In this document: positions 1 through 64,000 of the stretch, one piece after another
Numbering within the stretch: position 1 is the stretch's first letter
Layout: each line of letters starts with the position of its first letter
Assembly: GCF_947498635.1 (NCBI RefSeq)
Contig: NZ_CANMKV010000009.1
Coordinates: 62,001-126,000 of the forward strand
Source of the DNA: an uncultured Microbulbifer sp.
Lineage (GTDB): Bacteria > Pseudomonadota > Gammaproteobacteria > Pseudomonadales > Cellvibrionaceae
Length of the DNA stretch: 64,000 bases
Reading direction: 5' to 3'
The notes under the pieces: generated by a model
Database searches by the model: none
What the model was told of the DNA's origin: nothing
Seen by the model: the letters and a program-made list of their open reading frames with translations, nothing else
Program-made: the position numbers and the translations under genes

Positions 1-1
1 T

Positions 2-175
2 TATATGTTCCAGATTATCGGGGGTGCTATAGGTTTGGGTCTGAACACCACGATTGTGGCCTTGGCTCCGGACTTAGCAACGGGTATCGGTCGTGCCTTT
101 CTAATGAATGCCCATCTTGCCTTGCTGGGGATGGTGGTTAGTGCATTCTTTATCAATGGAAAAAAACGGAACTGA
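2..175 (+). CDS. C-terminal end of an MFS transporter (partial)
   Basis: This open frame enters from the left edge and ends at TGA 173-175, leaving 57 residues. They form two hydrophobic stretches joined by a short polar loop and end in a basic tail (GKKRN), as in the last two helices of a major facilitator superfamily drug or sugar efflux protein. The Gly-rich start (IIGGAIGLGL) and the central APDLATGIGRAF loop resemble the DHA2/EmrB type. The N-terminus and substrate cannot be judged from this piece. It points towards the convergent sulfotransferase gene. Confidence 0.5.
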   Translation, partial: YMFQIIGGAIGLGLNTTIVALAPDLATGIGRAFLMNAHLALLGMVVSAFFINGKKRN

Positions 176-274
176 ATATGGTCGGGGCCAACTAGGGGGC
201 TTAATCTCTAAGTTGGTATTCGGGGTGTCAATGTTGATCGGATCAGCCAGAGTGAAGTTGGCTTTCTTGGGGTG

Positions 275-1099
275 CTAGGCGGTATTTTGAGATTTTCTTG
301 AAAAAATAGGCCCAAACTCTCCGGTAAATCTTTTGTAAATCTCTATATCATGTGCGCAAATTTGCTCAATTTGTTTGATTGTTTTAGATTCTTCCTGGAT
401 CTGTTGGGCAAGTGTGTGATTGGGGCTTACGTTGTTTTTAGGAATCTCTAATTCTATTTTATAGTCTTTATTGATTTGTTGGGCCAGCAGGTCAAGATGT
501 TGAGTTATTCCAACAATGGAAAATTGTTGTAGGTTTTGAATGGCTTGATCAATATAGTTTGAGGGGTTTGAGTTTGGGGAAAGGCTAAAGTCTGAGAAAT
601 AGTGAATGAAGCTTTGGCCGGCAGAAATTCCTTTTTGAGACTTCATATAGTCATTCAGGGGGAGTGTGTTTTTTGCCCATTCACTCTCTTTGAAGGTGTT
701 GTAGGTATAAAGTGATATCCATCTTTCAATGGGGTCTCTTAATATCGTCAAAAAATCCCACTCATCAGAGAACTTGCTTACGAGATCCGGACGGCAGTAG
801 CTATGCCCGCGACCGTAAAAATTAGATTTTATAGATAGGTTGTAGGCGAGTATGGTTTCCCTGACAGACATCATCGACGTGTCTAAAATTTTAGCGGCAC
901 GGTTACTTTCACGTAATTTAATATCGAAATGAGCAGTTTCATTTGGGTTTGAGAGTTGTTGTTTGAGGGCTGAATTTAGTGACGACCCCGCACACTTAGG
1001 AACATGACAGAAGTAAATCTTTGGCGGGTGAGGTGGCTCTGCAGGAGTTGTTGGCTCTGGCGGGAGTGGCTGTGCCCGCTTCTTTAAGAGTTTTTTCAC
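275..1099 (-). CDS. Sulfotransferase family protein
   Basis: A 274-residue soluble protein with the two PAPS-binding elements of sulfotransferases. The 5'-phosphosulfate loop is FCHVPKCAGSSL near residues 30-41, and the 3'-phosphate motif is ILRDPIERWISLY near 118-130. This is the Sulfotransfer_2 pattern of enzymes that move sulfate from PAPS to a carbohydrate or lipid hydroxyl. A proline-rich N-terminal segment (residues 10-27) replaces the membrane anchor of eukaryotic relatives. The acceptor is unknown; a surface polysaccharide is the usual guess. It is A+T-rich, like the acetyltransferase and methyltransferase genes to its right, which suggests an acquired cluster. The start ATG follows a long non-coding leader. 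Confidence 0.8.
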   Translation of the reverse strand: MKKLLKKRAQPLPPEPTTPAEPPHPPKIYFCHVPKCAGSSLNSALKQQLSNPNETAHFDIKLRESNRAAKILDTSMMSVRETILAYNLSIKSNFYGRGHSYCRPDLVSKFSDEWDFLTILRDPIERWISLYTYNTFKESEWAKNTLPLNDYMKSQKGISAGQSFIHYFSDFSLSPNSNPSNYIDQAIQNLQQFSIVGITQHLDLLAQQINKDYKIELEIPKNNVSPNHTLAQQIQEESKTIKQIEQICAHDIEIYKRFTGEFGPIFSRKSQNTA

Positions 1100-1406
1100 T
1101 AAAAATTACTTTTCTTGGTGGTTAAAAATCTAATGTCATAGTGCAACCTGGGATTTTACTTTTGTTGCTAAGTTTTGGCAACCTTAAGCATCGTCAAGCT
1201 TAACGTATATGGCTTGGATCTATTTTTAAGATTTACCGATTTGATATAAAACTTAATTTTTAAGTAAGGCAATCTACATAATCCGATTATGATGAATCTA
1301 ACATCAAGCACAGGGTCGGGCATGTTAATTCGACAGTACAACTTCTAATTTTGTTGGGGTGTAAGCAATTTTACTAGGACACAGGTGAGGATTCTGTTCG
1401 AGGCAT
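1100..1406. other. A+T-rich intergenic stretch
   Basis: About 300 bp with no convincing reading frame on either strand. It probably holds the promoter of the leftward sulfotransferase gene. The right edge runs into a decayed IS21 helper gene. Confidence 0.4.
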
Positions 1407-1673
1407 TCAAGTTGGGTCGTGGGCGATCAGCTCGAACAGTACGGGGGTATCAGCCTCGGTCTTCTACACGTTGCTGATATCGTCGATCACCAATACCCAG
1501 TAGTTTTCCAGGTGCGCCATGGCCACCAGTAGATCCAACTCCCGTTTGGCCAGCTGCAGCAGTTGCACCAGGGCCGTGGCAGAGAAGAGTTTGACGCGGA
1601 TGCCGCTGTCGATCAGGTTGGCGACCAAGGCGGCGGCGAAGGCCTGGGTGTGCCCTTGTTTACGAGGCTGCAT
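1407..1673 (-). pseudogene. IstB-like ATPase remnant (IS21 family)
   Basis: The frame reads ...FSATALVQLLQLAKREL and VLVIDDISNV, matching the Walker A to Walker B span of IstB, the AAA+ helper of IS21-type transposases. A TAG stop at 1464-1466 interrupts it. The same frame then continues with KTEADTPVLFELIAH, the expected downstream IstB segment, to a TGA at 1407-1409. The P-loop itself is lost (GHTQAFAAAL is in its place). No istA gene or terminal repeats were found, so this is an old fragment, G+C-richer than its surroundings. Confidence 0.75.
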
Positions 1674-1850
1674 GTATAACGCCTCTTGTCGTCGAGTGAT
1701 GGATAACTCCGACTGCGAATATCAGGTGCGGGATTGTGTCAATCAACCGGCTAAGATAGTTGTCGTGGACCGGTCACCGTAATTGTCACCAGACAAAGAA
1801 CTGGGGCCGCCCTATAATTACTCTTAAAGAAACTCTGAAATGGGCTATCA

Positions 1851-2588
1851 ATGTTATTGGAAAACCGACACAATTTTCCTTTTAAGATACAAGAAATTCC
1901 AAATGAAGATCAAGAAGCCTTCATTAGTATCTTTACTCATCCAATGGTAAGGCGTTTTTGTACCAACATTGGTAACAGTGAAAGTCTAGCTGCCAAGAAG
2001 TTTAAAAGCCGTGCTTTAAATTTAACACAGGCTGAAAAAGAAGATCCCATTGGTCATTCCAACAAAGAAAAAATCTATGGAATCTATACTGATAGTCAGC
2101 AATTGATCGGTTTTTTTTCCATTCGAAAATCGAGGCCAGAATTTTTAGGAAAGCTCCATGGAGATCACCCTCCTCAAATCATAAGCTCGTTGGAAAACTG
2201 GCTGGAGTTGAGTATTTTTATGGGACCCAACTCCCTAGGGAGGGGGTTGGGAATAAAGGCAGCTGGCTTAGCATTGTTGCAGATGGTTTCTCAAGTCCCT
2301 GGAGCAGAAGGAGTCCTTTTTACGATCAAGGCCAACAACAAACCTAGTCTTAAAATGGCTTATCGACTCTTCGATATTGTGGACTCCCTGGAGCAATACC
2401 AAATGCCTTCGAGTAGGGCCTACAAAAGTAACTTAAATAAATCCGAACTAGAAGCGCTTGGCAACGAAGACCTCGGGCTGGTGACCATTATTATGCCTAA
2501 ATCGGAATTTTCCCGAGTGGAGAATCACCTTAGGAAATACCTCAAGCTGCCCAAGACTCCTTTCGAGAAGTCCTCAGGCGATCCATAA
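1851..2588 (+). CDS. GNAT-family N-acetyltransferase
   Basis: A 245-residue protein with the GNAT acetyl-CoA signature in the middle. The strand LELSIFMGPNSLGRGLGIKA carries the R-G-x-G-I/K pyrophosphate-binding turn near residues 132-136, followed by the VLFTIKANNKPSLKMAYRLF strand-helix that usually contacts CoA. It resembles RimJ/RimL-like acetyltransferases (Acetyltransf_3 fold). The substrate is unknown. It converges on the methyltransferase at 2596-3642 with only 7 bp between the stops. Its base composition matches that gene and the sulfotransferase, so the three may have arrived together. Confidence 0.65.
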   Translation: MLLENRHNFPFKIQEIPNEDQEAFISIFTHPMVRRFCTNIGNSESLAAKKFKSRALNLTQAEKEDPIGHSNKEKIYGIYTDSQQLIGFFSIRKSRPEFLGKLHGDHPPQIISSLENWLELSIFMGPNSLGRGLGIKAAGLALLQMVSQVPGAEGVLFTIKANNKPSLKMAYRLFDIVDSLEQYQMPSSRAYKSNLNKSELEALGNEDLGLVTIIMPKSEFSRVENHLRKYLKLPKTPFEKSSGDP

Positions 2589-2595
2589 CTGAAAA

Positions 2596-3642
2596 CTAAT
2601 CTTTTTTAGCCAGCCCGACCAAGGCGACCCTTGGTATTTCTGCGATGAATTGATCCCCCGTTTTTTTAATGCTCAATTCCCTCGTCGCACTCTCGCCAGC
2701 GCCGAGTACCGAATCAAAATTTGAGTAGCGAAAATATTTTTCAATCAATTTGAGTAATTGAAATTTTTTTTCTGACTGAAAAGGTTTTTCTCCCACCAGC
2801 TTGTGCAAGCCATACATATTTCCGACATAATCTAATAAGGCATCAATAGCCAATTCTTCGCTGGTTGCGCTGACACAAAAAGGATCGTACAGCTCAATAA
2901 TTTCATGATTACGAAAGCCCGCTTCGATAAAGTACGAGTTCATCTCCGCCTTACTAAAATGCGGGTAGTCATGACCTGTGGGTGAGTAGCGGTGAACCAC
3001 TTCTTTGAACCAGTGATCCATAGCTGAACCAATTTCAAAGTCGTGAATCAGCAAATTGCCAAGATTTTTCAAAACTCGGTGAGCCTCTTGCACAGCTTGT
3101 AGGCGTTCTTTTTTTGGGATGTGATGAGTTCCGTAAGCTAAAATTACTCCATCCATTGATTGGTCTTTCAAAAGGAGATTCTGCGCCTTTTGACGAATAC
3201 AGGGAATTCCAAATCCATAGGCACTTTGTATCATCTCCCCGGCCATATCACTGGTAAACATAGGGTTTTGAATTTCAGTCCCATAGATCAATTCAAAAGC
3301 TCTAAAGAGAGTTCCATTTCCACCCAAAACATCAAGAACAATAAAATTTTCTGGAAGAGACTTTGGATCTTGAGAAGAAAAAATAATTTCAAATAAACTC
3401 TTTATGCCCTTCACCCGAGCCGCAATATTTTTTTGGGACTCACGGTAAGACTCACCTCGTCCTGTGTCATCATTGCCTTCAAACTCATTGCTCATGGACA
3501 GCAGGTCCTCCAGTAAGAGCTTCAAATCTCGATGATCAAACCAAACAGCCGTGGAGAATTTTTGATGGTTACGTACCATCCACTTGCTGTAGTCATCAAA
3601 GCTTAAGCGTGGCAAATATTGAATTTTTTTTTGCTTCCTCAT
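2596..3642 (-). CDS. Class I SAM-dependent methyltransferase
   Basis: A 348-residue protein with a Rossmann-type methyltransferase core. Motif I is VLDVLGGNGTLFRAF (about residues 103-117), the acidic end of strand 2 appears in FTSDMAGEMIQ, and the post-motif GVILAYGTHHIP leads to AHRVLKNLGNLLIHDFE. This layout is typical of UbiE/COQ5-like small-molecule methyltransferases. About 80 residues before the core and 130 after it are family-specific and may bind the substrate, which cannot be named. The start ATG lies just after an A/G-rich stretch. Its neighbours suggest a tailoring role, but no biosynthetic core genes are present. Confidence 0.7.
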   Translation of the reverse strand: MRKQKKIQYLPRLSFDDYSKWMVRNHQKFSTAVWFDHRDLKLLLEDLLSMSNEFEGNDDTGRGESYRESQKNIAARVKGIKSLFEIIFSSQDPKSLPENFIVLDVLGGNGTLFRAFELIYGTEIQNPMFTSDMAGEMIQSAYGFGIPCIRQKAQNLLLKDQSMDGVILAYGTHHIPKKERLQAVQEAHRVLKNLGNLLIHDFEIGSAMDHWFKEVVHRYSPTGHDYPHFSKAEMNSYFIEAGFRNHEIIELYDPFCVSATSEELAIDALLDYVGNMYGLHKLVGEKPFQSEKKFQLLKLIEKYFRYSNFDSVLGAGESATRELSIKKTGDQFIAEIPRVALVGLAKKD

Positions 3643-4654
3643 TCTTCTAGCTCCTCACTCCAGAATTCATGTATAGAGCCTATAAACGGCCTGTTCCGAG
3701 TGGCGCCCCTTACTGGTTTCTATCGACGGGGCTTGCCGAACCTGGACTATGTGGTGTAATTCTCACCTGTGCATGGGTGCCGTGACGGGCAAAACCACAG
3801 CCGCCTTTGGGATGCAGTGGGCAGCATGTCAAGCTTGTATCTCGCCAGGCTTGTTGGGTAACGTATTCCTCGCCGGTTAATCCACAGTCGGAGCGGAGTT
3901 GTATCGGCCACCGGTCCGCTACGGTTGCGTTCGTGCGGGCCACCTCCCTCCTTATCTGAACACTCGCTCGTTGTGGTCCAGGCATCGGCTGATTGCCTGG
4001 CGGCCGGTGGCGGCTGTGAGAAATCCCACCCGGCATGCTGACCGGTTTAGATCACTGGCAGATGGAATTCGCCCCTGGTAGAGAGAGATAGAGAAAGAGC
4101 CGGGGGATTGCAATTTACTGTTGGAAACAACACCAGGTTTGAGGTATTGAGTGACGCCCCCATTCCGCTCAAGGATCATTTCGCGCGACAGTTCGGCGAT
4201 CCGCATGAATGAGAACAGACGATGATGATCGACGCACTGCAGCGTGTCGCTCATATGATGAATGCCGAGCATATTGGCGACTCACCAGTGTTGGATTGTG
4301 ATTACCGGGTAGCTGTTCGGAAGTGTAAGGCGAATAAAAGACCTGTGGGAGGAATATTTCTTCCAGCAACCCGATGCTTTATCTGAATTGGACCAATCAA
4401 TGGCGCACCCGGTGTGCTTAAATCGCACTTGCAATGGCCCACTGGTCGATCTTTTTTGGCCATTCCCAGGTCATGGTCGCAGGAGCCCATGCTGGGCGCT
4501 TATTCAGTGGCGCCCCTGCTGATTGAACTATGATTACGTGGGGTCTCCTCCCCCCAGAAAGAGACAACGTACCAGGTGGTGCCTGGGTGGGAGGTACCAG
4601 AAGTGATCGAATCGGTGTGTCCTGTTCTTTGCAAGCGATCTCACCAGATCGTAG
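3643..4654. other. Degenerate region beside the IS66 element
   Basis: About 1 kb without an intact gene. Many short overlapping frames exist on both strands, but none has consistent coding character except the zinc-ribbon-like fragment at 3710-4036. The short motif GTGGCGCCCCT occurs near both 3702 and 4509, perhaps an old recombination or duplication scar. The region ends at the presumed left end of the IS66-like element. Confidence 0.4.
3710..4036 (-). pseudogene. Fragment resembling a short transposase-associated zinc-ribbon protein
   Basis: The middle of this frame reads RSDCGLTGEEYVTQQAWRD followed by a Cys/His-rich CPLHPKGGCGFARHGT. From memory, similar Cys-x2-His segments occur near the N-terminus of a small transposase-like family in proteobacteria; no search was possible. 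After HGTHAQV the similarity stops and the frame ends, so the rest is probably lost or frameshifted. The first 35 residues may not be real coding. Confidence 0.25.
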
Positions 4655-4678
4655 GTAAGGGTTGTATTTAAAGTACTG
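4655..4678 (+). repeat. IS66 left inverted repeat (diverged)
   Basis: GTAAGGGTTGTATTTAAAGT resembles the right end GTAAGCGGTACATAAACTAC once one-base shifts are allowed. It lies 134 bp beyond the tnpC stop, as expected for the distal end of the element. Confidence 0.4.
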
Positions 4679-4788
4679 GGATGGCATCGCAGAATGCCAA
4701 TTCATGGAAGGCTTAAAGGGCCGTTTCTTCAACAGACAAATACGGCTATTCAACAGACGCTCGCCTTCTTGCGGGCAGCATCGCTATA

Positions 4789-6333
4789 TCATGCGGCTGC
4801 GGCCATCCCAACTTTCTCAAGCTGGATATGCCAGGGTAGCAGTGCCCCATAATCCCCAACGGATTGGCAGTGAGGAATCTGCTCAAGTATCTCCACATAA
4901 TACCTGTAGGGGTCAAGGGCGTGAATCTTGGCAGTGCGAATCAAACTGAAGCGCAGGCATAATGCTTTAGCGCCATTGACCGAAGATGCAAGTAGGAAGT
5001 TCTTTCGAGCCATGACAAAGGGTTTGATTTCCTGTTCAGTCAAATTGTTGCCGATTTCTAAGCGGCCATCGTTGAGGAATACACATAGCCCATTCCAATA
5101 CTTCAGGCAGTACTTCATTGCCTTGCCCAGCGGGGATTTGGGTAGCCTTGCGGATAGTGCTCATCCTGCCAGCACTTAAAGGCCGTCATAATCGGCCTGG
5201 ACTTCTCTTCTCGCAGATCGTGTCGCTGCTTTGCGGTCAGCTGATTCTCTTTGGCCCTCCTCTCAACCCGGTAGTGCTTCTTATAAAAGCGCATTGCCCG
5301 TTTTGCCAGCCCATCCCCTTGCGCCGCTCTCGCTATGGGTTCGAATTTTTGCCGGGCATGTGCATTGCAATGATTTGGGCTTACAGCTGTCTGCTCAAGC
5401 AACAATTCAAAAAATGGGTCAGCATCGCAATGTAGTGTGCCTTTAAAGCCGGCAAACCAGTCATTCACAAAATTTTTGTGATCAAGGGCATTATATTCAT
5501 AGAGGATCGCTTCCTTTCCCGGAGGGCCACCTCGGAAACAGTAGTAGACATAAGATTTTCGGCTTGCTGGCTGGCCAGGTTCATTAAGAACTTGGAATGA
5601 CGTGGCATCCAAAGCCCCAATATCGTAGCCAATGACGCCGTCTTTTAGAAAATTGATCAGTGGTTGTTGGGGAGTGGCACAATCGATAACAGTACGAGCT
5701 ATGGTTTGACGAGGAAAGCTAAAGCCGGCGGGGTCTCAAACTGTTCTTCCAGTTGATAGAACGGCTGTCGATCATCAAGCTTGCTGGCTATGAGGTGGGC
5801 TAGAACGGATTCGGTAATCTTATCCTTGGGCAGGATATGCTTTGGTTTGGAAGCAATAACTATTTGGCCTGCACAGCCTTTGAGGCGTTCAACCTTCTCC
5901 CGCCACTCGACAATCACTTCATATACCGGGGGCCTGTAGTTCAAGCGCTCATGACGTTCATAATCAACGAGATTCTTTTGGCAGCCACATGCACAGGTTT
6001 TATCCTGTTCTGAGACAGGAATTACCACCTCTTTTCTTGGTAAGTGCTCGGCAAAGATCTTCTTTATTTTTTAAGATGCTTGTGTGCTGCAATACTAAGC
6101 ACATCATCCTGGTCTTTGTTGTTATCAGCCTCGTTTTCCTCTAAGGAACTTTCATAGAGAAAACGTTGCCGTTGTTTGAATAGAAACAATAGCGGACTGT
6201 AAGCTTTTTCAAACTGCTCACTCCGTTGGCGTGAGCGTTTAAGTTTACATGAAAGCGGTTCAACCTGGCACTGTAGCGTATCATCGGTAGTCATTGGGCT
6301 TTCCGATGACAATTTATGTGTGGATAATGTCAT
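4789..6333 (-). pseudogene. tnpC: IS66 transposase TnpC, frameshifted into four pieces
   Basis: Four consecutive minus-strand pieces together rebuild an IS66 DDE transposase. 6333-6064 is the N-terminal coiled region. 6028-5699 carries the zinc-binding CACGCQ motif and the ASKLDDRQPFYQLEEQF stretch. 5612-5115 holds the catalytic core with SYVYYCFRGGPPGKEAILY and NAHARQKFEPIA. 5118-4789 is the C-terminus with DGRLEIGNNLTEQ and the FVMARKNFLLASSVNGA stretch. Gaps and frame changes between pieces show at least three disruptive mutations, so no complete transposase is made. The catalytic region is still easy to recognise, suggesting fairly recent decay. Confidence 0.85.
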
Positions 6334-6362
6334 GGGTAACTATTTTTCAGGCTCTATACGTA

Positions 6363-6719
6363 TCAATAAAAGCGTGAAAAATAGAGTTTTTCTGGTTCTT
6401 CTTGCTGAATAAAATCCAACTCGGAAAGCACCCGCTGAAACTGTGAAACCGACAACTCTATGGCATCATTCGAAATGCCAGGAAAGATAAATCTCGACTT
6501 CTCATTTCGCTTATAAACGAGCCAGAATCCACTCTCTTCCCAGTAGAGCATACGAATTTTATCGGCCTTTTTATTGCGAAAGACAAAGAGCTGACCGGAT
6601 GTTGAATCTTTGTATAACGTATCAGCCACCAAAAGCACAGATACTATCAATCTGTTTTCGAAAATCGATCGGCTGATGGTAAAACCAGATTTTGGTATTA
6701 AATGGTAGCCACATCGCAT
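6363..6719 (-). CDS. tnpB: IS66 accessory protein TnpB
   Basis: A 118-residue protein with the TnpB (IS66 Orf2) hallmarks: SGQLFVFRNKKADKIRMLYW followed by ESGFWLVYKRNEKSRF. TnpB is needed for IS66 transposition, but its biochemical role is not settled. The N-terminus (MRCGYHLIPKSGF) is less standard than the usual MxLRKGxDGL start, and the real beginning may be altered. It sits between tnpA and tnpC in the usual order. It is probably non-functional in practice because tnpC is broken. Confidence 0.8.
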   Translation of the reverse strand: MRCGYHLIPKSGFTISRSIFENRLIVSVLLVADTLYKDSTSGQLFVFRNKKADKIRMLYWEESGFWLVYKRNEKSRFIFPGISNDAIELSVSQFQRVLSELDFIQQEEPEKLYFSRFY

Positions 6720-6805
6720 TTACAGGTCCATAAGGCCAGGAATTTGCGCCAACAACACCGGGCTATTGATCACCAGCCTTATGCCATTAGGGAACGCTAA
6801 TACAC

Positions 6806-7009
6806 TCAGGTTTCCCGTTGTGACCATAAGGGACTTGATATCCACGAAACAAAGTCAGGGGTATCAGACACCGAAGTTTGTTCAGTTAGTTTGCGGTACC
6901 AGTAGAGGCGCTGGCTGTAGTTTAGGTTGTGCTTATGAGTATAGGCGCGCTTGGATTGAGAGCTTTTCTCGTAGGCCCTGACATGACTTTGCCACTGCTG
7001 CTGATTCAT
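6806..7009 (-). CDS. tnpA: IS66 accessory protein TnpA
   Basis: A short protein of about 67 residues with the IS66 Orf1 pattern: QQWQSHVRAYEKSSQSKRAY, then YSQRLYWYRKLTE, a helix-turn-helix-like DNA-binding unit. The start is placed at the ATG of MNQQQWQ, because the 12 upstream codons in frame do not fit the family. A purine-rich GGAGGGAAGC lies just before this ATG on the minus strand and is a good ribosome binding site. It is the first gene after the right terminal repeat. Confidence 0.75.
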   Translation of the reverse strand: MNQQQWQSHVRAYEKSSQSKRAYTHKHNLNYSQRLYWYRKLTEQTSVSDTPDFVSWISSPLWSQRET

Positions 7010-7067
7010 GGGGCTTCCCTCCGAAATTGATAGAGTGGGTATCATGGCAGCTCGTCAGAGCAAGTTG

Positions 7068-7093
7068 AATAATGTAGTTTATGTACCGCTTAC
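7068..7093 (-). repeat. IS66 right inverted repeat
   Basis: Read on the minus strand from 7093 this is GTAAGCGGTACATAAACTAC, the expected GTAAG-type terminus, about 80 bp upstream of the tnpA start. Confidence 0.6.
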
Positions 7094-7367
7094 GTTGGAG
7101 ATTGCAATGACTTGGTGTGCGGGAAGTGTTTTTTGTGGGTGTGCGTAAGCCATTTCAAATGATGGCAAAGGGATATTGAGCGACTGGCAGGTATCAAAAG
7201 ATTGATACTGATGTTTAGGGAGAGAGTGTGAAATAGTCAACTCGGCGGAAACCCTTTGAAAGAAAAATGTTAGCTGATAAATGTGTTCTCAATGTTAAAT
7301 ATAACGATCTGTTGGGAAGTTGTTGATTTACACAGAAAAATAATTTAAGTATAAATCCTTTAATGGT

Positions 7368-7405
7368 AACTGAAAGGCGCTCACGAGAGCGAACGCCTTT
7401 CAGTT
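7368..7405 (-). terminator. Stem-loop after the lectin-domain gene
   Basis: Perfect 12-bp arms AACTGAAAGGCG (7368-7379) and CGCCTTTCAGTT (7394-7405) enclose a 14-nt loop. It lies 20 bp beyond the stop of the leftward secreted-protein gene. The following minus-strand sequence is A+T-rich but not a pure U run, so it may be a terminator or mainly an mRNA-end stabiliser. The rest of 7094-7424 holds nothing recognisable. Confidence 0.55.
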
Positions 7406-7424
7406 GTTGCGGTTTTATCTAACT

Positions 7425-9842
7425 CTATTCTTGATCATTATAATAAGTCCAAATTTTTGATGTGTCATTAGAGCAATCAGTTTTTCCAAGTAAAGAGACT
7501 GATCCATTGAGTTCAGGTGCTAAGCAATGTCCAGTAGCTCTATTTTTTATTTGAAAAAAACTACTGCCATCAGAGTGCTGGAATGGGCCAATAAAATCCC
7601 AAGTGGTAGAATTGATTGTACTCTCACTCATCGCTAAGCTTGTATAACTAAAGCCATTATCTGTATCTTCGATATAGCTATCATTTTCTAGGTCAATGAT
7701 TAAATAACCACCATTATATGGAGAGGCTGAGATTCTACTTAATCCACAGTGACCTATTCTAAATGCAGTAGATTGTCCTGCTGTGCCACTTAAGTTACTT
7801 AAGCATTGATTGCCGGCCCCAAATCCACTTGCTAGAATCTTAATGGTTCTTGCATTCTCAGCGGTAGGTAAATCTACTGTTTCAATAGCAAATAACTCTC
7901 CTAATGATGGGAGAAACTCACAGGTACCTGCAACAAAACCTATATTTTCTTCATAAGCTAGACAATCTTGGGTCTGTCGATTTCTCAAGCTAAAGTTGCC
8001 ATCGGTATCTAGGTCAAAAAGATCCCAGGTGGCTACGTCTCCCAATCCATCTAAAAAGCGTATTCCATCGCCCTTATCTTTCATGTTCTTTGATCCAAGC
8101 GCTACACGATAACCATTGTTATATGGGTGCAGCTGATAAATAAGAGCATTGTCATCACAATTTATTGTTCCGTGACTAGCTATGCAGACATTTTCTCCAG
8201 TGTGGCGCAGGCGAACATACGGCCCATGGGTGGGAATATCTACTCCATTAATCTCCCAGGCATCAGGATCAGCGGTAGCACAATCACCCATTGTGAGCTC
8301 TGTATTTTCACCAACAATCAAGCATCTTCCCGTATTCTCATTGGCTATGGGAGAATACGCATCGAATAATGTAGTCTTAGGTAGTTTCCAAACCGCATCT
8401 GTCCCTAGACTAGAGCGTATAACAAAACCGTCTGAATCTGCACCTTTATCTTTGAAATTGCGATTATCAGTGACTCTAGCAATCCTAAATCCATCTAGGT
8501 AAGGTTGAATCATAAAGTGGTTTTGGCTTGAATTACAAATGTATTGTACTTTGCCATCTAATCCCACGCACTTATTTGTGGGTCTATGCTTCAGTCTTAC
8601 CCCGCTATATGTTTCAACCGCAAATGCTTCGTAAAGTTCTGCTGTATCTTCCTCAATCTGTGCGACAAACTCAGGTAAAACGTGGTTATACCAATCCCAT
8701 GAATCCACAATAGATGCTAGATTTTCAATAATGAGATTTCTTTCAGCTTCAAGATCAAACACATTTCCATCACGAATTCTTTCTAGATATGTGTCGCGCC
8801 ATTGATTGCAGAGAGAGTTGGAGCCGGCATCATACGTTTTATTGTAATAATTGTCTGTATATTTATTGCCGTTACATTCGGTTATAAAGGTTTCCCTATA
8901 TGCATTTAAGTCCGAACTTCCTATATTGACTGATGTCGAGATTAGCCCGGGAAAACTATCATTTTCTACAATTGTTATACCCAGTTTTTCTATTATATTT
9001 TTATAGGAGTCGAATTCTTCACCCACGATCCGATTGAATGTCAAATAGGTGTTATAGTCTGCATTGCATCCCGTCGGGGATCCATCAGGTGTTATTAAGA
9101 AATCATCAATTGATAATGAATCCTCAGCTAATATAGCTTTTAAAACTATAGGATTAATGAGTTGATCGCTATCTATGCCAGCCCAGGTCGGATAGTTGGC
9201 CTGACTGTAGCAGAAACGATTAAACTCTTTTCTGTGCAGTAATTCCATCTGGATAATAGAGAGGTAAGCCGGTGCGACATTAAATATTATGGAGTCATAA
9301 GAAGCTTTAGTTTTCGCCGCAGTTTCACTATTGATCTTATCCAGTTCTGTCGATATTCTCTCGCCGATTATTACTGCTAGGGCTTGAAATTTATCCGCAG
9401 TCGTTTTGTGATATGCTAAATTTCCTAAGTCTATAATGTTTGATTTTGCAAGAGACAGAATAGATTTAAGTTCGATTAGATCTTGCTCAAGAAAAGCAGC
9501 TTCCAAATTCGAAATTCTATTATCAAGCTGTGCTAGGCAGCCTACGATTTGTGGGTCTGCACCATCTGTCGTCTCTTCAAATATCCCACCGTTTGTTGCG
9601 CTATAAACAAAAGGATACAAGCCTGCGAGTAGTGAAAAAGAACCTGAAGCCCCCAGTGCCGTTGATACAACATTATTTGCGAGAAGAATCCCTACTGCCT
9701 GGCTATCGTATGCCACAGCCGATTTGGCCTCTCTTGTAGCGTAATCATAGCAGGCCCCGGTTAGCTCGGTCGCATTACTAGATTGGTGGGATATTGCGAG
9801 GGCAATCCCTGTGAACAGTCCAATCTTCCTAAGAAAGCTCAT
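7425..9842 (-). CDS. Large secreted protein with C-terminal ricin-type (beta-trefoil) repeats
   Basis: An 805-residue protein with a Sec signal peptide (MSFLRKIGLFTGIALAIS, then cleavage near SSNA-TE). Residues about 400-805 contain repeated units of the form N-x-TGRCL...GDCA, RQTQDCLAY...GTCE and RATGHCLAP...KTDC, spaced as in beta-trefoil lectin blocks, with recurring (N/D)xKDKG(D/A) turns. The first 400 residues are mostly helical, with a hydrophobic hairpin at about 45-75 (ILLANNVVSTALGA, SLLAGLYPFVYSA) and then long amphipathic helices. That arrangement recalls helical pore-forming toxin domains, but no catalytic motif is seen. Predicted to be exported and to bind glycans; a toxin role is inference only. 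The gene is A+T-rich, stands alone and lies among transposon relics, which suggests horizontal origin. Confidence 0.6.
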   Translation of the reverse strand: MSFLRKIGLFTGIALAISHQSSNATELTGACYDYATREAKSAVAYDSQAVGILLANNVVSTALGASGSFSLLAGLYPFVYSATNGGIFEETTDGADPQIVGCLAQLDNRISNLEAAFLEQDLIELKSILSLAKSNIIDLGNLAYHKTTADKFQALAVIIGERISTELDKINSETAAKTKASYDSIIFNVAPAYLSIIQMELLHRKEFNRFCYSQANYPTWAGIDSDQLINPIVLKAILAEDSLSIDDFLITPDGSPTGCNADYNTYLTFNRIVGEEFDSYKNIIEKLGITIVENDSFPGLISTSVNIGSSDLNAYRETFITECNGNKYTDNYYNKTYDAGSNSLCNQWRDTYLERIRDGNVFDLEAERNLIIENLASIVDSWDWYNHVLPEFVAQIEEDTAELYEAFAVETYSGVRLKHRPTNKCVGLDGKVQYICNSSQNHFMIQPYLDGFRIARVTDNRNFKDKGADSDGFVIRSSLGTDAVWKLPKTTLFDAYSPIANENTGRCLIVGENTELTMGDCATADPDAWEINGVDIPTHGPYVRLRHTGENVCIASHGTINCDDNALIYQLHPYNNGYRVALGSKNMKDKGDGIRFLDGLGDVATWDLFDLDTDGNFSLRNRQTQDCLAYEENIGFVAGTCEFLPSLGELFAIETVDLPTAENARTIKILASGFGAGNQCLSNLSGTAGQSTAFRIGHCGLSRISASPYNGGYLIIDLENDSYIEDTDNGFSYTSLAMSESTINSTTWDFIGPFQHSDGSSFFQIKNRATGHCLAPELNGSVSLLGKTDCSNDTSKIWTYYNDQE

Positions 9843-10095
9843 AGTGCTTAGATCCTATCTGAATAATTGTAAAATTTGATCGGCTAACTGTTTGTAGCTA
9901 CATGATTTTAGCAAGATAGAGCCGGCTCTGTTTAGAGCCAGATTTGTAAAATCTATGGTGCCAGTTACAAGAAACCAATAGCGCTGCTACTTTCTATGAG
10001 GCCCAAAATGAAAATGGCCAGATTTTATTAATTTTGTGCCTATATGTTTTATTGGTAAAAGTGGATCTGGGCGACGGGGTCGCAAATTTGTTCGA

Positions 10096-10656
10096 TTAAA
10101 TTATTCCGTATGGATTTTCACCAGTTAACTGGTGGAAAGTGAGCGGCTTGTTTTCGTATTTGAGGAGAATTACAGTCCAGCTAGATAACTCCGCCTTCTG
10201 ACAGCTCATTAACTGATTTGGTGTTTTGTATCCAATATTTTTCTTGGGTACGGTGGCTACCTTCTTGCTGTCCTCTTGTCCCGCTCGGTGATGCTTTCTT
10301 AATGTCTGCATTTTCAGGGAGTCTTAAAGTGGCAAACGGTTAGTGCTTTCAATTTTCCCGCGTCCCTATAAATTTTAAGGCGGAGCAAAATAGATTTCGG
10401 GTTGAAATTGCACTAATTTTCTATGCTCCATGATTTCTTTTCTATTGTCGGTTGTGATGGTGCGAACAACCTCTTCAGGCGGGCAGATTGGTGCGATAGT
10501 TATCGGGGTGATGTCTGTTGCACTATAGATTCTATTCTGCAATCTGTAAAAACTGTGATGCATCATGTTCCATTTCACCTTTTCTAAAACAGAGTGTTTT
10601 CTGAAGCGCCGTAAAACCCGTCGAGAACAGCTCCTTTTCCAGGCAGATATACTCAC
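10096..10656 (-). pseudogene. IS30-family transposase remnant
   Basis: Two minus-strand pieces match the end of IS30-type DDE transposases. 10656-10375 ends in VVRTITTDNRKEIMEHRKL and EIYFAPP, where intact members have TxDNGKEFAxH and FYFAxPY. 10311-10096 contains KKNIGYKTPNQL, the usual RKxLGxKTPxE motif near the C-terminus. The conserved DNG has become DNR, frames change between pieces and the N-terminal half is absent. It is an inactive relic with no recognisable ends. Confidence 0.65.
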
Positions 10657-11060
10657 TTTATGGCCTCATCTGGAAGCTTGGATAGCCTTTTGCTGTCTGC
10701 AGGGAAGCTGTAGCCTTTAGTCGTATTTATACGGCGTCATTCTTCGCATTGATTGCATGCAGTTTTTTATAGTCTCTGCGATATTGCTGTGGAAGGTGTG
10801 CTATTTGAGATTAAAACTACCCGTAAATTTTCTGATTGAATACGAGCGATTAGATCCCAAGCTAGTTAACTATTTTTAACTTTTGTTACCTTTTGGAAGT
10901 GAGTTATCTGGGCGCGGGTCTGTCTGAGCAAGTCAATTAATATTCAGATGAAACAGCAATGTGCTGTGTGAGGGCACCATGGTGGATGCGATTATTGTCT
11001 CAGCTTAAAATTCCATCAGGAATATGAAAAGGCATGAAAACCTTAAAGGTATCAGACTAA
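10657..11060. other. Non-coding stretch between transposase relics
   Basis: About 400 bp with no supported frame. It may contain unrecognisable remains of the 5' half of the IS30 transposase and of the IS5-type gene to its right. Confidence 0.3.
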
Positions 11061-11321
11061 AAGGGTAATCACTGGCGCTTTGGAATGAGAGTGCATACCG
11101 GAATAGATGGCACTCTCGGACTGACTGATGGTATCGATACAGAAGCCAATAACTATCATGATATTACTGCGACGGATCATTGCTGCATAGTGAAGAGGGG
11201 AGAATGTAAGGTGATTCTTGTCGCACAGGTGCGAAGCAACGCGAAGAATTATAGTTTAATGGTGGGTGCGGCACATTGGAAAGGCGTCAGGCTATTTAAA
11301 GCCTCTCCCAGGAGCGAGTAA
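11061..11321 (+). pseudogene. IS5-family transposase remnant
   Basis: From 11061 the frame reads KGNHWRFGMRVHTGID, then LGLTDGIDTEANNYHDITA. This matches the middle of IS5-type transposases (KGxxWxFGMKxHIGVD, then ANxHDVT). About 85 codons remain. The N-terminal HTH and the C-terminal catalytic Glu region are missing, and the frame degrades before its stop. It stands alone, with no terminal repeats seen. Confidence 0.65.
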
Positions 11322-11512
11322 GTTGCTAGGGTTAAAAAAATCAAGGCGTAGTTTAGGGTAAAGGTAGAGCATCAGTTTCGATAAGAAAGAAAATATTTTT
11401 TGGATCTGGATTGCATTAGATTACTCCATTGAACATTTGGGAGGGGGTTTCATTCGGAGTACTTTACCGCTGGGTAGGGAATTTTCTCTTGAGAATAATG
11501 TGGGAATAGAAA

Positions 11513-11545
11513 TAAAAAAGCCCCGCTAGATAGCGGGGCTTTTTA
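11513..11545 (-). terminator. Rho-independent terminator of acnB
   Basis: Arms AGCCCCGCT (11519-11527) and AGCGGGGCT (11532-11540) with a 4-nt loop are flanked by A6 on the left and T5 on the right. It therefore works for the leftward acnB (19 bp after its stop) and could also stop rightward transcription from the relic region. Confidence 0.9.
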
Positions 11546-11563
11546 GTGAGATAAGGTTATTGC

Positions 11564-14179
11564 TTAAACAACAACTTCCTGGATCTCGGTGGCGGCAATG
11601 CGCTTGCCTTCTTCGGCAGACTTCTGGAAGTCTTCAATCTGATCGAAGTTCAGGTAGCGGTAGATCTCGCTGGACATGGAATCCAGGTTCTTGGCGTATT
11701 CCTGATATTCAGCCGGAGTCGGCAGTTTACCCAGGATGGCGCCTACAGAAGCCAGCTCAGCGGAGGTCAGGTACACATTGGCACCGTCGCCCAGGCGGTT
11801 GGGGAAGTTGCGAGTAGAGGTGGACAGCACAGTGCTGTTCGGGGCCACGCGCGCCTGGTTACCCATACACAGGGAGCATCCGGGCATTTCGGTGCGGGCA
11901 CCGGCTGCGCCGTAGATGTTGTAGTAACCCTCTTCCATCAGTTGGTGCTCATCCATCTTGGTGGGAGGAGCAATCCACATACGGGTAGAGATGCCGCCTT
12001 TGTGTTCTTGCAGCAGCTTACCGGCGGCACGGAAGTGGCCGATGTTGGTCATGCAGGAGCCGATGAATACCTCGTCTACCTTGTCGCCAGCGACGTCGGA
12101 GAGCAGGCGTGCGTCGTCCGGGTCGTTCGGTGCACAGACGATAGGCTCTTTGATTTCGGCCAGGTCGATTTCGATGACTTCGAGGTACTCGGCGTCGGCG
12201 TCGGCTTCCATCAGTTTCGGGTTGGCCAGCCACTCCTCCATGGCGCGCGCACGGCGCTCCAGGGTGCGCTTGGAGCCATAGCCCTCGGCAATCATCCAGC
12301 GCAACAGGGTGATGTTGGAGCGCAGGTACTCGGACATGGTCTCTTCAGACAGCTTGATGGTACAGCCGGCTGCAGAGCGTTCAGCAGAGGCATCGGACAG
12401 CTCGAATGCCTGCTCAACGGTTAGATCCTGCAGACCTTCGATCTCGAGGATGCGGCCAGAGAAGATATTCTTTTTGCCCTTCTTCTCTACAGTCAACAGT
12501 CCCTGCTTGATCGCGTAAAGTGGAATGGCGTGTACCAGGTCACGCAGGGTGATACCGGGCTGCATCTCGCCCTTGAAGCGTACCAATACCGACTCAGGCA
12601 TATCCAGTGGCATAACGCCGGTGGCAGCGGCGAAGGCTACCAGGCCGGAACCCGCCGGGAAGGAGATACCCATAGGGAAGCGGGTGTGGGAGTCACCACC
12701 GGTACCCACAGTGTCCGGCAGCAGCATACGGTTTAGCCAGCTGTGGATGATGCCGTCCGCCGGGCGCAGGGAAACGCCGCCGCGGTTCATAATGAAGTCT
12801 GGCAGTTTGTGCTGGGTGTCGATGTCCACCGGCTTTGGATAAGCGGCGGTGTGACAGAAAGACTGCATCACTAGATCCGCAGAGAAGCCCAGGCAAGCCA
12901 GATCTTTCAGCTCATCGCGGGTCATGGGGCCAGTGGTGTCTTGGGAGCCCACGGTGGTCATTTTCGGTTCGCAGTAGGTGCCTGGACGGATACCTTCAAC
13001 GCCACAGGCTTTACCGACCATCTTCTGCGCCAGGGTGTAGCCCTTGCCGGTATCTACTGGCTGATCGGGCTTGCGGAACAGATCCGAAACGGGCAGGCCG
13101 AGGGACTCACGCGCTTTGGTGGTCAGGCCGCGACCGATAATCAGATTGATACGTCCGCCAGCTTGAACTTCGTCCAGCAGTACGTCGGACTTCAGTTCGA
13201 ATTCAGACAGGACCTTGCCGTCTTCGGCCAGGATCTTACCGTCGTAAGGGCGGATTTCGATAATGTCGCCCATGCCCAGGTCATCAACGGGGGCTTCGAA
13301 TACCAGTGCGCCGGCATCTTCCATGGTGTTGTAGAAGATAGGGGCAACTTTACCGCCGATACAAATACCGCCACCCTTCTTATTGGGTACGCCCGGCATC
13401 TCTTCACCGAAGTACCACAGCACAGAGTTGGTGGCGGATTTGCGCGAAGAGCCGGTGCCGACTACATCGCCAACGAAAGCAACGGGGAGACCTTTGGCTT
13501 TAACTTCTTCGATCTGCTTCAGTGGGCCGGTAACGCCGGCTTCTTCTGGCTCCAGACCGTCGCGCTTCATCTTATACATGGCCAGCGCGTGCAGGGGGAT
13601 GTCCGGGCGGGACCAGGCATCGGGAGCCGGGGACAGGTCGTCGGTGTTGGTTTCGCCAGTGACTTTGAACACGGCAACTTTGATGCTCTCGGGCACTTTG
13701 TTGCGCTTGGTAAACCATTCGGCGTCTGCCCAGGATTGAATGACGGCTTTGGCGAATTCGTTGCCGGCTTTGGCTTTTTCTTCCACATCGTGGAAGGCGT
13801 CAAACATTAGCAGGGTGCCTTTCAGCTGCTCTGCGGCCAGCTCAGCCAGCTCTTTGTCGTCCAGCATTTCAACCAGGGTGTGAATGTTATAGCCGCCCAG
13901 CATTTGACCCAGCAGCTCTACCGCGTGCTTGCGGTCGATCAGCGGGGATTCCGCTTCACCTTTGATAATGGCGGACAGAAAGCCGGCTTTCACGTAAGCG
14001 GCTTCGTCAACACCCGGGGGTACACGGTGGGTGAGCAGGTCAACCAATTCCTGCTCTTCGCCTTTTGGCGGATTTTTCAGCAGCTCAACCAGGCCGGCTA
14101 CTTGCTCTGCGTCGAGCGGCTTCGGTGGGATGCCTTGTTCGGCGCGTTCTGCGACGTGTTTGCGATAGGCTTCAAGCAC
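11564..14179 (-). CDS. acnB: Bifunctional aconitate hydratase 2 / 2-methylisocitrate dehydratase
   Basis: An 871-residue protein (E. coli AcnB has 865) with the AcnB domain order: N-terminal HEAT-like domain (1-160), swivel domain in second position (170-380, [20 protein letters not shown]), then the catalytic 4Fe-4S domains. The three cluster cysteines lie in [10 protein letters not shown] and PGCSLCMGN. It interconverts citrate and isocitrate in the TCA cycle and dehydrates 2-methylisocitrate in the methylcitrate cycle. It is a single-gene unit with its own terminator. Start ATG at 14179 follows GAGGGACTTATCC on the minus strand, a good ribosome binding site. Confidence 0.97.
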
Positions 14180-14485
14180 GGATAAGTCCCTCTTGGTGTG
14201 TGGGGTGGCACCAACAGCGGGTGTAATTCCCGATCTTTGTACTTCTGCCGGGATTTTTTTTTCGAGGCCGCTGAAGGCGGGGTGGCGAATACTACAGGAA
14301 AGCCCTAGAGCTGTTAAGTTTATCGAAAAATCAATAATTTAAGTGAATTTCGACTATTTGCAGGGCGAATTTTAGTGTGCTGACAACAGCTATCCTGCCT
14401 CTTTTCTTAGTGGCTGAAACAAAATAGTCTACGCGCAATTTTAATCCAGGCCTTCGCTGCCTGAACGGCTAAATCTGGTTGATTG
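14180..14485. other. Divergent promoter region of acnB and the DUF1289 gene
   Basis: 306 bp between divergent genes. It contains a T9 run near 14257 and A+T-rich stretches at 14315-14350 that suit promoters, but no site can be assigned with confidence. Confidence 0.4.
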
Positions 14486-14941
14486 ATGTACAAAAAGGTT
14501 CGTACCCCCTGTATTGGTGTCTGCTCGACAGGTATTGGTGATGATGTCTGTCGTGGCTGTAAGCGTTTCGCCCACGAGGTGATCGACTGGAATGCCTATA
14601 CCGAGGAGCAGCGTCGCATCATTGCCGCAAGGCGAGAGGGTTATTTAATCAATGCGGTGCGCAGTCAGCTGGAAATTGTGGATCAGCCGCTGCTGCTCAC
14701 GCAGCTGCGCCACCAGCAGATACGCTTTGATGACAGTCAGAATGCCTACTGTTGGGTGTTTGAACTCCTGCGTGCGGGGGCCAGCCAGATTGAGGATTTG
14801 AGTGCTTACGGGCTTTGTCCAACCCCTCTGGCGAAGGGCGTCAGTTTGGTGGAAATCCGCCGGCGTATTGATGAAGATTTCTACGCTCTGTCAGTGGCCT
14901 ATTACCAGCGCTATATCGCCCCAGGCCTATTTAGGGACTGA
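14486..14941 (+). CDS. DUF1289 domain protein (Fe-S-type Cys motif)
   Basis: A 151-residue protein. The N-terminal 50 residues have the DUF1289 signature: TPCIGVCSTGIGDDVCRGC, then RFAHEVIDWNAYTEEQR, where four cysteines probably hold a metal or Fe-S cluster. The rest (60-150) is a family extension of unknown role. The start is taken at ATG 14486; a TTG one codon upstream is less likely. Its end overlaps the frame that becomes the lipid-kinase gene, so the two are probably cotranscribed. No function has been established for the family. Confidence 0.75.
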   Translation: MYKKVRTPCIGVCSTGIGDDVCRGCKRFAHEVIDWNAYTEEQRRIIAARREGYLINAVRSQLEIVDQPLLLTQLRHQQIRFDDSQNAYCWVFELLRAGASQIEDLSAYGLCPTPLAKGVSLVEIRRRIDEDFYALSVAYYQRYIAPGLFRD

Positions 14942-15041
14942 TGCGCCACCCGCATTTTCACGGCATAACACAGCTGCTGTTTTCCTGAGGCAGCTTATCC
15001 CTTTAGAATTACGCTCCTTCCCCGGTAATGGAGAGCCGGCT

Positions 15042-15986
15042 ATCAGCTCAAATCATGAAATTTCCCGGCGGGCGCTGCTGGTGCTCAATCCGAACAGTCG
15101 AAATGGTGCCGAGGCAGACCTTGACAGTGGTCTGGCGCGTTTAGAGGCAGCTGGGATTGCGGTGAAAACCCTATGCTCCCAAGGGCCCCAGGAAACCGAG
15201 GCGGCAATCCGGCAGCAGCACAAATCCTTGGACTTAGTGATTGTCGGCGGTGGAGACGGCACCGTCAGCTCTACTGCCCGGGTACTCATAGAGAGTCAGT
15301 TGCCGTTGGCTGTTTTGCCGCTGGGTACCGCGAATGATCTGGCCCGGTCCCTCGGTATTGTCGATCTGGGACAGGCTTTTGATGTCATCATCGATAACCA
15401 CCGGCAGGCCATTGACCTCGGTGTGGTCAATGGCCACTACTTTTTCAATGTGGCCAATATGGGGCTGGGGGTCAAAGTTACCGAGGCCCAGGATTCCGAC
15501 ATTAAAAAACGCTGGGGAGTGTTCAGCTACCTGAGGGCTTTTTTTATTGCTCTGGGGCGCGCGCAGAAATTTCGCGTGGATTTGACGCTGGACGACAAGC
15601 GTTACCGCATGGGCTCAATACAGCTGGCCGTGGGCAATGGCCGCTACTACGGTGGCGGTAACCTCGTGGCGGAGGAGGCGCGTATAAACGATGCCAAGCT
15701 CGATCTTTACTGCCTGCGCCCGCGCGGTCTGATGGAATTACTGGGTATGGCATTGTTGGTACGCAACGGCAAACACCATCTGGCGAAAAGAATTTTTAGT
15801 GCCAGCGCCGAGCGGATCGAAATCGAGACCAAGCCGGGCCTGGAGATCCATGCCGATGGCGAACCGGTTACGGAGACTCCGGCAACTTTTAAGGTGATCC
15901 CTGCGGCACTGCAAATCCTGGTCCCGCGCAACTCAGATGAACTCCTCAGTGATAGGGAGAAAGACAATGACACTGATTCGCACTGA
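15042..15986 (+). CDS. YegS/DagK-type lipid kinase
   Basis: The frame carries the DAG-kinase catalytic pattern: RRALLVLNPNSR, the nucleotide loop VIVGGGDGTVSS, LPLGTANDLARSLG, and the C-terminal IHADGEPV. These enzymes phosphorylate diacylglycerol, phosphatidylglycerol or sphingolipid-like substrates at the inner membrane. From ATC 15042 the product has 314 residues, close to the family norm of about 300. There is no in-frame ATG, GTG or TTG near the conserved start. The frame stays open back to 14802, inside the previous gene. A GGAGAG at 15030-15035 lies exactly 6 nt before ATC 15042, so a non-AUG start is proposed. An alternative is a much longer N-terminus overlapping the DUF1289 gene. 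Confidence 0.8.
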   Translation: MSSNHEISRRALLVLNPNSRNGAEADLDSGLARLEAAGIAVKTLCSQGPQETEAAIRQQHKSLDLVIVGGGDGTVSSTARVLIESQLPLAVLPLGTANDLARSLGIVDLGQAFDVIIDNHRQAIDLGVVNGHYFFNVANMGLGVKVTEAQDSDIKKRWGVFSYLRAFFIALGRAQKFRVDLTLDDKRYRMGSIQLAVGNGRYYGGGNLVAEEARINDAKLDLYCLRPRGLMELLGMALLVRNGKHHLAKRIFSASAERIEIETKPGLEIHADGEPVTETPATFKVIPAALQILVPRNSDELLSDREKDNDTDSH

Positions 15987-16407
15987 ATCCCAGGCCGCGC
16001 TCAACGATCTGTTCGTTGCTTTTGCGCGCAGTGAGGATGACTACCGGGCTGCCGCCGAGCAACTCGAAGAGAAGGCCGCGGCCGATTTTCTGTGCGCAAT
16101 AGCCTCTCAACGACACGCGCTTGCGCGACGGGTGGAACAGGCGATTCGCGCTGAAGGCGGTTTACCCTCGGAGCCGGACCCGGATCTCAAAGCTGGCGAG
16201 CAATTTTTGCAGAAGCTTGGGCCATTGCTGGCCGAGGATAAGACCAGGGAAGTCTATCAGCAGCGCCTCGATGCCGATCGTGCGCTGCTGGACTATATGG
16301 GGTATGAGGTGTTGGGCGCCCTGGAAAAAGCCCACTCGGGTCTCAAGGAAGAGTGCCGCAGTCATCTTGAGAAATCACTGTCATGGCTTGAAAAGCGGCT
16401 ACAGTGA
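15967..16407 (+). CDS. PA2169-type four-helix-bundle protein (DUF2383-like)
   Basis: A 146-residue, highly charged helical protein: MTLIRTESQAALNDLFVAFA, then SEDDYRAAAEQL and LEKSLSWLEKRLQ at the end. The pattern fits the DUF2383/PA2169 ferritin-like four-helix family, which in other proteobacteria is linked to envelope or oxidative stress; no biochemical role is established. ATG 15967 is preceded by AGGGAG and overlaps the end of the lipid kinase by 20 nt, indicating translational coupling. It converges with the Tus-like gene 20 bp away. Confidence 0.65.
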   Translation: MTLIRTESQAALNDLFVAFARSEDDYRAAAEQLEEKAAADFLCAIASQRHALARRVEQAIRAEGGLPSEPDPDLKAGEQFLQKLGPLLAEDKTREVYQQRLDADRALLDYMGYEVLGALEKAHSGLKEECRSHLEKSLSWLEKRLQ

Positions 16408-16427
16408 TCCTCCCTGGCGAATCCGCC

Positions 16428-17363
16428 TTAACGCGGCTGGCGCAAAAAAACTCTTAGGGCAGGCAGGAAAGGCTCGTTGGCGATAGCCAGGTCCCGCCTC
16501 TGCCGGCGCCGGCTCGCGCTGGGCTGATGATCGACTCGGGTAAATTCCGGCAGCTGCCCGGCTTCATTGGCGGACACTAGTACCGGCATGGAGGAGTAAC
16601 CCACCTGATGGTATCGCTCCTCTTCATCCACCTCCTGGCTAAAGAAAATTTCCGCAACCTGAAGGTTGGGGCGGCTTTGCACTTGTACCTGGCGCAGATC
16701 CTCCTGTTGGCTCTTAGGTACTCCGGCGAGCAGTTGTCGCTGATATTGGATGCCGGGGTCTGCGCCCGTTGGGTCCAATTGGACCAGCTTTTTCTCACAC
16801 CATTCAACGGTCACTTTGCGTATCGATTTACGCGCTTTTATCCAAGACAGAGTGAGGGCGTCGGGCCGCTCACGGCAGAGTAAAACCAAGCGGTAGCACT
16901 GGCGCAGGTGGGCGCGGGGGTAGCCGGCCCCGGCCAGTATCTCACGCACATTGCGGTCGCGTTCCGCCATCGGGCGGGCCTCTAGAGCCGACCTGTACTC
17001 GGCGATGGCATTGGCAAAGGCCTCTTTGTGGTTGTTGAGTTGCCTGGCAAGGTTCAGCGTCTTTTCCGGTACAGCGAGCAGTCCGGGAATTTGCAGGGTT
17101 GCGCGGGCGTCCGCACCCGAACCGAGAGGTTCGGCATAATCCAGTTGCGCATAGAGGGCAGCGGCCAATGAAAAGGGGCGTTCGAAGCTCGCTTGCAGTG
17201 TCTGGGCAGCTTCCTGAGCGAATGGTGGTTGCAGCAGATAGTGCTGCCAGGGCTTTCCGGCATCCTGCAGCTGCTCAAGGGCGTCGCGCAGATCTGAGGC
17301 GCCCCTGTGAAGCTGTTCCAGCAGCGGAGGTATGGTCCTCGCCAGTTCCCGGTAGTCTGTCAT
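16428..17363 (-). CDS. tus: Tus-like DNA replication terminus site-binding protein
   Basis: A 311-residue protein (E. coli Tus is 309) that aligns along most of its length by eye with Tus. LQIPGLLAVPEKTL matches the RLPGVL segment, YRLVLLCRERPDALTLSWIK matches the [20 protein letters not shown] segment, and RQVQVQSRPNLQVAEIFF matches the KIKRPVKVQPIARVWY DNA-binding strands. Tus binds Ter sites and blocks replication forks with one polarity through the DnaB helicase. The product is rich in Arg and Lys near the C-terminus. It is a single gene, convergent with the four-helix protein and divergent from miaE. It is unusual because Tus is best known from enterobacteria and a few relatives. Confidence 0.75.
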   Translation of the reverse strand: MTDYRELARTIPPLLEQLHRGASDLRDALEQLQDAGKPWQHYLLQPPFAQEAAQTLQASFERPFSLAAALYAQLDYAEPLGSGADARATLQIPGLLAVPEKTLNLARQLNNHKEAFANAIAEYRSALEARPMAERDRNVREILAGAGYPRAHLRQCYRLVLLCRERPDALTLSWIKARKSIRKVTVEWCEKKLVQLDPTGADPGIQYQRQLLAGVPKSQQEDLRQVQVQSRPNLQVAEIFFSQEVDEEERYHQVGYSSMPVLVSANEAGQLPEFTRVDHQPSASRRRQRRDLAIANEPFLPALRVFLRQPR

Positions 17364-17381
17364 CGCTTTCTTCCACAGTTT

Positions 17382-17397
17382 AGTATGTTTATTTTAA
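17382..17397 (+). promoter_or_regulatory. Possible Ter-like site in the tus promoter
   Basis: AGTATGTTTATTTTAA lies 19 bp upstream of the tus start. It matches the E. coli Ter core AGNATGTTGTAACTAA at 11 positions, including the first eight. E. coli tus is autoregulated by such a site in its own promoter. The GTAAC core is not kept, and the site specificity of this divergent Tus is unknown. Confidence 0.2.
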
Positions 17398-17623
17398 TCC
17401 ACTTAATAAATCGTTATCAATCTTGGGTTGAAAACCTATCACCCCGAGGGGGAACTCGGGCAGAGTGGGTTACCAGTGTGTATCTTGGGAGCCGGGCACA
17501 GTGGTGGGAGGGTATGCCGGGGCTGTGGGAAGTTGGCCTATTTCCGTTCGGAACCTGCCTTTCTCCCGCTGTGCGGCTATAATCCCGCGCCTATTGATTT
17601 ATCCCAGATGAAATACCTATCCC

Positions 17624-18244
17624 ATGAGTGCCCAAGTTCCCGATTTATCCGAGATTCACGCGTTTCTGCTGTGTGCCACCCCTGACGCCTGGATTGAGGC
17701 CGCGCTGGCCGAGCCGGAAATGATGCTGGTAGATCACGCCAACTGCGAGAAAAAAGCGGCGGGCACCGCGCTCAATCTGATGTTCCGCTATCTGGGGGAT
17801 TTTGAGCTGTTGCACAAGATGTCGCGCCTGGCACGCGAGGAGTTGCGCCACTTCGAGCAGGTACTGGCCATTATGGAAAAGCGCGGCATTGTCTATCCCC
17901 ATGTGAGCGCTTCCCGCTATGCAGCCGGGCTGCGCGCAGAAGTACGCACGGCAGAGCCGGGGCGTTTGGTGGATACTCTGATTTGTGGCGCAATTATCGA
18001 GGCGCGCTCCTGTGAACGTTTCGCGCGTATCGCGCCCCACCTGGATGACGAGTTGCAGAAATTTTATCTATCGCTGCTGAAGTCGGAGGCCCGCCACTTC
18101 CGCGACTACCTGCATCTCGCTCAAAAGGCGGCTGATGAAAATATAGAACCGCGTGTCACCGCCCTGTTACAGCTGGAACGGGAGCTTGTGCAGAGCGCCG
18201 ATGGCGAGTTCCGTTTTCATAGCGGTGTACCGGGAAAAGGATAA
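17624..18244 (+). CDS. miaE: tRNA-(ms2io6A)-hydroxylase MiaE
   Basis: A 206-residue di-iron oxygenase that hydroxylates the isopentenyl group of ms2i6A37 in tRNAs reading UNN codons. Iron-ligand helices are visible: ALAEPEMMLVDHANCEKKAA, REELRHFEQVLAIM, ICGAIIEARSCERFA and KSEARHFRDYLHLA, giving the Glu/ExxH pairs of a ferritin-like site. Length agrees with the family. ATG 17624 starts a protein whose first residues (MSAQVPDLSEIHAFL) fit the usual N-terminus. It is divergent from tus, with 260 bp between that holds no other gene. Confidence 0.93.
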   Translation: MSAQVPDLSEIHAFLLCATPDAWIEAALAEPEMMLVDHANCEKKAAGTALNLMFRYLGDFELLHKMSRLAREELRHFEQVLAIMEKRGIVYPHVSASRYAAGLRAEVRTAEPGRLVDTLICGAIIEARSCERFARIAPHLDDELQKFYLSLLKSEARHFRDYLHLAQKAADENIEPRVTALLQLERELVQSADGEFRFHSGVPGKG

Positions 18245-18251
18245 GGGCGAG

Positions 18252-18512
18252 TTAGCTCTGGTCCAGGCTGGCGAGTAGGCGGATAAAATCCTGGAGATCT
18301 TTGTCGCTCGAATAGTCCACGGCAAATTTATTGTGGAAAAATACGGTCAGTCGTACTTTGGCTGAGTTGATAAAGACGGTATAGCCGTCAAAGTCGGTGC
18401 TGACCGTCAGCCCCTGATAGTGCCAGCCATCGGCCTCCTTGCGCCCCTCGCGGGTGGCACGGTCAAATACCCGCAGTGCCTGTTTGACGTCTACTTTGTG
18501 CTCCTCTTCCAT
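18252..18512 (-). CDS. DUF3081-like small protein
   Basis: An 86-residue protein with the compact alpha/beta pattern of DUF3081: ALRVFDRATREGRKEADGWH, then STDFDGYTVFINSAKVRLTV and FFHNKFAVDYSSDKDLQDF. It is acidic, soluble and has no signal peptide. The family is found in marine gammaproteobacteria and has no assigned function. It is convergent with miaE, with 7 bp between stops. Confidence 0.65.
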   Translation of the reverse strand: MEEEHKVDVKQALRVFDRATREGRKEADGWHYQGLTVSTDFDGYTVFINSAKVRLTVFFHNKFAVDYSSDKDLQDFIRLLASLDQS

Positions 18513-18591
18513 ATCTTTCTCCCCACGCCTCTAGACTTGTTGTTCTGTTATCGGAATTTTTCACCCGCATAGCAATGGAAGCTTAGACAAG

Positions 18592-19053
18592 ATGGATAGT
18601 AGTGGCTATCAGCCGTCGGTGGTGGATACCCGCCTGTTCGATGCTCTGGCATATCTGGGGCTATGCCCATTTGTGATCGGCTTGCTCATAGAGCTTGTGG
18701 GAGTATCTTTCCTGGGAATTGGTGGCCGTCTTTTCTTTAGCGCCTACAGCGCGGTGATTCTCAGTTTTTTGTGCGGTATTTGGTGGGGGGGTGCACTTAA
18801 CCGCCCAGGGCATCCACACCGGATGGCTTTGGTATTCCTGAGCAATCTGGTGGCCTTGGCCGGGTGGGTTGCACTGCTGCTTTACCAGACCGTCTGGGGA
18901 CTGCCTATTCTCGCGGTGGGCTTTGCCTTTGTGGCCTGGATGGAGGCGCGCCTGAACCCGAACCTACCCGGCCGCGAGCAGTATTTCCGCACACGGGGTA
19001 TCGTCACCTATCTCGTTATTGGCTGTCATCTCGGCATGATTGTGCTGCTTTAA
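18592..19053 (+). CDS. DUF3429 integral membrane protein
   Basis: A 153-residue protein with five predicted membrane helices: [61 protein letters not shown] and [17 protein letters not shown]. The [18 protein letters not shown] motif and the C-terminal R-x2-LT/VTYLV pattern fit DUF3429. Function unknown. ATG 18592 directly follows the AGACAAG spacer. The next gene begins 88 bp downstream, and the two may share a transcript. Confidence 0.75.
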
Positions 19054-19141
19054 CACGGTTTGTCTTCGCGGTCTGTTTATTCTCCCAGTAATGGGGCGGG
19101 AACTAGACTTTTACCAGAAAATAAACATAGGAATACCAGGA

Positions 19142-19771
19142 ATGGAGCCAATAACCACCCCAGCACTCAACCAGTTATTTTTTGAGGCCAGAACCTATAG
19201 TTATTGGCAGGATAGGCCTGTGCCGCAAGGGCTCCTGAAGAAATTGTATGCCTTGGTCAGAATGGCACCCACCAGTGCGAATTGTTGCCCGATGCGGATT
19301 GTTTTTATTGTGAGCAAGGAGGGGAAGGCGCGGCTCAAGCCGGCGTTGAACGAGGGAAATATTGAGAAAACCCTGTCGGCTCCGGTGACAGCGATCATTG
19401 CTTACGATATGCGATTTTACGAACATCTTCCCAAGTTGTTTCCCCATGCAGCGGTGCGGGACTGGTTTGTCGGTAATCCCGAACTTACAGAAGAGACGGC
19501 ATTTCGCAATGGCTCGCTTCAAGGGGGGTATTTTATTTTGGCGGCCAGAGCCCTGGGGCTCGATTGTGGCCCCATGTCGGGGTTTGATAACGCCCTTGTT
19601 GATCAGGAATTTTTCAGTGATCCGTCCTCTGCACCGGGGTTTATGCAAGAGCATTGCCCTGGGGGCCATATAAAATCTAATTTTTTGTGTAACCTGGGCT
19701 ATGGCGTAGATGCCAAACTTCACCCACGCAACCCGCGCTTTGAATTTGACGAAGTATGTAGTGTCCTCTGA
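19142..19771 (+). CDS. RutE/HadB-type nitroreductase (putative malonic semialdehyde reductase)
   Basis: A 209-residue flavoprotein of the nitroreductase fold. It keeps the RutE features [33 protein letters not shown] (FMN phosphate site), [15 protein letters not shown] and [13 protein letters not shown]. RutE reduces malonic semialdehyde to 3-hydroxypropionate in the Rut pyrimidine pathway, but no other rut gene is nearby, so the substrate here may be another aldehyde or nitro compound. Start is placed at ATG 19142 ([13 protein letters not shown]), where the family begins; an upstream ATG at 19091 would add 17 atypical residues. It lacks N- or C-terminal targeting signals. Confidence 0.8.
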
Positions 19772-19859
19772 GTTGATGGAGATACAGCTTGTTTGGGTTT
19801 CTGGATAACTTCCTTCCGTTTCAAGGTTTTTCCTCGCAGTCTGAAAATCGTCTGCGCTG

Positions 19860-20837
19860 ATGGCTGATAAGAAATCACAAAAGTTACCTCCCGCTGGCGA
19901 CTGTTTTTTACCTAGGGAGGAGGACGTTTTATACGAGCTTTTTGGGCGTGATATCAGCCGAACTGTTGTTGAGCGCTTTCTCGGTTTGCAGGATATTGAA
20001 TATTCACGTTGTGTCGCCTCTGAGAATGTGGGTATTTATCGAGCGGACCAATTGTTATTGGATTGTTACGCAAGAAAAATCAATAAAAAAACAGTTCTGG
20101 GCAAACAATTGTTGTTTAGTAAAGAAGAGTTAGAGCCGATTATTAAAGCCTATCGCAATGAGTCTCTCTATATGAACCTGGGGCGTGTCAGAACAAGTTT
20201 TCCTCGTGACGTAATCACGACAGAGGAATTTGTTTTGCATTTACAGGCGGCGATCGAAAAAACGTTAGAGAAAAAGAAAGTGGTGGAAGATTTTGTCGTG
20301 GTGATTCCAACCACAAGCTACAAGGGGGAACTCATTCCCAAGTCGATCTGCAGCAAAGCAAAACTGGATGATGAGACCTTCAAAAGACAGTGTCAGTTGG
20401 GGTTGGTGCGCAACCAGCATTTACAGTATGTTCTAAGCAAATCCTATCTTTGGACTTTGGCTCATGCTTGGCCCTTTATTACCGGAAATGAGGTTGGGGT
20501 AGGGCGTTTTCGCGGGGTAGTATTCCGGCAGTTTGATACGAATTGGCACACCATTGCTTCGAATCTCGACAGTGATATCAACATTTTTGTGCTGACCGAT
20601 GCTAGCTGTACCGGTGGTGAGGCCGAGCAGATTCGCAGTCGTTTACTCAAGTGTGATAAGCGTGAAAAATCCGCCCTCATTATCCCTCTCTGTAAAAAAG
20701 AGGCACTAAAGCGCTTGAGTAAAAACTCTGAGGAGTACGCCGAGATTATCGTTGGTGTTGTGCTGGATGATTTTAAACGGCAGTGGAAGGATCTCGGCCA
20801 AAGAGCGAGTTATAAAACTCTAAGGGGAGGGCGTTGA
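19860..20837 (+). CDS. Hypothetical protein, 325 residues
   Basis: An intact frame with normal coding character but no family I recognise. The protein is soluble and mixed alpha/beta. The first half is rich in charged helices (CYARKINKKTVLGKQLLFSK, LQAAIEKTLEKKK). The middle has VVVIPTTSYKGELIPKS, and the C-terminal part has hydrophobic strands NIFVLTDASCTGGEAEQI, ALIIPLCKKEA and IIVGVVLDDF, suggesting a Rossmann-like or receiver-like core. There is no signal peptide or membrane segment. It is A+T-richer than the flanking core genes and stands as a single gene, so it may be acquired. No function is proposed. Confidence 0.55.
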   Translation: MADKKSQKLPPAGDCFLPREEDVLYELFGRDISRTVVERFLGLQDIEYSRCVASENVGIYRADQLLLDCYARKINKKTVLGKQLLFSKEELEPIIKAYRNESLYMNLGRVRTSFPRDVITTEEFVLHLQAAIEKTLEKKKVVEDFVVVIPTTSYKGELIPKSICSKAKLDDETFKRQCQLGLVRNQHLQYVLSKSYLWTLAHAWPFITGNEVGVGRFRGVVFRQFDTNWHTIASNLDSDINIFVLTDASCTGGEAEQIRSRLLKCDKREKSALIIPLCKKEALKRLSKNSEEYAEIIVGVVLDDFKRQWKDLGQRASYKTLRGGR

Positions 20838-21364
20838 GACACTCCGCTCCTAGCCTCCTCCCTATTTGACCGGTCTTAGCAGAGCGGTATCTGCGGCTAG
20901 AAAGCGGGCTTGGAGACCGTCGGGAAACGATAGTAACTGTCAGAGGGAAAGCCAGCGCCGCTAAAAGACACCAAGCACGCATAATTTTGTATTTTATTGT
21001 TGTTATTCTCTGTGCTGGTCTGACGTAGCAATGGATACTGTAAGTAGAGAACCCGTAGTCATAAAAAAAACGGTTAGAAGTGGGTCCGGAAGCCCGTTGT
21101 ATTCAGGCTGGATTGATCATCAGCCATACCTATTGCACCACCCAGCAAGCCAGTAACCCCTACAGTGACGGTACTGATTTCACGATCCAGTGATGCCGGA
21201 TGATGCGCAAGTCTTTTCTTGTCGTTGAATTCAAAGAAGCGCTCTGCGAGAAAAGTTGGAATTTTAGCGATGTCATTAAACCCGAAGTATTAAATGTAGT
21301 CGCTCGTCGAGAATCAAATTCGTAGGGATACCCCAGAGGATGGCGGAGATTATTCAGCGGATTT
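20838..21364. other. Intergenic stretch with possible coding remnant
   Basis: 527 bp between the hypothetical protein and adiC. It holds the unassigned minus-strand frame at 21074-21289; nothing else convincing. A short plus-strand frame at 21202-21330 (MMRKSFLVVEFKEALCEKSW...) is an equally possible reading of the same bases. Confidence 0.3.
21074..21289 (-). pseudogene. Unassigned coding-like fragment
   Basis: On the minus strand, 71 sense codons run without a stop to TAA 21074-21076: FNDIAKIPTFLAERFFEFND, then ASLDREISTVTVGVTG, LLGGAIGMADD and NTTGFRTHF. The amino-acid pattern looks protein-like, but there is a stop immediately upstream and no good start codon. It could be the 3' end of a gene whose 5' part was lost, or a chance frame. 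Confidence 0.25.
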
Positions 21365-22792
21365 TTAGCGGTTATTAGAGTGTTCAAGTGGCTGTGGGGC
21401 ACGGGGACGAAGCGATAAATCAGTATATTGCCCAACGGAAAACCAGAAGAATACACAGAGTGCGATAATTGTTGTGCCGAGGGTAAAGTAGTGTACCCAC
21501 TTGGGCTCAGGGCCACCGGGCAGCAGGTGCCCCTCTTCGACGCTGCGCCGACGGTTTAATACCAGCGCATAGAAAATGACGGTGGTAATAACAAAAATCA
21601 GTGACCAGCGTGTTTGCTGGCCATCTGATCCCACCAGGGCCACCAGACAGTAAATCGCGGCGATCAGCAGAATAACGGTAAATAGCGTGTATTGATGCCG
21701 AGGCATTTTTCCGTAGGCGAGTATCCTAAGCGCCACGGCCGAGTAAATATAGGGAAGCAAGGTCATGATGACCGCCACCGAGGCAATTTTGCCAAATTGT
21801 TGGCTGGCACTGGGGGATATCGTGGCGAGCACCAGCAGGGACATCAGGATTGCCACCAGCGTTAAACCCGTGGAGGGTACTCCTTTGCGGTTGGTCCTTG
21901 CAAAGAGACTGGAGAACAGACCGTCATCCGCTGCGGCCTTGGCAGACTGACCCACCAATAGAATCCAGCCGCCCAGTGAGCCGATACAACCAATGGCCGC
22001 GCAAATGGCGACAATATTTGCCGCGGTATTGCCCAGTGCCAACCGCGCGGCATCGGCAAAGGGCGCGGAAGAAGCGATCAGCGCTTTGTTGGGCAGCATG
22101 CCCATAATGACTGAGGAACTGAGCACATAGGCCACCGATGCCAGCAGCACACCGCCCACGGTGGCAATAGGTACATTGCGGCTAGGGTTTTTCACTACAG
22201 CGGCGGATACCGAGGCCGTCTCCACGCCGATAAATGCCCACAAGGTAAAGGTGAGCGTGGCCATGACCGCGCTGGTATCGTTCTTTCCGGAGACATTCCA
22301 GCCCGCGCTGAATGTCTGGCTGTCGAACCAAAACCAGCCGAAGAGTGCGGTGCCGAGAATTGGGATCAGCACCAGGCTGGTGGTGAGCGACTGAATACGT
22401 CCAACAGTGCGGGGCCCGAGGATATTTGCATAGGTGAGCAGCCAGATGAGCGCTATTTGAGCCAGGGCAAAGGTAAGGGGGTCTTTCAAGGGTGGGAAGA
22501 AATGGGTGATGTAGCCTAATCCGGCAGTAATCAGCGCGACGTTACCAATCACATTGGCGAGCCAGTACACCAGGTTGGTCTGGTAGCCAATATAGTCGCC
22601 AAAGGCTTTGCGCGCATAGGCATAGGGGCCTCCCGCGGCGGGGTCCAAGGCGGCGAGTCGGGCAAAAACCAATGCCAGTGCGACGGCGCCGACAATAGTG
22701 ATCAGCCAGCCGATCAGGGAGATGCTGCCCACATTCGCCAGATTGGCCGGCAGCATAAAGACTCCGGAGCCCATCATATTACCGGCCACCAT
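21365..22792 (-). CDS. adiC: Arginine:agmatine antiporter AdiC
   Basis: An APC-family transporter of 12 helices. Segments follow E. coli AdiC closely: AGNMMGSGVFMLPANLA (TM1 substrate loop, GSG), PYAYARKAFGDYIGYQTN, LWAFIGVETASVSAAVVKNP (TM6 with the gating Trp), GCIGSLGGWILLVGQSAKAA. It exchanges external arginine for agmatine, expelling the protons used by arginine decarboxylase. The frame extends upstream of ATG 22792 for at least 17 more codons (SAKIGLLPATL precedes it, matching the AdiC N-terminus), but without an ATG or GTG. A noncanonical start such as ATT 22816 or coupling from adiA is possible. It lies 50 bp behind adiA in one operon. Confidence 0.9.
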   Translation of the reverse strand: MVAGNMMGSGVFMLPANLANVGSISLIGWLITIVGAVALALVFARLAALDPAAGGPYAYARKAFGDYIGYQTNLVYWLANVIGNVALITAGLGYITHFFPPLKDPLTFALAQIALIWLLTYANILGPRTVGRIQSLTTSLVLIPILGTALFGWFWFDSQTFSAGWNVSGKNDTSAVMATLTFTLWAFIGVETASVSAAVVKNPSRNVPIATVGGVLLASVAYVLSSSVIMGMLPNKALIASSAPFADAARLALGNTAANIVAICAAIGCIGSLGGWILLVGQSAKAAADDGLFSSLFARTNRKGVPSTGLTLVAILMSLLVLATISPSASQQFGKIASVAVIMTLLPYIYSAVALRILAYGKMPRHQYTLFTVILLIAAIYCLVALVGSDGQQTRWSLIFVITTVIFYALVLNRRRSVEEGHLLPGGPEPKWVHYFTLGTTIIALCVFFWFSVGQYTDLSLRPRAPQPLEHSNNR

Positions 22793-22842
22793 CAGGGTAG
22801 CCGGTAGCAGACCAATCTTAGCGCTCTCGGGGTTACAGGGGG

Positions 22843-25149
22843 CTATGGCGCGGCCTCCCGGCGCAGGGCATAAATGTGGTAACGCCCATCGCGCACCTCG
22901 ACACCATGGTTGTCATGGCCAAAGCCGGGAAATTCCCGATCGAAAGATTCCAGAACTTGTAGGTACTCCAGCGCGGGGCTGCCCGCTTGGCCGAATTTTT
23001 CCCCTGGCATCAGTAGGGGAATGCCGGGCGGGTAGGGAATAACACCCGTTGCCGCAGTGCGCCCAGCGAGTAGGTTGAGGGGAAGCACTTCCACATGGTC
23101 GCGCACCAGGGCCTCATAGGCTTGCACTGGGCTGCAATCTACGTCGGGCAGGGCGGAAAAGCCGGCGGACATCTTCGCGGTACTGCGCAATTCTTTCATA
23201 CGGGCAAACATTTTTTGGGCGAGGTCGCGCAGACCCAATTCGGCATACATGGGGTACTTGGCCAGGAGGTTTGGAAGACATTGGCTGAGGGACTGGTTGG
23301 CATCGTAATCGCGTTTGAAGGCAAGCAGGGCGTTGATCAGGGTGCCCCATTTGCCCTTGGTAATACCAATGGAAAATAAGAACAGGATGGTGAAATCCGT
23401 CGTTTTTTCCACAATGATCCCGAGGTTGTCCAGGTATTTACTAATGATGCTGGCGGGAATGCCCCGGTCTGCCAGCTGGCCATTGCGCTGCATACCGGGT
23501 GTAGTAATAGAGACCTTGATGGGGTCGAGCATACAGTAGTTTTTTTCCAGCTGGCCAAAGCCGTGCCAGGAATCGCCGGGATTTAACAGCCAGCAACTGG
23601 CTTCATTGCAGAGGAGTTCTGCAGGTGCGCTGTGAAAGGCGTGTTTGTGCCCATTTGATGGATCTATCACCCGGTCCGGTTGCCAGCCGTCAAAAAACCA
23701 CTCCCCTTTGTCGTTGTACTCTCGCTTGAGCCGCGCCAATACCTGGCGAAAGGCCACCGCTTCGACGATGGACTCGCCGGTGAGTGCAGTGCCTCCGGGC
23801 CCGTCCATCATTGCCGCACTCACATCGTTGGAGGCCATGATGGAATACAGCGGGGAGGTGGAGGCGTGCAGCATGAACGCTTCGTTAAAGCGGCCGTGCT
23901 CAATGGGGCTGCGCCCGTCACGAATATGGATCATGGAGGCCTGTGATAAAGCTGCCAGCAATTTATGGGTGGACTGCGTGGCGAATTTTGTCGGGCCATT
24001 GTGGGACTTCGGAGCGTCGCTGTCGTACATGGCGAAGCGGTCCCGATAAATGGGGTTAAAGCGCGCATAGGCGTACCAGGCTTCATCAAAATGCAGCCGG
24101 TCAACGGACTCGCCCAGTAACTCCTCGACCCGGCGTACGTTGTAGCAGAGGCCGTCATAGGTGGAATTGGTGATCACCGCATGCACGGCACGCTGGCTGT
24201 CGGCAGTGCTCGCCAGGGGGTTGCGCTGAATGGCTTGCGCTACCGCGGCCTCCGTCAGCTGATCTGGGGGAATCGGGCCGATCAGGCCGTAGTGATTGCG
24301 TAGCGGGACCAAATAAGTGGGGATGGCACCGGACATGGTAATGGCGTGCTCTACCGATTTGTGGCAGTTGCGATCGCATAGGGCCAGTTGTCCGCGGGTC
24401 ACTGAGGCCATCACAATCACGCGGTTGGAGGTGGATGAGCCGTTGGTGACATAGTAAGTGCGGTCGGCGCCAAAAACCTTTGCCGCATAGCGCTCCCCGG
24501 CGGCGATGGGCCCGGTATGATCGAGCAGTGAACCCAGTTCTGTCACAGATATAGACAGGTCAGAGCGCAACATGTTTTCGCCGTAGAAATCATAGAAGGC
24601 GCGGCCCGCTGGCGATTTTAAAAACGCGGTGCCGCCGGTGTGGCCGGGAGTATGCCAGGAGTATTCATGCACACGGGCGAAGTGGGTGAGGGCGGCAAAC
24701 ATCGGTGGTAAGACGGCATGGCTGTAGCGCTCGATCGCGCCCTGAATACGTCCACCGATAAAAGTGGGGGTGTCCTCCAGTATCCAGATGAAGTCGTTGG
24801 CCAGCTCCAGAGCGCGGCGCGGCATATTGCTGACGGTTTCACGGTCGGTGAGCAGGAAGACCGGTAACTGCAGATTGCGGGCCCTGAGCTGTTCCAGCAC
24901 ATTGAGTGCAGGAGGATTACCGCAGCCGGGCAGGTCCCAATTGAGTAGCAGGCACTGGATCGCCGAGTTGGCGCGCAGCATGGCACCGGCGTCGTCGCTG
25001 GAGACCGTGGTGATGAGGTCGATGCGACGCTGGGCCAGCTCCTCTTGCAGGCGTGCGGCGGCGCGACCCGGTGCACTGTTGCTGACGATTTCGCCGCTGG
25101 CGAGCAGGGCCAGCATGGTACTGGACACTGGTTTTCCGAGCTGCTGCAT
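22843..25149 (-). CDS. adiA: Biodegradative arginine decarboxylase
   Basis: A 768-residue fold-III PLP decarboxylase (E. coli AdiA has 755). The N-terminal wing (1-130) has CLLLNWDLPGCGN. The PLP core includes EYSWHTPGHTGGTAF, VTNGSSTSNRVI, LHFDEAWYAYARFNP and the PLP-binding Lys in FATQSTHKLLAALSQASMIH (about residue 390). The C-terminal domain has VIPYPPGIPLLMPGE. Sequence by eye is closer to AdiA than to CadA, LdcC or SpeF, notably FMLHASTSPLYSIMASNDV. It turns arginine into agmatine and CO2, consuming a cytoplasmic proton. With adiC it forms an arginine-dependent acid-resistance module, unusual next to core genes of a marine organism. Confidence 0.93.
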   Translation of the reverse strand: MQQLGKPVSSTMLALLASGEIVSNSAPGRAAARLQEELAQRRIDLITTVSSDDAGAMLRANSAIQCLLLNWDLPGCGNPPALNVLEQLRARNLQLPVFLLTDRETVSNMPRRALELANDFIWILEDTPTFIGGRIQGAIERYSHAVLPPMFAALTHFARVHEYSWHTPGHTGGTAFLKSPAGRAFYDFYGENMLRSDLSISVTELGSLLDHTGPIAAGERYAAKVFGADRTYYVTNGSSTSNRVIVMASVTRGQLALCDRNCHKSVEHAITMSGAIPTYLVPLRNHYGLIGPIPPDQLTEAAVAQAIQRNPLASTADSQRAVHAVITNSTYDGLCYNVRRVEELLGESVDRLHFDEAWYAYARFNPIYRDRFAMYDSDAPKSHNGPTKFATQSTHKLLAALSQASMIHIRDGRSPIEHGRFNEAFMLHASTSPLYSIMASNDVSAAMMDGPGGTALTGESIVEAVAFRQVLARLKREYNDKGEWFFDGWQPDRVIDPSNGHKHAFHSAPAELLCNEASCWLLNPGDSWHGFGQLEKNYCMLDPIKVSITTPGMQRNGQLADRGIPASIISKYLDNLGIIVEKTTDFTILFLFSIGITKGKWGTLINALLAFKRDYDANQSLSQCLPNLLAKYPMYAELGLRDLAQKMFARMKELRSTAKMSAGFSALPDVDCSPVQAYEALVRDHVEVLPLNLLAGRTAATGVIPYPPGIPLLMPGEKFGQAGSPALEYLQVLESFDREFPGFGHDNHGVEVRDGRYHIYALRREAAP

Positions 25150-25195
25150 GGGCTTCCCGCTTGGTTTAAGTCTCGGGCGCGTCAGGGCGGCCGTT

Positions 25196-26908
25196 TTATC
25201 GCAGGAAGTTGTCTTTCAGTAAATCGATTACTTCATCTGCGCGCCCGTTGAGTATGGCTTTGAGCCCAAATAGTGCCGTAGAGGAGACCTGTTGCGCGGT
25301 TACTTCGGGGGGCATGACCAGTTCCAGCCGATTGACGGTAACGTCCAACAGAGCCGGTCCCTCAGCCTCGAGCCAGCGTTTCATGGCGCTTTCGAGGTCC
25401 CCGGCTTTCTCAACCTGCTCTCCTTGAATACCAATCAGTTCCGCCAAACGGCCGAAGTCGGGGTTCTTCAGCCCAGTGTAGCTATCCAACAATCCCTCGA
25501 TACGCTGCTCCATTTCCACGAAGCCAAGGGAATGGTTGTTGAATACCAGCAGCTTTAGGGGGATTTTTTCTTGAACCAGGGTCAGCAAATCGCCCATTAA
25601 CATGGTCATGCCGCCGTCGCCACACATGGCGATTGTTTGACGCCCCGGATTGGCCTTGGCCATACCCAGGCCCTGTGGGTAGGCATTGGCCATGGTGCCG
25701 TGGGACAAACTGGTGAGAAAGGAGCGTTTGCCATTGGCGCGTAAGTGACGCAGCAGCCATACCATGGGCGACCCCCCATCGGCAGTGAAAACGGCTTCTT
25801 CGCTCGCCAGCTTGTCCAGGGTTTGGGCGACAAATTGGGGGTGAATCAATTTGGGGTCGGGTTCGTGGCCGCGCTCCTGCAATTGCTCCAGGTCTTTTTG
25901 ATAGCGTTCGAGCAGATCCTCCAGGAATTTTTTATCGCTCCGCTCTTTTAGTTTCGGCATCAGTGCTTCTACGGTCGCACCCACATCCCCCACTAGGCCC
26001 ATGTGGATCGGGGTGCGGCGCCCCAGGTGAGAGGCTTGGATATCTACTTGGATAATGGTCGCTTTTTCCGGGTAAAACTGGGTATATGCGAAATCGTTGC
26101 CCAGACACAGCAGCAGGTCACAGGTCTGGATGGCACGATAACCGGCGGGATTGCCGAGAATGCCGTTCATACCCACATTGCAGGGGTTGTCGTACTCCAG
26201 AAACTCTTTGGAGCGCGTGGTATGAACGATTGGGGCGGCCAAGTGCTGGCCCAGTTTTACTACCGCATCGTGGGCAAATCGGCAGCCGATACCGCCGTAA
26301 ATAACAATATTTTTTGCCTGGTTCAGTTTGTCCGCCAGTGTGTCGAGCTCTCCGTCCGCTGGGCGCGTCAACCATTTAGGGCGGTGCACCGACCAAGGAA
26401 GGGAATCTTTGATCTTGGTTTTGAAAATGTCACCGCTGATCTCTACAACCGCAACGCCGCGTTGGTTGAGCGCTGCCTGGGCCGCCAGGCTAATAATACG
26501 GCGAGCCTGTTCCGGGTCGGAAAGGGTTTCGCAGTACACTGAGCACTGCTCATAGAGCTTGATTTGATCGACATCCTGCGGAAAACCCAACCCCTGTTCC
26601 GCGCGGTCGATACGGGAGGCAATCAACAACACCGGTGCGCCATTGCGATGACTCTCGAAGATACCATTGAGAAAATGCAGACTACCGGGACCGGCGGTAC
26701 CAGCACAGACACTCAGCTCACCGCTCAGATAGGACTCACCACCGGCGGCGAGGGCGCCCACCTCCTCGTGGCGTACGTGTACCCACTCCAGCTTGGACTG
26801 GCGCACGGCAGAGGTGAAATGGTTGATGGTATCGCCGACGATGCCGTAGCAGCGCTTTGCGCCGGCCTTGACCAGGGTATCGACAATAATCTCCGAAACG
26901 GTCTCCAT
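25196..26908 (-). CDS. poxB: Pyruvate:quinone oxidoreductase PoxB-like (thiamine diphosphate enzyme)
   Basis: A 570-residue ThDP-dependent enzyme (PoxB has 572). The N-terminal PYR domain carries the cofactor-activating Glu in HVRHEEVGALAAGGE. A central FAD/nucleotide domain follows (KNIVIYGGIGCRF). The C-terminal PP domain holds the ThDP motif GDGGMTMLMGDLLTL...FNN. PoxB oxidises pyruvate to acetate and CO2, passing electrons to ubiquinone at the membrane. The last residues (LKDNFLR) resemble the membrane-binding C-terminal helix only loosely, so another ThDP oxidase is possible. ATG 26908 follows GGAGAG with 4-nt spacing; the in-frame TTG four codons earlier overlaps this site and is rejected. 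It lies 26 bp behind the FMN oxidoreductase gene, in one operon. Confidence 0.85.
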   Translation of the reverse strand: METVSEIIVDTLVKAGAKRCYGIVGDTINHFTSAVRQSKLEWVHVRHEEVGALAAGGESYLSGELSVCAGTAGPGSLHFLNGIFESHRNGAPVLLIASRIDRAEQGLGFPQDVDQIKLYEQCSVYCETLSDPEQARRIISLAAQAALNQRGVAVVEISGDIFKTKIKDSLPWSVHRPKWLTRPADGELDTLADKLNQAKNIVIYGGIGCRFAHDAVVKLGQHLAAPIVHTTRSKEFLEYDNPCNVGMNGILGNPAGYRAIQTCDLLLCLGNDFAYTQFYPEKATIIQVDIQASHLGRRTPIHMGLVGDVGATVEALMPKLKERSDKKFLEDLLERYQKDLEQLQERGHEPDPKLIHPQFVAQTLDKLASEEAVFTADGGSPMVWLLRHLRANGKRSFLTSLSHGTMANAYPQGLGMAKANPGRQTIAMCGDGGMTMLMGDLLTLVQEKIPLKLLVFNNHSLGFVEMEQRIEGLLDSYTGLKNPDFGRLAELIGIQGEQVEKAGDLESAMKRWLEAEGPALLDVTVNRLELVMPPEVTAQQVSSTALFGLKAILNGRADEVIDLLKDNFLR

Positions 26909-26934
26909 GGAACTCTCCAAAATTAGGCGGGTGT

Positions 26935-28608
26935 CTACAAACGACGCAAGGCGGTGTGGTCGTCATGGGCCAGTTTTACGGCGGGCAGGAATGAGTTGGC
27001 CTGCGCGGCGCGCCACCAGTGCCCATAGGACGTCTCCTTGGGCGCATCTATCAGGGCTTTCTCTTCAAGAAAATGCCAGATGCGATCGATCGGGTAAGAC
27101 TCGGTGCCGTTGATACGGTGGTAAAGATGGTAGGGCTGTAAATCCCGCGGCTCGGTTAAACCGGCGGCAGCGATAATATCCCCCAGGGCCTCCAGGGTTT
27201 TTGCCTGGAATGCTGCGGCGCGCTGACTCTGAACATCCACGACCAGCCCGCGCTGGCGCTGGGGGTCCTGAGTGGTCACGCCAGTGGGGCAGGTGTCGGT
27301 ATGACAGCGTCGTGACTGGATACAGCCGATAGAAAACATAAAGGGGCGGGCGGCGTTGCACCAGTCGGCCCCAATCGCCAGGCAGGCGGCCAATTCTGAG
27401 GCCGAGTAGATTTTGCCGCTGGCGGCCAGGCGCACTTTATCTCGCAACCCGGTGCCCACCAGGGCATTGCGCACCACGATTAACCCCGGTAAAAGCGGCA
27501 TACCCACATGGTTGGACAGCTCCAAAGGGGCTGCGCCGGTGCCCCCTTCCGCGCCATCTACAACGATAAAGTCGAGATACTTCTCGGTTTCGAGCATCGC
27601 TTTCATAATGGCCAGGACCTCAAAAACCTGGCCCACACACAGCTTGATACCTACCGGTTTCCCGCCGGAGAGGGTGCGCATTTGATCGGCGAACTCGAGC
27701 ATTTCAATGGGCGTTGAAAACATTGAATGGGCGCGCGGAGAGACGCAGTCCACCCCCGGTTGCACCTTGCGGGTTGAGGCGATTTCCTGGGTGACTTTTG
27801 CTCCGGGTAATACACCGCCATGGCCGGGTTTGGCGCCCTGGCTCAGCTTAATCTCCGTCATTTTTACCTGGTCATCGCAGGCTTCGCGAAAAAGGTCGGG
27901 ATCAAAACTGCCGTCCTCCCGGCGGGTCCCGAAGTAGCCACTCCCCAATTCCCACACCAGATCACCGCCGTGCTTGCGGTGGTAAGGGCTGATGCCGCCC
28001 TCTCCGGTATCGTGATAGAAGCCCCCAATCGCGGCGCCTTTGTTCAGAGCTTCGATCGCTGCGGCGGAAAGGGCGCCAAAACTCATGGCGGAAATATTTA
28101 ATAGTGTGGCCGAATAAGGTTGGGCACAGCGGCCGGAACCCACTTCGATACGGGATTTTACATCGGCATTCTTGGCGGGATTAATGGAGTGTGTGAGCCA
28201 CATATACTCCTGGCTCTGCACATCCAGCTCGGTGCCAAACGGGTGCATATCCGGATAGCCCTCGGCACGAGCATACACAAGCCGCCGAGCCTCATAGCTA
28301 AACGGCTTGCCCTCTTCGTCTCCCTCCACCATATAGGCGCGAAAATAGGGGCGAAGATTCATAAATATCCAGCGAATGCGCCCGGCCACGGGAAAATTGC
28401 GCGTCAGGCTCCAGCGGGGTTGGAGCATGTCATAAATTCCCAGTAGTACGAGATACAAGCTGAGGAGAAGTGCGATTACCCACCAGGCATCGACTGCGAT
28501 GGTGAGTATTAGAAATATCGGAGTGAGAACTAGGGCGGTCACCGGAATGATCGCGCGTTTGATGCCGTTTCTACTGGCGTAGGCGCGCCAGGCCGTGGAG
28601 ATGATCAT
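26935..28608 (-). CDS. FMN-binding glutamate synthase-like protein
   Basis: A 557-residue protein with two N-terminal membrane helices (residues 20-60) followed by a GltB-type TIM-barrel FMN domain: NISAMSFGALSAAAIEAL, GGFYHDTGEGGISPYHRKHG, SQGAKPGHGGVLPGAKV, FIVVDGAEGGTGAAPLELS and the Cys-rich IGCIQSRRCHTDTCPTGV. It matches the stand-alone synthase domain of glutamate synthase without the glutaminase domain. Such proteins are widespread, but their physiological substrate is unclear. It is first in a leftward operon with poxB, suggesting a shared role in electron transfer or stationary-phase metabolism. Confidence 0.85.
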   Translation of the reverse strand: MIISTAWRAYASRNGIKRAIIPVTALVLTPIFLILTIAVDAWWVIALLLSLYLVLLGIYDMLQPRWSLTRNFPVAGRIRWIFMNLRPYFRAYMVEGDEEGKPFSYEARRLVYARAEGYPDMHPFGTELDVQSQEYMWLTHSINPAKNADVKSRIEVGSGRCAQPYSATLLNISAMSFGALSAAAIEALNKGAAIGGFYHDTGEGGISPYHRKHGGDLVWELGSGYFGTRREDGSFDPDLFREACDDQVKMTEIKLSQGAKPGHGGVLPGAKVTQEIASTRKVQPGVDCVSPRAHSMFSTPIEMLEFADQMRTLSGGKPVGIKLCVGQVFEVLAIMKAMLETEKYLDFIVVDGAEGGTGAAPLELSNHVGMPLLPGLIVVRNALVGTGLRDKVRLAASGKIYSASELAACLAIGADWCNAARPFMFSIGCIQSRRCHTDTCPTGVTTQDPQRQRGLVVDVQSQRAAAFQAKTLEALGDIIAAAGLTEPRDLQPYHLYHRINGTESYPIDRIWHFLEEKALIDAPKETSYGHWWRAAQANSFLPAVKLAHDDHTALRRL

Positions 28609-28759
28609 AGTGAGCTCATTACATGGAGTTCCGATAATGAACCTAGATCATCGAGCGCGCCTTTGCTGCTATCGCTCCTCGATCTGCCGCAAAACAGGCC
28701 TCTCCAGGTTTGAATCTTGTTAAATCTTTCCTTATGGGCATGTAAATTATGCTCTCGGG

Positions 28760-29427
28760 TTGTTTACCCGTGATAAGTGCAGTTCGCTGTTTATTTCTGA
28801 ACACGGTAGGACTGTAATACTCGGTGAGCGTTACCTGGCAAAATACTGGCAGAAAAAAGATGGATTGGGCGTTCATTGGAGAGAATCATGCTTTCGCTGT
28901 CGCAACACAAGGGGGTCTACTCGGTGGATTTATGCAGAGATCAAGTTGGATATATTTGATGTCTATGGCATGACCGATGCTCGGATAAAACAATTTTTTG
29001 ACTCAATAGAGTAATGCGCCAATTGTGCTGGCGTTGGACCAACTACTGGAGTTCAGTCTGGGCGTGGATAAATACAGTTTCTTGGCCAAATGCCGACATA
29101 TTATTACCGATGGAATCCGCTTGTCACTGGGGGAAAGCAAGCACGGGCAGGTGTTGGGTCCCATGTTCTTCAGGAAAATCTGCCCCTGATTGGTGAGGAA
29201 ACTTGAGCGGAAAAATTACAGTGCCTATATAGGGAAATACTGTTTGTCGTACGAAGGGCATACGCTGCAGATTCAACTGGCTCCATGGGAGCATCGGCAT
29301 AATTTTCCACCCCCTTGCACCTACGGGTTGATTTCCTGAATACGGAGGTACAGCACGAGGGGTTGCAGGCGATCTATAACGATGCGTCCTCGGGGTGGAT
29401 CGTCATAAACGAAAGAAGACAAATACG
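28760..29427 (+). pseudogene. 5' part of a decayed condensation-domain acyltransferase gene
   Basis: Scattered frames match the intact condensation-domain protein at 35588-36892. ESCFRCRNTRGSTRWIYAEI and KLDIFDVYGMTDARIKQFF match its residues about 58-98. FSLGVDKYSFLAKCRHIITDG matches the active-site region, with RHIITDG for HHIITDG. VLGPMFF and NWLHGSIG match later parts, and LNTEVQHEGLQAIYNDASSGW then VINERRQIR match the region before its C-terminus. Several frameshifts, stops (e.g. at 29012) and an internal deletion of about 130 codons after the active site make it a clear pseudogene. It is broken at 29427 by the 3-kb element and resumes at 32461. Confidence 0.8.
29420..29427 (+). repeat. 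Target-site duplication, left copy
   Basis: CAAATACG is repeated exactly at 32461-32468. In the intact paralogue the equivalent codons (Lys-Ile-Arg) are continuous, so both copies sit at the same gene position. Confidence 0.85.
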
Positions 29428-29455
29428 GGTGCTTGACTGTTTGGGGGGCAATTAA
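29428..29455 (+). repeat. Left terminal inverted repeat of the cargo element
   Basis: It starts GGTGCTTGACTGTTTGGGGG and pairs with the reverse complement of 32433-32460 at 22 of 28 positions, including 14 of the first 15. Confidence 0.85.
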
Positions 29456-29501
29456 TCGGAAGATATTAACTAACATGTTGTTTTTATTGTGGTTTTGTCC
29501 C

Positions 29502-30119
29502 TACCGCGTGCAACTGCGCCTCTACGATAGCGGCGACGCACTGGATAACCGCACCCTCGCGGATCTGCTCAACCGCCAGAATAGGGCGCTGATTGGCAAT
29601 GAAATTGTCAGTTTTGGCGAGGCCGAAGAAGTCAGCCCCAGCGTGTGGGAATTGGGTTATTTCCTACGTGGGCGCCTCGGCACTACGTCAGCCAACCACC
29701 CAGCCGGCACGCGCTTTGTATTGCTGGAACGCAACACGCTCAATTACATTCCCACCGAGCGCTACAACCTCGGCCAGTCGCTCACCTTCCGCGCCACCAG
29801 TATTGGCAGCGATAAAGAGACCCTCACCAGCTGCTCTTTTACAGGCGCCAGCCATACCGAATCCGCACCGGCCAATCTCAGCGCGCACCGTACAAATGGC
29901 CAGCTGGTAATTCAATGGCTCGGAGTAGGGCGCCTCGGCGGCCGCGCCGCCTACGATCAAAGCCAGTTTTTTAGCGGCTACCGGGTAACGGTCAACAGCC
30001 AAAGCACGGACACCACCGCAACCACACTCAACCTCGCAGATCCAGGCACCGCGACGATCACCGTCAGTCAGCTAAACAGCATCACCGGCCCAGGCCCGGC
30101 CGCACAGATCAGCGTATAA
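29502..30119 (+). pseudogene. 3' end of a phage/GTA tail-tip protein gene (5' truncated)
   Basis: The frame from Tyr 29502 encodes about 205 residues with the C-terminal pattern of GTA-like or lambdoid tail-hub proteins: RQNRALIGNEIVSFGEAEEV, then WELGYFLRGRLGTTSANHPA and GTRFVLLERN, ending in a fibronectin-like domain (VIQWLGVGR...GYRVTVNSQS). The sequence before it (WGAINRKILTNMLF) is unrelated and begins inside the terminal repeat, so the large N-terminal part is missing. It lies 16 bp before the DUF2793 gene, the normal order in tail modules, implying capture of a phage segment. Confidence 0.7.
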
Positions 30120-30135
30120 GCAGGAAACAAACACC

Positions 30136-30576
30136 ATGAGCAACACACCGAACAACGGCATTCCCTACGCACAAGAGGGCACCCTAGACCCCGCCGCCAG
30201 CCTCAACCAGGCCCTGGATACAGTAGACGCGCTGCTACAGCTGGAAGTGCAAGCCATACAGAACGATCCTCCAGCCTCCGCCAACGACGGTGACCGCTGC
30301 CTGGTTGCTACAGGCACCGGCACCTGGGCTGGCAAAGACGGCCAGCTGGCCCGCTATGTGGCAGACCCCGGCTACTGGCAATTTTTCCCGGCAAAAGTGG
30401 CCCTGATTAAAGCGGACGGCCTGCTGTATATCAACGGTAGTAGCGGCTGGCAGGTGGCCAACCGTCCGGCGGCACTGCCGCAGATTACTGGCGACACAAG
30501 CAGTGATCTGGCTGGGGTGGTCACGCAGATGTTAAGCGTGTTGAATGAGGTTTATTGGGATAACCAAGTGAGTTAA
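30136..30576 (+). CDS. DUF2793 phage tail-associated protein
   Basis: A 146-residue protein with the DUF2793 pattern: NNGIPYAQEG, QALDTVDALLQLEVQAI, DPPASANDGDRCLVATGTG, WQFFPAKVALIKADGLLYIN and GSSGWQ. Such proteins follow the tail-hub gene in GTA-like prophages and are thought to be part of the tail tip or fibre. There is a good ATG after GCAGGAAACAAACACC. The gene is intact, but its partner is truncated and no other phage structural gene is present, so it is probably a passenger with no present role. Confidence 0.75.
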   Translation: MSNTPNNGIPYAQEGTLDPAASLNQALDTVDALLQLEVQAIQNDPPASANDGDRCLVATGTGTWAGKDGQLARYVADPGYWQFFPAKVALIKADGLLYINGSSGWQVANRPAALPQITGDTSSDLAGVVTQMLSVLNEVYWDNQVS

Positions 30577-31083
30577 GGGCCCAAGCTGTAATGTCTGAAA
30601 CCGTTGTACTGAATGATTTTCGCTGTCGTAACTGCCGCAGAACAATTGGCATTTGAGACCGCTTCTCGCGCGGTTTCCATGACACCAATCGATAGTTGCG
30701 TGGTCACGATATCACCTATGGCACCGGGCACGATGGTGGCGATCGAATACTCGCCGTCTATGATTAAAGCATCGCAGAGGGTGACCTTCACCATGGGTAC
30801 GGACGCCCACTTCGACATTAGGATCGAGTTCATTTAGGCGCAGCGCAGCTAGCGTTCGAGTCGGATGACGTAAAACGGCAAAGAAATCAACCCGAGCCAG
30901 TACCGGTACGTTTGCCTGATGGGGCGGACGGACAATAAGCTTTAAGCGCTCAACTGGGTGGTTGGGTATTCGATGGGCTGCGTTATGGCCAACCTAATTC
31001 TAACGGCTGTCGCTCACTCCAAGTTAAAACTCCAAATTTTAATCCTTTAGCAATTGACGTTGAGTGGAGTTCATTAGCTTTTA
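30577..31083. other. Spacer inside the cargo element, upstream of nhaA
   Basis: 507 bp. Two overlapping frames on opposite strands (plus 30613-30837, minus 30573-30833) are open, but neither resembles a known family and one must be a shadow of the other. No transposase motif is visible. The last 100 bp are A+T-rich and probably hold the nhaA promoter. Confidence 0.35.
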
Positions 31084-32418
31084 ATGATTAAAGATCAAAA
31101 AGAAAATCCAGAAACCACTCGATTGCCAAAGGAGCTGGTTGATCGGCTGAAGAGACCCTTTGTACGATTCTTGCACATTGCGTCAGCCGGAGGGGCTGTT
31201 CTCCTATTGTTCACTGTTGCCGCTCTCGTTTTGTCCAACTCACCTTGGGCCGACTCGTTCGAACATGTCTGGGAGACACCCATAGGTTTCCGGGTTAGCT
31301 CGTTAGAGTTTGCACGCTCACTGCGAGAGTGGATTAATGATGGCCTGATGACGCTGTTTTTCTTTCTTGTCGCATTGGAACTCAAGCGCGAGCTGGTTCT
31401 CGGAGAGTTAAACAACCCTCGTATGGCTGCTCTATCAATATCAGCCGCCTTGGGCGGTATGATCGCCCCCGCTTTGATATATCTTGCGCTGCAATCAGGT
31501 CAACCCGGCCAAAATGGGTGGGGCACTGTCATGGCAACTGACACGGCGTTTGTTATCGGTTGCCTAGCTCTGCTTGGCTCGCGCATACCGCAAAGCTTAC
31601 GCGTCTTTATGCTGTCTTTAGCGATCGTTGACGATATCGGTGCCATTCTTGTCGTAGCCATCGGTTACAGCGGCAACATTGTCTGGGGTGCTTTGGCGCT
31701 GGCTGCACTTGGCTTAGTAGTTTTACGTGCCTTGGCAATACTCGGATTTCGCGGTTTTCCGCTCTATTTCCTGGTGGGCGGGCTCATCTGGCTTGCCGTG
31801 GATGCGTCCGGCATCCACGCCACCATCACTGGCGTGATACTTGGGTTGATGACTCCTGCGCGCCGATGGGTCAGCGACAATCGATTGTACGAGATACTGG
31901 ATCAGGTGATTGCGCATCCAGGCGTTCACGAAAGCAGTGCAGACACTAAAGATCGAGAGACATTGCAGATAGCCGAGGTTGCCGTACGTGAAACGCTGTC
32001 TCCACTAGAGCGCCTGGAGATATGGCTACATCCATGGGTGGGTTTTGCCATCATGCCGCTCTTCGCATTTGCCAACGCCGGGTTGCCGCTGACTTTTAAC
32101 GGCCTTGGTAATTCGGTCACAGTGGCCATTTTCTTAGGTTTCGTACTTGGTAAGCCTGTTGGTATTCTGTTGTTTAGTTGGCTGGCTATACGCTCGCACA
32201 TTGCGATTCGTCCACCAGAACTCAGCTGGCGGTTGCTAATAGGCGGCAGCTTGCTCGCCGGAATCGGCTTCACCATGGCGCTCTTCATAGCGAATATGGC
32301 TTTCGGTAAGAGTCTAATTGACAGCGCTAAGTTGGGAATCGTCCTCGCATCCGTTTTTTCCGCAGTGGCGGGTCTCACACTGTTGATGTGGCTGCCTGCG
32401 CGTGGGAAAACGCCTTAG
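31084..32418 (+). CDS. nhaA: Na+/H+ antiporter NhaA
   Basis: A 444-residue inner-membrane antiporter of about 12 helices (E. coli NhaA has 388). Key segments are present: LMTLFFFLVALELKRELVLG, VMATDTAFVIGCLALLGSR, the ion-site pair in SLAIVDDIGAILVVAIGYSG (two adjacent Asp), and the GFTMALFIANMAFG motif in a late helix. It exports Na+ (or Li+) for protons, supporting pH and salt tolerance. A cytoplasmic insert around residues 260-305 (VIAHPGVHESSADTKDRET) is longer than in E. coli. It is the only intact gene of clear cellular function within the inserted element, ending 15 bp before the right terminal repeat, so it looks like cargo. Confidence 0.95.
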   Translation: MIKDQKENPETTRLPKELVDRLKRPFVRFLHIASAGGAVLLLFTVAALVLSNSPWADSFEHVWETPIGFRVSSLEFARSLREWINDGLMTLFFFLVALELKRELVLGELNNPRMAALSISAALGGMIAPALIYLALQSGQPGQNGWGTVMATDTAFVIGCLALLGSRIPQSLRVFMLSLAIVDDIGAILVVAIGYSGNIVWGALALAALGLVVLRALAILGFRGFPLYFLVGGLIWLAVDASGIHATITGVILGLMTPARRWVSDNRLYEILDQVIAHPGVHESSADTKDRETLQIAEVAVRETLSPLERLEIWLHPWVGFAIMPLFAFANAGLPLTFNGLGNSVTVAIFLGFVLGKPVGILLFSWLAIRSHIAIRPPELSWRLLIGGSLLAGIGFTMALFIANMAFGKSLIDSAKLGIVLASVFSAVAGLTLLMWLPARGKTP

Positions 32419-32432
32419 GCATAGAGTCGCGG

Positions 32433-32460
32433 TTGATTTACCCAAAAACAGTCAATCACC
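32433..32460 (-). repeat. Right terminal inverted repeat of the cargo element
   Basis: Read on the minus strand from 32460 it starts GGTGATTGACTGTTTTTGGG, pairing with the left end at 29428. It is followed directly by the second copy of the 8-bp target duplication. Confidence 0.85.
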
Positions 32461-32468
32461 CAAATACG
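32461..32468 (+). repeat. Target-site duplication, right copy
   Basis: CAAATACG, identical to 29420-29427. The next bases continue the interrupted gene in frame (IRSINLPTGITPYG). Confidence 0.85.
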
Positions 32469-32630
32469 CTCGATCAATCTGCCCACCGGAATTACCCCTT
32501 ATGGCCTTTATTTGTCCATGGCGGCTTATGGTGGAATGCTTCACCGCAATTTTCTCTACAACGCTCTCGGCTTTAGCTGAGGTACCACGCAAAAACGTAG
32601 TGACCGCTGGCGCTGTATTTTAGTGAGGGG
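32461..32630 (+). pseudogene. 3' part of the decayed condensation-domain gene
   Basis: From the repeat onward the sequence encodes INLPTGITPYGLYLSMAAYG, then GMLHRNFLYNALGFS and a TGA. This matches LPTRLTPYGIYLSLAVFGGQ, then LRASFIYNVNCFS of the intact paralogue at 35588-36892. Beyond the stop, weaker nucleotide similarity continues to about 32630 (the region encoding NRWRMRL in the paralogue). It completes the gene whose 5' part ends at 29427. Confidence 0.8.
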
Positions 32631-32734
32631 GGTATTAGGGCGCGTTTCAAGCCGTTGGGCTGAATGACTTACTGTGCGCCCGTAATTGGCCGAACAGTTT
32701 GCCTGGGTAGGGCTGAACGTTCATCGTCTCTCAC

Positions 32735-33886
32735 CTAGCTGGCGATGGCCGGCATACGTTCGCGCGAGTGGGTCTCTATTGCGGTGACAACGGCATAGTC
32801 ATTCAGTTCAAGGAGGATTTCATCCAGACTGAGAAGTTGCCAGCAGGCTCTTGCTCCGGCCTTAATGGCTTTGTCGTGGAGAAACTTTCTTGCGAGGGCG
32901 GCAGTAGGCGCCGCCGCAATCCAGGGGCCATCACCATTCAACCCGAGCACTTGCCAGCAGCGTGTAGCGGTTTCCCCATGATCGTTTTCGCCCTCGGCAC
33001 GGACGATCATACCGCCATGGGGGGTGCCCCTAGGCCAGCGGTCAGTGATCTTGTGGCCCAGTTGGGCGAGACGCGCACTGGTTGCTGGTAAGTGAAGACG
33101 CGCCAGTTTGGCGCAGGCAGACAGGCCGACTTGCAGGGGGAGTGGCTCCAGACCTGTGGCAAAGCGGGCGCTGTGTAATTCCGGAAAGTGCTTTGGGCAG
33201 AGTTCAAGGTCGGGCACGTCAAAGTCGCATAGCCAGCGTTTGCCCACCGGGTGAGCCAGGGTGATGGGACGGAGATTATTTCCCGCGTGAGATTCCCGCC
33301 AGTAGCCGCGTTGCAACTGGGGGAAACCGTGACCGAGGGATTCAAAACCTGCGCGCACGGTAGCCAGGCCACGGTCGATGCGGTGTGCTGGCGCTATAGC
33401 AATGTCCACCGAATGGATCACGGGCAACTCCCGCTGGATTTCAGCGAGTGCGGCGGAGCTCAGGCCGGGCAGGCTGCTGGCACCGGAGACCATGGCGATT
33501 CCCGCTGCCTCTGCGGCCGGAGACAGGCGGTGGAAATCGCAGACAAAACGGCGTCCATCGGAGATGTCAATATAGGGAGTGCGGGATTCAATACAGGCTT
33601 TGGCAACCCGATAATCACTTTCGCTTTGAAAAGGCCCGGCGCAGTGGATTAAAAGATCCAGATGCAGCGCTTTGAGTTGCGCAGAGAGGTTGATGGCATC
33701 ACGCTCCAGGCGCAATCCCTCGGCGGGCTCACCAAGGTGTTCGGCACATTGGTCCGCCAAGGTCTTATTACGGCCGGCAATAATCAGCTGGATATTGGGT
33801 TCGGAACGCAACATATGCGCGATGCATGCCCCAAAGTTTCCGTAGCCGCCAAGTATCAATACGCGTTTGTTCAGGTTGTTAATCAC
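32735..33886 (-). CDS. Saccharopine dehydrogenase-like NADP-binding oxidoreductase
   Basis: A 383-residue protein with an N-terminal Rossmann fold: RVLILGGYGNFGACIAHML (GxGxxG variant GGYGNFG), LIIAGRNKTLADQCAEHLG, LLIHCAGPFQSESDYRVAKA and YIDISDGRRFVCDF. The pattern is that of the Sacchrp_dh_NADP family, not true lysine-pathway saccharopine dehydrogenase. The reaction is unknown; related proteins include trans-acting enoyl reductases of lipid metabolism. It is divergent from the sulfolipid operon and separated from it by a 397-bp control region, so a lipid role is plausible but inferred from position alone. Confidence 0.75.
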   Translation of the reverse strand: MINNLNKRVLILGGYGNFGACIAHMLRSEPNIQLIIAGRNKTLADQCAEHLGEPAEGLRLERDAINLSAQLKALHLDLLIHCAGPFQSESDYRVAKACIESRTPYIDISDGRRFVCDFHRLSPAAEAAGIAMVSGASSLPGLSSAALAEIQRELPVIHSVDIAIAPAHRIDRGLATVRAGFESLGHGFPQLQRGYWRESHAGNNLRPITLAHPVGKRWLCDFDVPDLELCPKHFPELHSARFATGLEPLPLQVGLSACAKLARLHLPATSARLAQLGHKITDRWPRGTPHGGMIVRAEGENDHGETATRCWQVLGLNGDGPWIAAAPTAALARKFLHDKAIKAGARACWQLLSLDEILLELNDYAVVTAIETHSRERMPAIAS

Positions 33887-34283
33887 CTGGGTCGCTCTCC
33901 TCTCCCCTGAGGTCAGAGGGGATCATGCAATGAGGGGATGGCGTAAATCAAGCGAATCTTGATTTCAGCGGTCAGCCGATCAGGTCGTCGCTGTGATTCA
34001 TTGGGTACAGTCAAGACGCCCAGCCTAAAAGAGCATATTCCTTGATGTGTGATGCATAAGCGCGGGGCGATCACGCTTTTTTTGAGAATTTGTGAGCAGC
34101 ACTTATTCATCAAAAGGTTGTGAAAAAGGCTATTTTTTCTTCTTTCGCCGCCATTGGCCGCGCCACGGAATGGATGGCTGCCTCTAATAAGTGGCACTGT
34201 CAGCGGCTAAGCTGGGGGGGGGTGTATATTATTTATACATGTCTTTCAGTGTTTGGCGCAGACTTTTCTCAGGGGAGGCAAAT
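33887..34283. other. Divergent control region upstream of the sulfolipid operon
   Basis: 397 bp without a gene. It contains a G9 run at about 34214-34222 immediately followed by the palindrome TGTATA-ttatt-TATACA. sqdB is preceded by a strong AGGGGAGG ribosome binding site. Confidence 0.5.
34223..34239. promoter_or_regulatory. Palindrome upstream of sqdB (possible operator or -10 region)
   Basis: TGTATATTATTTATACA has perfect 6-bp arms and a 5-bp centre, 44 bp before the sqdB ATG. It could bind a dimeric regulator; the A+T-rich arms could also serve as a -10 element. No known factor can be named. Confidence 0.35.
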
Positions 34284-35561
34284 ATGCGGCAAAATGGTAA
34301 CTCCCGCATTTTAGTGTTGGGTGGTGATGGCTTCTGCGGCTGGCCTACAGCTTTGTATTTATCGCGCAAGGGTTATGCCGTCACTATCGTGGATAACTTT
34401 TCCCGGCGCCGTATCGATGAAGAGTTGGGGGTGGAGTCGCTGACACCGATCGAGAGTATGGGGCAGCGTTTGCAGTGCTGGTGGGAGATGACCGGATTAA
34501 CGATTGATCTCCTCAAGCTGGATTTAGCCTGTGACTTTGAGCCTTTGGTTGAATTGATTGCTGAGACCAGGCCCGCCGCTATTGTCCATTTCGCTGAGCA
34601 GCGCGCCGCTCCATACTCAATGAAATCCTCGCGCCACAAGCGCTATACCGTTTCCAACAATATCAATGCCACCAATAATATACTCGCTGCCGTGGTGGAT
34701 GCTGGCGTCGATAGTCATATTGTTCATCTCGGCACTATGGGGGTCTATGGGTATGGCTCTGCGGGTATGAAAATCCCCGAGGGTTACCTGGATGTAGAAA
34801 TTCCACTGGATAATGGCCAGCGGATTTCCCAGCAGATTCTTTACCCGAGTAATCCGGGCAGTATTTACCACCTGACCAAATCCCAGGATCAGCTGCTCTT
34901 TGCCTACTACAACAAGAACGATGGTATGCGAATTACAGACTTACACCAGGGCATCGTGTGGGGTACCCAAACGGTGGAAACCTCCCTGGATGAACGTTTG
35001 ATCAACCGCTTTGACTACGATGGCGATTACGGCACGGTGTTAAACCGCTTCCTGATGCAAGCGGCTACCGGGCATGAATTAACGGTACATGGCACTGGTG
35101 GGCAAACCCGTGCTTTTATTCATATTTCCGATACCGTGCGTTGTATCCACCTGGCGATAAGCTCCCCGCCCGATCCCGGTGAGCGGGTGCGTATCATGAA
35201 TCAAATGACCGAAACTTATCGGGTGCGCGATCTCGCCAGAATGATTGCGGATGCCAGTGGAGCCCCGGTGGCGTTTGTCGATAATCCTCGCAATGAGGCT
35301 GCGGAAAATGAATTGTTTGTGGAGAATGCCCGCCTGTGCAAACTGGGATTGAAGCCGACCTATCTCGCTCAGGGGTTGATGGAGGAAATCTCCGAAGTTG
35401 CGGAAAAGTATGCCTATCGCTGCAATCCAGAGTTGATACCCTGCCGCTCCTATTGGCGTACCGGTAATGCCCCCCAGGAAGGTGCTGGCACAGCGCGGAC
35501 CCCTCATCTATGTCGGGTATTAGCGGGGCCCCCAGGTTTAATTCGGCCTGCGGATGGCTAG
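34284..35561 (+). CDS. sqdB: UDP-sulfoquinovose synthase
   Basis: A 425-residue short-chain dehydrogenase/epimerase-type enzyme that follows plant SQD1 and bacterial SqdB. It has LVLGGDGFCGWPTALYLSRK (NAD loop), GVESLTPIESM, VHFAEQRAAPYSMKSS, LGTMGVYG (catalytic Thr), YHLTKSQD (YxxxK), DLHQGIVWGTQT, NRFLMQAATGHELTVHG, GGQTRAFIHISDT and MNQMTETY. It converts UDP-glucose and sulfite to UDP-sulfoquinovose, the head-group donor for sulfolipids. Start at ATG 34284 is fixed by AGGGGAGG 7 nt upstream; 31 upstream in-frame codons are not family-like. An extra C-terminal tail of about 25 residues (APQEGAGTARTPHL...) is unusual. First gene of a four-gene operon. Confidence 0.92.
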   Translation: MRQNGNSRILVLGGDGFCGWPTALYLSRKGYAVTIVDNFSRRRIDEELGVESLTPIESMGQRLQCWWEMTGLTIDLLKLDLACDFEPLVELIAETRPAAIVHFAEQRAAPYSMKSSRHKRYTVSNNINATNNILAAVVDAGVDSHIVHLGTMGVYGYGSAGMKIPEGYLDVEIPLDNGQRISQQILYPSNPGSIYHLTKSQDQLLFAYYNKNDGMRITDLHQGIVWGTQTVETSLDERLINRFDYDGDYGTVLNRFLMQAATGHELTVHGTGGQTRAFIHISDTVRCIHLAISSPPDPGERVRIMNQMTETYRVRDLARMIADASGAPVAFVDNPRNEAAENELFVENARLCKLGLKPTYLAQGLMEEISEVAEKYAYRCNPELIPCRSYWRTGNAPQEGAGTARTPHLCRVLAGPPGLIRPADG

Positions 35562-35587
35562 AACTTCGCGGCTAACTGGAGAAAGAC

Positions 35588-36892
35588 ATGGCGGGCTGGG
35601 AGGATTCTTCGAAGGTACCCCTGTCGATAACTGAGCAGGGTATCTATAACTTGAATCACCGCAAGTCCTTGGCGGATTTGATTGCACGCGCCATGCAGAT
35701 TAAAGGCGACCTGGATGTCGAACTGTTTGAAAAAGCCGTGCCAGGGATTGTAAATACGTATCCTATTTTTCGCTGTCGTTACAAAGGTGAACCGGTTGTT
35801 CGCAGTCTTGGCGATGTAGAGCTGGACTATATGGATATTCGCCACATGAGTGTGGCCCACATTACCAGCTTTCTACGACAGTTCAGTAGTTCCCCCATGG
35901 ATTTGGGCTCGGACCAATTAATTGGGCTAAGCCTTTTTCGTACCGGTGAAGATGAATATATTTTCCTCACCAAGTGCCATCACATTATTACTGATGGTAT
36001 TAGTCTGTCATTGCTTTGGGCTGAATGCCTGACGGCCTATCTGAGTATGTCGGCGGGCAAGGTTTATGAATCCCAAGTGCAAATCACGGATTTTTCCGAC
36101 TATGTCAATTTTGAGGAGATGTACCTGGAGTCAACACGCGGGCAAAAGGCATATTATTACTGGCGAAATAAGTTGGAGTTGCAACGGGAGGCGGTGGAGA
36201 AGGCCTCCGACGAAGAAATAGCCTCGATCATTTGCGCTGAGGTGAATCACAAAATTGAGGGGGGGGAGTTTGCACAAATACAGGCCAATGCTAGCGCCGC
36301 TCAGGTGAGCCTTTTTGCCTACTTATGCGCCGCCTACCAGCTCACCTTGTGCGAATTTTTACATCACGACTTTTGGATGAATACCAATCTGTCGCTGCGG
36401 TTGAAGCGCGAACACCGGTTTATTTTGGGTCCCATGTTCCGCTACGCCAATTTAGCGGTTTGCCGGAATGAAACCTGGGAGGAAAAACTGAATCGCCTTT
36501 CAGTAGAGATTAGGCGGGCAATTCGCAGTGCTTACGCTGCCGACTCCATTGGCCCCCACGGCAGCATTGGACACGGACTAAATGCTTCCAATTGCTTCCT
36601 GATTACTTTTCTTCAGGCAGAAGAGCATCAGGAAGGGTTCACTGCAGTGTATACGGGTGAAATATCGGATTGGGTGACGGTAAATGATCAGTTAAAAATA
36701 CGCACGACGCCTTTGCCTACTCGCCTGACCCCTTACGGTATTTACCTCTCATTGGCGGTGTTTGGCGGTCAGCTGCGCGCGAGCTTTATCTATAATGTGA
36801 ACTGCTTCAGCGGCGAACTGGTGGAGAGCATAGTGAATCGTTGGCGCATGCGTTTGATCAACGGCTCGGGGGAGAAAATGCCCTCCTTGTAA
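35588..36892 (+). CDS. Condensation-domain (HHxxxDG) acyltransferase in the sulfolipid operon
   Basis: A 434-residue protein with the fold signature of NRPS condensation domains and PapA/WES-type acyltransferases. The catalytic motif CHHIITDGISLSLLW places HHxxxDG at residues 131-137. Further hallmarks are an N-terminal PLSITEQGIYNL, FWMNTNLSLR, RFILGPMFRYANLAV (the DFGWG-equivalent region is diverged) and a C-terminal RLTPYGIYLSLAVFGGQL. There is no carrier-protein domain, so it likely uses acyl-CoA or a separate ACP. It lies 26 bp after sqdB and overlaps no gene. By analogy with PapA proteins that acylate mycobacterial sulfolipid, it may acylate a sulfoquinovosyl intermediate; this is inference. 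A decayed paralogue lies at 28760-32630. Confidence 0.8.
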   Translation: MAGWEDSSKVPLSITEQGIYNLNHRKSLADLIARAMQIKGDLDVELFEKAVPGIVNTYPIFRCRYKGEPVVRSLGDVELDYMDIRHMSVAHITSFLRQFSSSPMDLGSDQLIGLSLFRTGEDEYIFLTKCHHIITDGISLSLLWAECLTAYLSMSAGKVYESQVQITDFSDYVNFEEMYLESTRGQKAYYYWRNKLELQREAVEKASDEEIASIICAEVNHKIEGGEFAQIQANASAAQVSLFAYLCAAYQLTLCEFLHHDFWMNTNLSLRLKREHRFILGPMFRYANLAVCRNETWEEKLNRLSVEIRRAIRSAYAADSIGPHGSIGHGLNASNCFLITFLQAEEHQEGFTAVYTGEISDWVTVNDQLKIRTTPLPTRLTPYGIYLSLAVFGGQLRASFIYNVNCFSGELVESIVNRWRMRLINGSGEKMPSL

Positions 36893-36957
36893 GAGGCACT
36901 CTTGTGGGCCTCGCCAGGTCTCAGCCACTAAAATCCTATAAATTTGTAGTAGTGTCC

Positions 36958-37785
36958 ATGCCTCGATGTGCTTTTGTTACCCTCGTTAATAGTCAGGACT
37001 ATGTGATCGGTGCTGTTGCCTTGAAGCGTTCCCTGGAGCGGGTGGCAAGTATTTTCCCTTTGGTTTCCATGGTGGTTGCGGGCAGTGTCGACACGGCGCC
37101 ACTTGAGCAGTCCGGGTGTCTGGTGCGGGAAGTCCAAGCTCCGAATTTTTCTGCGGGCTTTATCCAGCGTCACGGGCGCGAAGGGCTCCATCAGCGGGCT
37201 CCATTCGATTGTGGAACTAAACCCCAATTCCATATTCCGCTCAATAATTTTTGTAAGTTAGCGCTTTGGCGCCTGGCGGAATATGACAAAGTTGTGTTTC
37301 TGGATGCGGATATTTTAGTACTGCGCAATATTGACCATCTGATGGAGTATCCGCAATTTTGTGCGGCGCCCAACGTGTATGAGGGTTTGGATGGGTTCGC
37401 GCGCATGAATTCCGGTCTGTTTACCGCCGTGCCCAGTGAGACGACTTACCGTAAAATGCTCGCATTGTTGGACAGGCCAGGCGTTTTCTGGCGGCGTACG
37501 GATCAGACGTTTCTACAGGTATTCTTCCCCCGTTGGCACGGCCTGCCATATATCTACAACGCTTTGCAGTATCTCTATCTGAATCTGCCGCAATTGTGGT
37601 TGTGGAGCAGTATTCATGTCATCCACTACCAGTATGAAAAACCCTGGCAAGCACCGCATGCCAAAACCCAGCGGCTTAAGCCGCTGGTCGAGTTGTGGTG
37701 GGCGGTGAATCAGGGCCGTGATATCAGCGCAAGAATCGATCAGCTCGCCCGTGAGCAGCGCCAGTCAGCGGGTGGTGTTTTGTGA
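36958..37785 (+). CDS. sqdD: GT8-family glycosyltransferase, SqdD-like
   Basis: A 275-residue glycogenin-like transferase. It begins MPRCAFVTLVNSQDYVIGAV, has the DxD metal site in VVFLDADILVLRNIDHL, then MNSGLFTAVPS, RRTDQTFLQVFF (donor loop), LPYIYNALQYLYL and the C-terminal VIHYQYEKPW. Rhodobacter SqdD, also glycogenin-like, is thought to move sulfoquinovose from the UDP-sugar to a glycerol-type acceptor. Position between sqdB and an sqdC-like gene supports this role. ATG 36958 is chosen because the fold starts there; GTG 36907 with an upstream AGAGG is an alternative giving 17 more residues. It is translationally coupled to the next gene (TGATG). Confidence 0.8.
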   Translation: MPRCAFVTLVNSQDYVIGAVALKRSLERVASIFPLVSMVVAGSVDTAPLEQSGCLVREVQAPNFSAGFIQRHGREGLHQRAPFDCGTKPQFHIPLNNFCKLALWRLAEYDKVVFLDADILVLRNIDHLMEYPQFCAAPNVYEGLDGFARMNSGLFTAVPSETTYRKMLALLDRPGVFWRRTDQTFLQVFFPRWHGLPYIYNALQYLYLNLPQLWLWSSIHVIHYQYEKPWQAPHAKTQRLKPLVELWWAVNQGRDISARIDQLAREQRQSAGGVL

Positions 37786-38711
37786 TGATTGGTATCACCG
37801 GCGCCAGTGGCTATGTGGGGCAATTCATTGTCCGTTATTTTCTCGATCACGGTTACCGAGTGCGGGCGCTTTCGCGCACGGGGCGCAAGTCCGGTTTATT
37901 TCCCTGCGCAACGAGTAGTGGCTTTGAGTGGGTTGCGGGGGATATGGCCGATCGCCATGTTTCATCGAAGTTTGTGCGTGGGCTGAATGCCGTGGTGCAC
38001 TGCGCCTATGATCACATACCGGGCCGCTATCGCGGTGGAGAGGGGAAAGATCTCTCAAGATATCTCGAGTCCAACCTGAACAGCACATTGGGACTGATGC
38101 AGGAAGCGCATTCAGCGGCCGTGGATAAGTTTGTTTTTATTTCCAGCAGGGCGGTGTATGCCACCGGGCATTTGCGCGGCAGCCTCTACGAGCATCAGGC
38201 GGCGCGCCCGGAGACTTTTTATGGGGCCTATAAGTCTGCGGTGGAGGCGATGGTGTCCGCCTGGGCTCAGCAGCGCCAATGGCATGCGGTATCTCTGCGC
38301 CTCACCGGCGTGTACGGCGTGGTGAATCCCCTGGAGCGCAGCAAGTGGTATGACATTGCCCGTGCGGTTGTCAGCGGCAAACCCTATACGAAGGCCAGGG
38401 CAGCGACTGAAGTGCACGGTGAGGATGTTGCCAGGGCAGTGGAGCTGGTGCTTTCTGAGGAGGATGCCAAGGGGCAGGCGGTAAATTGTAGCGATCGCCT
38501 GGTGACGTATCGTGAGGTGGCGGAGATTCTTCAGTCTATGATGGGGAAACGCAGTCCCCTCCCGCCTGAAGCCGAGGGAGAGCCACCAGCGGCAATGGAC
38601 TGCGCCTATTTACAGGGCAAGGGGTTTCACTTTGGTGGAACGGAGCGCCTGCACCATAGCCTGCGTCTACTGGCAGAAGCCGTGCAGCTGGAGCGGCGGC
38701 TCTACCAATAG
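37785..38711 (+). CDS. sqdC: NAD-dependent epimerase/reductase, SqdC-like
   Basis: A 308-residue extended SDR protein: MIGITGASGYVGQFIVRYFL (GxxGxxG), YRVRALSRTGRK (Arg suggests NADP(H)), VVHCAYDH, FVFISSRAVYATGH, YGAYKSAVEAMV (YxxxK) and LRLTGVYGVVNP. In Rhodobacter, loss of sqdC leads to accumulation of sulfoquinovosyl-dihydroxyacetone, so SqdC probably reduces that intermediate. The same role is inferred here from gene order and fold. The ATG overlaps the sqdD stop by one base. It is the last gene of the operon, convergent with lpxH. Confidence 0.75.
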   Translation: MIGITGASGYVGQFIVRYFLDHGYRVRALSRTGRKSGLFPCATSSGFEWVAGDMADRHVSSKFVRGLNAVVHCAYDHIPGRYRGGEGKDLSRYLESNLNSTLGLMQEAHSAAVDKFVFISSRAVYATGHLRGSLYEHQAARPETFYGAYKSAVEAMVSAWAQQRQWHAVSLRLTGVYGVVNPLERSKWYDIARAVVSGKPYTKARAATEVHGEDVARAVELVLSEEDAKGQAVNCSDRLVTYREVAEILQSMMGKRSPLPPEAEGEPPAAMDCAYLQGKGFHFGGTERLHHSLRLLAEAVQLERRLYQ

Positions 38712-38734
38712 TGCAGGGGTTGGCACTGCGGGGA

Positions 38735-39460
38735 TCAGCCGATCGGCCAGTGCATTAATTCCAGTGAATTTTCACTCGCCTTCAGGCACCAGGCATTACT
38801 CTCCCAATCCCCCAGTACGATGCGCTCCGCCGGAGAGCCGTTGAGGGTGAATGGGTGGCGACCGGGCCTGTGGGTGTGGCCATGGATTATTATGTCCACG
38901 TCCTGTTCAGCCATCACTCGCTCCACTTCCTCAGGGGTGACATCCATGATGTCTTCTGCCTTGCGGCTGTTCATGGCCTTTGAGGCGGCGCGGATTTGTG
39001 CGGCGATAGCGCGGCGTTCCTGTAGCGGTTTGACTAATAATCCCTGCTGCCAGGCGGGGTCTCGTGCCTGGCGCCGGAAAGTCATGTATTCCTCGTCGCG
39101 GGTGCACAGGCTATCGCCGTGCATCAGCAATACCCGGTGGCCCGCAAGCGTGAGGCGGGTTGGATCTTGCAATAACTCCGCCCCCGCGCGCTGGGCGAAG
39201 TCGTTACCGAGCAGGAAGTCTCGATTGCCGTGCATCAGGTACAGTTTTGTCCCGGTGCCACTGTAACGGTCCAGCTCCCGCACAACCTCATCGATCAAGG
39301 GGGTATCGTCGTCATCGCCGATCCAGGCCTCGAAGAAATCACCGAGTATATATAGTGCTTCGGCGCCGGCGGCCGGGCCGCGCAGAAAATCAAACAGGGC
39401 CCGAGTGATCTCCGGACGGCTCTCGTCGAGGTGCAGATCGGAAATAAAATAAATAGACAA
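38735..39460 (-). CDS. lpxH: UDP-2,3-diacylglucosamine diphosphatase
   Basis: A 241-residue calcineurin-like phosphoesterase with the full metal-site series: FISDLHLDESRP, ILGDFFEAWIGDDD, LMHGNRDFLLGNDF, LMHGDSLCT and IIIHGHTHRPGRH. LpxH hydrolyses UDP-2,3-diacylglucosamine to lipid X at the inner membrane in lipid A synthesis. Length equals E. coli LpxH (240). It sits behind ppiB in a leftward pair (35 bp apart), an arrangement common in gammaproteobacteria. Confidence 0.95.
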   Translation of the reverse strand: MSIYFISDLHLDESRPEITRALFDFLRGPAAGAEALYILGDFFEAWIGDDDDTPLIDEVVRELDRYSGTGTKLYLMHGNRDFLLGNDFAQRAGAELLQDPTRLTLAGHRVLLMHGDSLCTRDEEYMTFRRQARDPAWQQGLLVKPLQERRAIAAQIRAASKAMNSRKAEDIMDVTPEEVERVMAEQDVDIIIHGHTHRPGRHPFTLNGSPAERIVLGDWESNAWCLKASENSLELMHWPIG

Positions 39461-39495
39461 TGTTCCCGCCTTAGAGTCTGTGTGGACTCGTAAAA

Positions 39496-40005
39496 TTACT
39501 TGTCTGCGTAATCGTCAGAGATGCTGATGCTGGTGATTTCGATGCTTTCCAGTGGGACGTCCTGATGAAAACCCTTGCTGCCAGTTTTTACGCTTTTGAT
39601 CTTGTTGACCACGTCCATGCCCTCGGCCACTTTGCCGAATACACAGTAGCCCCAGCCCTGGGTGTCTTTGCTGCGGAAGTTCAGGAAGTCGTTGTCCTTC
39701 ACATTGATGAAAAACTGAGAGCTGGCAGAGTGCGGATCCATGGTGCGCGCCATAGCCAGGGTACCGGTGTCATTCTTCAGACCGTTGTCGGCTTCGTTTT
39801 CAATGGAATCGCGGGAGGCTTTTTGTTCCATGTCGGGGGTCATGCCGCCGCCCTGAACCATAAAGTTATCGATCACCCGGTGGAAAATGGTCCCAGTGTA
39901 AAAATCATCACGACAGTACTGCAGGAAATTGGCTGCAGTCTTGGGGGCCTTGTCGAAATCCAGTTCGATAGTGATATCTCCGTGGGTAGTGTGCAAGGTG
40001 ATCAT
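39496..40005 (-). CDS. ppiB: Cytoplasmic peptidyl-prolyl cis-trans isomerase B
   Basis: A 169-residue cyclophilin without a signal peptide: [53 protein letters not shown] and [14 protein letters not shown]. The active-site Arg and the QFF core are kept. It speeds proline isomerisation during folding. It precedes lpxH and is divergent from glnS across a 212-bp control region. Confidence 0.95.
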
Positions 40006-40171
40006 AAAATGTCCTATGGGGGTTGATTTTGGCCGGCATGATACCTTTTCGTCAGGAGGTGTAAAACGCCGAGTCGCGATATCATAATGGATTGTCTAAA
40101 AAGTGTGCGCCATCGGCGAATTTCCCGGTTTGGCGCTTTGTTAAAGAGGATATTCTGTGGCTCAACTAGGG

Positions 40172-40177
40172 TATAAT
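40172..40177 (+). promoter_or_regulatory. Probable -10 element of glnS
   Basis: TATAAT occurs in GGGTATAATTCG, 41 bp upstream of the glnS start. The -35 region 17 bp upstream (GATATT) is weak. The GGG before the -10 does not form a canonical extended -10. Confidence 0.5.
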
Positions 40178-40217
40178 TCGCCGTTTAAGTTCGCACAGCT
40201 GTAAATAAGAGAATCCT

Positions 40218-41891
40218 ATGACATCCGAGAGCAAGCCCGCTCACTTTTTACAGAACCTTATTCGCGAAGACCTGGCAGAGGGCCGGGTATCCCAGGTGGC
40301 AACGCGTTTTCCACCGGAGCCGAATGGATATCTGCATATTGGCCACGCCAAATCCATCTGCCTCAATTTTGGTCTGGCACAGGAATTTGGCGGCACCTGT
40401 AATTTACGCTTTGATGACACCAACCCGGCCAAGGAAGAAGAAGAGTTTGTCGATGCGATTAAGCGCGACGTCTCCTGGCTGGGTTTTGAGTGGAATGGCG
40501 AAGCCAAATACTCCTCGGATAACTTTGACCAATTGTACCAGTGGGCCCTGCACCTGATTAAAGCCGGCAAGGCCTACGTCTGCGATCTATCCGCCGAAGA
40601 GGCTCGCCACTATCGCGGCACGTTGAAAGAACCGGGCAAAAACAGCCCGTACCGCGATCGCTCCGTAGAAGAGAACCTGGCGCTGTTTGAGAAAATGCGC
40701 AATGGCGAGATGGAAGAGGGTCAGTGCAGCTTGCGCGCCAAGATCGATATGGCCGCGCCCAATATCAACCTGCGCGACCCGATTATTTACCGCATTAAGA
40801 AAATGGCGCACCACCAGACTGGTGACAAGTGGTGTATCTACCCCAGCTACGATTTCGCCCACGGCCAGTGCGATGCGATTGAAGGTATCAGCCACTCCAT
40901 TTGTACCCTGGAGTTCGAGGATCACAAGCCGCTGTACGACTGGTTGATCGAGAACCTGCCGGTGCCTTCGCGTCCACGCCAGTACGAATTTGCCCGCCTG
41001 CACCTCAACTACACCGTGGTGTCCAAGCGCAAGCTGAAGCAGCTGGTGGATGAGGGGCATGTGGATGGTTGGGACGATCCCCGTATGCCGACGTTGTCGG
41101 GTATGCGCCGCCGCGGCTTTACGCCGACTTCTATTCGCAACTTCTGCGAGATGATCGGTGTAACACGATCCGACTCCGTAGTGGACGTCGGTATGCTGGA
41201 ATACAGCATTCGCGATGACCTGGACAAGAATGCACCGCGCGCTATGTGTGTGATGGAGCCTTTGAAGGTCACCCTGAAGAATTACCCGGAAGGTCGGGAA
41301 GAAATGCTGTCCGCACCGGGCCACCCGGTACGCGACGATCTGCCGGCCCGTGAACTTCCCTTTGGCCGCACTCTCTATATTGAGAAAGAGGATTTCCGCG
41401 AAGAGGCCAACAAGAAGTACAAGCGCCTGGTGCTGGGCAAGAAAGTTCGACTGCGCAACGCCTATGTGATTTTTGCCGAAGAAGTGGTCAAAAATGATGC
41501 CGGTGAGATTGTCGAGGTGATCTGCTCGGTAGATCTCGACAGTCTGGGTAAAGACCCGGCCGACGGCGTCAAACCGAAAGGCGTGATCCACTGGGTATCT
41601 GCGGTGAACAACGTGGAGTGTGAAGTGCGCCTTTACGATCGCCTGTTCAATGATTCCGCTCCAGATGCCGGCGGTAAAAATTTCCTCGATTGTGTTAACC
41701 CGGACAACCTGCAGATCCTCAAAGGTTGTAAGGCGGAAATCGGTCTGGCCAAGGCCGCGCCGGAGCAGGGTTACCAGTTTGAGCGCAATGGTTACTTCTG
41801 TCGCGACAGCAAATATGGCAGTGCAGAGGTGCCGGTGTTTAACCGCACCATTGGTCTGCGCGACAGCTGGGCCAAAGAACAAAATAAGTAA
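40218..41891 (+). CDS. glnS: Glutaminyl-tRNA synthetase
   Basis: A 557-residue class I synthetase (E. coli 554). The HIGH-type motif is in [20 protein letters not shown], followed by [19 protein letters not shown]. The KMSKS-type loop is [11 protein letters not shown]. The anticodon-binding beta-barrels cover about 340-550. The catalytic and acceptor-stem regions ([20 protein letters not shown]) are intact. It charges tRNA-Gln with glutamine in the cytoplasm. It is followed by a strong hairpin and cysS, suggesting partial readthrough or mRNA processing between two synthetase genes. Confidence 0.97.
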
Positions 41892-41925
41892 CCAAACACT
41901 TCATTGCCCGAGTGGCAGTTTTGGC

Positions 41926-41950
41926 GGGCGGGCCAATGATTGGCCCGTCC
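41926..41950 (+). terminator. Strong hairpin between glnS and cysS
   Basis: GGGCGGGCCAA / TTGGCCCGTCC forms an 11-bp stem with one G-U pair and a TGA loop. No U-run follows, so it is more likely an attenuating or mRNA-stabilising stem than an efficient terminator. Confidence 0.5.
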
Positions 41951-41978
41951 CAGACAGTAAAAGAATTCGAGAGAAGAA

Positions 41979-43358
41979 ATGCCTCTACAGGTCTACAACA
42001 CGTTTACCGGGAAGAAAGAACCCTTTGTACCACTGGTGGAAGATCAGGTGCGCATGTATGTGTGTGGTCCCACCGTGTACAACCGCGTGCATATCGGCAA
42101 TGCCCGCCCTGTAGTGGTGTTCGATACCCTTTACCGGATGCTGAAGCGAAATTTCAGCGATGTGATTTACGCGCGCAATATTACCGATATTGACGACAAG
42201 ATCATGAAGACCGCACGGGATAACGGTGAGGAAATCGGCGTACTATCGGCGCGTTATGCGCAGGCTTACTATGAGGATATGGCCGCGCTCAACAACCTGG
42301 AGCCAGATATTGTCCCCTACGCCACCCAGCACTTGCCGGAAATGATCGCCATGATCGAAAGCCTGCTGGAAAAGGGCCATGCCTACGCCGCTGAGGGCCA
42401 TGTGCTGTTCGCGGTGGAATCCATGGAAGAATATGGCCAGCTGTCCAGGCGCTCCCTTGACGATATGCTCGCCGGTGCGCGGGTCGAAGTGGCACCTTAC
42501 AAGAAATACGCCGGTGATTTCGTACTGTGGAAGCCCTCCTCAGAGGCGGAGCCGGGCTGGGACAGCCCCTGGGGCCGCGGTCGTCCGGGTTGGCACCTGG
42601 AGTGCTCGGCGATGATCAAGAAGCACCTGGGCGACACCATCGACATTCACGGCGGTGGTCGCGATCTGACCTTCCCACACCACGAAAACGAGCGCGCTCA
42701 GAGTTGCTGCGCCAATGGTGTGGATTTTGTGCGCTACTGGATGCATAACGGCTACGTGAATATTGATGGCGAAAAGATGTCCAAGTCCCTGGGCAACTTC
42801 CGCATGGTCAAAGATCTGCTGGGCCAATTCCCCGGTGAGGTATTGCGTTTCGCACTGCTGTCGGCCCACTACCGCTCCGAGCTGAATTTTAGTGCGGACC
42901 TGCTGGATCAGGCTTGGCGCACCCTGGATACCCTCTACGGCGCCCTGCGTGAAACCGAAGCGGTTGAGGCCGAAACCGCGGACTTGAGCGGCAGTGCTTT
43001 TATCAAGGCGCTGGAAGATGACCTGAATACGCCTATCGCCATCAGTGAGCTGCACCAGATTGCCCGCGACCTGAATAAGGCAGAAGATGCCGATAAGCCG
43101 CGTCTGAAAGGTTTGCTACTGGCTGCCGGCGATATGCTGGGCATCCTTCAACAGGACCCGGAAGCCTGGTTTAAGCAGGCCCGCGGAGGCGAGGAATTGA
43201 TTTCCGCGGAAGAAATCGAAGCCCTGATCGAAGAGCGAGTGCAGAGCAAGAAAAATCGTGACTTTGCCCGCGCCGATGGAATTCGTGAGGAGTTAAAATC
43301 CAAGGGTGTGGTTCTCGAGGACAGCCGCGAGGGTACCAAGTGGCGCCGGGAATCATAG
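41979..43358 (+). CDS. cysS: Cysteinyl-tRNA synthetase
   Basis: A 459-residue class I synthetase (E. coli 461). The zinc/HIGH region is [19 protein letters not shown]. Further zinc ligands are seen in HLECSAMI and [16 protein letters not shown], and the KMSKS loop is [13 protein letters not shown]-terminal anticodon helix bundle ends at GTKWRRES. It attaches cysteine to tRNA-Cys. ATG 41979 is preceded by GAGAGAAGAA. It lies 87 bp behind glnS. Confidence 0.97.
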
Positions 43359-43454
43359 AGCGCCCAAAATTTGCCTAAAGGTTTCTCCCGGGTTTGTCGC
43401 TTTGTGGCTACCGGGGAGAAAGTGCCATTCGAATTTCATTGGTAGAAGCAGACT

Positions 43455-43643
43455 ATGAAAAAAGTACTCGTCCTGATCAGTTCCGCGGTAGCCCTTGTCG
43501 CTCTCACTGCCTGTGAGCCCAAACGCGGCTCCGATGCCTGGTGTGAGAAAATGGATAAAGTGCCCAAGGGGCAGTGGACGCTTGATGATACGGGTGATTA
43601 CACCAAATATTGCGTCTTCAACCAAAAGCCAGAAGAAGAATAA
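43455..43643 (+). CDS. DUF3012 small lipoprotein
   Basis: A 62-residue protein with a lipoprotein signal peptide ending in the lipobox LTAC (Cys 20). The mature part carries EPKRGSDAWCEKM and GQWTLDDTGDYTKYCVF, the DUF3012 pattern with two conserved cysteines that may form a disulfide. It is exported and lipid-anchored, probably in the outer membrane because residue +2 is Glu, not Asp. Function unknown. It ends 15 bp before the condensin operon and may be cotranscribed with it. Confidence 0.85.
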   Translation: MKKVLVLISSAVALVALTACEPKRGSDAWCEKMDKVPKGQWTLDDTGDYTKYCVFNQKPEEE

Positions 43644-43658
43644 GCAGGCATCCAGTCG

Positions 43659-45086
43659 TTGTTCTTCGTTGATCCCCATCAACACTTTTTCCGCCCGCTG
43701 ACCGGTAAGTACCGCGAGCAGGTGGTGGAGTGTCTGCGTCTTTTGTATGAGCGTCTGTACACCGCCAAGGCTGACTACGGTGAGTCTTTGCTGCGCGAAC
43801 AGATTCTTGAAATTTTTGCCGAGGCCCTGACCCGAGCACCGCAGCTCGATAGCGAGGAGGGTGTACAAGACCCGGAAGGGCGCTTTCGCAACCTGCGCGA
43901 TCAAGCCGTTTGGGTATTAAACAGCCTGGTGGAATTCGGCTGGCTGGAAAAGCAGGTGGACAGCGCCACGCTCACGGCCACTTTCCCTTTCAGCCGTCGC
44001 GGCCGTTTGTTCACCCAGCCTCTGGTGGAAGTGAACGGCACCCGTGTGCGCACCCGCCACCGCAATACGCGCAACACCTTGAATGCCCTCGAAGCTTTTG
44101 CCAGCCGTGGAGAAGTCCACGATTTGATCGATGCCTGGGAATACTCCGAGCGTATCGTGGCAGATTTCACCGATATGATCGCCGAGCTGGAAGAGCGCAA
44201 GCGGGAAATGGTGCGCGAGGTGGAAGCCCAGCTGTTAGTGCAACAGGCTACCGACCAGTTCTTCTCCTTTATGGAGAGCCGCTTTCAGCCAGACTTGGCC
44301 ATCCGCCTCTCGGCAGACAGCGTGGAAAAACACCGGGACTCCATCAACCGGGTGATTGAGCGTATTCGCCACAAAGAGGATGTGCAGAAAGCGGCGTGGG
44401 AGAAGCGCCTGCGCCAACTGCTGCCGGAACTCGTGCAGCAGGGTTCTTCCCTATTGTGGCTGATGCTCGATACCATCGAGGACCGCATGCGCCGCGCCTG
44501 CGAGGTAAAGTTGCCCGCGTTGCGCCGCGCCTTGCAGGGCTTTACCAAGCGTGCCGATATTATTATCCGCCAGCTCAGTTACCTGCACAGCCAGGCCGAG
44601 GGCGAGTTTGCCGACCTGTGCCAGCGTCTCGGCGATAGCCAGCAAAAAACACAACTTCTCGAACGGCTGGGCGAGGAGTTGGGTGGTTTCCAGCTGCGTT
44701 TGTTTGACCCCAAGCAAACGCAGCTGTGGCAGCGCAACCGCCGCCAGCCGGTGAATACCCGGGTCGAGGAAGAGTCCCCTATCGGTGAGGAGAATCGCCG
44801 TGAGATCGAGTTGCAACAGTTGCTCGATCAGGCGTTTAACTTCAATAACAGTCACTTGCGGGAGTATTTGCAGGGTGCCCTCGGTAGCGGCCGCCAGATC
44901 AATAGCCGCAACCTGCCGCTGCGGGATGCGCGAGACCTGCTCGCTATGAGCCATGTGATCGAAGCGGCGGCGGTTAACCAGAGTGGTGCCGCAGACCTGC
45001 AGGTGACCTTTACCGGTGAAATCGCCAGCAACGATTATTTCACCGAGTTTGACGAATATATTCTGGAGCTGAAAAGCAGTGATTGA
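43659..45086 (+). CDS. jetA: Condensin subunit of Wadjet/Mks type (JetA/MksF, MukF-like kleisin)
   Basis: A 475-residue, highly helical protein with the winged-helix start of the JetA/MksF family: FFVDPHQHFFRPLTGKYREQ, then VVECLRLLYERLYTAKADYG, a middle SRRGRLFTQPLVEVNG, long helical bundles (180-340), and a C-terminal SNDYFTEFDEYILELKS. It would be the kleisin bridging the SMC-like ATPase heads. The start is TTG 43659, because no ATG or GTG fits the family start; GCAGG lies about 13 nt upstream. It overlaps the next gene by 8 nt. Next to JetB- and JetC-like genes, it forms a complete SMC-kleisin-KITE set. Confidence 0.8.
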   Translation: MFFVDPHQHFFRPLTGKYREQVVECLRLLYERLYTAKADYGESLLREQILEIFAEALTRAPQLDSEEGVQDPEGRFRNLRDQAVWVLNSLVEFGWLEKQVDSATLTATFPFSRRGRLFTQPLVEVNGTRVRTRHRNTRNTLNALEAFASRGEVHDLIDAWEYSERIVADFTDMIAELEERKREMVREVEAQLLVQQATDQFFSFMESRFQPDLAIRLSADSVEKHRDSINRVIERIRHKEDVQKAAWEKRLRQLLPELVQQGSSLLWLMLDTIEDRMRRACEVKLPALRRALQGFTKRADIIIRQLSYLHSQAEGEFADLCQRLGDSQQKTQLLERLGEELGGFQLRLFDPKQTQLWQRNRRQPVNTRVEEESPIGEENRREIELQQLLDQAFNFNNSHLREYLQGALGSGRQINSRNLPLRDARDLLAMSHVIEAAAVNQSGAADLQVTFTGEIASNDYFTEFDEYILELKSSD

Positions 45087-45849
45087 AGAGGCTTTGGATG
45101 AGGCGCTGGCGCAGTGCCGCCTGAACCGCAGTGAGTTTTCCGAACTGCTAGTACGCCTATTGGATTACGGCGTGATCTGCCGGGATGAAAGCATGATTGA
45201 GACCGCGCTTTACGATCGCTTTCAGCGCTGTGAGCCGTTGGTACGCGAGTGGCTGGCGCCCTTGGGGTTGCGCTTACAGCACGATAGCCGTTTCCAGTTT
45301 ATCCGCGTGTATCCGCCCGGTGCCGAAGTACCCGGCCTGCCGGATCAGGAGGAACCCCATCACGGCGGATTCCGTGCGCGGCTCGGTCAGCAGGAAGTAG
45401 CCGCGATTCTCGCCCTGCGGGTTGAGTACGACAAAGCACTGCGGGAAGGGCAGGTGGATGAAAACGGGTGCGCGGCACTCTCCCTGGAAGCCCTGGAGCT
45501 GGGGATGCGTAACCTGCTGAAAATGTCTCTGCCAGATAAGCATGCGGAGCGCAAAAACCTGCTGAAAAAATTGCGTCAGTTGCGCCTAGTGCAGTTTAGC
45601 AGTGAAGAAGTGGAAACCAGCGCGGAAGTTTGGTTGCGAGTGCGTCCGACGATTGCCCACTTTGTCAGCGAATCGGTATTACGCCAGTTGGTGGACGGTG
45701 AAACGGTATCCTTGGGCGAGAGTGATGTCGCCGACGCCGGGGTGTCTGATATACCTGAAGAGGTTGAAGTGAAAGACCCGCAGGCCTCCGAGCGGATAAC
45801 ACCGAACAGCGAAGACCACAGCCTGTTTGAGAGCGAAGCTTCCTCTTAA
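45079..45849 (+). CDS. jetB: Condensin subunit of Wadjet/Mks type (JetB/MksE, KITE protein)
   Basis: A 256-residue protein with winged-helix features: FSELLVRLLDYGVICRDESM, RLQHDSRFQFIRVYPPGAEV, QEVAAILALRVEYDKAL and LKKLRQLRLVQFSSEEV. This fits the DUF4194/MksE type that binds the kleisin in MukBEF-like complexes. A GTG start (45079) overlaps the jetA end, so translation is coupled. The last 50 residues (VADAGVSDIPEEVEVKDPQ...) are acidic and probably disordered. It is followed by a 158-bp gap with a hairpin before the ATPase gene. Confidence 0.75.
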   Translation: MIEEALDEALAQCRLNRSEFSELLVRLLDYGVICRDESMIETALYDRFQRCEPLVREWLAPLGLRLQHDSRFQFIRVYPPGAEVPGLPDQEEPHHGGFRARLGQQEVAAILALRVEYDKALREGQVDENGCAALSLEALELGMRNLLKMSLPDKHAERKNLLKKLRQLRLVQFSSEEVETSAEVWLRVRPTIAHFVSESVLRQLVDGETVSLGESDVADAGVSDIPEEVEVKDPQASERITPNSEDHSLFESEASS

Positions 45850-45859
45850 AAAAGAAAAA

Positions 45860-45903
45860 ATTCCTGGCCACTAGCCACTAGCCACAAGTTAGTAGCCAGG
45901 AAT
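45860..45903 (+). promoter_or_regulatory. Stem-loop between jetB and jetC
   Basis: ATTCCTGGCCACTA (45860-45873) pairs with TAGTAGCCAGGAAT (45890-45903), with one G-U pair. The loop contains a tandem CCACTAG repeat. It lies 10 bp after the jetB stop and is preceded by an A-rich tract but not followed by a U-run. It may limit ATPase expression relative to the other subunits or protect the upstream mRNA. Confidence 0.5.
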
Positions 45904-46007
45904 CATCAAAAAATATTCGACCACCTGAGTTGCGCGAACGGCATCCAGGAGCCTTGGAGAGGGTTGTCGGGTTCCTGCCTGCGAAAAGACGGTGCTTTTA
46001 AAAGATT

Positions 46008-49000
46008 ATGTTCCTGAAAAAACTGATCCTGATTAACTGGGGCAATATTCCGCAGTTGGAGTATGACTTTGGCCCTATCAACCTGTTTTCCGGTGGCAAC
46101 GGTTCCGGCAAAACCACAGCGGCCGATGCCATCCAGACCTTGATGACTGCCGCCCATGATACCCTGTTTACCTTTAACCCCGGGCAGGATGAAACCACCC
46201 AGCGCGGGCGTGGCGGCAAGCAGGTGCGCACCCTGGCTTCCTATGTACTCGGCTGTGATGACGGCAGCTACGCCCGTCTGGAACCCACCGATTGTTATAT
46301 TGCCGGTATTTTCCATCCCACCAGCGGTGAAGACGGCGCAGAGCCCTTTACCGCCGTGATGGGTATTCGCGCGCACCTGGACAGTAGCAGCAAACCCGCC
46401 CAGGCGCGGCAGAGTGACTTGCGCTTTTTTGTCTTCCCTGGCGAACAATTGGTGCTGGGGGATTTTGTCCGGGATTACACCGATGGCAAACACCTGTTGC
46501 CACTGGATAAATTCAATCAGGTGCTGGGCAAGCAGTTCGAAAAAATCGAACAATACGACAAGAAAAAGGCCTACCTTCGCCGACTCTACGGTGCCTTGCG
46601 TGGGCGCCGCGACGCGGTCTCTGATCGCGAGGCCATGCACGCCGCGCGCACCTTTGCCAATTTTATGGCCTACAAACCGGTCAAAAGCATCAACGATTTT
46701 GTCGCCCAGGAGGTGCTGGAAAAGCGCGATTTAGGCGATGCTATCCGCTCGGTTTCCGAGCTGATGAAAACCATTCACAGCATGGAGCAGGAAGCCCGTC
46801 AGATTGTAGAGCGGGTCAGTTCTCTGGAGGCCATTGCCCAGTCGGTGGAACTCTACCGGGAGCAGTGGCTACAGCTGCGTGTACAGGAATATTTGTGTGC
46901 ACGCCAACGCCAGCGGCGGGTCCAGAAAAGCTATCTGAGCGGCAAAAACGACCAGCAGAGATTGCGCAGCGACCTGGAAAATAATGAACGGGAAGTGCGT
47001 ATCGCTTCCGAGCGGGTGGAGCAGCTTAATGGCCAACTGGTAGAGCTGCAGGCCCAGCGTCTGGGGATTGATGCGCTGCGCAACAAAGACGAGTTGGAGC
47101 AGCGCATCAACAGCGCCCTGAGCCTTCTCTCCCAGCAGCACCCCCCCCTCTCAGCCGAAGAGGCGCGCTGGCACGAGAACCGTGAGGCCGCCGAAGAGTT
47201 GTTAAATCTGCTCAATTCGACTTCTGCCGAATTGGAAATCTCCGCTTTCTCCGACAAGGCCCTGGTTCAGGCGATCAAGCAGGTGGCCCGGGAAGAAGAC
47301 CTGCCGGATCTGCACAAACTACTGGGTAAAGACTGGATCGACCTGGCTGCACTGGAGCCCCTGCGCGAGCGGGCTTCCAGCAGTGAAGTCCTGCAGAACC
47401 GACTCTGCGATCTACTGGAGAGCGGTGGCAAGGGTGCCGCCAGCGATGCGCCTTCCCCCAAAGAGCAAATCGCCCACCAAGCTTCCCGCTGGGAGCAAAA
47501 AGTACAACAACTGCAGAAACAGTTGCGGACCCAGGAAAGTCGCATTCAGCATTTGCAGGCTAACCGTGTTCGCTACCCCCAGGCGGTGGAAATGGCATTG
47601 ACGGCCATTCGCGAGCAGTGTCCTGAGGCGGAGCCGCGCGTCCTTTGTGATTACGTGGAAGTTCTGGATGAACGCTGGCAGATGGCGATAGAGGGCTACC
47701 TGGGCGGCGCGCGTTTCTCCATTATTGTCGAGCCGGAATATGAGGCGCGGGCGATTCGTATCGTGCGCAGCCTGCCGGGGCGCAATAATCGCGCCCGCGT
47801 TATCCAGGGGGATAAAGCCCGCAAGGATGCCGAGCGTCTCGATACCCCGGCCAATTCCATTATCGAATTGATGGAATTCACCCATAAAACCGCCGAACAC
47901 TATTTGCGCGCTTCCTACGGCGCGGTGATTCAAGTAGAGGATGAGCACGAGCTGCGCGGTACCCGACGCGGTCTTACCGCCGACGGAATGGCCAGTGGCA
48001 ACTACAGCATGTGGCGTTGTGATATGGACGATGCCGAGCTGGTATTCGGTCAGGGCGCCCGCGCCCGCGCCCTGGCAGCGCTTCAGCGGGCCATGGAGCA
48101 ACTGCTTGAGGAGGCCGCGCTGGTTAACGAGCGCCATCAACTCTACCGCCGCGTGACCAATGCGGTGCGGGGATTGGTGAATCTCAAGCTGCTCTCAATT
48201 GTAGACTCCGCGCTATCGGCCCAGCGGGAGTGGCGCAGCGCCGAGCGTGCGCTGGAAAACCTGGACCTGAAGGATTTCGAGCAGTTCGAACAGCAAGTAG
48301 ATGAGCTCAAGGCCCAGCTAAAAACCCAGCAGAAGCAGCTATCGGATCTACAGCGGAAAACCGGTTCACTGGAAACGAAATTAAAGGGTAATGAAAAACT
48401 CTTATACGCCCTGTCCAGCGAGCTGGAATCCCTGGATGATGCCGCCAGTGAAAGTGAGGAGATGGTCAGGCGCATTACCGCCATCGACCCGGCTTTTGAT
48501 GCTGAGCAAGTCTTAATCACGGCTGATGAACAGGTGGAGCGCGCGGCAGACAATTTTGATTTCTCTGCCGATATCGAAAGTTGGCAAGGGTTGTTGGAAA
48601 AATACAGTCGCCAGCTGGATCGCGCGGTGATGGAGTACAACGCCACCTGTGCCAGCGTCGATACCCTGGTGTTTGAGCCCGATCTCACGGGTGGTCACAA
48701 AGATGCCCTGTTCAAGTTGGTTCGCGGGCTCGGTGATCAGGTGGAGACCCTGCGTAACCGCCTGAAGAATAACCTGTTGGTAGAGCGTCACGATCAACTG
48801 CTGGGATTGAAAAAATCCTTTAACACCACTTTTGTAACGCACTTGTGCCACGCTATTTACCAGTCCATTAACGATGGTAAACGCGTGTTGGATGACCTCA
48901 ACAAAGAGTTGGAACATCATCGTTTTGGCGCCGACCGCGAGCGTTTCCGCTTTGATTACCAGTGGGTAGCGGAATTTAAGGAATACTGGAATTTCTTTAA

Positions 49001-49649
49001 GGCGGTGATCGAACTGCCGAATCTGGGTGAAGAGCAGAGTCTGTTCGATACGGACCTGGCCCCTAAGCACCGCAAGGTGCGCGATCGCCTGCTCAATATG
49101 TTGTTGAGTGAGGATGAACAGGTGGCGCGGCGCGAGCTGGATCGCATCAGTGATTACCGCAACTACCGCAGTTACGAGATCTATAAAGAACCGGAAGGCA
49201 AGGAGCCTATCGCCCTCAGCCAGTATGGCACTGGCTCCGGTGGCCAGTTGGAAACCCCGGCCTATATTATTCGCTCTGCCGCAGTCACTTCGGCCTTTCG
49301 CTTTGGCGAAAGCGGCAGCCATTTGCAGATGGTGCTGGTGGATGAGGCCTTCTCCAAAATGGATGAGTCCCGCTCCAAGGAGGTGATTCGCTACCTTACG
49401 GAAACCCTGGGATTACAGCTGCTGTTCATTATGCCCAGTAGCAAGTCTGGGCCCTTTATGGACCTGATCTCAAACCAGTTTGTGTTCAGCAAGTGCCCGA
49501 GCGCCAAGCCTATCGGCCAACTGAATACCAGGGTGTATGTGGATCGCAAGGTGTGCAACCAAGAGCGCATCGCCGAACTCTGGGCCAATCACCGCCGTAC
49601 CATTCGCCAACAGGCGTCGTTGGACTTTATGGATTTGGTCGAGAGCTAG
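46008..49649 (+). CDS. jetC: SMC/MukB-like condensin ATPase (JetC/MksB)
   Basis: A 1213-residue protein with split ABC-ATPase heads and long coiled coils. Walker A is LFSGGNGSGKTTAADAI (residues about 27-43). Coiled coils span about 250-560 and 740-960, with a globular hinge-like region around 560-680 (GYLGGARFSIIVEPEYEARA). The ABC signature is YGTGSGGQLETP (about 1072-1083), and Walker B is MVLVDEAFSKMDES (about 1108). It would extrude DNA loops, and in Wadjet it senses small circular DNA. No JetD/MksG nuclease gene follows, so the operon may act in chromosome organisation rather than plasmid cleavage. Start ATG 46008. Confidence 0.85.
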   Translation: MFLKKLILINWGNIPQLEYDFGPINLFSGGNGSGKTTAADAIQTLMTAAHDTLFTFNPGQDETTQRGRGGKQVRTLASYVLGCDDGSYARLEPTDCYIAGIFHPTSGEDGAEPFTAVMGIRAHLDSSSKPAQARQSDLRFFVFPGEQLVLGDFVRDYTDGKHLLPLDKFNQVLGKQFEKIEQYDKKKAYLRRLYGALRGRRDAVSDREAMHAARTFANFMAYKPVKSINDFVAQEVLEKRDLGDAIRSVSELMKTIHSMEQEARQIVERVSSLEAIAQSVELYREQWLQLRVQEYLCARQRQRRVQKSYLSGKNDQQRLRSDLENNEREVRIASERVEQLNGQLVELQAQRLGIDALRNKDELEQRINSALSLLSQQHPPLSAEEARWHENREAAEELLNLLNSTSAELEISAFSDKALVQAIKQVAREEDLPDLHKLLGKDWIDLAALEPLRERASSSEVLQNRLCDLLESGGKGAASDAPSPKEQIAHQASRWEQKVQQLQKQLRTQESRIQHLQANRVRYPQAVEMALTAIREQCPEAEPRVLCDYVEVLDERWQMAIEGYLGGARFSIIVEPEYEARAIRIVRSLPGRNNRARVIQGDKARKDAERLDTPANSIIELMEFTHKTAEHYLRASYGAVIQVEDEHELRGTRRGLTADGMASGNYSMWRCDMDDAELVFGQGARARALAALQRAMEQLLEEAALVNERHQLYRRVTNAVRGLVNLKLLSIVDSALSAQREWRSAERALENLDLKDFEQFEQQVDELKAQLKTQQKQLSDLQRKTGSLETKLKGNEKLLYALSSELESLDDAASESEEMVRRITAIDPAFDAEQVLITADEQVERAADNFDFSADIESWQGLLEKYSRQLDRAVMEYNATCASVDTLVFEPDLTGGHKDALFKLVRGLGDQVETLRNRLKNNLLVERHDQLLGLKKSFNTTFVTHLCHAIYQSINDGKRVLDDLNKELEHHRFGADRERFRFDYQWVAEFKEYWNFFKAVIELPNLGEEQSLFDTDLAPKHRKVRDRLLNMLLSEDEQVARRELDRISDYRNYRSYEIYKEPEGKEPIALSQYGTGSGGQLETPAYIIRSAAVTSAFRFGESGSHLQMVLVDEAFSKMDESRSKEVIRYLTETLGLQLLFIMPSSKSGPFMDLISNQFVFSKCPSAKPIGQLNTRVYVDRKVCNQERIAELWANHRRTIRQQASLDFMDLVES

Positions 49650-49808
49650 AGCGCTCGGCGGCTCGGCGTCTTTATTGGATTCTAGGGTGGAGGGGTGGTT
49701 GACCCTTCGCCTTTGAACTTGTTTTTTATGCGCAATCTCTCGGAAGACACACAAAAATTGCTGTAAAAATGCCCTTTAAAATAACAAGGGAAGTTTCTGG
49801 AGATTCCT

Positions 49809-50261
49809 ATGCGTCAGTTTTCCATTTTGGTCATTTTTGTTTTGGCCTTTGGCGGCGCCGCTGTTTTATACGAGAAGGAAAGTCGTAAAGTAAAAGGCGT
49901 GCTGACCCAAATTACCGAATTGCAGGCACAGATGGGCGACCTGCAGGCGGAGGTCAATCGGTTGAACAGTGAGCTTGAGTCCGTGAAGCTTGCCGAGCGT
50001 CGCCGGCCCAACCTGGGTGCGATTGCCAAGCGTATTCGCCGTGAGGCCGCTGCACCTATGCCACCCAAGCCCGTGGTGGAAGCGCGTTTTGAGAAAAAGC
50101 GCGGGGCCTTGATTGCTTCCGATGTCACTACAGCCCGACCCGCAATTCAATCCGGTGGGAATAAGGGTTCGGAAGAGAGTGATTGGGCGCGCCCAACGAT
50201 CGATGCGGACGCCTACCAGAGGGAGTCCTCGGAGGAGGAAGTGCTGGACCCCTATCAGTAA
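49809..50261 (+). CDS. Membrane-anchored coiled-coil protein of unknown function
   Basis: A 150-residue protein with one N-terminal membrane segment (FSILVIFVLAFGGAAVLY, residues 4-21), then a coiled coil (LTQITELQAQMGDLQAEVNR, LNSELESVKLAE, about 32-63), a basic stretch (RRPNLGAIAKRIRREAA) and a low-complexity acidic tail. It may be inner-membrane anchored with the rest in the periplasm or cytoplasm. It follows the condensin operon by 160 bp and has its own GGAGATTCCT ribosome binding site. It does not resemble JetD. No family is recognised. Confidence 0.6.
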   Translation: MRQFSILVIFVLAFGGAAVLYEKESRKVKGVLTQITELQAQMGDLQAEVNRLNSELESVKLAERRRPNLGAIAKRIRREAAAPMPPKPVVEARFEKKRGALIASDVTTARPAIQSGGNKGSEESDWARPTIDADAYQRESSEEEVLDPYQ

Positions 50262-50401
50262 TTTGCACCCTGCTATTGATTCCAGATCGAAACCCCGCAA
50301 AATACCGGTCTCTTGGCGCATCCCGCGCCGGGTATTTCGCGGGTTTGCTGTGTGCAGCGAACACCGTCCACAGCCACTGATTTTGAGGGGCGATCCGGCC
50401 A

Positions 50402-50875
50402 ATGTCTTTAAATCCATTTTATTCATCGCTCAATAGCCAGCTCGAGGGCCTTTTGTCGACTGAGAGTGACTGGCTGGCCAATACTGCCAACGCCAGCGCC
50501 CTGCTGTTTATGGAGTTGGAAGATATTAACTGGGCGGGATTCTATTTCCTGCACGGCGATGAATTGCGCCTTGGGCCCTTCCAGGGCAAACCGGCGTGTA
50601 CCCGTATTCCTGTCGGTGCTGGTGTTTGCGGCACCGCAGTTTCCACTGGCGAATCGCAGCTGGTCGAGGATGTGCATGAATTCCCCGGCCATATTGCCTG
50701 TGATGCGGTTTCCGCTTCCGAGGTAGTGGTTCCCCTCTACAATGCCAGCGGAGAGTGTCTGGGTGTGTTGGATATCGATAGCCCAAGCGTCGCCCGCTTT
50801 ACCGAAGAGGACAAAGTGGGCTTGCAGGCCTTTGCCCAGGTATTGCTGAAGTCCTCTGAGCTGCCGCAAAGTTAA
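50402..50875 (+). CDS. msrC: Free methionine-(R)-sulfoxide reductase (GAF domain)
   Basis: A 157-residue GAF-domain enzyme: INWAGFYFLHGDELRLGPFQ, the cysteines in GKPACTRIPVGAGVCGTA and HIACDAVSASEVVVPL, and GVLDIDSPSVARFTEEDK. Three cysteines match those used by E. coli fRMsr (YebR/MsrC) to reduce free Met-R-sulfoxide. It acts in the cytoplasm against oxidative damage. Its TAA stop overlaps the next ATG (TAATG), so the two are coupled. Confidence 0.92.
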   Translation: MSLNPFYSSLNSQLEGLLSTESDWLANTANASALLFMELEDINWAGFYFLHGDELRLGPFQGKPACTRIPVGAGVCGTAVSTGESQLVEDVHEFPGHIACDAVSASEVVVPLYNASGECLGVLDIDSPSVARFTEEDKVGLQAFAQVLLKSSELPQS

Positions 50876-51621
50876 TGGCGCTGCTTTGGCAGAGGCAGGT
50901 CGGTGACACCTGTTATCAGGTCCGCAATCATGGCGCCAGTGTGCGCCTGTACAGCAATGGGGTTTTCCACTCCCAATGGAATCCCCGCGACCCTCTAAAA
51001 GGCTCACTGTGGGAGCTGCTTCTGCTGCCGGCCTTTTTCCTTCCCGAAAACCGCCTGAACTCCGTGTTGGTGCTCGGTGTGGGAGGGGGGGCTTTGATCC
51101 GCCTGCTACAGACATTCACTTCTGTCAAACGTATCGTCGGCGTGGACCTGGACCCGGTACATCTCGATGTTGCGCGTCGTTTCTTTGCTGTGCGCAATAC
51201 TGAGCTGGTGTGTGCCGATGCCAGAGAGTATGTGGCCGAGCAGCTCAACGACCCGTCCAGAGGCACTTTCGACCTGATCATCGATGATTTGTTTGGGCAC
51301 GGTCAGGGAGTGGCGCAGCGAGCGATACCTGCGGATAAAGCATGGTGTTCTTCATTGATGCGCCTATTGCATCGGGATGGGATATTGGTGAGCAACTTTG
51401 GCGACCGCCAGGAATTGCAGAGTAGCGCCTGGCGCCACAAGGCGATGCGCGGTCGACTGCGTGGCGCCTGGATGGCGCATATGCCCCAATATGAGAATCA
51501 TATTCTGGCGGTGAGCAGAAAGCCGTTATCCATGGCGGATTTAAGTGCTCGGGCCCCGGCAAAAATTAATCCGCGCAGCCCTACTTGTCGCCTTTATTCA
51601 CATATAAAACTTTTGCGTTGA
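50875..51621 (+). CDS. Spermidine synthase-like methyltransferase-fold protein
   Basis: A 248-residue protein with the SpeE-type Rossmann core: SVLVLGVGGGALIRLLQ, RIVGVDLDPVHLDVARRFF, LVCADAREYVAEQ and FDLIIDDLFGHGQGVAQ. It lacks the long N-terminal beta-domain and the putrescine-site motif of true spermidine synthases, so it is probably a distant homologue with a different substrate. It overlaps msrC by 1 nt. The C-terminal basic tail (PRSPTCRLYSHIKLLR) is family-specific. Confidence 0.75.
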   Translation: MALLWQRQVGDTCYQVRNHGASVRLYSNGVFHSQWNPRDPLKGSLWELLLLPAFFLPENRLNSVLVLGVGGGALIRLLQTFTSVKRIVGVDLDPVHLDVARRFFAVRNTELVCADAREYVAEQLNDPSRGTFDLIIDDLFGHGQGVAQRAIPADKAWCSSLMRLLHRDGILVSNFGDRQELQSSAWRHKAMRGRLRGAWMAHMPQYENHILAVSRKPLSMADLSARAPAKINPRSPTCRLYSHIKLLR

Positions 51622-51764
51622 AATTTGCGCGCTAAAGAGGGTTCCACGCAAGGAAAGGTAGTGGTATTTGTGCCACTGTCGTCGCATTGATGATATTGAG
51701 TGGCGCCCTTTGTCACAAGCTGCCTATACTGGAACAAGTGACTTACTTTTTCTGGGGCCGGTTG

Positions 51765-52220
51765 ATGCGGTACAAAACTGTTGAGGAAGTGATTCAGGAA
51801 GGAAGGGACTTTCACGCCAAATTGTCACTGCAGTATGAGGAATACGAGCAGCTTGCCACCAACAAGCGGGTCGAGCTGCTGCTGGATCAGCTTCGACGAC
51901 GGGAAGACTCCATGAAGCACTCGCTGGAGAATTTTCACGCCGATCTGCCTCCAGGCGCCTTACATACTTGGGTGCAATTTGCCCCGGAGGGGCGGGAGAA
52001 GGAGTTCCTGCAACGCCTGCGCAGCATTGATATCGATAATCTGGACGATATTGCCAAACTGGCTATGGATATTGAGATCTACCTGGCCGATCAATATCGG
52101 GACCTGGCCCAGGGCGCGGAGACTCCCTCAGCCCGCGAAGCTTTTGAGCGCTTGCGGCAACTGGAGGAACTTGAGGAGCACACCCTCTCTATGAACCTGT
52201 TTAATTTACGCGATTATTAG
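51765..52220 (+). CDS. Hypothetical helical (ferritin-like) protein
   Basis: A 151-residue, almost entirely helical, acidic protein: VEEVIQEGRDFHAKLSLQYE, LLLDQLRRREDSMKHSLENF, LAMDIEIYLADQYRDLAQG and LEELEEHTLSMNLFNLRD. Regular Glu/His positions (REDSMKH, EELEEH) resemble rubrerythrin-like four-helix proteins, but the full di-iron ligand set is not clear. Start is placed at ATG 51765 (MRYKTVEEVI); the 26 upstream in-frame codons look non-coding. Function unknown. Confidence 0.6.
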   Translation: MRYKTVEEVIQEGRDFHAKLSLQYEEYEQLATNKRVELLLDQLRRREDSMKHSLENFHADLPPGALHTWVQFAPEGREKEFLQRLRSIDIDNLDDIAKLAMDIEIYLADQYRDLAQGAETPSAREAFERLRQLEELEEHTLSMNLFNLRDY

Positions 52221-52266
52221 CCCAACCTTCAGGCGGCTGCTCAGCCTCTGCCCATTTACCTGCGCC

Positions 52267-53280
52267 CTAAGGGCGCAGGCGGTATACGCAAAAGCCCCTT
52301 TCTTTATTGACGAGCTGCACCTCGGAGTAGTATCGGGGTCCCTTCTTTGCCAAAGGAATGAACTCATTCACGACAAAAAGTGCCATACCGGTACTCTTTA
52401 GTATTCGCGCGCTGTGTTGTAGGAATCGGTCGGTCAGGTCGCCTTCCACCTGGAAGCCCTGGTGGAAGGGAGGGTTGCACAGCACCAAGTCAGCCGCGCC
52501 GCTCTCCAGCTCATCACCGGCATCAGAGGGAAGTACCACGCCGGGTATACCGAGAGTGTGGAAATTCTTCCTGCAGGCCAGTAGTGCGGCGGCATTGTTG
52601 TCCGTGGCGGCAAAGTGGAAATTACCCAAAGGTGCTAATTGGGCGCTGAGATAACCGTAACCACAGCCGAGGTCCACTACATGAGCGCCGTCTTCGGGTA
52701 ACTCGGTGGTGAACTGTTGAGCGAGCAGGGCGCTGCCCTTATCGATCTTGTTCCAACCGAACAGGCCGGGCTTGCTGAAGAGGTTACCCAGCTCAGGCAG
52801 GCTGCGCAGATGCGGGTAATCTGCTTCACCGGTGGGCTCTATGGCACGGGGGTGGGCCACACGGTTAGTGCTGACATATTCATTGCCATGCTTTTGGAGC
52901 TGCTTGGTACCACTGAGGTGTTCCGCAGCCTTTACCGCATAACTTTTGATGCCACTCTGCTTTTCCCCCAGTAGCACCAGTTCCCCGCCCTCGCCAAGAA
53001 AGCGAGGAGCCTGATCGATGACGTGATGAACCACCGCTTTCTCCTTGGAGACCGAGTAGATAATGCGACGGTATTTACGGTCTAGCTCTTCCAGGTGGAA
53101 GTCACTAAAGAAGCTGCGGGAAACTTTTCCCTGGGCGAGCTCGGCGATATCCCAGCGGTTGGTGAGCAGGTCACCATCGAACTGAAAGCCTGGCTGTAAC
53201 AGGACTCGGCTATTTTCATCGGCGATCCACAGGGTTTCCCTGGGGATCTGGAGGAGTGCCTGGTGGAGAAGCGAAGACAT
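52267..53280 (-). CDS. rsmC: 16S rRNA (guanine1207-N2)-methyltransferase
   Basis: A 337-residue protein (E. coli RsmC 343) made of two linked methyltransferase folds. The N-terminal one has lost its SAM motif. The C-terminal one has HVVDLGCGYGYLSAQLAPLG, FAATDNNAAALLACRKNF and the N2-methylase motif LVLCNPPFHQGF. It methylates G1207 of 16S rRNA in the 30S subunit. It is last in a leftward run folD-rsuA-rsmC, 5 bp behind rsuA. Confidence 0.93.
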   Translation of the reverse strand: MSSLLHQALLQIPRETLWIADENSRVLLQPGFQFDGDLLTNRWDIAELAQGKVSRSFFSDFHLEELDRKYRRIIYSVSKEKAVVHHVIDQAPRFLGEGGELVLLGEKQSGIKSYAVKAAEHLSGTKQLQKHGNEYVSTNRVAHPRAIEPTGEADYPHLRSLPELGNLFSKPGLFGWNKIDKGSALLAQQFTTELPEDGAHVVDLGCGYGYLSAQLAPLGNFHFAATDNNAAALLACRKNFHTLGIPGVVLPSDAGDELESGAADLVLCNPPFHQGFQVEGDLTDRFLQHSARILKSTGMALFVVNEFIPLAKKGPRYYSEVQLVNKERGFCVYRLRP

Positions 53281-53285
53281 GCTAT

Positions 53286-54002
53286 TTACTGTACCGAAGC
53301 GATTTCTTCAGGGGTTAAGAGGCGATATTCACCCTCCGGGAGTGTGTCGTCCAGGAAGATATCGCCGATTTTTTCCCGGTGCAGTTCGAGCACCTGATTG
53401 CCCAGGGCGGCAAACATGCGTTTGACCTGGTGGTAGCGGCCCTCACCGATGGTAATGCGCACCTCGTTGGCAAAGAGAATTTCCAGCTTGGCGGGCTTGG
53501 TTCTCTTCTTCTCATTGTTAAGCCAGATGCCTTTGGCAAACTTTGCCACCGCATCTTCCTCAATCTTCTCGGCCAGCAGAGCGTAGTAGGTCTTCTCACA
53601 GTGATGGTTTGGTGAGGTCACTTTATGTGACCACTGGCCATCATCGGTGAGGAGTACCAGTCCGGTGGTGTCGATATCCAGGCGGCCGGCAATATGCAGC
53701 TTGGACTTATTGGGTTCATCGATCAGATCCAGTACCGTGGGATGCTCGCCGTCTTTGGTGGCGCTTACATAGCCTAAAGGTTTGTTGAGCATAATATAGC
53801 GTGGCCCGGGCTCATGCAGGGGTTCATCATCCAGGCAGAGGACATCGCTGGCCTGTATTTTTGTAGAAGCGCTAGAGACTACTTCGCCATTAACCGTAAT
53901 GCGCCCCGCCCAGGCGGCGCGCTTTACATCGGATCGGGAGAGGTCGGTGACCTGGCTTACCGCTTTGTCCAGACGAATCAAGTTAGCCAATTTTACGCTC
54001 AC
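53286..54002 (-). CDS. rsuA: 16S rRNA pseudouridine(516) synthase
   Basis: A 238-residue protein with an N-terminal S4 RNA-binding domain ([20 protein letters not shown]) and the RsuA catalytic domain: [36 protein letters not shown] (catalytic Asp), [18 protein letters not shown]. Length matches E. coli RsuA (231). It makes pseudouridine 516 in 16S rRNA. A close relative such as RluE cannot be fully excluded, but the S4 domain and order favour RsuA. Its start overlaps the end of folD by 20 nt. Confidence 0.88.
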
Positions 54003-54828
54003 CGGAATCGACAGACTGATAGATAAGGGTGTTGATGGTCATGGGGCCTACACCGCCGGGCACTGGAGTGTAAGCGGCAGCGCGCTCGGATAGCGGACCC
54101 AGTTCGATATCGCCCACGCCGCCGGGGTGGTAACCAGCATCTACGACCACAGCGCCATCTTTGATCCACTCAGCTTTAATAAACTCAGGTTTACCTACAG
54201 CGCCTACCACGATATCCGCACGGCGGATATGTTCGGCCAAGTCCTGGGTGCGGGAATGGCAGATGGTTACGGTGGCATTAGCGTTCAGGAGCATGGCCGC
54301 CATTGGCTTACCCAGAATAGGGCTGCGGCCCACAACTACGGCGTGTTTGCCTTCCAGCGCAATATCGTAGGCCTCCAGCAGGCGCATAATGCCTTTAGGG
54401 GTCGCGCAGCCGTAGGCTTCTTCACCCATTGCCATACGGCCAAAGCCGAGGCAGGTTACACCATCCACATCCTTTTCCAGGCTGATGGCGTCAAAACAGG
54501 CGCGCTCATCGATCTGTGCCGGCACCGGGTGCTGCAGCAGAATACCGTGAACATTGGGATTGCTGTTCAGCTCATCGATTTTGGCGAGCAGCTGCTCTGT
54601 GGTGGTGGAGGAGGGGAGTTCTACTTGTAGGGAGTCCATGCCGACACGGCGGCAGGCGTTGCCTTTCATCTTTACGTAAGTGGCGGAGGCAGGGTCATCA
54701 CCAACCAGAATGGTCGCCAGTATGGGCGTTTGGCCACCACTCTTCTCCTTTAGTATGGCTACCCGAGCCGAGAGTTCCTCTTCTGTTTTCTTTGCCAGGG
54801 CCTTGCCGTCCAGAACCAGTGCAGACAT
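53983..54828 (-). CDS. folD: Methylenetetrahydrofolate dehydrogenase/cyclohydrolase
   Basis: A 281-residue bifunctional enzyme (E. coli 288): [20 protein letters not shown] (active-site Lys), [63 protein letters not shown] (NADP site) and [10 protein letters not shown]. It interconverts 5,10-methylene- and 10-formyl-tetrahydrofolate. ATG 54828 (MSALVLDGK) is used; the in-frame TTG six codons upstream is not family-like. It is first in a leftward operon with rsuA and rsmC, divergent from the tRNA cluster. Confidence 0.95.
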
Positions 54829-55057
54829 AGATACTATCTCTAACAATAAAAAATCGAGTACTAATAGACCGGAATCTGCTTCAGCGCCTATCTTATATAA
54901 AAGGGCGGAAGCGGGCGGCTTTTGTGTAGCTGCTTACTATTTATCCGGTCGGATTCGCGAAGTGCGCCATTTTCGCACAGGTTGGGAATAATTTCGCCAC
55001 TTCGGGGCCTTGAGAGGCAAAAGGATAAACTTCTTAAAAAATAATAGCTTAGAAGCG
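54829..55057. other. Control region between folD and the tRNA operon
   Basis: No gene is seen. The right end leads into the promoter at 55058-55086. The A+T-rich block at 55033-55050 just upstream could be an UP element. Confidence 0.4.
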
Positions 55058-55086
55058 TTGACACAGGCCTGGGGGATCAGTACTAT
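55058..55086 (+). promoter_or_regulatory. Promoter of the tRNA operon
   Basis: A perfect -35 TTGACA (55058-55063), a 17-bp spacer and -10 TACTAT (55081-55086) are followed by a GCGCGC discriminator. The A/T-rich stretch TTCTTAAAAAATAATAG lies upstream, as in UP elements. A GC-rich discriminator is the usual sign of stringent (ppGpp/DksA) control of stable RNA. The tRNA-Pro gene begins 85 bp downstream. Confidence 0.75.
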
Positions 55087-55170
55087 GCGCGCACTTCGTC
55101 ACTGACGCGATCTAAACAGCCACCCCTGCGGCGGTAAGCAAGATTGAAAAAGTGCGAATAATTGGAAAAA

Positions 55171-55247
55171 CGGGGCATAGCGCAGTCTGGTAGCGCGCCT
55201 GCTTTGGGAGCAGGATGTCGGGGGTTCGAATCCCTCTGCCCCGACCA
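55171..55247 (+). tRNA. tRNA-Pro (TGG)
   Basis: Acceptor stem CGGGGCA/TGCCCCG, anticodon stem CCTGC/GCAGG with loop TTTGGGA giving anticodon TGG, T-arm with GGTTCGAATCC, and an encoded CCA end. It is the first of three clustered tRNA genes. Confidence 0.96.
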
Positions 55248-55265
55248 ATTCACCGGGTTTACCTT

Positions 55266-55342
55266 GCGCCCGTAGCTCAGCTGGATAGAGCATCCGCCTT
55301 CTAAGCGGATGGTCGCAGGTTCGAGTCCTGCCGGGCGTGCCA
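55266..55342 (+). tRNA. tRNA-Arg (TCT)
   Basis: Acceptor stem GCGCCCG/CGGGCGT (one G-U pair), D-arm GCTCAGCTGGATAGAGC, anticodon loop CTTCTAA giving TCT, T-loop GGTTCGAGTCC, encoded CCA. It reads AGA/AGG codons. Confidence 0.96.
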
Positions 55343-55456
55343 TCTTCGCAAGATGGTGCTGGTTTGGCAAAAAGGACTTAGTCTGAAGCCAGATTGGCTG
55401 CAAGAGATAACCGGTACTCAGTACTGCCACAAGGTGCTGAAGTATATTGCTACTAT

Positions 55457-55533
55457 GGTGGCCGTAGCTCAGTCGGTAGAGCACAGGATTGTGGCTCCTG
55501 AGGTCGCGGGTTCGATCCCCGTCGGCCACCCCA
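55457..55533 (+). tRNA. tRNA-His (GTG), likely prophage attachment site
   Basis: Acceptor stem GTGGCCG/CGGCCAC with the extra G-1 (55457) typical of tRNA-His opposite discriminator C. The anticodon loop TTGTGGC gives GTG, the T-arm has GGTTCGATCCC, and CCA is encoded. Phage-type genes start right after it, and the integrase gene lies 1 kb away, so its 3' end is the probable attachment site. This is inferred; the second att copy was not found. Confidence 0.95.
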
Positions 55534-55559
55534 TATTTATCCTTGTTTATCAAGGGCTT

Positions 55560-55586
55560 AAAACCTCGCTTAGTGCGGGGTTTTTT
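55560..55586 (+). terminator. Terminator after the tRNA operon
   Basis: AACCTCGC (55562-55569) pairs with GCGGGGTT (55575-55582) around TTAGT, followed by T6 from 55581. It ends tRNA transcription 27 bp after tRNA-His. Confidence 0.85.
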
Positions 55587-55683
55587 CGTTTTGGGTCCCC
55601 GTGTGGTAATTTGGTGTGGTAATTTTGGCCTCAATTTATGTTGAGGTTTTCTCTTCTCGCTATTCGAAAAAAAGGAATTAGGT

Positions 55684-56529
55684 ATGAGTGAGATGGCTAT
55701 GTTTGGTCCGATGAGAGAGCTTCTGGATAAAATCGAAGGCAACGAAGAGCTACAGAGAGAATTTGCTGCCAAGAGAGAGAAGTTTGCTGATGGTTCTGGC
55801 TTGGATGCCGCATTAAGTGAGTTTGAAATCTGGGGGGTAGAGTTACGCCTTATGATTGACCGAATAGATCAGACATTTCTAGATTTCCCAAATAAAGAGG
55901 CAGTACGACAGTCAAATCCAAATTTATTTGATGAGATGTTTTTTGAGGCTAGAAAGAAAAAAGAAGCTCACTTAACCCTGCTCCCATTTGTCACGCAGTA
56001 CATAGGTTTTTATGAGGGGCTTCGAAGTAATCAGGTAACCCAGCAGCAGTTAGAAATTTCTAACCGTGCTACTCAAGCTGCTGAGTCTGGCGTTGAGGTT
56101 GCCAGGGAGGGGGTAAAGGTTGCTGCTGGGAGCACAAAAGCAGCCCAAAAAAGTGCTACTGCGGCAGAGGCTAGCGCTGAAATTGCACGTTCAGGTGCAG
56201 TACATACTAGAAGAGGAGTTTGGGTTGCTGCTGGCTCGGCTGTTGTAGCTGCTCTAGCTCTTTGTTGGCAGATCTACTCTCAAAATAAAGATGTTTCTGT
56301 AAATCTAAATTCCCCTGTGGTCTTACAACCAGCCACTCTCTCTGATGAATCAATAAGCAGCCTGACTCACGCAATTGCAGTTGAGTTATCTAAAGCGAAA
56401 GGTGAACAGGTCACTTTATCGCCTGAATCAATTGAAGGCTTGAGAGCTGTGTTGAGACTTGAGCTTGAAAGAGGTGCTCGTATTGAAGTTGTAGAAACCA
56501 AAGAGGATGTTGAGCAAAAGGCAAACTAA
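55684..56529 (+). CDS. Prophage-edge hypothetical membrane protein
   Basis: A 281-residue protein. The N-terminal 125 residues are acidic and helical (MRELLDKIEGNEELQREFAA). The middle (about 130-170) is an Ala/Glu-rich repeat-like coiled region (RATQAAESGVEVAREGVKVA, KAAQKSATAAEASAEIA). One membrane helix follows (VWVAAGSAVVAALALCWQIY, about 178-197). The C-terminal part is about 80 residues. It lies between the attachment site and the integrase, in the opposite direction, and is A+T-rich. That position is typical of lysogenic-conversion (moron) genes such as superinfection or defence factors; no such function can be shown. Confidence 0.55.
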   Translation: MSEMAMFGPMRELLDKIEGNEELQREFAAKREKFADGSGLDAALSEFEIWGVELRLMIDRIDQTFLDFPNKEAVRQSNPNLFDEMFFEARKKKEAHLTLLPFVTQYIGFYEGLRSNQVTQQQLEISNRATQAAESGVEVAREGVKVAAGSTKAAQKSATAAEASAEIARSGAVHTRRGVWVAAGSAVVAALALCWQIYSQNKDVSVNLNSPVVLQPATLSDESISSLTHAIAVELSKAKGEQVTLSPESIEGLRAVLRLELERGARIEVVETKEDVEQKAN

Positions 56530-56530
56530 A

Positions 56531-57556
56531 TTATTTGCCTTTCTTTGGGTGCTTTCGGTCTAGGCTGACAACTTTATCCGCTGTTCGATTGTATCGTTCT
56601 GCCATCGAGCGGGTTTTATGTCCGGTAAATTTCTGCACATCACCGTCAAAATCACTGGCGGCTTTAATTTTCAAATCGTGAAACCGAAACCGCTCCTTAA
56701 TAACTCCCGCTTCAAGCGCAGCTCGCTGCTCTCTTAGCCAGGTGGCATTAAAGCCCATGCGGGTGAAGGGGCGCCCGATACGGCTGCGAATAATATGAGC
56801 TGTTTGAATTTGTGCATCAACATTGCTTGCGAGTGCGCGATCCACAGCTTCCCTTAGTGCTGGGCTCCAGAGCTTTATCTGTGCTTTTCCGGTCTTGTTT
56901 TGAATAATAAGTAGACCATCTTCTTTCATATCTGCACGCGTGAGGGCCAATACATCCTGCTGCCGGGCTGCACACAGATAACTGATCTCCATGGCACATT
57001 GATGCATAATGTGGCCACGCTCTCCAAGCCATTCCCAAAAGGCTTCATACTCCCAGTCTTCCAAATAGCGACCGCCAGCTTTTTCCTTGAGTGCTTTAAC
57101 TACTACTGTAGGATCTTCGATTTTTACAAACCCTCTTGCCTTACCCCATTTCATCACAATGCCTAGAAAAGTTTTTTCTCGGTTTGCTGCGGTAGGGTGT
57201 TCTGCCCCACGGGCATCCAAAAACATCTGTACCAGTGGTGAAGTGATTGAATTAGGTGTCATCTCTCCAAACACTGTCAATATACGTTGGCTGTAGCGGT
57301 AGTAGTCTTTTTGAGTTTGTGGCTTGGTGTACTGAGGTGATGCGAAGTACAGCTCAATTAGGTCTTTAAGAGTGAATTCTTTCTCGACTAGGCCCGCAAG
57401 GTAGCGTTCATATGCCGTCCAAACTTCTGCTTTGCTGGCATCCTGTTTAGCTAAGTGCTTAGTTGGGTAGCCCCTTCGGTTTACTCGAAAGCCATTCTTG
57501 TAGCGCTCAACATGCGGTGGCATCCATGCGTTTTCTGGGTTGCGCCTTCTGCCCAT
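56531..57556 (-). CDS. int: Phage integrase (tyrosine recombinase)
   Basis: A 341-residue recombinase. The N-terminal arm- and core-binding region includes NGFRVNRRGYPTKHLAKQDA and FTLKDLIELYFASPQY. The catalytic domain has the first Arg in ISYLCAARQQDVLALTRADM, the Lys of the beta-hairpin (LLIIQNKTGKAQIKLW), the box II region FRFHDLKIKAASD (HDLK where most have HxLR), and GHKTRSMAERYNR with the His and the nucleophilic Tyr. It inserts the phage at a tRNA. The start overlaps the stop of the 79-residue gene upstream. The substitution in HxLR is seen in some short integrases and does not by itself mean loss of activity. Confidence 0.92.
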   Translation of the reverse strand: MGRRRNPENAWMPPHVERYKNGFRVNRRGYPTKHLAKQDASKAEVWTAYERYLAGLVEKEFTLKDLIELYFASPQYTKPQTQKDYYRYSQRILTVFGEMTPNSITSPLVQMFLDARGAEHPTAANREKTFLGIVMKWGKARGFVKIEDPTVVVKALKEKAGGRYLEDWEYEAFWEWLGERGHIMHQCAMEISYLCAARQQDVLALTRADMKEDGLLIIQNKTGKAQIKLWSPALREAVDRALASNVDAQIQTAHIIRSRIGRPFTRMGFNATWLREQRAALEAGVIKERFRFHDLKIKAASDFDGDVQKFTGHKTRSMAERYNRTADKVVSLDRKHPKKGK

Positions 57557-57795
57557 TAGCTTGCTGCTCCAAGGTTAAAGCCTGGGGGTAGGTTAACACC
57601 GGCTAAGTCGGGTTTTGAGGTCCCTCGGGCCAGAATGGCTTGATTGACCATTTCCCAGGTGAGTGCAGGGGATCGGTCCTTTTTCAGCACATAGGGAATC
57701 CGGTTGGCATCGAGAATACGCTTTTGCTCCTCGGCATTTTCGGCGCCAGCACCGGTTAGGCGGGCTATCTCATGCTTGGTTAGCAGGTTACCCAT
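57556..57795 (-). CDS. DUF4224 phage protein (excisionase-like)
   Basis: A 79-residue protein with MGNLLTKHEIARLTGAGAEN, then EEQKRILDANRIPYVLKKDR, the winged-helix-like DUF4224 pattern seen next to phage integrases. Such proteins are suspected recombination directionality factors. It overlaps the integrase start by 1 nt (ATGG/TAG junction), so the two are coupled. A leftward terminator lies 31 bp upstream. Confidence 0.75.
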   Translation of the reverse strand: MGNLLTKHEIARLTGAGAENAEEQKRILDANRIPYVLKKDRSPALTWEMVNQAILARGTSKPDLAGVNLPPGFNLGAAS

Positions 57796-57825
57796 CGCAC
57801 ATCCCTCGCGTTGTTGTCTTCTACC

Positions 57826-57849
57826 TAAAAAGCCCGCATTGGGCGGGCT
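57826..57849 (-). terminator. Leftward terminator in the early operon
   Basis: On the minus strand AGCCCGC / GCGGGCT with a short loop is followed by TTTTAGG. It lies between the 57874 gene and the DUF4224-int pair and would uncouple integrase expression from the early operon unless readthrough or antitermination occurs. Confidence 0.75.
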
Positions 57850-57873
57850 GAGGAGGCTATTTTTAATTTGGGC

Positions 57874-58146
57874 TTAGGCGTACTGCGGCTCCACTTTGCG
57901 CTTTGGTTCTGAGTGGCAGCAGTCTTCGGATTTGTCCTCAATGATCTTTTTATCGGCTATGCGATAAATTTTTGCCGTATCGGTTTTCTTGTCGACGATT
58001 TGCGCCCACTGTGTGAACGGGTCATTTTTGGCGATGCGCTGCACTTCTTTGAAGGCTTCCTTTTCAGTAGGGTAGGAGCGCTTAAAATCTTTGATACCAC
58101 CCATAAGCAAGTTGTAGGTGCCGGTGAGTAGTGCGTATCTTTCCAT
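57874..58146 (-). CDS. Small phage protein, function unknown
   Basis: A 90-residue basic, soluble protein (MERYALLTGTYNLLMGGIKD, then SYPTEKEAFKEVQRIAKNDP and WAQIVDKKTDTAKIYRIADK), probably a compact alpha/beta fold. ATG 58146 is preceded by TTGGAGAACTCC, a good ribosome binding site that itself holds the in-frame TTG four codons earlier. Last gene before the leftward terminator. Not recognised. Confidence 0.6.
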   Translation of the reverse strand: MERYALLTGTYNLLMGGIKDFKRSYPTEKEAFKEVQRIAKNDPFTQWAQIVDKKTDTAKIYRIADKKIIEDKSEDCCHSEPKRKVEPQYA

Positions 58147-58196
58147 GGAGTTCTCCAATTTTTTAAAATTGGGCCCCGTACCGGCAGCCCTAACGG

Positions 58197-58493
58197 TTAC
58201 CGCTGACTGATGTACCGGGGTGCGATTTGTTTTTCGATTAAATCGCGAATCCAGACCATACCTTTTGCTGTTACCTTGGCGGTGATGTACTGCACTTTCA
58301 CGGGACCGCGTAGATACTCGGCGGCTTCGGCTACTAGTAGTTGTTGTGAAGCGGCATGCTTAGTTGGTGTATTGCGCATTGGTTCGCGGCTGTGCAAAAG
58401 GTCGTTATCTCTCAGTAGTTTCAGTAGGTTATTCCTGCCCATTTCGAGCGTTCGGCTTGCCTGGGTGACGGTGAAGATTTTTTCCTTTTTCAC
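58197..58493 (-). CDS. Phage antirepressor KilAC-domain-like protein
   Basis: A 98-residue protein matching the KilAC (ANT C-terminal) domain alone: IFTVTQASRTLEMGRNNLLK, LLRDNDLLHS, then VKVQYITAKVTAKGMVWIRD and LIEK. In larger antirepressors this domain follows a BRO or Rha domain; here it stands alone, which suggests DNA binding without a separate sensor. The GTG start overlaps the TGA of the 52-residue gene before it (GTGA). Confidence 0.75.
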   Translation of the reverse strand: MKKEKIFTVTQASRTLEMGRNNLLKLLRDNDLLHSREPMRNTPTKHAASQQLLVAEAAEYLRGPVKVQYITAKVTAKGMVWIRDLIEKQIAPRYISQR

Positions 58494-58648
58494 GCGACCT
58501 CCTGGTTTTTTTGTTGTGGGGCTTGGCCTTGGGTGGCTGCGGAGAGTGTGGCGATTTCTTTGCGCATACTCGCAATTTCAATGCTTTGCAGCTTCACCTT
58601 GACCGGCAGCGCTTCGTACAGCTCTAAGATTCGGCTAAATTCACTCAT
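58490..58648 (-). CDS. Small coiled-coil phage protein (52 residues)
   Basis: A short frame starting at ATG 58648 and ending at TGA 58490-58492: MSEFSRILELYEALPVKVKL, then QSIEIASMRKEIATLS and a Gln-rich tail. Its ATG overlaps the stop of the upstream gene (TGATG) and its stop overlaps the GTG of the next (GTGA), the same tight packing as the rest of the operon. This context is the main evidence that it is translated. Function unknown. Confidence 0.65.
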   Translation of the reverse strand: MSEFSRILELYEALPVKVKLQSIEIASMRKEIATLSAATQGQAPQQKNQEVA

Positions 58649-58956
58649 CAGGCGGCCCTAGCTTTTGCGGCGGCCTCGCCGGCCAGGCCAAAATAGGCGG
58701 CGCCGTCTTCGTAGTGGTCCGCCACAAATGCGCCACAGCTTGCGCGGGATTGTTTGAGCAGCACCATAAACATCCAGCCCTGTTCCTCGGTGAGATAGGT
58801 TCCGTAAAGCGCGTTAAATGCGTTTACGGTTTTGGCCATAGAGCGCTCACCCTCTTCGCTGTCGCGTTGCTCGGCACGGTCGCGCATATGCTGGGCGCCT
58901 TTTTCCAGGAAGGCGGGGGCGCTGTAGTCCGTTGGTGAGAGTGTTTCTGTATTCAC
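58648..58956 (-). CDS. DUF6378-like phage protein
   Basis: A 102-residue protein. The pattern PAFLEKGAQHMRDRAEQRDS, then EGERSMAKTVNAFNALYGTY, LTEEQGWMFMVLLKQSRASC and DHYEDGAAYFGLAGEAA fits the DUF6378 family common in phage early regions. Helical, acidic, function unknown; a resemblance to MazG-like nucleotide hydrolases has been noted for this type of fold but no catalytic residues are claimed here. It overlaps its neighbours on both sides by 1-4 nt. Confidence 0.65.
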   Translation of the reverse strand: MNTETLSPTDYSAPAFLEKGAQHMRDRAEQRDSEEGERSMAKTVNAFNALYGTYLTEEQGWMFMVLLKQSRASCGAFVADHYEDGAAYFGLAGEAAAKARAA

Positions 58957-59255
58957 GCCGCTTCCTTCCTTTGGGTTTCCAGGTGGCTCCAGTCACGCCA
59001 AAGGGCGTGGAATTTTTTATCGCCATTTGCAATCACGCTTTGTGGTGCTCTGCCGTGGTAACGCAGATCCATCACATTGATTGCGTGCTGGTAGTTGTCG
59101 CCATCGAGCAGGGAGAGGTTTTCAACGGGAACTGTAAAATCCCTGCTATTCCAAGCAGAAAGCAAAACCTGAGCGGCAATTTCACTGGCGCCGGTGTGGC
59201 GGTTGGCCTCGGTGAGTAGGGTTTCCACACTTTGGGTTGGGCTGAAGGGATTCAT
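58953..59255 (-). CDS. DUF7673-like phage protein
   Basis: A 100-residue protein with VETLLTEANRHTGASEIAAQ, VLLSAWNSRDFTVPVENLSL, LDGDNYQHAINVMDLRYH and FHALWRDWSHLE. The helical layout and the AWN...LDxDNYQxAI pattern resemble small early phage proteins now grouped as DUF7673. It overlaps the next gene by ATGA. Function unknown. Confidence 0.6.
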   Translation of the reverse strand: MNPFSPTQSVETLLTEANRHTGASEIAAQVLLSAWNSRDFTVPVENLSLLDGDNYQHAINVMDLRYHGRAPQSVIANGDKKFHALWRDWSHLETQRKEAA

Positions 59256-59440
59256 GCGGCATCACCTTCAAAAGGTGGCCAATCGTTGTGATGTGTTGGC
59301 CGTACATCAGTGGGTTTTGGTTGCACGAAACGAACATGGCGGCTGTGGTGGCCAGCATTGGTGATATCGATGCGGCGTTTGAGCTGGTCGATATTGTTTT
59401 TTCCCATAGCCGTTGAGTGTACAAACACGGTGGTGTTCAT
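59252..59440 (-). CDS. Small phage protein (62 residues)
   Basis: A short basic protein, MNTTVFVHSTAMGKNNIDQL, then KRRIDITNAGHHSRHVRFVQ, rich in His and Arg. ATG 59440 overlaps the end of the LuxR-type gene and its stop overlaps the next ATG, so it is packed in the operon. No family recognised. Confidence 0.55.
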   Translation of the reverse strand: MNTTVFVHSTAMGKNNIDQLKRRIDITNAGHHSRHVRFVQPKPTDVRPTHHNDWPPFEGDAA

Positions 59441-59778
59441 ACGATGCCCTCCCGGTTGTTGCGGATGCGGATAGTTCGAACAGTGGGGCGACGTTGGATG
59501 CGGGTGCGCAGTTGATCCTGTGCATCGGCACCAATGCCGCTAATGATCGAGGCGATTAAGGCGAGCTGAATTAACCCATGTTTAACCGCTTTGGCCACCG
59601 CGTCTGTGCTGTTACGGGCGTGCAGCTTGTAAAAACACTCCGCCAACAGGTTGGTGACATTGGCCACAGAGCACTGCATGGCTTCGGCGGTCTCGCGGTT
59701 GGAGAGGCCGCGGGCACGGTGTGTGAGTGCTTCGGCCTGGCGTGGTGCGAGTGTTCTTAGGTGGCTGTACGTGTCCAT
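59437..59778 (-). CDS. LuxR-type HTH regulator of the prophage early operon
   Basis: A protein of about 113 residues with a GerE/LuxR helix-turn-helix: HLRTLAPRQAEALTHRARGL, SNRETAEAMQCSVANVTNLL and CFYKLHARNSTDAVAKAV. There is no receiver or autoinducer domain, so it is a stand-alone DNA-binding unit. The frame stays open to a TTG at 59835, but that codon lies inside an operator-like palindrome. Starting at ATG 59778 leaves both palindromes (59811-59824 and 59835-59848) upstream as control sites, so this start is preferred. It is first in the leftward early operon and probably under CI control. Confidence 0.75.
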   Translation of the reverse strand: MDTYSHLRTLAPRQAEALTHRARGLSNRETAEAMQCSVANVTNLLAECFYKLHARNSTDAVAKAVKHGLIQLALIASIISGIGADAQDQLRTRIQRRPTVRTIRIRNNREGIV

Positions 59779-59810
59779 TTGGGGGTCTTGTCCTTGCTGA
59801 TCCCTCAAAT

Positions 59811-59824
59811 ATAGGTTTACCTTT
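59811..59824. promoter_or_regulatory. Phage operator-like site, left region, site 1
   Basis: ATAGGTTTACCTTT matches the consensus ATAGGTATACCTAT at 12 of 14 positions. Its centre lies 24 bp from the next site at 59835-59848, as in lambdoid operators. Confidence 0.55.
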
Positions 59825-59834
59825 TTGTCAGTCA

Positions 59835-59848
59835 ATAGGTATGCCTAT
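59835..59848. promoter_or_regulatory. Phage operator-like site, left region, site 2
   Basis: ATAGGTATGCCTAT matches the consensus ATAGGTATACCTAT at 13 of 14 positions and lies just upstream of the leftward early operon. Confidence 0.65.
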
Positions 59849-59921
59849 ATATTTTTAATATGAGGTTGAAATTGAATTAACTATTGATATTCTCTGGGGA
59901 CACTTATCACGGAGGATAAGA

Positions 59922-60389
59922 ATGAAAAAACTAAGACATGCCGTAGTGGGCCTTCTGCTGGTGGTGGTTGGCTTGGGAGGTTGTACTGCAACGAATGAAG
60001 CGCCGGTGATCATTAGTGAGTACTTTGCGCTAGAGCACTTATCGAGTAAGCAAGAGGTATTGAGTAAGGCGAAGCAAGCATTGTTGCGGGATGGATTTCA
60101 GATTTTGTCGACCGATCTAGAGGCGGGTTATATCTCTACATCCTTAAAACACTGGAAGCTAACGCCGGAGCAGGCCAATTGCGGTGCAACCCGGGGCGAA
60201 GATTATTTAGAGGATAATCACACCAAGACAGAAGTCGCGTTTAACGTGGTTGTGGATGATAAGATTGTGATTGTTCGCTCAAATATTCAGGGTGAATATT
60301 TGCCGGGTGAGCCAGCGCAAGATCTCACTTTACACTGCGTTTCTCGTGGTGTGATTGAAGTTGAGATGGTAAAAAAAATCTTGCTGTGA
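59922..60389 (+). CDS. Prophage-encoded lipoprotein
   Basis: A 155-residue protein with a lipoprotein signal peptide and lipobox LGGC (Cys 21). The mature part reads like a small alpha/beta domain: VLSKAKQALLRDGFQILSTD, EAGYISTSLKHWKL and FNVVVDDKIVIVRSN, with conserved-looking Cys in ANCGATRG and LHCVSRG. It stands alone, opposite to the genes on both sides, between the LuxR-type regulator and CI, and ends at a bidirectional terminator. This fits a lysogenic-conversion gene that alters the host envelope. No family recognised. Confidence 0.65.
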   Translation: MKKLRHAVVGLLLVVVGLGGCTATNEAPVIISEYFALEHLSSKQEVLSKAKQALLRDGFQILSTDLEAGYISTSLKHWKLTPEQANCGATRGEDYLEDNHTKTEVAFNVVVDDKIVIVRSNIQGEYLPGEPAQDLTLHCVSRGVIEVEMVKKILL

Positions 60390-60402
60390 TTCTTGTTGTT
60401 CT

Positions 60403-60427
60403 AAAAGGCCCGCGCCTGTGGGCTTTT
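60403..60427. terminator. Bidirectional terminator between the lipoprotein and cI genes
   Basis: AAAAGGCCCGCG and TGGGCTTTT form a GC stem (GCCC/GGGC) flanked by A4 and T4, placed between two convergent stops. Confidence 0.65.
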
Positions 60428-60432
60428 GTGCC

Positions 60433-61299
60433 CTACTCAGGGCTATAGGAGCCAATGATAACGCCGCAAAACGATATGTCTTTGCCGGTGACATCCATCG
60501 GGGAGTAGGTCGGATTGATTGGGCGTAAATAGATATGGCCCATATCCTCAGCATAGGTTTTGAAGGTGGCTTCGCCATTGAGTTTGGCGATAACGCGGCA
60601 GCCATTGGTTAGGGTCCTATCCGGATCAACAAATATAATGGTGCCTTCGGGATAGGATTTTTGTCCAGGATAAGGACTGGTCATGCTGTCGCCATTAACG
60701 CGCAAAGCGTAAGTACGGTCTGAATGATTGGCGGGGCAGGGTATCCAGTCTTCTGCATCACCTGGCTCGAACAAGTCGACGGACTCACAAAACTCTCCCG
60801 CTTGAACCCAGCTAATCAGTGGCACCCGGCCCTGTATACGAGGGCCTGGGCTTACGTTGCTGCTGAAGGCGCCCGCTTGTTCGGCCGATTTATCGTGATC
60901 TAGTGCTCCTATAGGAAGTTCCAATCCATCTTCGATCGCTCTGGCTACTCTACTATTGATGGCACGATTTTCAGCAAAAATTAAGCGTAGCTGGCTTTCA
61001 AGTTTCGGGAGTTTATGGATTAGCTCCTCCATTCCAAATTCATTAAATAGTGGAGTTAAATTTTTGCGCCGAATCTCCTCTATTGAGGCATTGCGCATCA
61101 AGCCATTGCCAGTGGCCAGCCAGTTAGGGTTAACGCCAAGAAATAAGGCTATTTGAGTAACGTAGCGAGTGCCATAGGACCTTCCATTCTCAAGTTCAGA
61201 ATAAGAGGGTTGGGTAATGCCCACAGCCTCTGCGACCTGCTTCTGTGTTTTGCCGGCAGCTTTTCGGGCCTCTTTGAGCCTGTCCTTCAATTCGGTCAC
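60433..61299 (-). CDS. cI: CI-type phage repressor (HTH plus S24 peptidase)
   Basis: A 288-residue repressor. The N-terminal HTH_3 domain has KTQKQVAEAVGITQPSYSEL. A linker runs to about residue 150. The S24/LexA-type self-cleaving domain has the Ala-Gly cleavage site in ISWVQAGEFCES, the catalytic Ser in RVNGDSMTSPYPG and the Lys in LNGEATFKTYAED. DNA damage would trigger RecA-dependent cleavage and induction. GTG 61299 is the start, preceded by GGAATTCACAA. It is divergent from cro, with three operator-like sites between. Confidence 0.93.
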   Translation of the reverse strand: MTELKDRLKEARKAAGKTQKQVAEAVGITQPSYSELENGRSYGTRYVTQIALFLGVNPNWLATGNGLMRNASIEEIRRKNLTPLFNEFGMEELIHKLPKLESQLRLIFAENRAINSRVARAIEDGLELPIGALDHDKSAEQAGAFSSNVSPGPRIQGRVPLISWVQAGEFCESVDLFEPGDAEDWIPCPANHSDRTYALRVNGDSMTSPYPGQKSYPEGTIIFVDPDRTLTNGCRVIAKLNGEATFKTYAEDMGHIYLRPINPTYSPMDVTGKDISFCGVIIGSYSPE

Positions 61300-61337
61300 T
61301 TGTGAATTCCATAGCGTACTTTGGTAGGCAGTATGTT

Positions 61338-61351
61338 ATAGGTCTACCTAT
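61338..61351. promoter_or_regulatory. Phage operator-like site, right region, site 1
   Basis: ATAGGTCTACCTAT is a near-perfect palindrome (8 bp longer form TATAGGTCTACCTATA is exact). It lies 39 bp upstream of the cI start. Confidence 0.7.
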
Positions 61352-61361
61352 ACCATGAAAA

Positions 61362-61375
61362 ACTGGAATACCAGT
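61362..61375. promoter_or_regulatory. Phage operator-like site, right region, site 2
   Basis: ACTGGAATACCAGT is part of the palindrome AACTGGAATACCAGTT and keeps the GG-x4-CC spacing of the other sites. Its centre lies 24 bp from site 1 and 23 bp from site 3. Confidence 0.5.
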
Positions 61376-61384
61376 TGACTGAGT

Positions 61385-61398
61385 ATAGGCATACCGAT
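61385..61398. promoter_or_regulatory. Phage operator-like site, right region, site 3
   Basis: ATAGGCATACCGAT; the reverse complement of left site 2 (ATAGGCATACCTAT) differs by one base. It lies 12 bp before the cro GTG. Confidence 0.65.
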
Positions 61399-61409
61399 AT
61401 TCTCGAGGC

Positions 61410-61677
61410 GTGGATAAATTAGATCGAGTTGAAAAGGTCGCCCGAAAGCTTATAGAGCACTTCGGGGGGCAAAAGGCTACAGCTAGGGCGCTATGTGTGA
61501 GTCAGCCCAGTCAGTAACTTACTGCATGGAAAGCATGGTGCATCTGCTGAACTGGCTTTGTGTGCAGAGTTTGTAGCAGATGGAGTAGTGAGAGCTGTTG
61601 ATCTTTGCCCGAAGCTGGCACAGCTTTTTTGCGATGTGGATCAGCAAAAGATGTTGGAAGTCCAGCAGGCAAGCTAA
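61410..61677 (+). pseudogene. cro: Cro-like regulator, frameshifted
   Basis: From GTG 61410 the frame reads RKLIEHFGGQKATARALCVS, then QPSQ and stops at TAA 61515-61517. In the +1 frame the coding pattern continues without break: SNLLHGKHGASAELALCAEF, VADGVVRAVDLCPKLAQL and CDVDQQKMLEVQQAS to TAA 61675-61677. Together they make an 88-residue Cro/YdaS-like HTH protein with LCVSQPS-SNLLHGKHG as the recognition helix region. The joint is consistent with loss of two bases near 61510. Either the gene is broken (locking lysogeny) or the sequence has an error; programmed frameshifting is less likely. Confidence 0.75.
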
Positions 61678-61813
61678 CCAAGCACGAATTTTTTGGCGAA
61701 ACCTGAAGAACATTCATTTTTAAATCCCTCTGTTGTGACTTGGTGATTCTGCATCTTTTGGGGCAGGGCAGTCATCAAGTGCGCTATATGGAAATTTATA
61801 CAGGAGGTACGTG

Positions 61814-62533
61814 GTGAGCTTTGAAACCGCGGCATGGGCTATTAAACGCAGGACCAGAACACCAACAGCAAAGCTGGTTTTAATCGCGTTGGCTGATTGC
61901 CATAACAGTGACACTGGGCAGTGTGATCCGGGTAATGCCTATTTGGCCGACGTTGCGCAATGCACGAAGCGTTCGGTGATTAATGCCATCGAAGAGTTGG
62001 AAGAACTGGGGTACCTCAGTGCCGAAAAATCCAACGGGCGCAGAACCAATTATGACCTCTTTTTACACGTAAACCGGTGCAATGAGTTCACCGGTGAAAA
62101 ATCTTCACCGGTGAAAATAAAACACGAACCGGTGAAATCTGTGCACCCAACCGGTGAAAATGACAACACGTCCTTCTCTATAGAACCAGTAAGAACCAAT
62201 AAGAAACCAGTAGAGAGAGGCACAGTTCCAAATCGCGCCAACCCCAAACGCGGTACTCGCTTGCCTGGAAACTGGGTTCTCACGGACAAATTCCGCACCG
62301 AAGCCCAACGCCTCCGCCCAGACCTGAACCTCAGAATCCACGACATTGCCGAAAGCTTCCGCGATTACTGGATATCCCAACCCGGCCAGCGGGGCGTGAA
62401 GCTTGATTGGCTGGCCACTTGGCGCAACTGGTTCAAACGCGAGAGGTATCTCGCCCACCAGTCCCAAGCCGCAGGGCAGCAGCGAACACGGGACCGGCCT
62501 ATCGGTGAGATCCTGACAGACACCAGCTGGTAA
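61814..62533 (+). CDS. Phage replication initiator, O-like (HTH_36 N-terminus)
   Basis: A 239-residue protein. The N-terminal 100 residues form a winged-helix unit: VLIALADCHNSDTGQCDPGN, AYLADVAQCTKRSVINAIEE and LEELGYLSAEKSNGRRTNYD. The middle (95-150) is low-complexity and is where the DNA repeats lie. The C-terminal part has RIHDIAESFRDYWISQPGQR, GVKLDWLATWRNWFKRERY, as in lambda O/DnaT-like helicase-loader recruiters. GTG 61814 is preferred because AGGAGG (61802-61807) is 6 nt upstream; GTG 61811 is too close. It would bind the iterons in its own gene to start replication. Confidence 0.75.
   Translation: MSFETAAWAIKRRTRTPTAKLVLIALADCHNSDTGQCDPGNAYLADVAQCTKRSVINAIEELEELGYLSAEKSNGRRTNYDLFLHVNRCNEFTGEKSSPVKIKHEPVKSVHPTGENDNTSFSIEPVRTNKKPVERGTVPNRANPKRGTRLPGNWVLTDKFRTEAQRLRPDLNLRIHDIAESFRDYWISQPGQRGVKLDWLATWRNWFKRERYLAHQSQAAGQQRTRDRPIGEILTDTSW
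62074..62159 (+). repeat. Iteron array inside the replication gene (putative phage origin)
   Basis: Five copies of CCGGTGAAA (the first is CCGGTGCAA) begin at 62074, 62091, 62108, 62129 and 62151, at spacings of 17, 17, 21 and 22 bp. Just downstream, 62182-62212 holds three A-rich near-repeats (AGAACCAGTA, AGAACCAATA, AGAAACCAGTA). Iterons followed by an A-rich block within the initiator gene is the plan of the lambda origin. Confidence 0.7.
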
Positions 62534-62559
62534 ACACGAAACATCAAGGAGAGTTGACC

Positions 62560-62805
62560 ATGTGCATAGTTACCATCCCGGAAGCAATCAACCGGATTTC
62601 AACAACCAATCCCAGTAGCCCCCTAGCCGTATTCCGCACCAAGTCTGCCCACCTCGTGGAGGTGGTGTTCGCGAATACGGTGATTACTCAGTTTTGGATA
62701 AACCAAGGCCATATAAATTACCTGGGTACGTTCCACCGAGATAACCGGCATGCGGCGGAAAGGCGGTTTGAGGATTATTTCGAGAGTATGCCAAAGGCAG
62801 CTTGA
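62560..62805 (+). CDS. Small phage protein (81 residues)
   Basis: MCIVTIPEAINRISTTNPSS, then PLAVFRTKSAHLVEVVFANT and a C-terminal HAAERRFEDYFESMPKAA. It has a strand-rich start and helical end. ATG 62560 is preceded by AAGGAGAG with 8-nt spacing. It lies 26 bp after the replication gene in the rightward early operon. No family recognised. Confidence 0.6.
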   Translation: MCIVTIPEAINRISTTNPSSPLAVFRTKSAHLVEVVFANTVITQFWINQGHINYLGTFHRDNRHAAERRFEDYFESMPKAA

Positions 62806-62856
62806 TGGGGTGTTCTGCTGGTTTCTGGTTGCCAGATGATGTATTGGGGGCGTGAA

Positions 62857-63522
62857 ATGAGATTCGTATCTGCTAGACAAGCTTGGCACGATGCCTTTGA
62901 TGGCTCTGCAGCGGCATTTGATTATGAGGCTATGGGCAATAGGAGCACGATTACCTCAAAGGCTCGGCGAGGGCGGAAGTTAATTATTCGGGGTGATGTG
63001 CAGGGAGAGGCTAATCAGGTGATTTGCTGCATTGATGCGCCTCGGGTGAAAGGTGTTGAAACGAATGTGGGCAAGGGTAGCGGTAGCCGGGTGATGGATT
63101 CCTGCGAGAAGGGAATTATTCAAAGCGTGGTTGCCAAGCTGAGACAAAGTGACCCACTGGCTTACTGCTGGGGCATGGCTGCCTATGCACCACCGGCAAA
63201 AAGATTTAAAGAGCGGGCGGCGCTATTGCAGTACTTGATGTCTGAATTCGATAAGTGGGAGGAACCGCACCCGAGGGAGAAGGTTGGCCAGTTAGCGCTA
63301 TTTTGTATTACGGCGAGTGCGTTGCGAGATGTGAATGGGCGACCAATAGATCTAGGCCATGCGCGGACAATTTTAGGATGTGACAAAAAGCGTTGGGATG
63401 GGGAGTGGGTGAAGATTTGGAAACGATTGCAGCGGCGTTTGGACCCTTTACCCGCAAGAGCTTTAGGACCGGTGTCTCATGTTGTGCAGGAGTACAGAGG
63501 GCGGCTGAACGCCGCTTGTTGA
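62857..63522 (+). CDS. Phage protein of unknown function, position of a late regulator
   Basis: A 221-residue basic protein. The N-terminal half is mixed (RFVSARQAWHDAFDGSAAAF, SKARRGRKLIIRGDVQGEAN). The C-terminal half is helical with VVAKLRQSDPLAYCWGMAAY, KVGQLALFCITASALRDVNG and LDPLPARALGPVSHVVQ. Its place after the replication gene and before a strong terminator is where antitermination or Holliday-junction genes usually sit in lambdoid phages, and the WGM...LxxxL pattern is compatible with an antiterminator Q-type protein. That is inference from position only. ATG 62857 is chosen because the upstream seven codons look non-coding. Confidence 0.55.
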   Translation: MRFVSARQAWHDAFDGSAAAFDYEAMGNRSTITSKARRGRKLIIRGDVQGEANQVICCIDAPRVKGVETNVGKGSGSRVMDSCEKGIIQSVVAKLRQSDPLAYCWGMAAYAPPAKRFKERAALLQYLMSEFDKWEEPHPREKVGQLALFCITASALRDVNGRPIDLGHARTILGCDKKRWDGEWVKIWKRLQRRLDPLPARALGPVSHVVQEYRGRLNAAC

Positions 63523-63582
63523 CAGCTTTGTCCTGAGTGGGTATAAGTTCCCTAGCATGCTGTTTTTCTGCCCTGCAAAATT

Positions 63583-63608
63583 AAACCGGTCACTGGGCCG
63601 GTTTTTTT
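63583..63608 (+). terminator. Terminator at the end of the rightward phage operon
   Basis: AAACCGG / CCGGTTT around TCACTGGG, with T7 following. It lies 60 bp after the last rightward phage gene. Confidence 0.85.
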
Positions 63609-63917
63609 ATCTTTACAAGTTAATAAGTTTTACTTCTATAGATAAACTTCTGCAGATCTTAATCCTACTTTATATTTTTCTTGAATAGCTATTTCGCAAA
63701 GTGTGATCAGGTGCTGGATTTTTATGCGTGCTATTTGTGTTAGATCCGGTGGGTGCGGAAGACTCTGCTCGTGAAATTTTGAGCTTCTTTACTTGGTAAG
63801 ATCGTGCTGGAAAAAGATGTTAAATTAAATGCGGTACAATTTACTTGGTTTAAAGTGTGTTATAAGCTTCACTTTCTCTTCGAGTAGTTAATTTAATATA
63901 ATTTTTAGTGAATTTAT
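63609..63917. other. A+T-rich leader of the last gene
   Basis: About 310 bp with no coding frame. It probably contains the promoter of the gene starting at 63918. No copy of the tRNA-His 3' end (attR) is seen here. Confidence 0.4.
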
Positions 63918-64000
63918 ATGTTTTTTAGAAATACCGTCAAAACAGTAGCTGTTTCTGTGGCCTTGTTAGCCTTCGGTGCGCAGGCGAAAACATTCAAATA
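63918..64000 (+). CDS. Start of a secreted protein gene (partial)
   Basis: ATG 63918 opens MFFRNTVKTVAVSVALLAFG, then AQAKTFK, a clear Sec signal peptide with a cleavage site after AQA. The rest lies beyond the window. It does not look like a phage structural gene, so it may be host DNA beyond the prophage or a conversion gene. Confidence 0.55.
   Translation, partial: MFFRNTVKTVAVSVALLAFGAQAKTFK

What the first reader, a model, noticed from the sequence alone, without database searches (positions are those of the whole stretch)
29420..32468. Cargo transposon: nhaA and phage-tail pieces between 28-bp inverted repeats, with an exact 8-bp target duplication
Seen directly: a 3,033-bp segment starts GGTGCTTGACTGTTT and ends (reverse complement) GGTGATTGACTGTTT, with 22 of 28 terminal positions matching, flanked by CAAATACG on both sides. 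It interrupts a gene whose paralogue (35588-36892) is continuous at exactly this codon, so the pre-insertion state is known. It carries no recognisable transposase, only a truncated tail-hub gene, a DUF2793 gene and an intact Na+/H+ antiporter. This is the structure of a non-autonomous mobile cassette spreading a salt/pH tolerance gene, apparently assembled by capturing phage DNA. I know of no described element of this composition.
Basis: partly seen in the sequence, partly recalled or inferred. Interest (0 to 1): 0.85.

Follow-up and report, generated by a model that had tools for sequence, protein, structure and literature searches.

The report
Non-autonomous Tn3-type transposon carrying nhaA
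A 3-kb piece of DNA in a marine bacterium, holding a sodium/proton pump gene and a scrap of old virus, is bounded by the ends of a Tn3-type jumping gene whose own enzyme is missing, so it is a borrowed-engine mobile cassette of a kind already known, with an unusual passenger.

Summary
In detail: inverted ends at 29427 and 32461, the same bases outside both, a host gene that reads on without the insert, no transposase found inside. The ends belong to a divergent Tn3-family transposon. A 66-bp end model built without the window's ends still finds both (E = 2.4e-11 and 3e-12). Such ends bound a 12.4-kb element in Spongiibacter sp. IMCC21906 that encodes a 1020-aa Tn3-family transposase, has a clean 6-bp target duplication and interrupts a recombinase gene. 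The window's duplication is therefore probably 6 bp (AAATAC); the outer C and G of CAAATACG coincide with terminal bases of the ends. Three other Microbulbifer genomes have an uninterrupted homologue of the target. The nhaA is 99.3-99.6% identical in three species whose resident nhaA genes are 76-82% identical, so it moved recently; one of the other copies keeps the same right end. The own assembly shows no Tn3-family transposase, so the cassette looks stranded. Best reading: a Tn3-family mobile insertion cassette, a known kind with new cargo in a little-studied lineage. The phage part is a truncated tail-gene fragment. Movement and benefit were not tested.

The parts
28992..29426 (+). left part of the interrupted host gene (condensation-domain pseudogene), ending in one copy of the duplication
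   Evidence: tblastn with the paralogue, residues 94-142 and 274-373
29421..29426 (.). left copy of the 6-bp target duplication AAATAC
   Evidence: 6-bp reading
29427..29502 (+). left transposon end (Tn3-type inverted repeat plus conserved subterminal part)
   Evidence: model R3 built without it: 29427-29489, 41.3 bits, E 2.4e-11; nearest end is L033 of G033 (75%), which has a transposase relic inside it
29503..30119 (+). C-terminal fragment of a phage tail-hub gene, truncated at its 5' side
   Evidence: PF23666, phrog_4271; 86.8% and 85.7% nt to prophage copies in the own genome from 29503 on
30136..30576 (+). DUF2793 phage gene
   Evidence: PF10983; next to the hub gene in the prophages
30577..31083 (.). 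spacer upstream of nhaA; some 0.22-0.24 kb of it (about 30835-31058) is absent in the G004 copy
   Evidence: blastn
31084..32418 (+). nhaA, Na+/H+ antiporter, 444 aa, intact; its stop codon TAG lies in the fused transposon end
   Evidence: PF06965, TIGR00773 368.7 bits, aligned to 1zcd; the G004 and G006 copies end in TGA and share about 100 bp more
32416..32461 (-). right transposon end, 46 bp, identical to the end in G006
   Evidence: R3: 32461-32409, 44.2 bits, E 3e-12; 47-nt blastn match at 100% to L032 2566-2612, its last base outside the end
32462..32467 (.). right copy of the 6-bp target duplication AAATAC
32462..32577 (+). right part of the interrupted host gene
   Evidence: tblastn residues 370-426 of the paralogue; uninterrupted homologues in G003, G013, G036
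35588..36892 (+). continuous paralogue of the target gene
   Evidence: PF00668

Best explanation
It is a Tn3-family mobile insertion cassette: a transposon that lost its transposition genes and carries a prophage tail fragment and nhaA between its two terminal inverted repeats. A Tn3-type transposase acting in trans would bind both ends, join the element to the target by replicative transposition and leave a short (here 6-bp) duplication; the cointegrate would be resolved by a recombinase or by RecA. Shown: ends, duplication, uninterrupted homologues of the target, an autonomous relative with such ends, a Tn3 transposase and a 6-bp duplication, no Tn3-family transposase found in the own assembly, recent interspecies movement of nhaA. 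Inferred: that the 3-kb unit itself jumped as one piece, that the transposase came from a former resident or helper element, and replicative transposition by analogy with Tn3. The phage piece is most likely passive baggage.
For: End model without the window or L032 ends hits exactly 29427 and 32461. Such ends at L181 3794 and 16205 (Spongiibacter, named through) with TAAGCT on both sides and an unbroken recombinase reading over residues 1-277 when the flanks are joined. The 1020-aa protein that stops 83 bp from the right end is a Tn3 transposase (NF033527 512.1 bits, cut-off 500; PF01526 313.1 bits; Tn4430 transposase, E 3.2e-41). In G033 a decayed C-terminus of this transposase (79% and 68-69%) lies just inside the end. 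Uninterrupted target homologues in 3 of 48 genus genomes. Cassette nhaA 99.3-99.6% versus resident nhaA 80.4-81.6% among G000 (C25 copy), G004, G006. Tn3-type elements make 5-bp, sometimes 6-bp, duplications (passages of PMC13367494, and PMC4133298).
Against: No second complete copy of this cassette was found: the G006 copy has only the right end and the G004 contig neither. The own assembly has no Tn3-family transposase (173 contigs, so absence is not absolute). The two ends match only 26 of 38, and the right one keeps only 46 bp. Of the eight strong end sites in the genus besides the window's pair, seven were searched for a partner end with matching flanks and none was found; the eighth is a collapsed one of about 50 bp without matching flanks. 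Of 14 fetched loci tested with the Spongiibacter transposase, only G033's (L109) has a close (79%) relic beside its end, and no end of this type was found near the more distant G004 transposase pieces. So the link from ends to transposase rests on Spongiibacter and G033.
Confidence: 0.9

Rival explanations
1. Composite origin: two separate miniature Tn3-derived elements (TIMEs) or end relics came to flank the cargo and then moved together as a TIME-COMP.
For: TIME-COMPs with inverted flanking copies and cargo are described (passages of PMC13367494, PMC4133298). The two window ends differ from each other and have different nearest relatives.
Against: Neither flank is a miniature element with its own pair of ends: only 76 bp and 46 bp of single ends remain. 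Which side each end comes from is unclear: the left end is nearest to the G033 end that has a transposase relic (75%), but is 56% identical to the Spongiibacter transposase-side end against 60% for its other side.
Confidence: 0.12
2. A tyrosine-recombinase element (SE/GInt/Tn554-like): the ends are recombinase core sites and the 6 bp a crossover spacer.
For: 6-bp spacing; in 7 of 9 end-bearing Microbulbifer genomes a tyrosine recombinase gene lies 0.4-48 kb inside the end, pointing away; in the other two (G000, G006) such genes are on other contigs.
Against: SE borders carry target-derived bases on one side and donor-derived bases on the other (PMC10214605), here they are equal. Of 24 loci with or near such recombinase genes that were scanned (the loci of G015 and G036, which have the end beside the gene, not among them), one had the full end and one a 22-base partial match. 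The autonomous relative encodes a Tn3 transposase beside its end.
Confidence: 0.03
3. Chance or recombination: two old ends happen to bracket this DNA and the matching flanks are coincidence.
For: Many ends in the genus look like relics.
Against: Exact flanking repeat, homologues continuous at that codon, roughly 0.004 such pairs expected (scaled).
Confidence: 0.03

Closest known systems
Tn3-family mobile insertion cassettes (MICs), as described for Xanthomonas
   Same: cargo between Tn3-family terminal inverted repeats, no transposition enzymes, dependent on a transposase from a related transposon (conclusion passage of PMC6304161)
   Different: other Tn3 lineage, cargo is nhaA plus a prophage tail fragment, host is a marine Microbulbifer
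[quoted passage not shown]
   Same: non-autonomous, Tn3-type ends, cargo, 5- or 6-bp duplications (passages of PMC13367494, PMC4133298)
   Different: not bounded by two miniature elements; single ends of 76 and 46 bp
Spongiibacter sp. IMCC21906 Tn3-type element (L181 3794-16205, this work)
   Same: type of ends and 6-bp duplication
   Different: 12.4 kb, has a Tn3 transposase and tyrosine recombinases, cargo includes Drt3a/Drt3b antiviral reverse transcriptases

Membership tests
Tn3-family mobile insertion cassette | terminal inverted repeats of a Tn3-family transposon | tested here: met
   transposase in the relative is Tn3 family
Tn3-family mobile insertion cassette | no transposition genes inside | tested here: met
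   ORF list; Pfam on the four ORFs inside that were scanned
Tn3-family mobile insertion cassette | 5- or 6-bp target duplication | tested here: met
   AAATAC on both sides, 6 bp also in L181
Tn3-family mobile insertion cassette | cognate transposase available in trans in the host (bears on present mobility, not on structure) | tested here: not met
   no PF01526 match in the own assembly, none of the L181 type; draft of 173 contigs
Tn3-family mobile insertion cassette | moved by such a transposase | not testable with these tools
   needs a trap assay
TIME-COMP | bounded by two copies of a miniature element | tested here: not met
   single ends of 76 and 46 bp only
[quoted passage not shown]
   no recombinase among the four ORFs scanned inside 29427-32461
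[quoted passage not shown]
   identical on both sides, unlike the general SE case, but identity alone does not exclude it

The most novel reading that the evidence does not exclude
The parent transposons form an undescribed marine Tn3 lineage (TnpA at most 28.6% identical to the Tn3 transposases in the 15 listed best plasmid records; closer relatives, 36-79%, in marine genomes and metagenomes) that uses a tyrosine recombinase of the int34 type for resolution and prefers to insert into genes of that same recombinase family, in the manner of res-hunting transposons; nhaA cassettes and defence genes ride on it.
Probability: 0.25. Interest if true: 0.5.

Novelty: new member of a known kind. Interest (0 to 1): 0.36.

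Why it matters
It gives a clean case of an ion-transport gene, not a resistance or virulence gene, carried between transposase-less Tn3 ends in marine bacteria and exchanged recently between species. It also supplies end sequences and a likely transposase (Spongiibacter) for a Tn3 lineage, which makes such cassettes searchable.

Tried and rejected
SE/Tn554-type element: my first reading, because the ends sat near a tyrosine recombinase; dropped after the Spongiibacter element showed a Tn3 transposase. GGTTGGTTGACTGTTT repeats in G006, G042, G043: a different dispersed repeat, not this end. Plasmid search with the whole element: 63 records, the 20 listed matching only within nhaA at 60-80%. Plasmid search with a 113-bp end: 13 records, none covering 80% of it. 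Virus collection: two contigs with the first 18 bases only. Partner ends with matching 6- or 8-bp flanks at seven other loci: none; L032 has an inverted partial end 425 bp inside without a matching flank. ISVsa19 ends: no likeness by eye. Promoter scan of the element: none found. Papers: Microbulbifer with Tn3 and nhaA with Tn3 gave one listing each, neither about this by title; Tn3 family with 6-bp, target site duplication and tyrosine recombinase gave none; searches on mobile insertion cassettes are.
Full report
What was checked. A search of the own genome for the 16-base end with up to one mismatch found only these two places. Joining the flanks with one copy of the repeat restores the reading against the paralogue at 35588-36892. 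Three of the 48 same-genus genomes examined (the own one included), G003, G013 and G036, have an uninterrupted homologue whose alignment crosses the insertion point without a gap there (66-69% identity; orthology not tested). The host gene is a pseudogene with stops and an internal deletion; whether it decayed before or after the insertion is unknown.

What the ends are. A model from seven ends (R1) found 10 places with E at or below 1e-5 in 9 of 48 genomes of the genus, the window's two included. In 144 genomes of the family the same 9 matched at E 0.001, all in this genus. In 390 genomes of the order (drawn evenly, only part of the genus included) 8 matched, 5 of them outside the genus, one of these weak. 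In G455, identified as Spongiibacter sp. IMCC21906 through its transposase and contig length, two ends face each other at L181 3794 and 16205 with TAAGCT on both outer sides. Joining those flanks gives an unbroken recombinase reading over residues 1-277. The protein at 13060-16122 is a Tn3-family transposase; a third, partial end lies inside at 9831. A model from ten ends that excludes the window and its closest relative (R3) still gives 2.4e-11 and 3e-12 for the window ends, so the assignment is not circular.

Why 6 bp. The first G of GGGTG is invariant in 13 aligned ends, the window's two included, and the Spongiibacter element has exactly 6 bp. The window's outer C and G then coincide with terminal bases of the ends; two of the three uninterrupted homologues read AAATACG at this place, the third AAATGCG. 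Tn3-type elements give 5-bp, sometimes 6-bp, repeats (passages of PMC13367494 and PMC4133298).

The cargo. The tail piece begins at 29503 and matches prophage hub genes in the own genome at 86.8% (C7) and 85.7% (C56) up to about 30569, so it is a truncated prophage remnant. NhaA is full length and keeps the ATD, DD and GKP motifs of the E. coli protein in the alignment with 1zcd; that these hold the transport residues is recalled, not from a call. The same genome has two other nhaA genes at 42-43% protein identity. The cassette nhaA is 99.3-99.6% identical among G000, G004 and G006; the resident genes compared are 80.4-81.6% identical with G000's C25 copy and between G004 and G006, and 75.9-79.0% with G000's C57 copy. 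This is strong evidence of recent transfer.

The sister copies. Between nhaA and that end lie an IS5-like transposase gene (split, below the curated cut-off) and further DNA, and the left side is replaced by a fragment that looks like a mercuric reductase end (recalled likeness, not searched). All this sits on a contig that also carries another Tn3-family transposase, about 25% identical to the Spongiibacter one, and whose two contig ends are inverted repeats. G004 has nhaA and part of the phage piece on a 3.3-kb contig without either end. In both, nhaA ends in TGA and about 100 bp more are shared; in the window it is fused to the end, which holds the stop TAG. I infer that the window copy is a deletion derivative of a longer ancestor.

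Helper. Among 48 genus genomes, matches to the Spongiibacter transposase were found in 3: G004 (51% over the C-terminal third on one contig, and a 28% piece of the rest on another), G033 (a relic just inside its end) and G006 (two distant Tn3 transposases, 24-26%). The own assembly has none, and no Tn3-family DDE domain. Of 14 fetched loci and the window searched with this transposase, only G033's has a close relic beside an end, and the G004 pieces have no end of this type nearby. The tie between ends and transposase therefore rests on Spongiibacter and G033.

What it is not. SE core genes were not found inside, and SE borders in general carry bases of different origin, so the SE reading is unlikely. 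The element is not bounded by two miniature elements, so TIME-COMP in the strict sense is not met. Which side of the parent transposon each window end comes from could not be settled.

Papers. PMC10214605: outline with abstract, passages and the first of two parts of its background section. PMC9345347, PMC13367494, PMC4133298, PMC6304161, PMC5444012: passages only. Others: search listings only.

Limits. Genomes are one per species and several are drafts; end searches over more than 40 genomes used stricter filters that lose weak matches. No experiment shows that this unit moves or that its nhaA is expressed.

Noticed in passing
L181 3794, 16195-16254; L036 3818-3822: Two end sites lie inside genes of the int34 recombinase family (Spongiibacter; Microbulbifer G009), and L034 and L035 have recombinase fragments just inside the end; this looks like target preference for recombinase genes.
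   Followed up: partly
G015, G036, G033, G009, G028, G045, G043: In these seven genomes an int34-type recombinase gene lies 0.4-48 kb inside the end and points away from it. G028 and G045 share one island, so they are not independent, and G009 has a second, truncated one outside the end.
   Followed up: partly
L181 5367-8778: The Spongiibacter element carries Drt3a and Drt3b, an antiviral reverse transcriptase pair.
   Followed up: no
L108 9126-9159 (G043): An end followed almost at once by an inverted end, about 50 bp in all, like a collapsed miniature copy, without matching flanks.
   Followed up: no
L071, L068, L070: A dispersed repeat of roughly 70 bp starting GGTTGGTTGACTGTTTGGCGACAACAAATCAACC, in G006 among five tandem paralogous genes.
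   Followed up: no
L072 1-1500; L035 and L037 near the recombinase: Short palindromes of the type CCGATATT...AATATCGG or CCAATAGT...ACTATTGG beside small gene pairs that look like toxin-antitoxin genes (by eye) and int35-type recombinases; possible recombination sites.
   Followed up: no
G000:C74 and C59 (L161, L162): Further tail-hub plus DUF2793 remnants in the own genome with other left break points.
   Followed up: no
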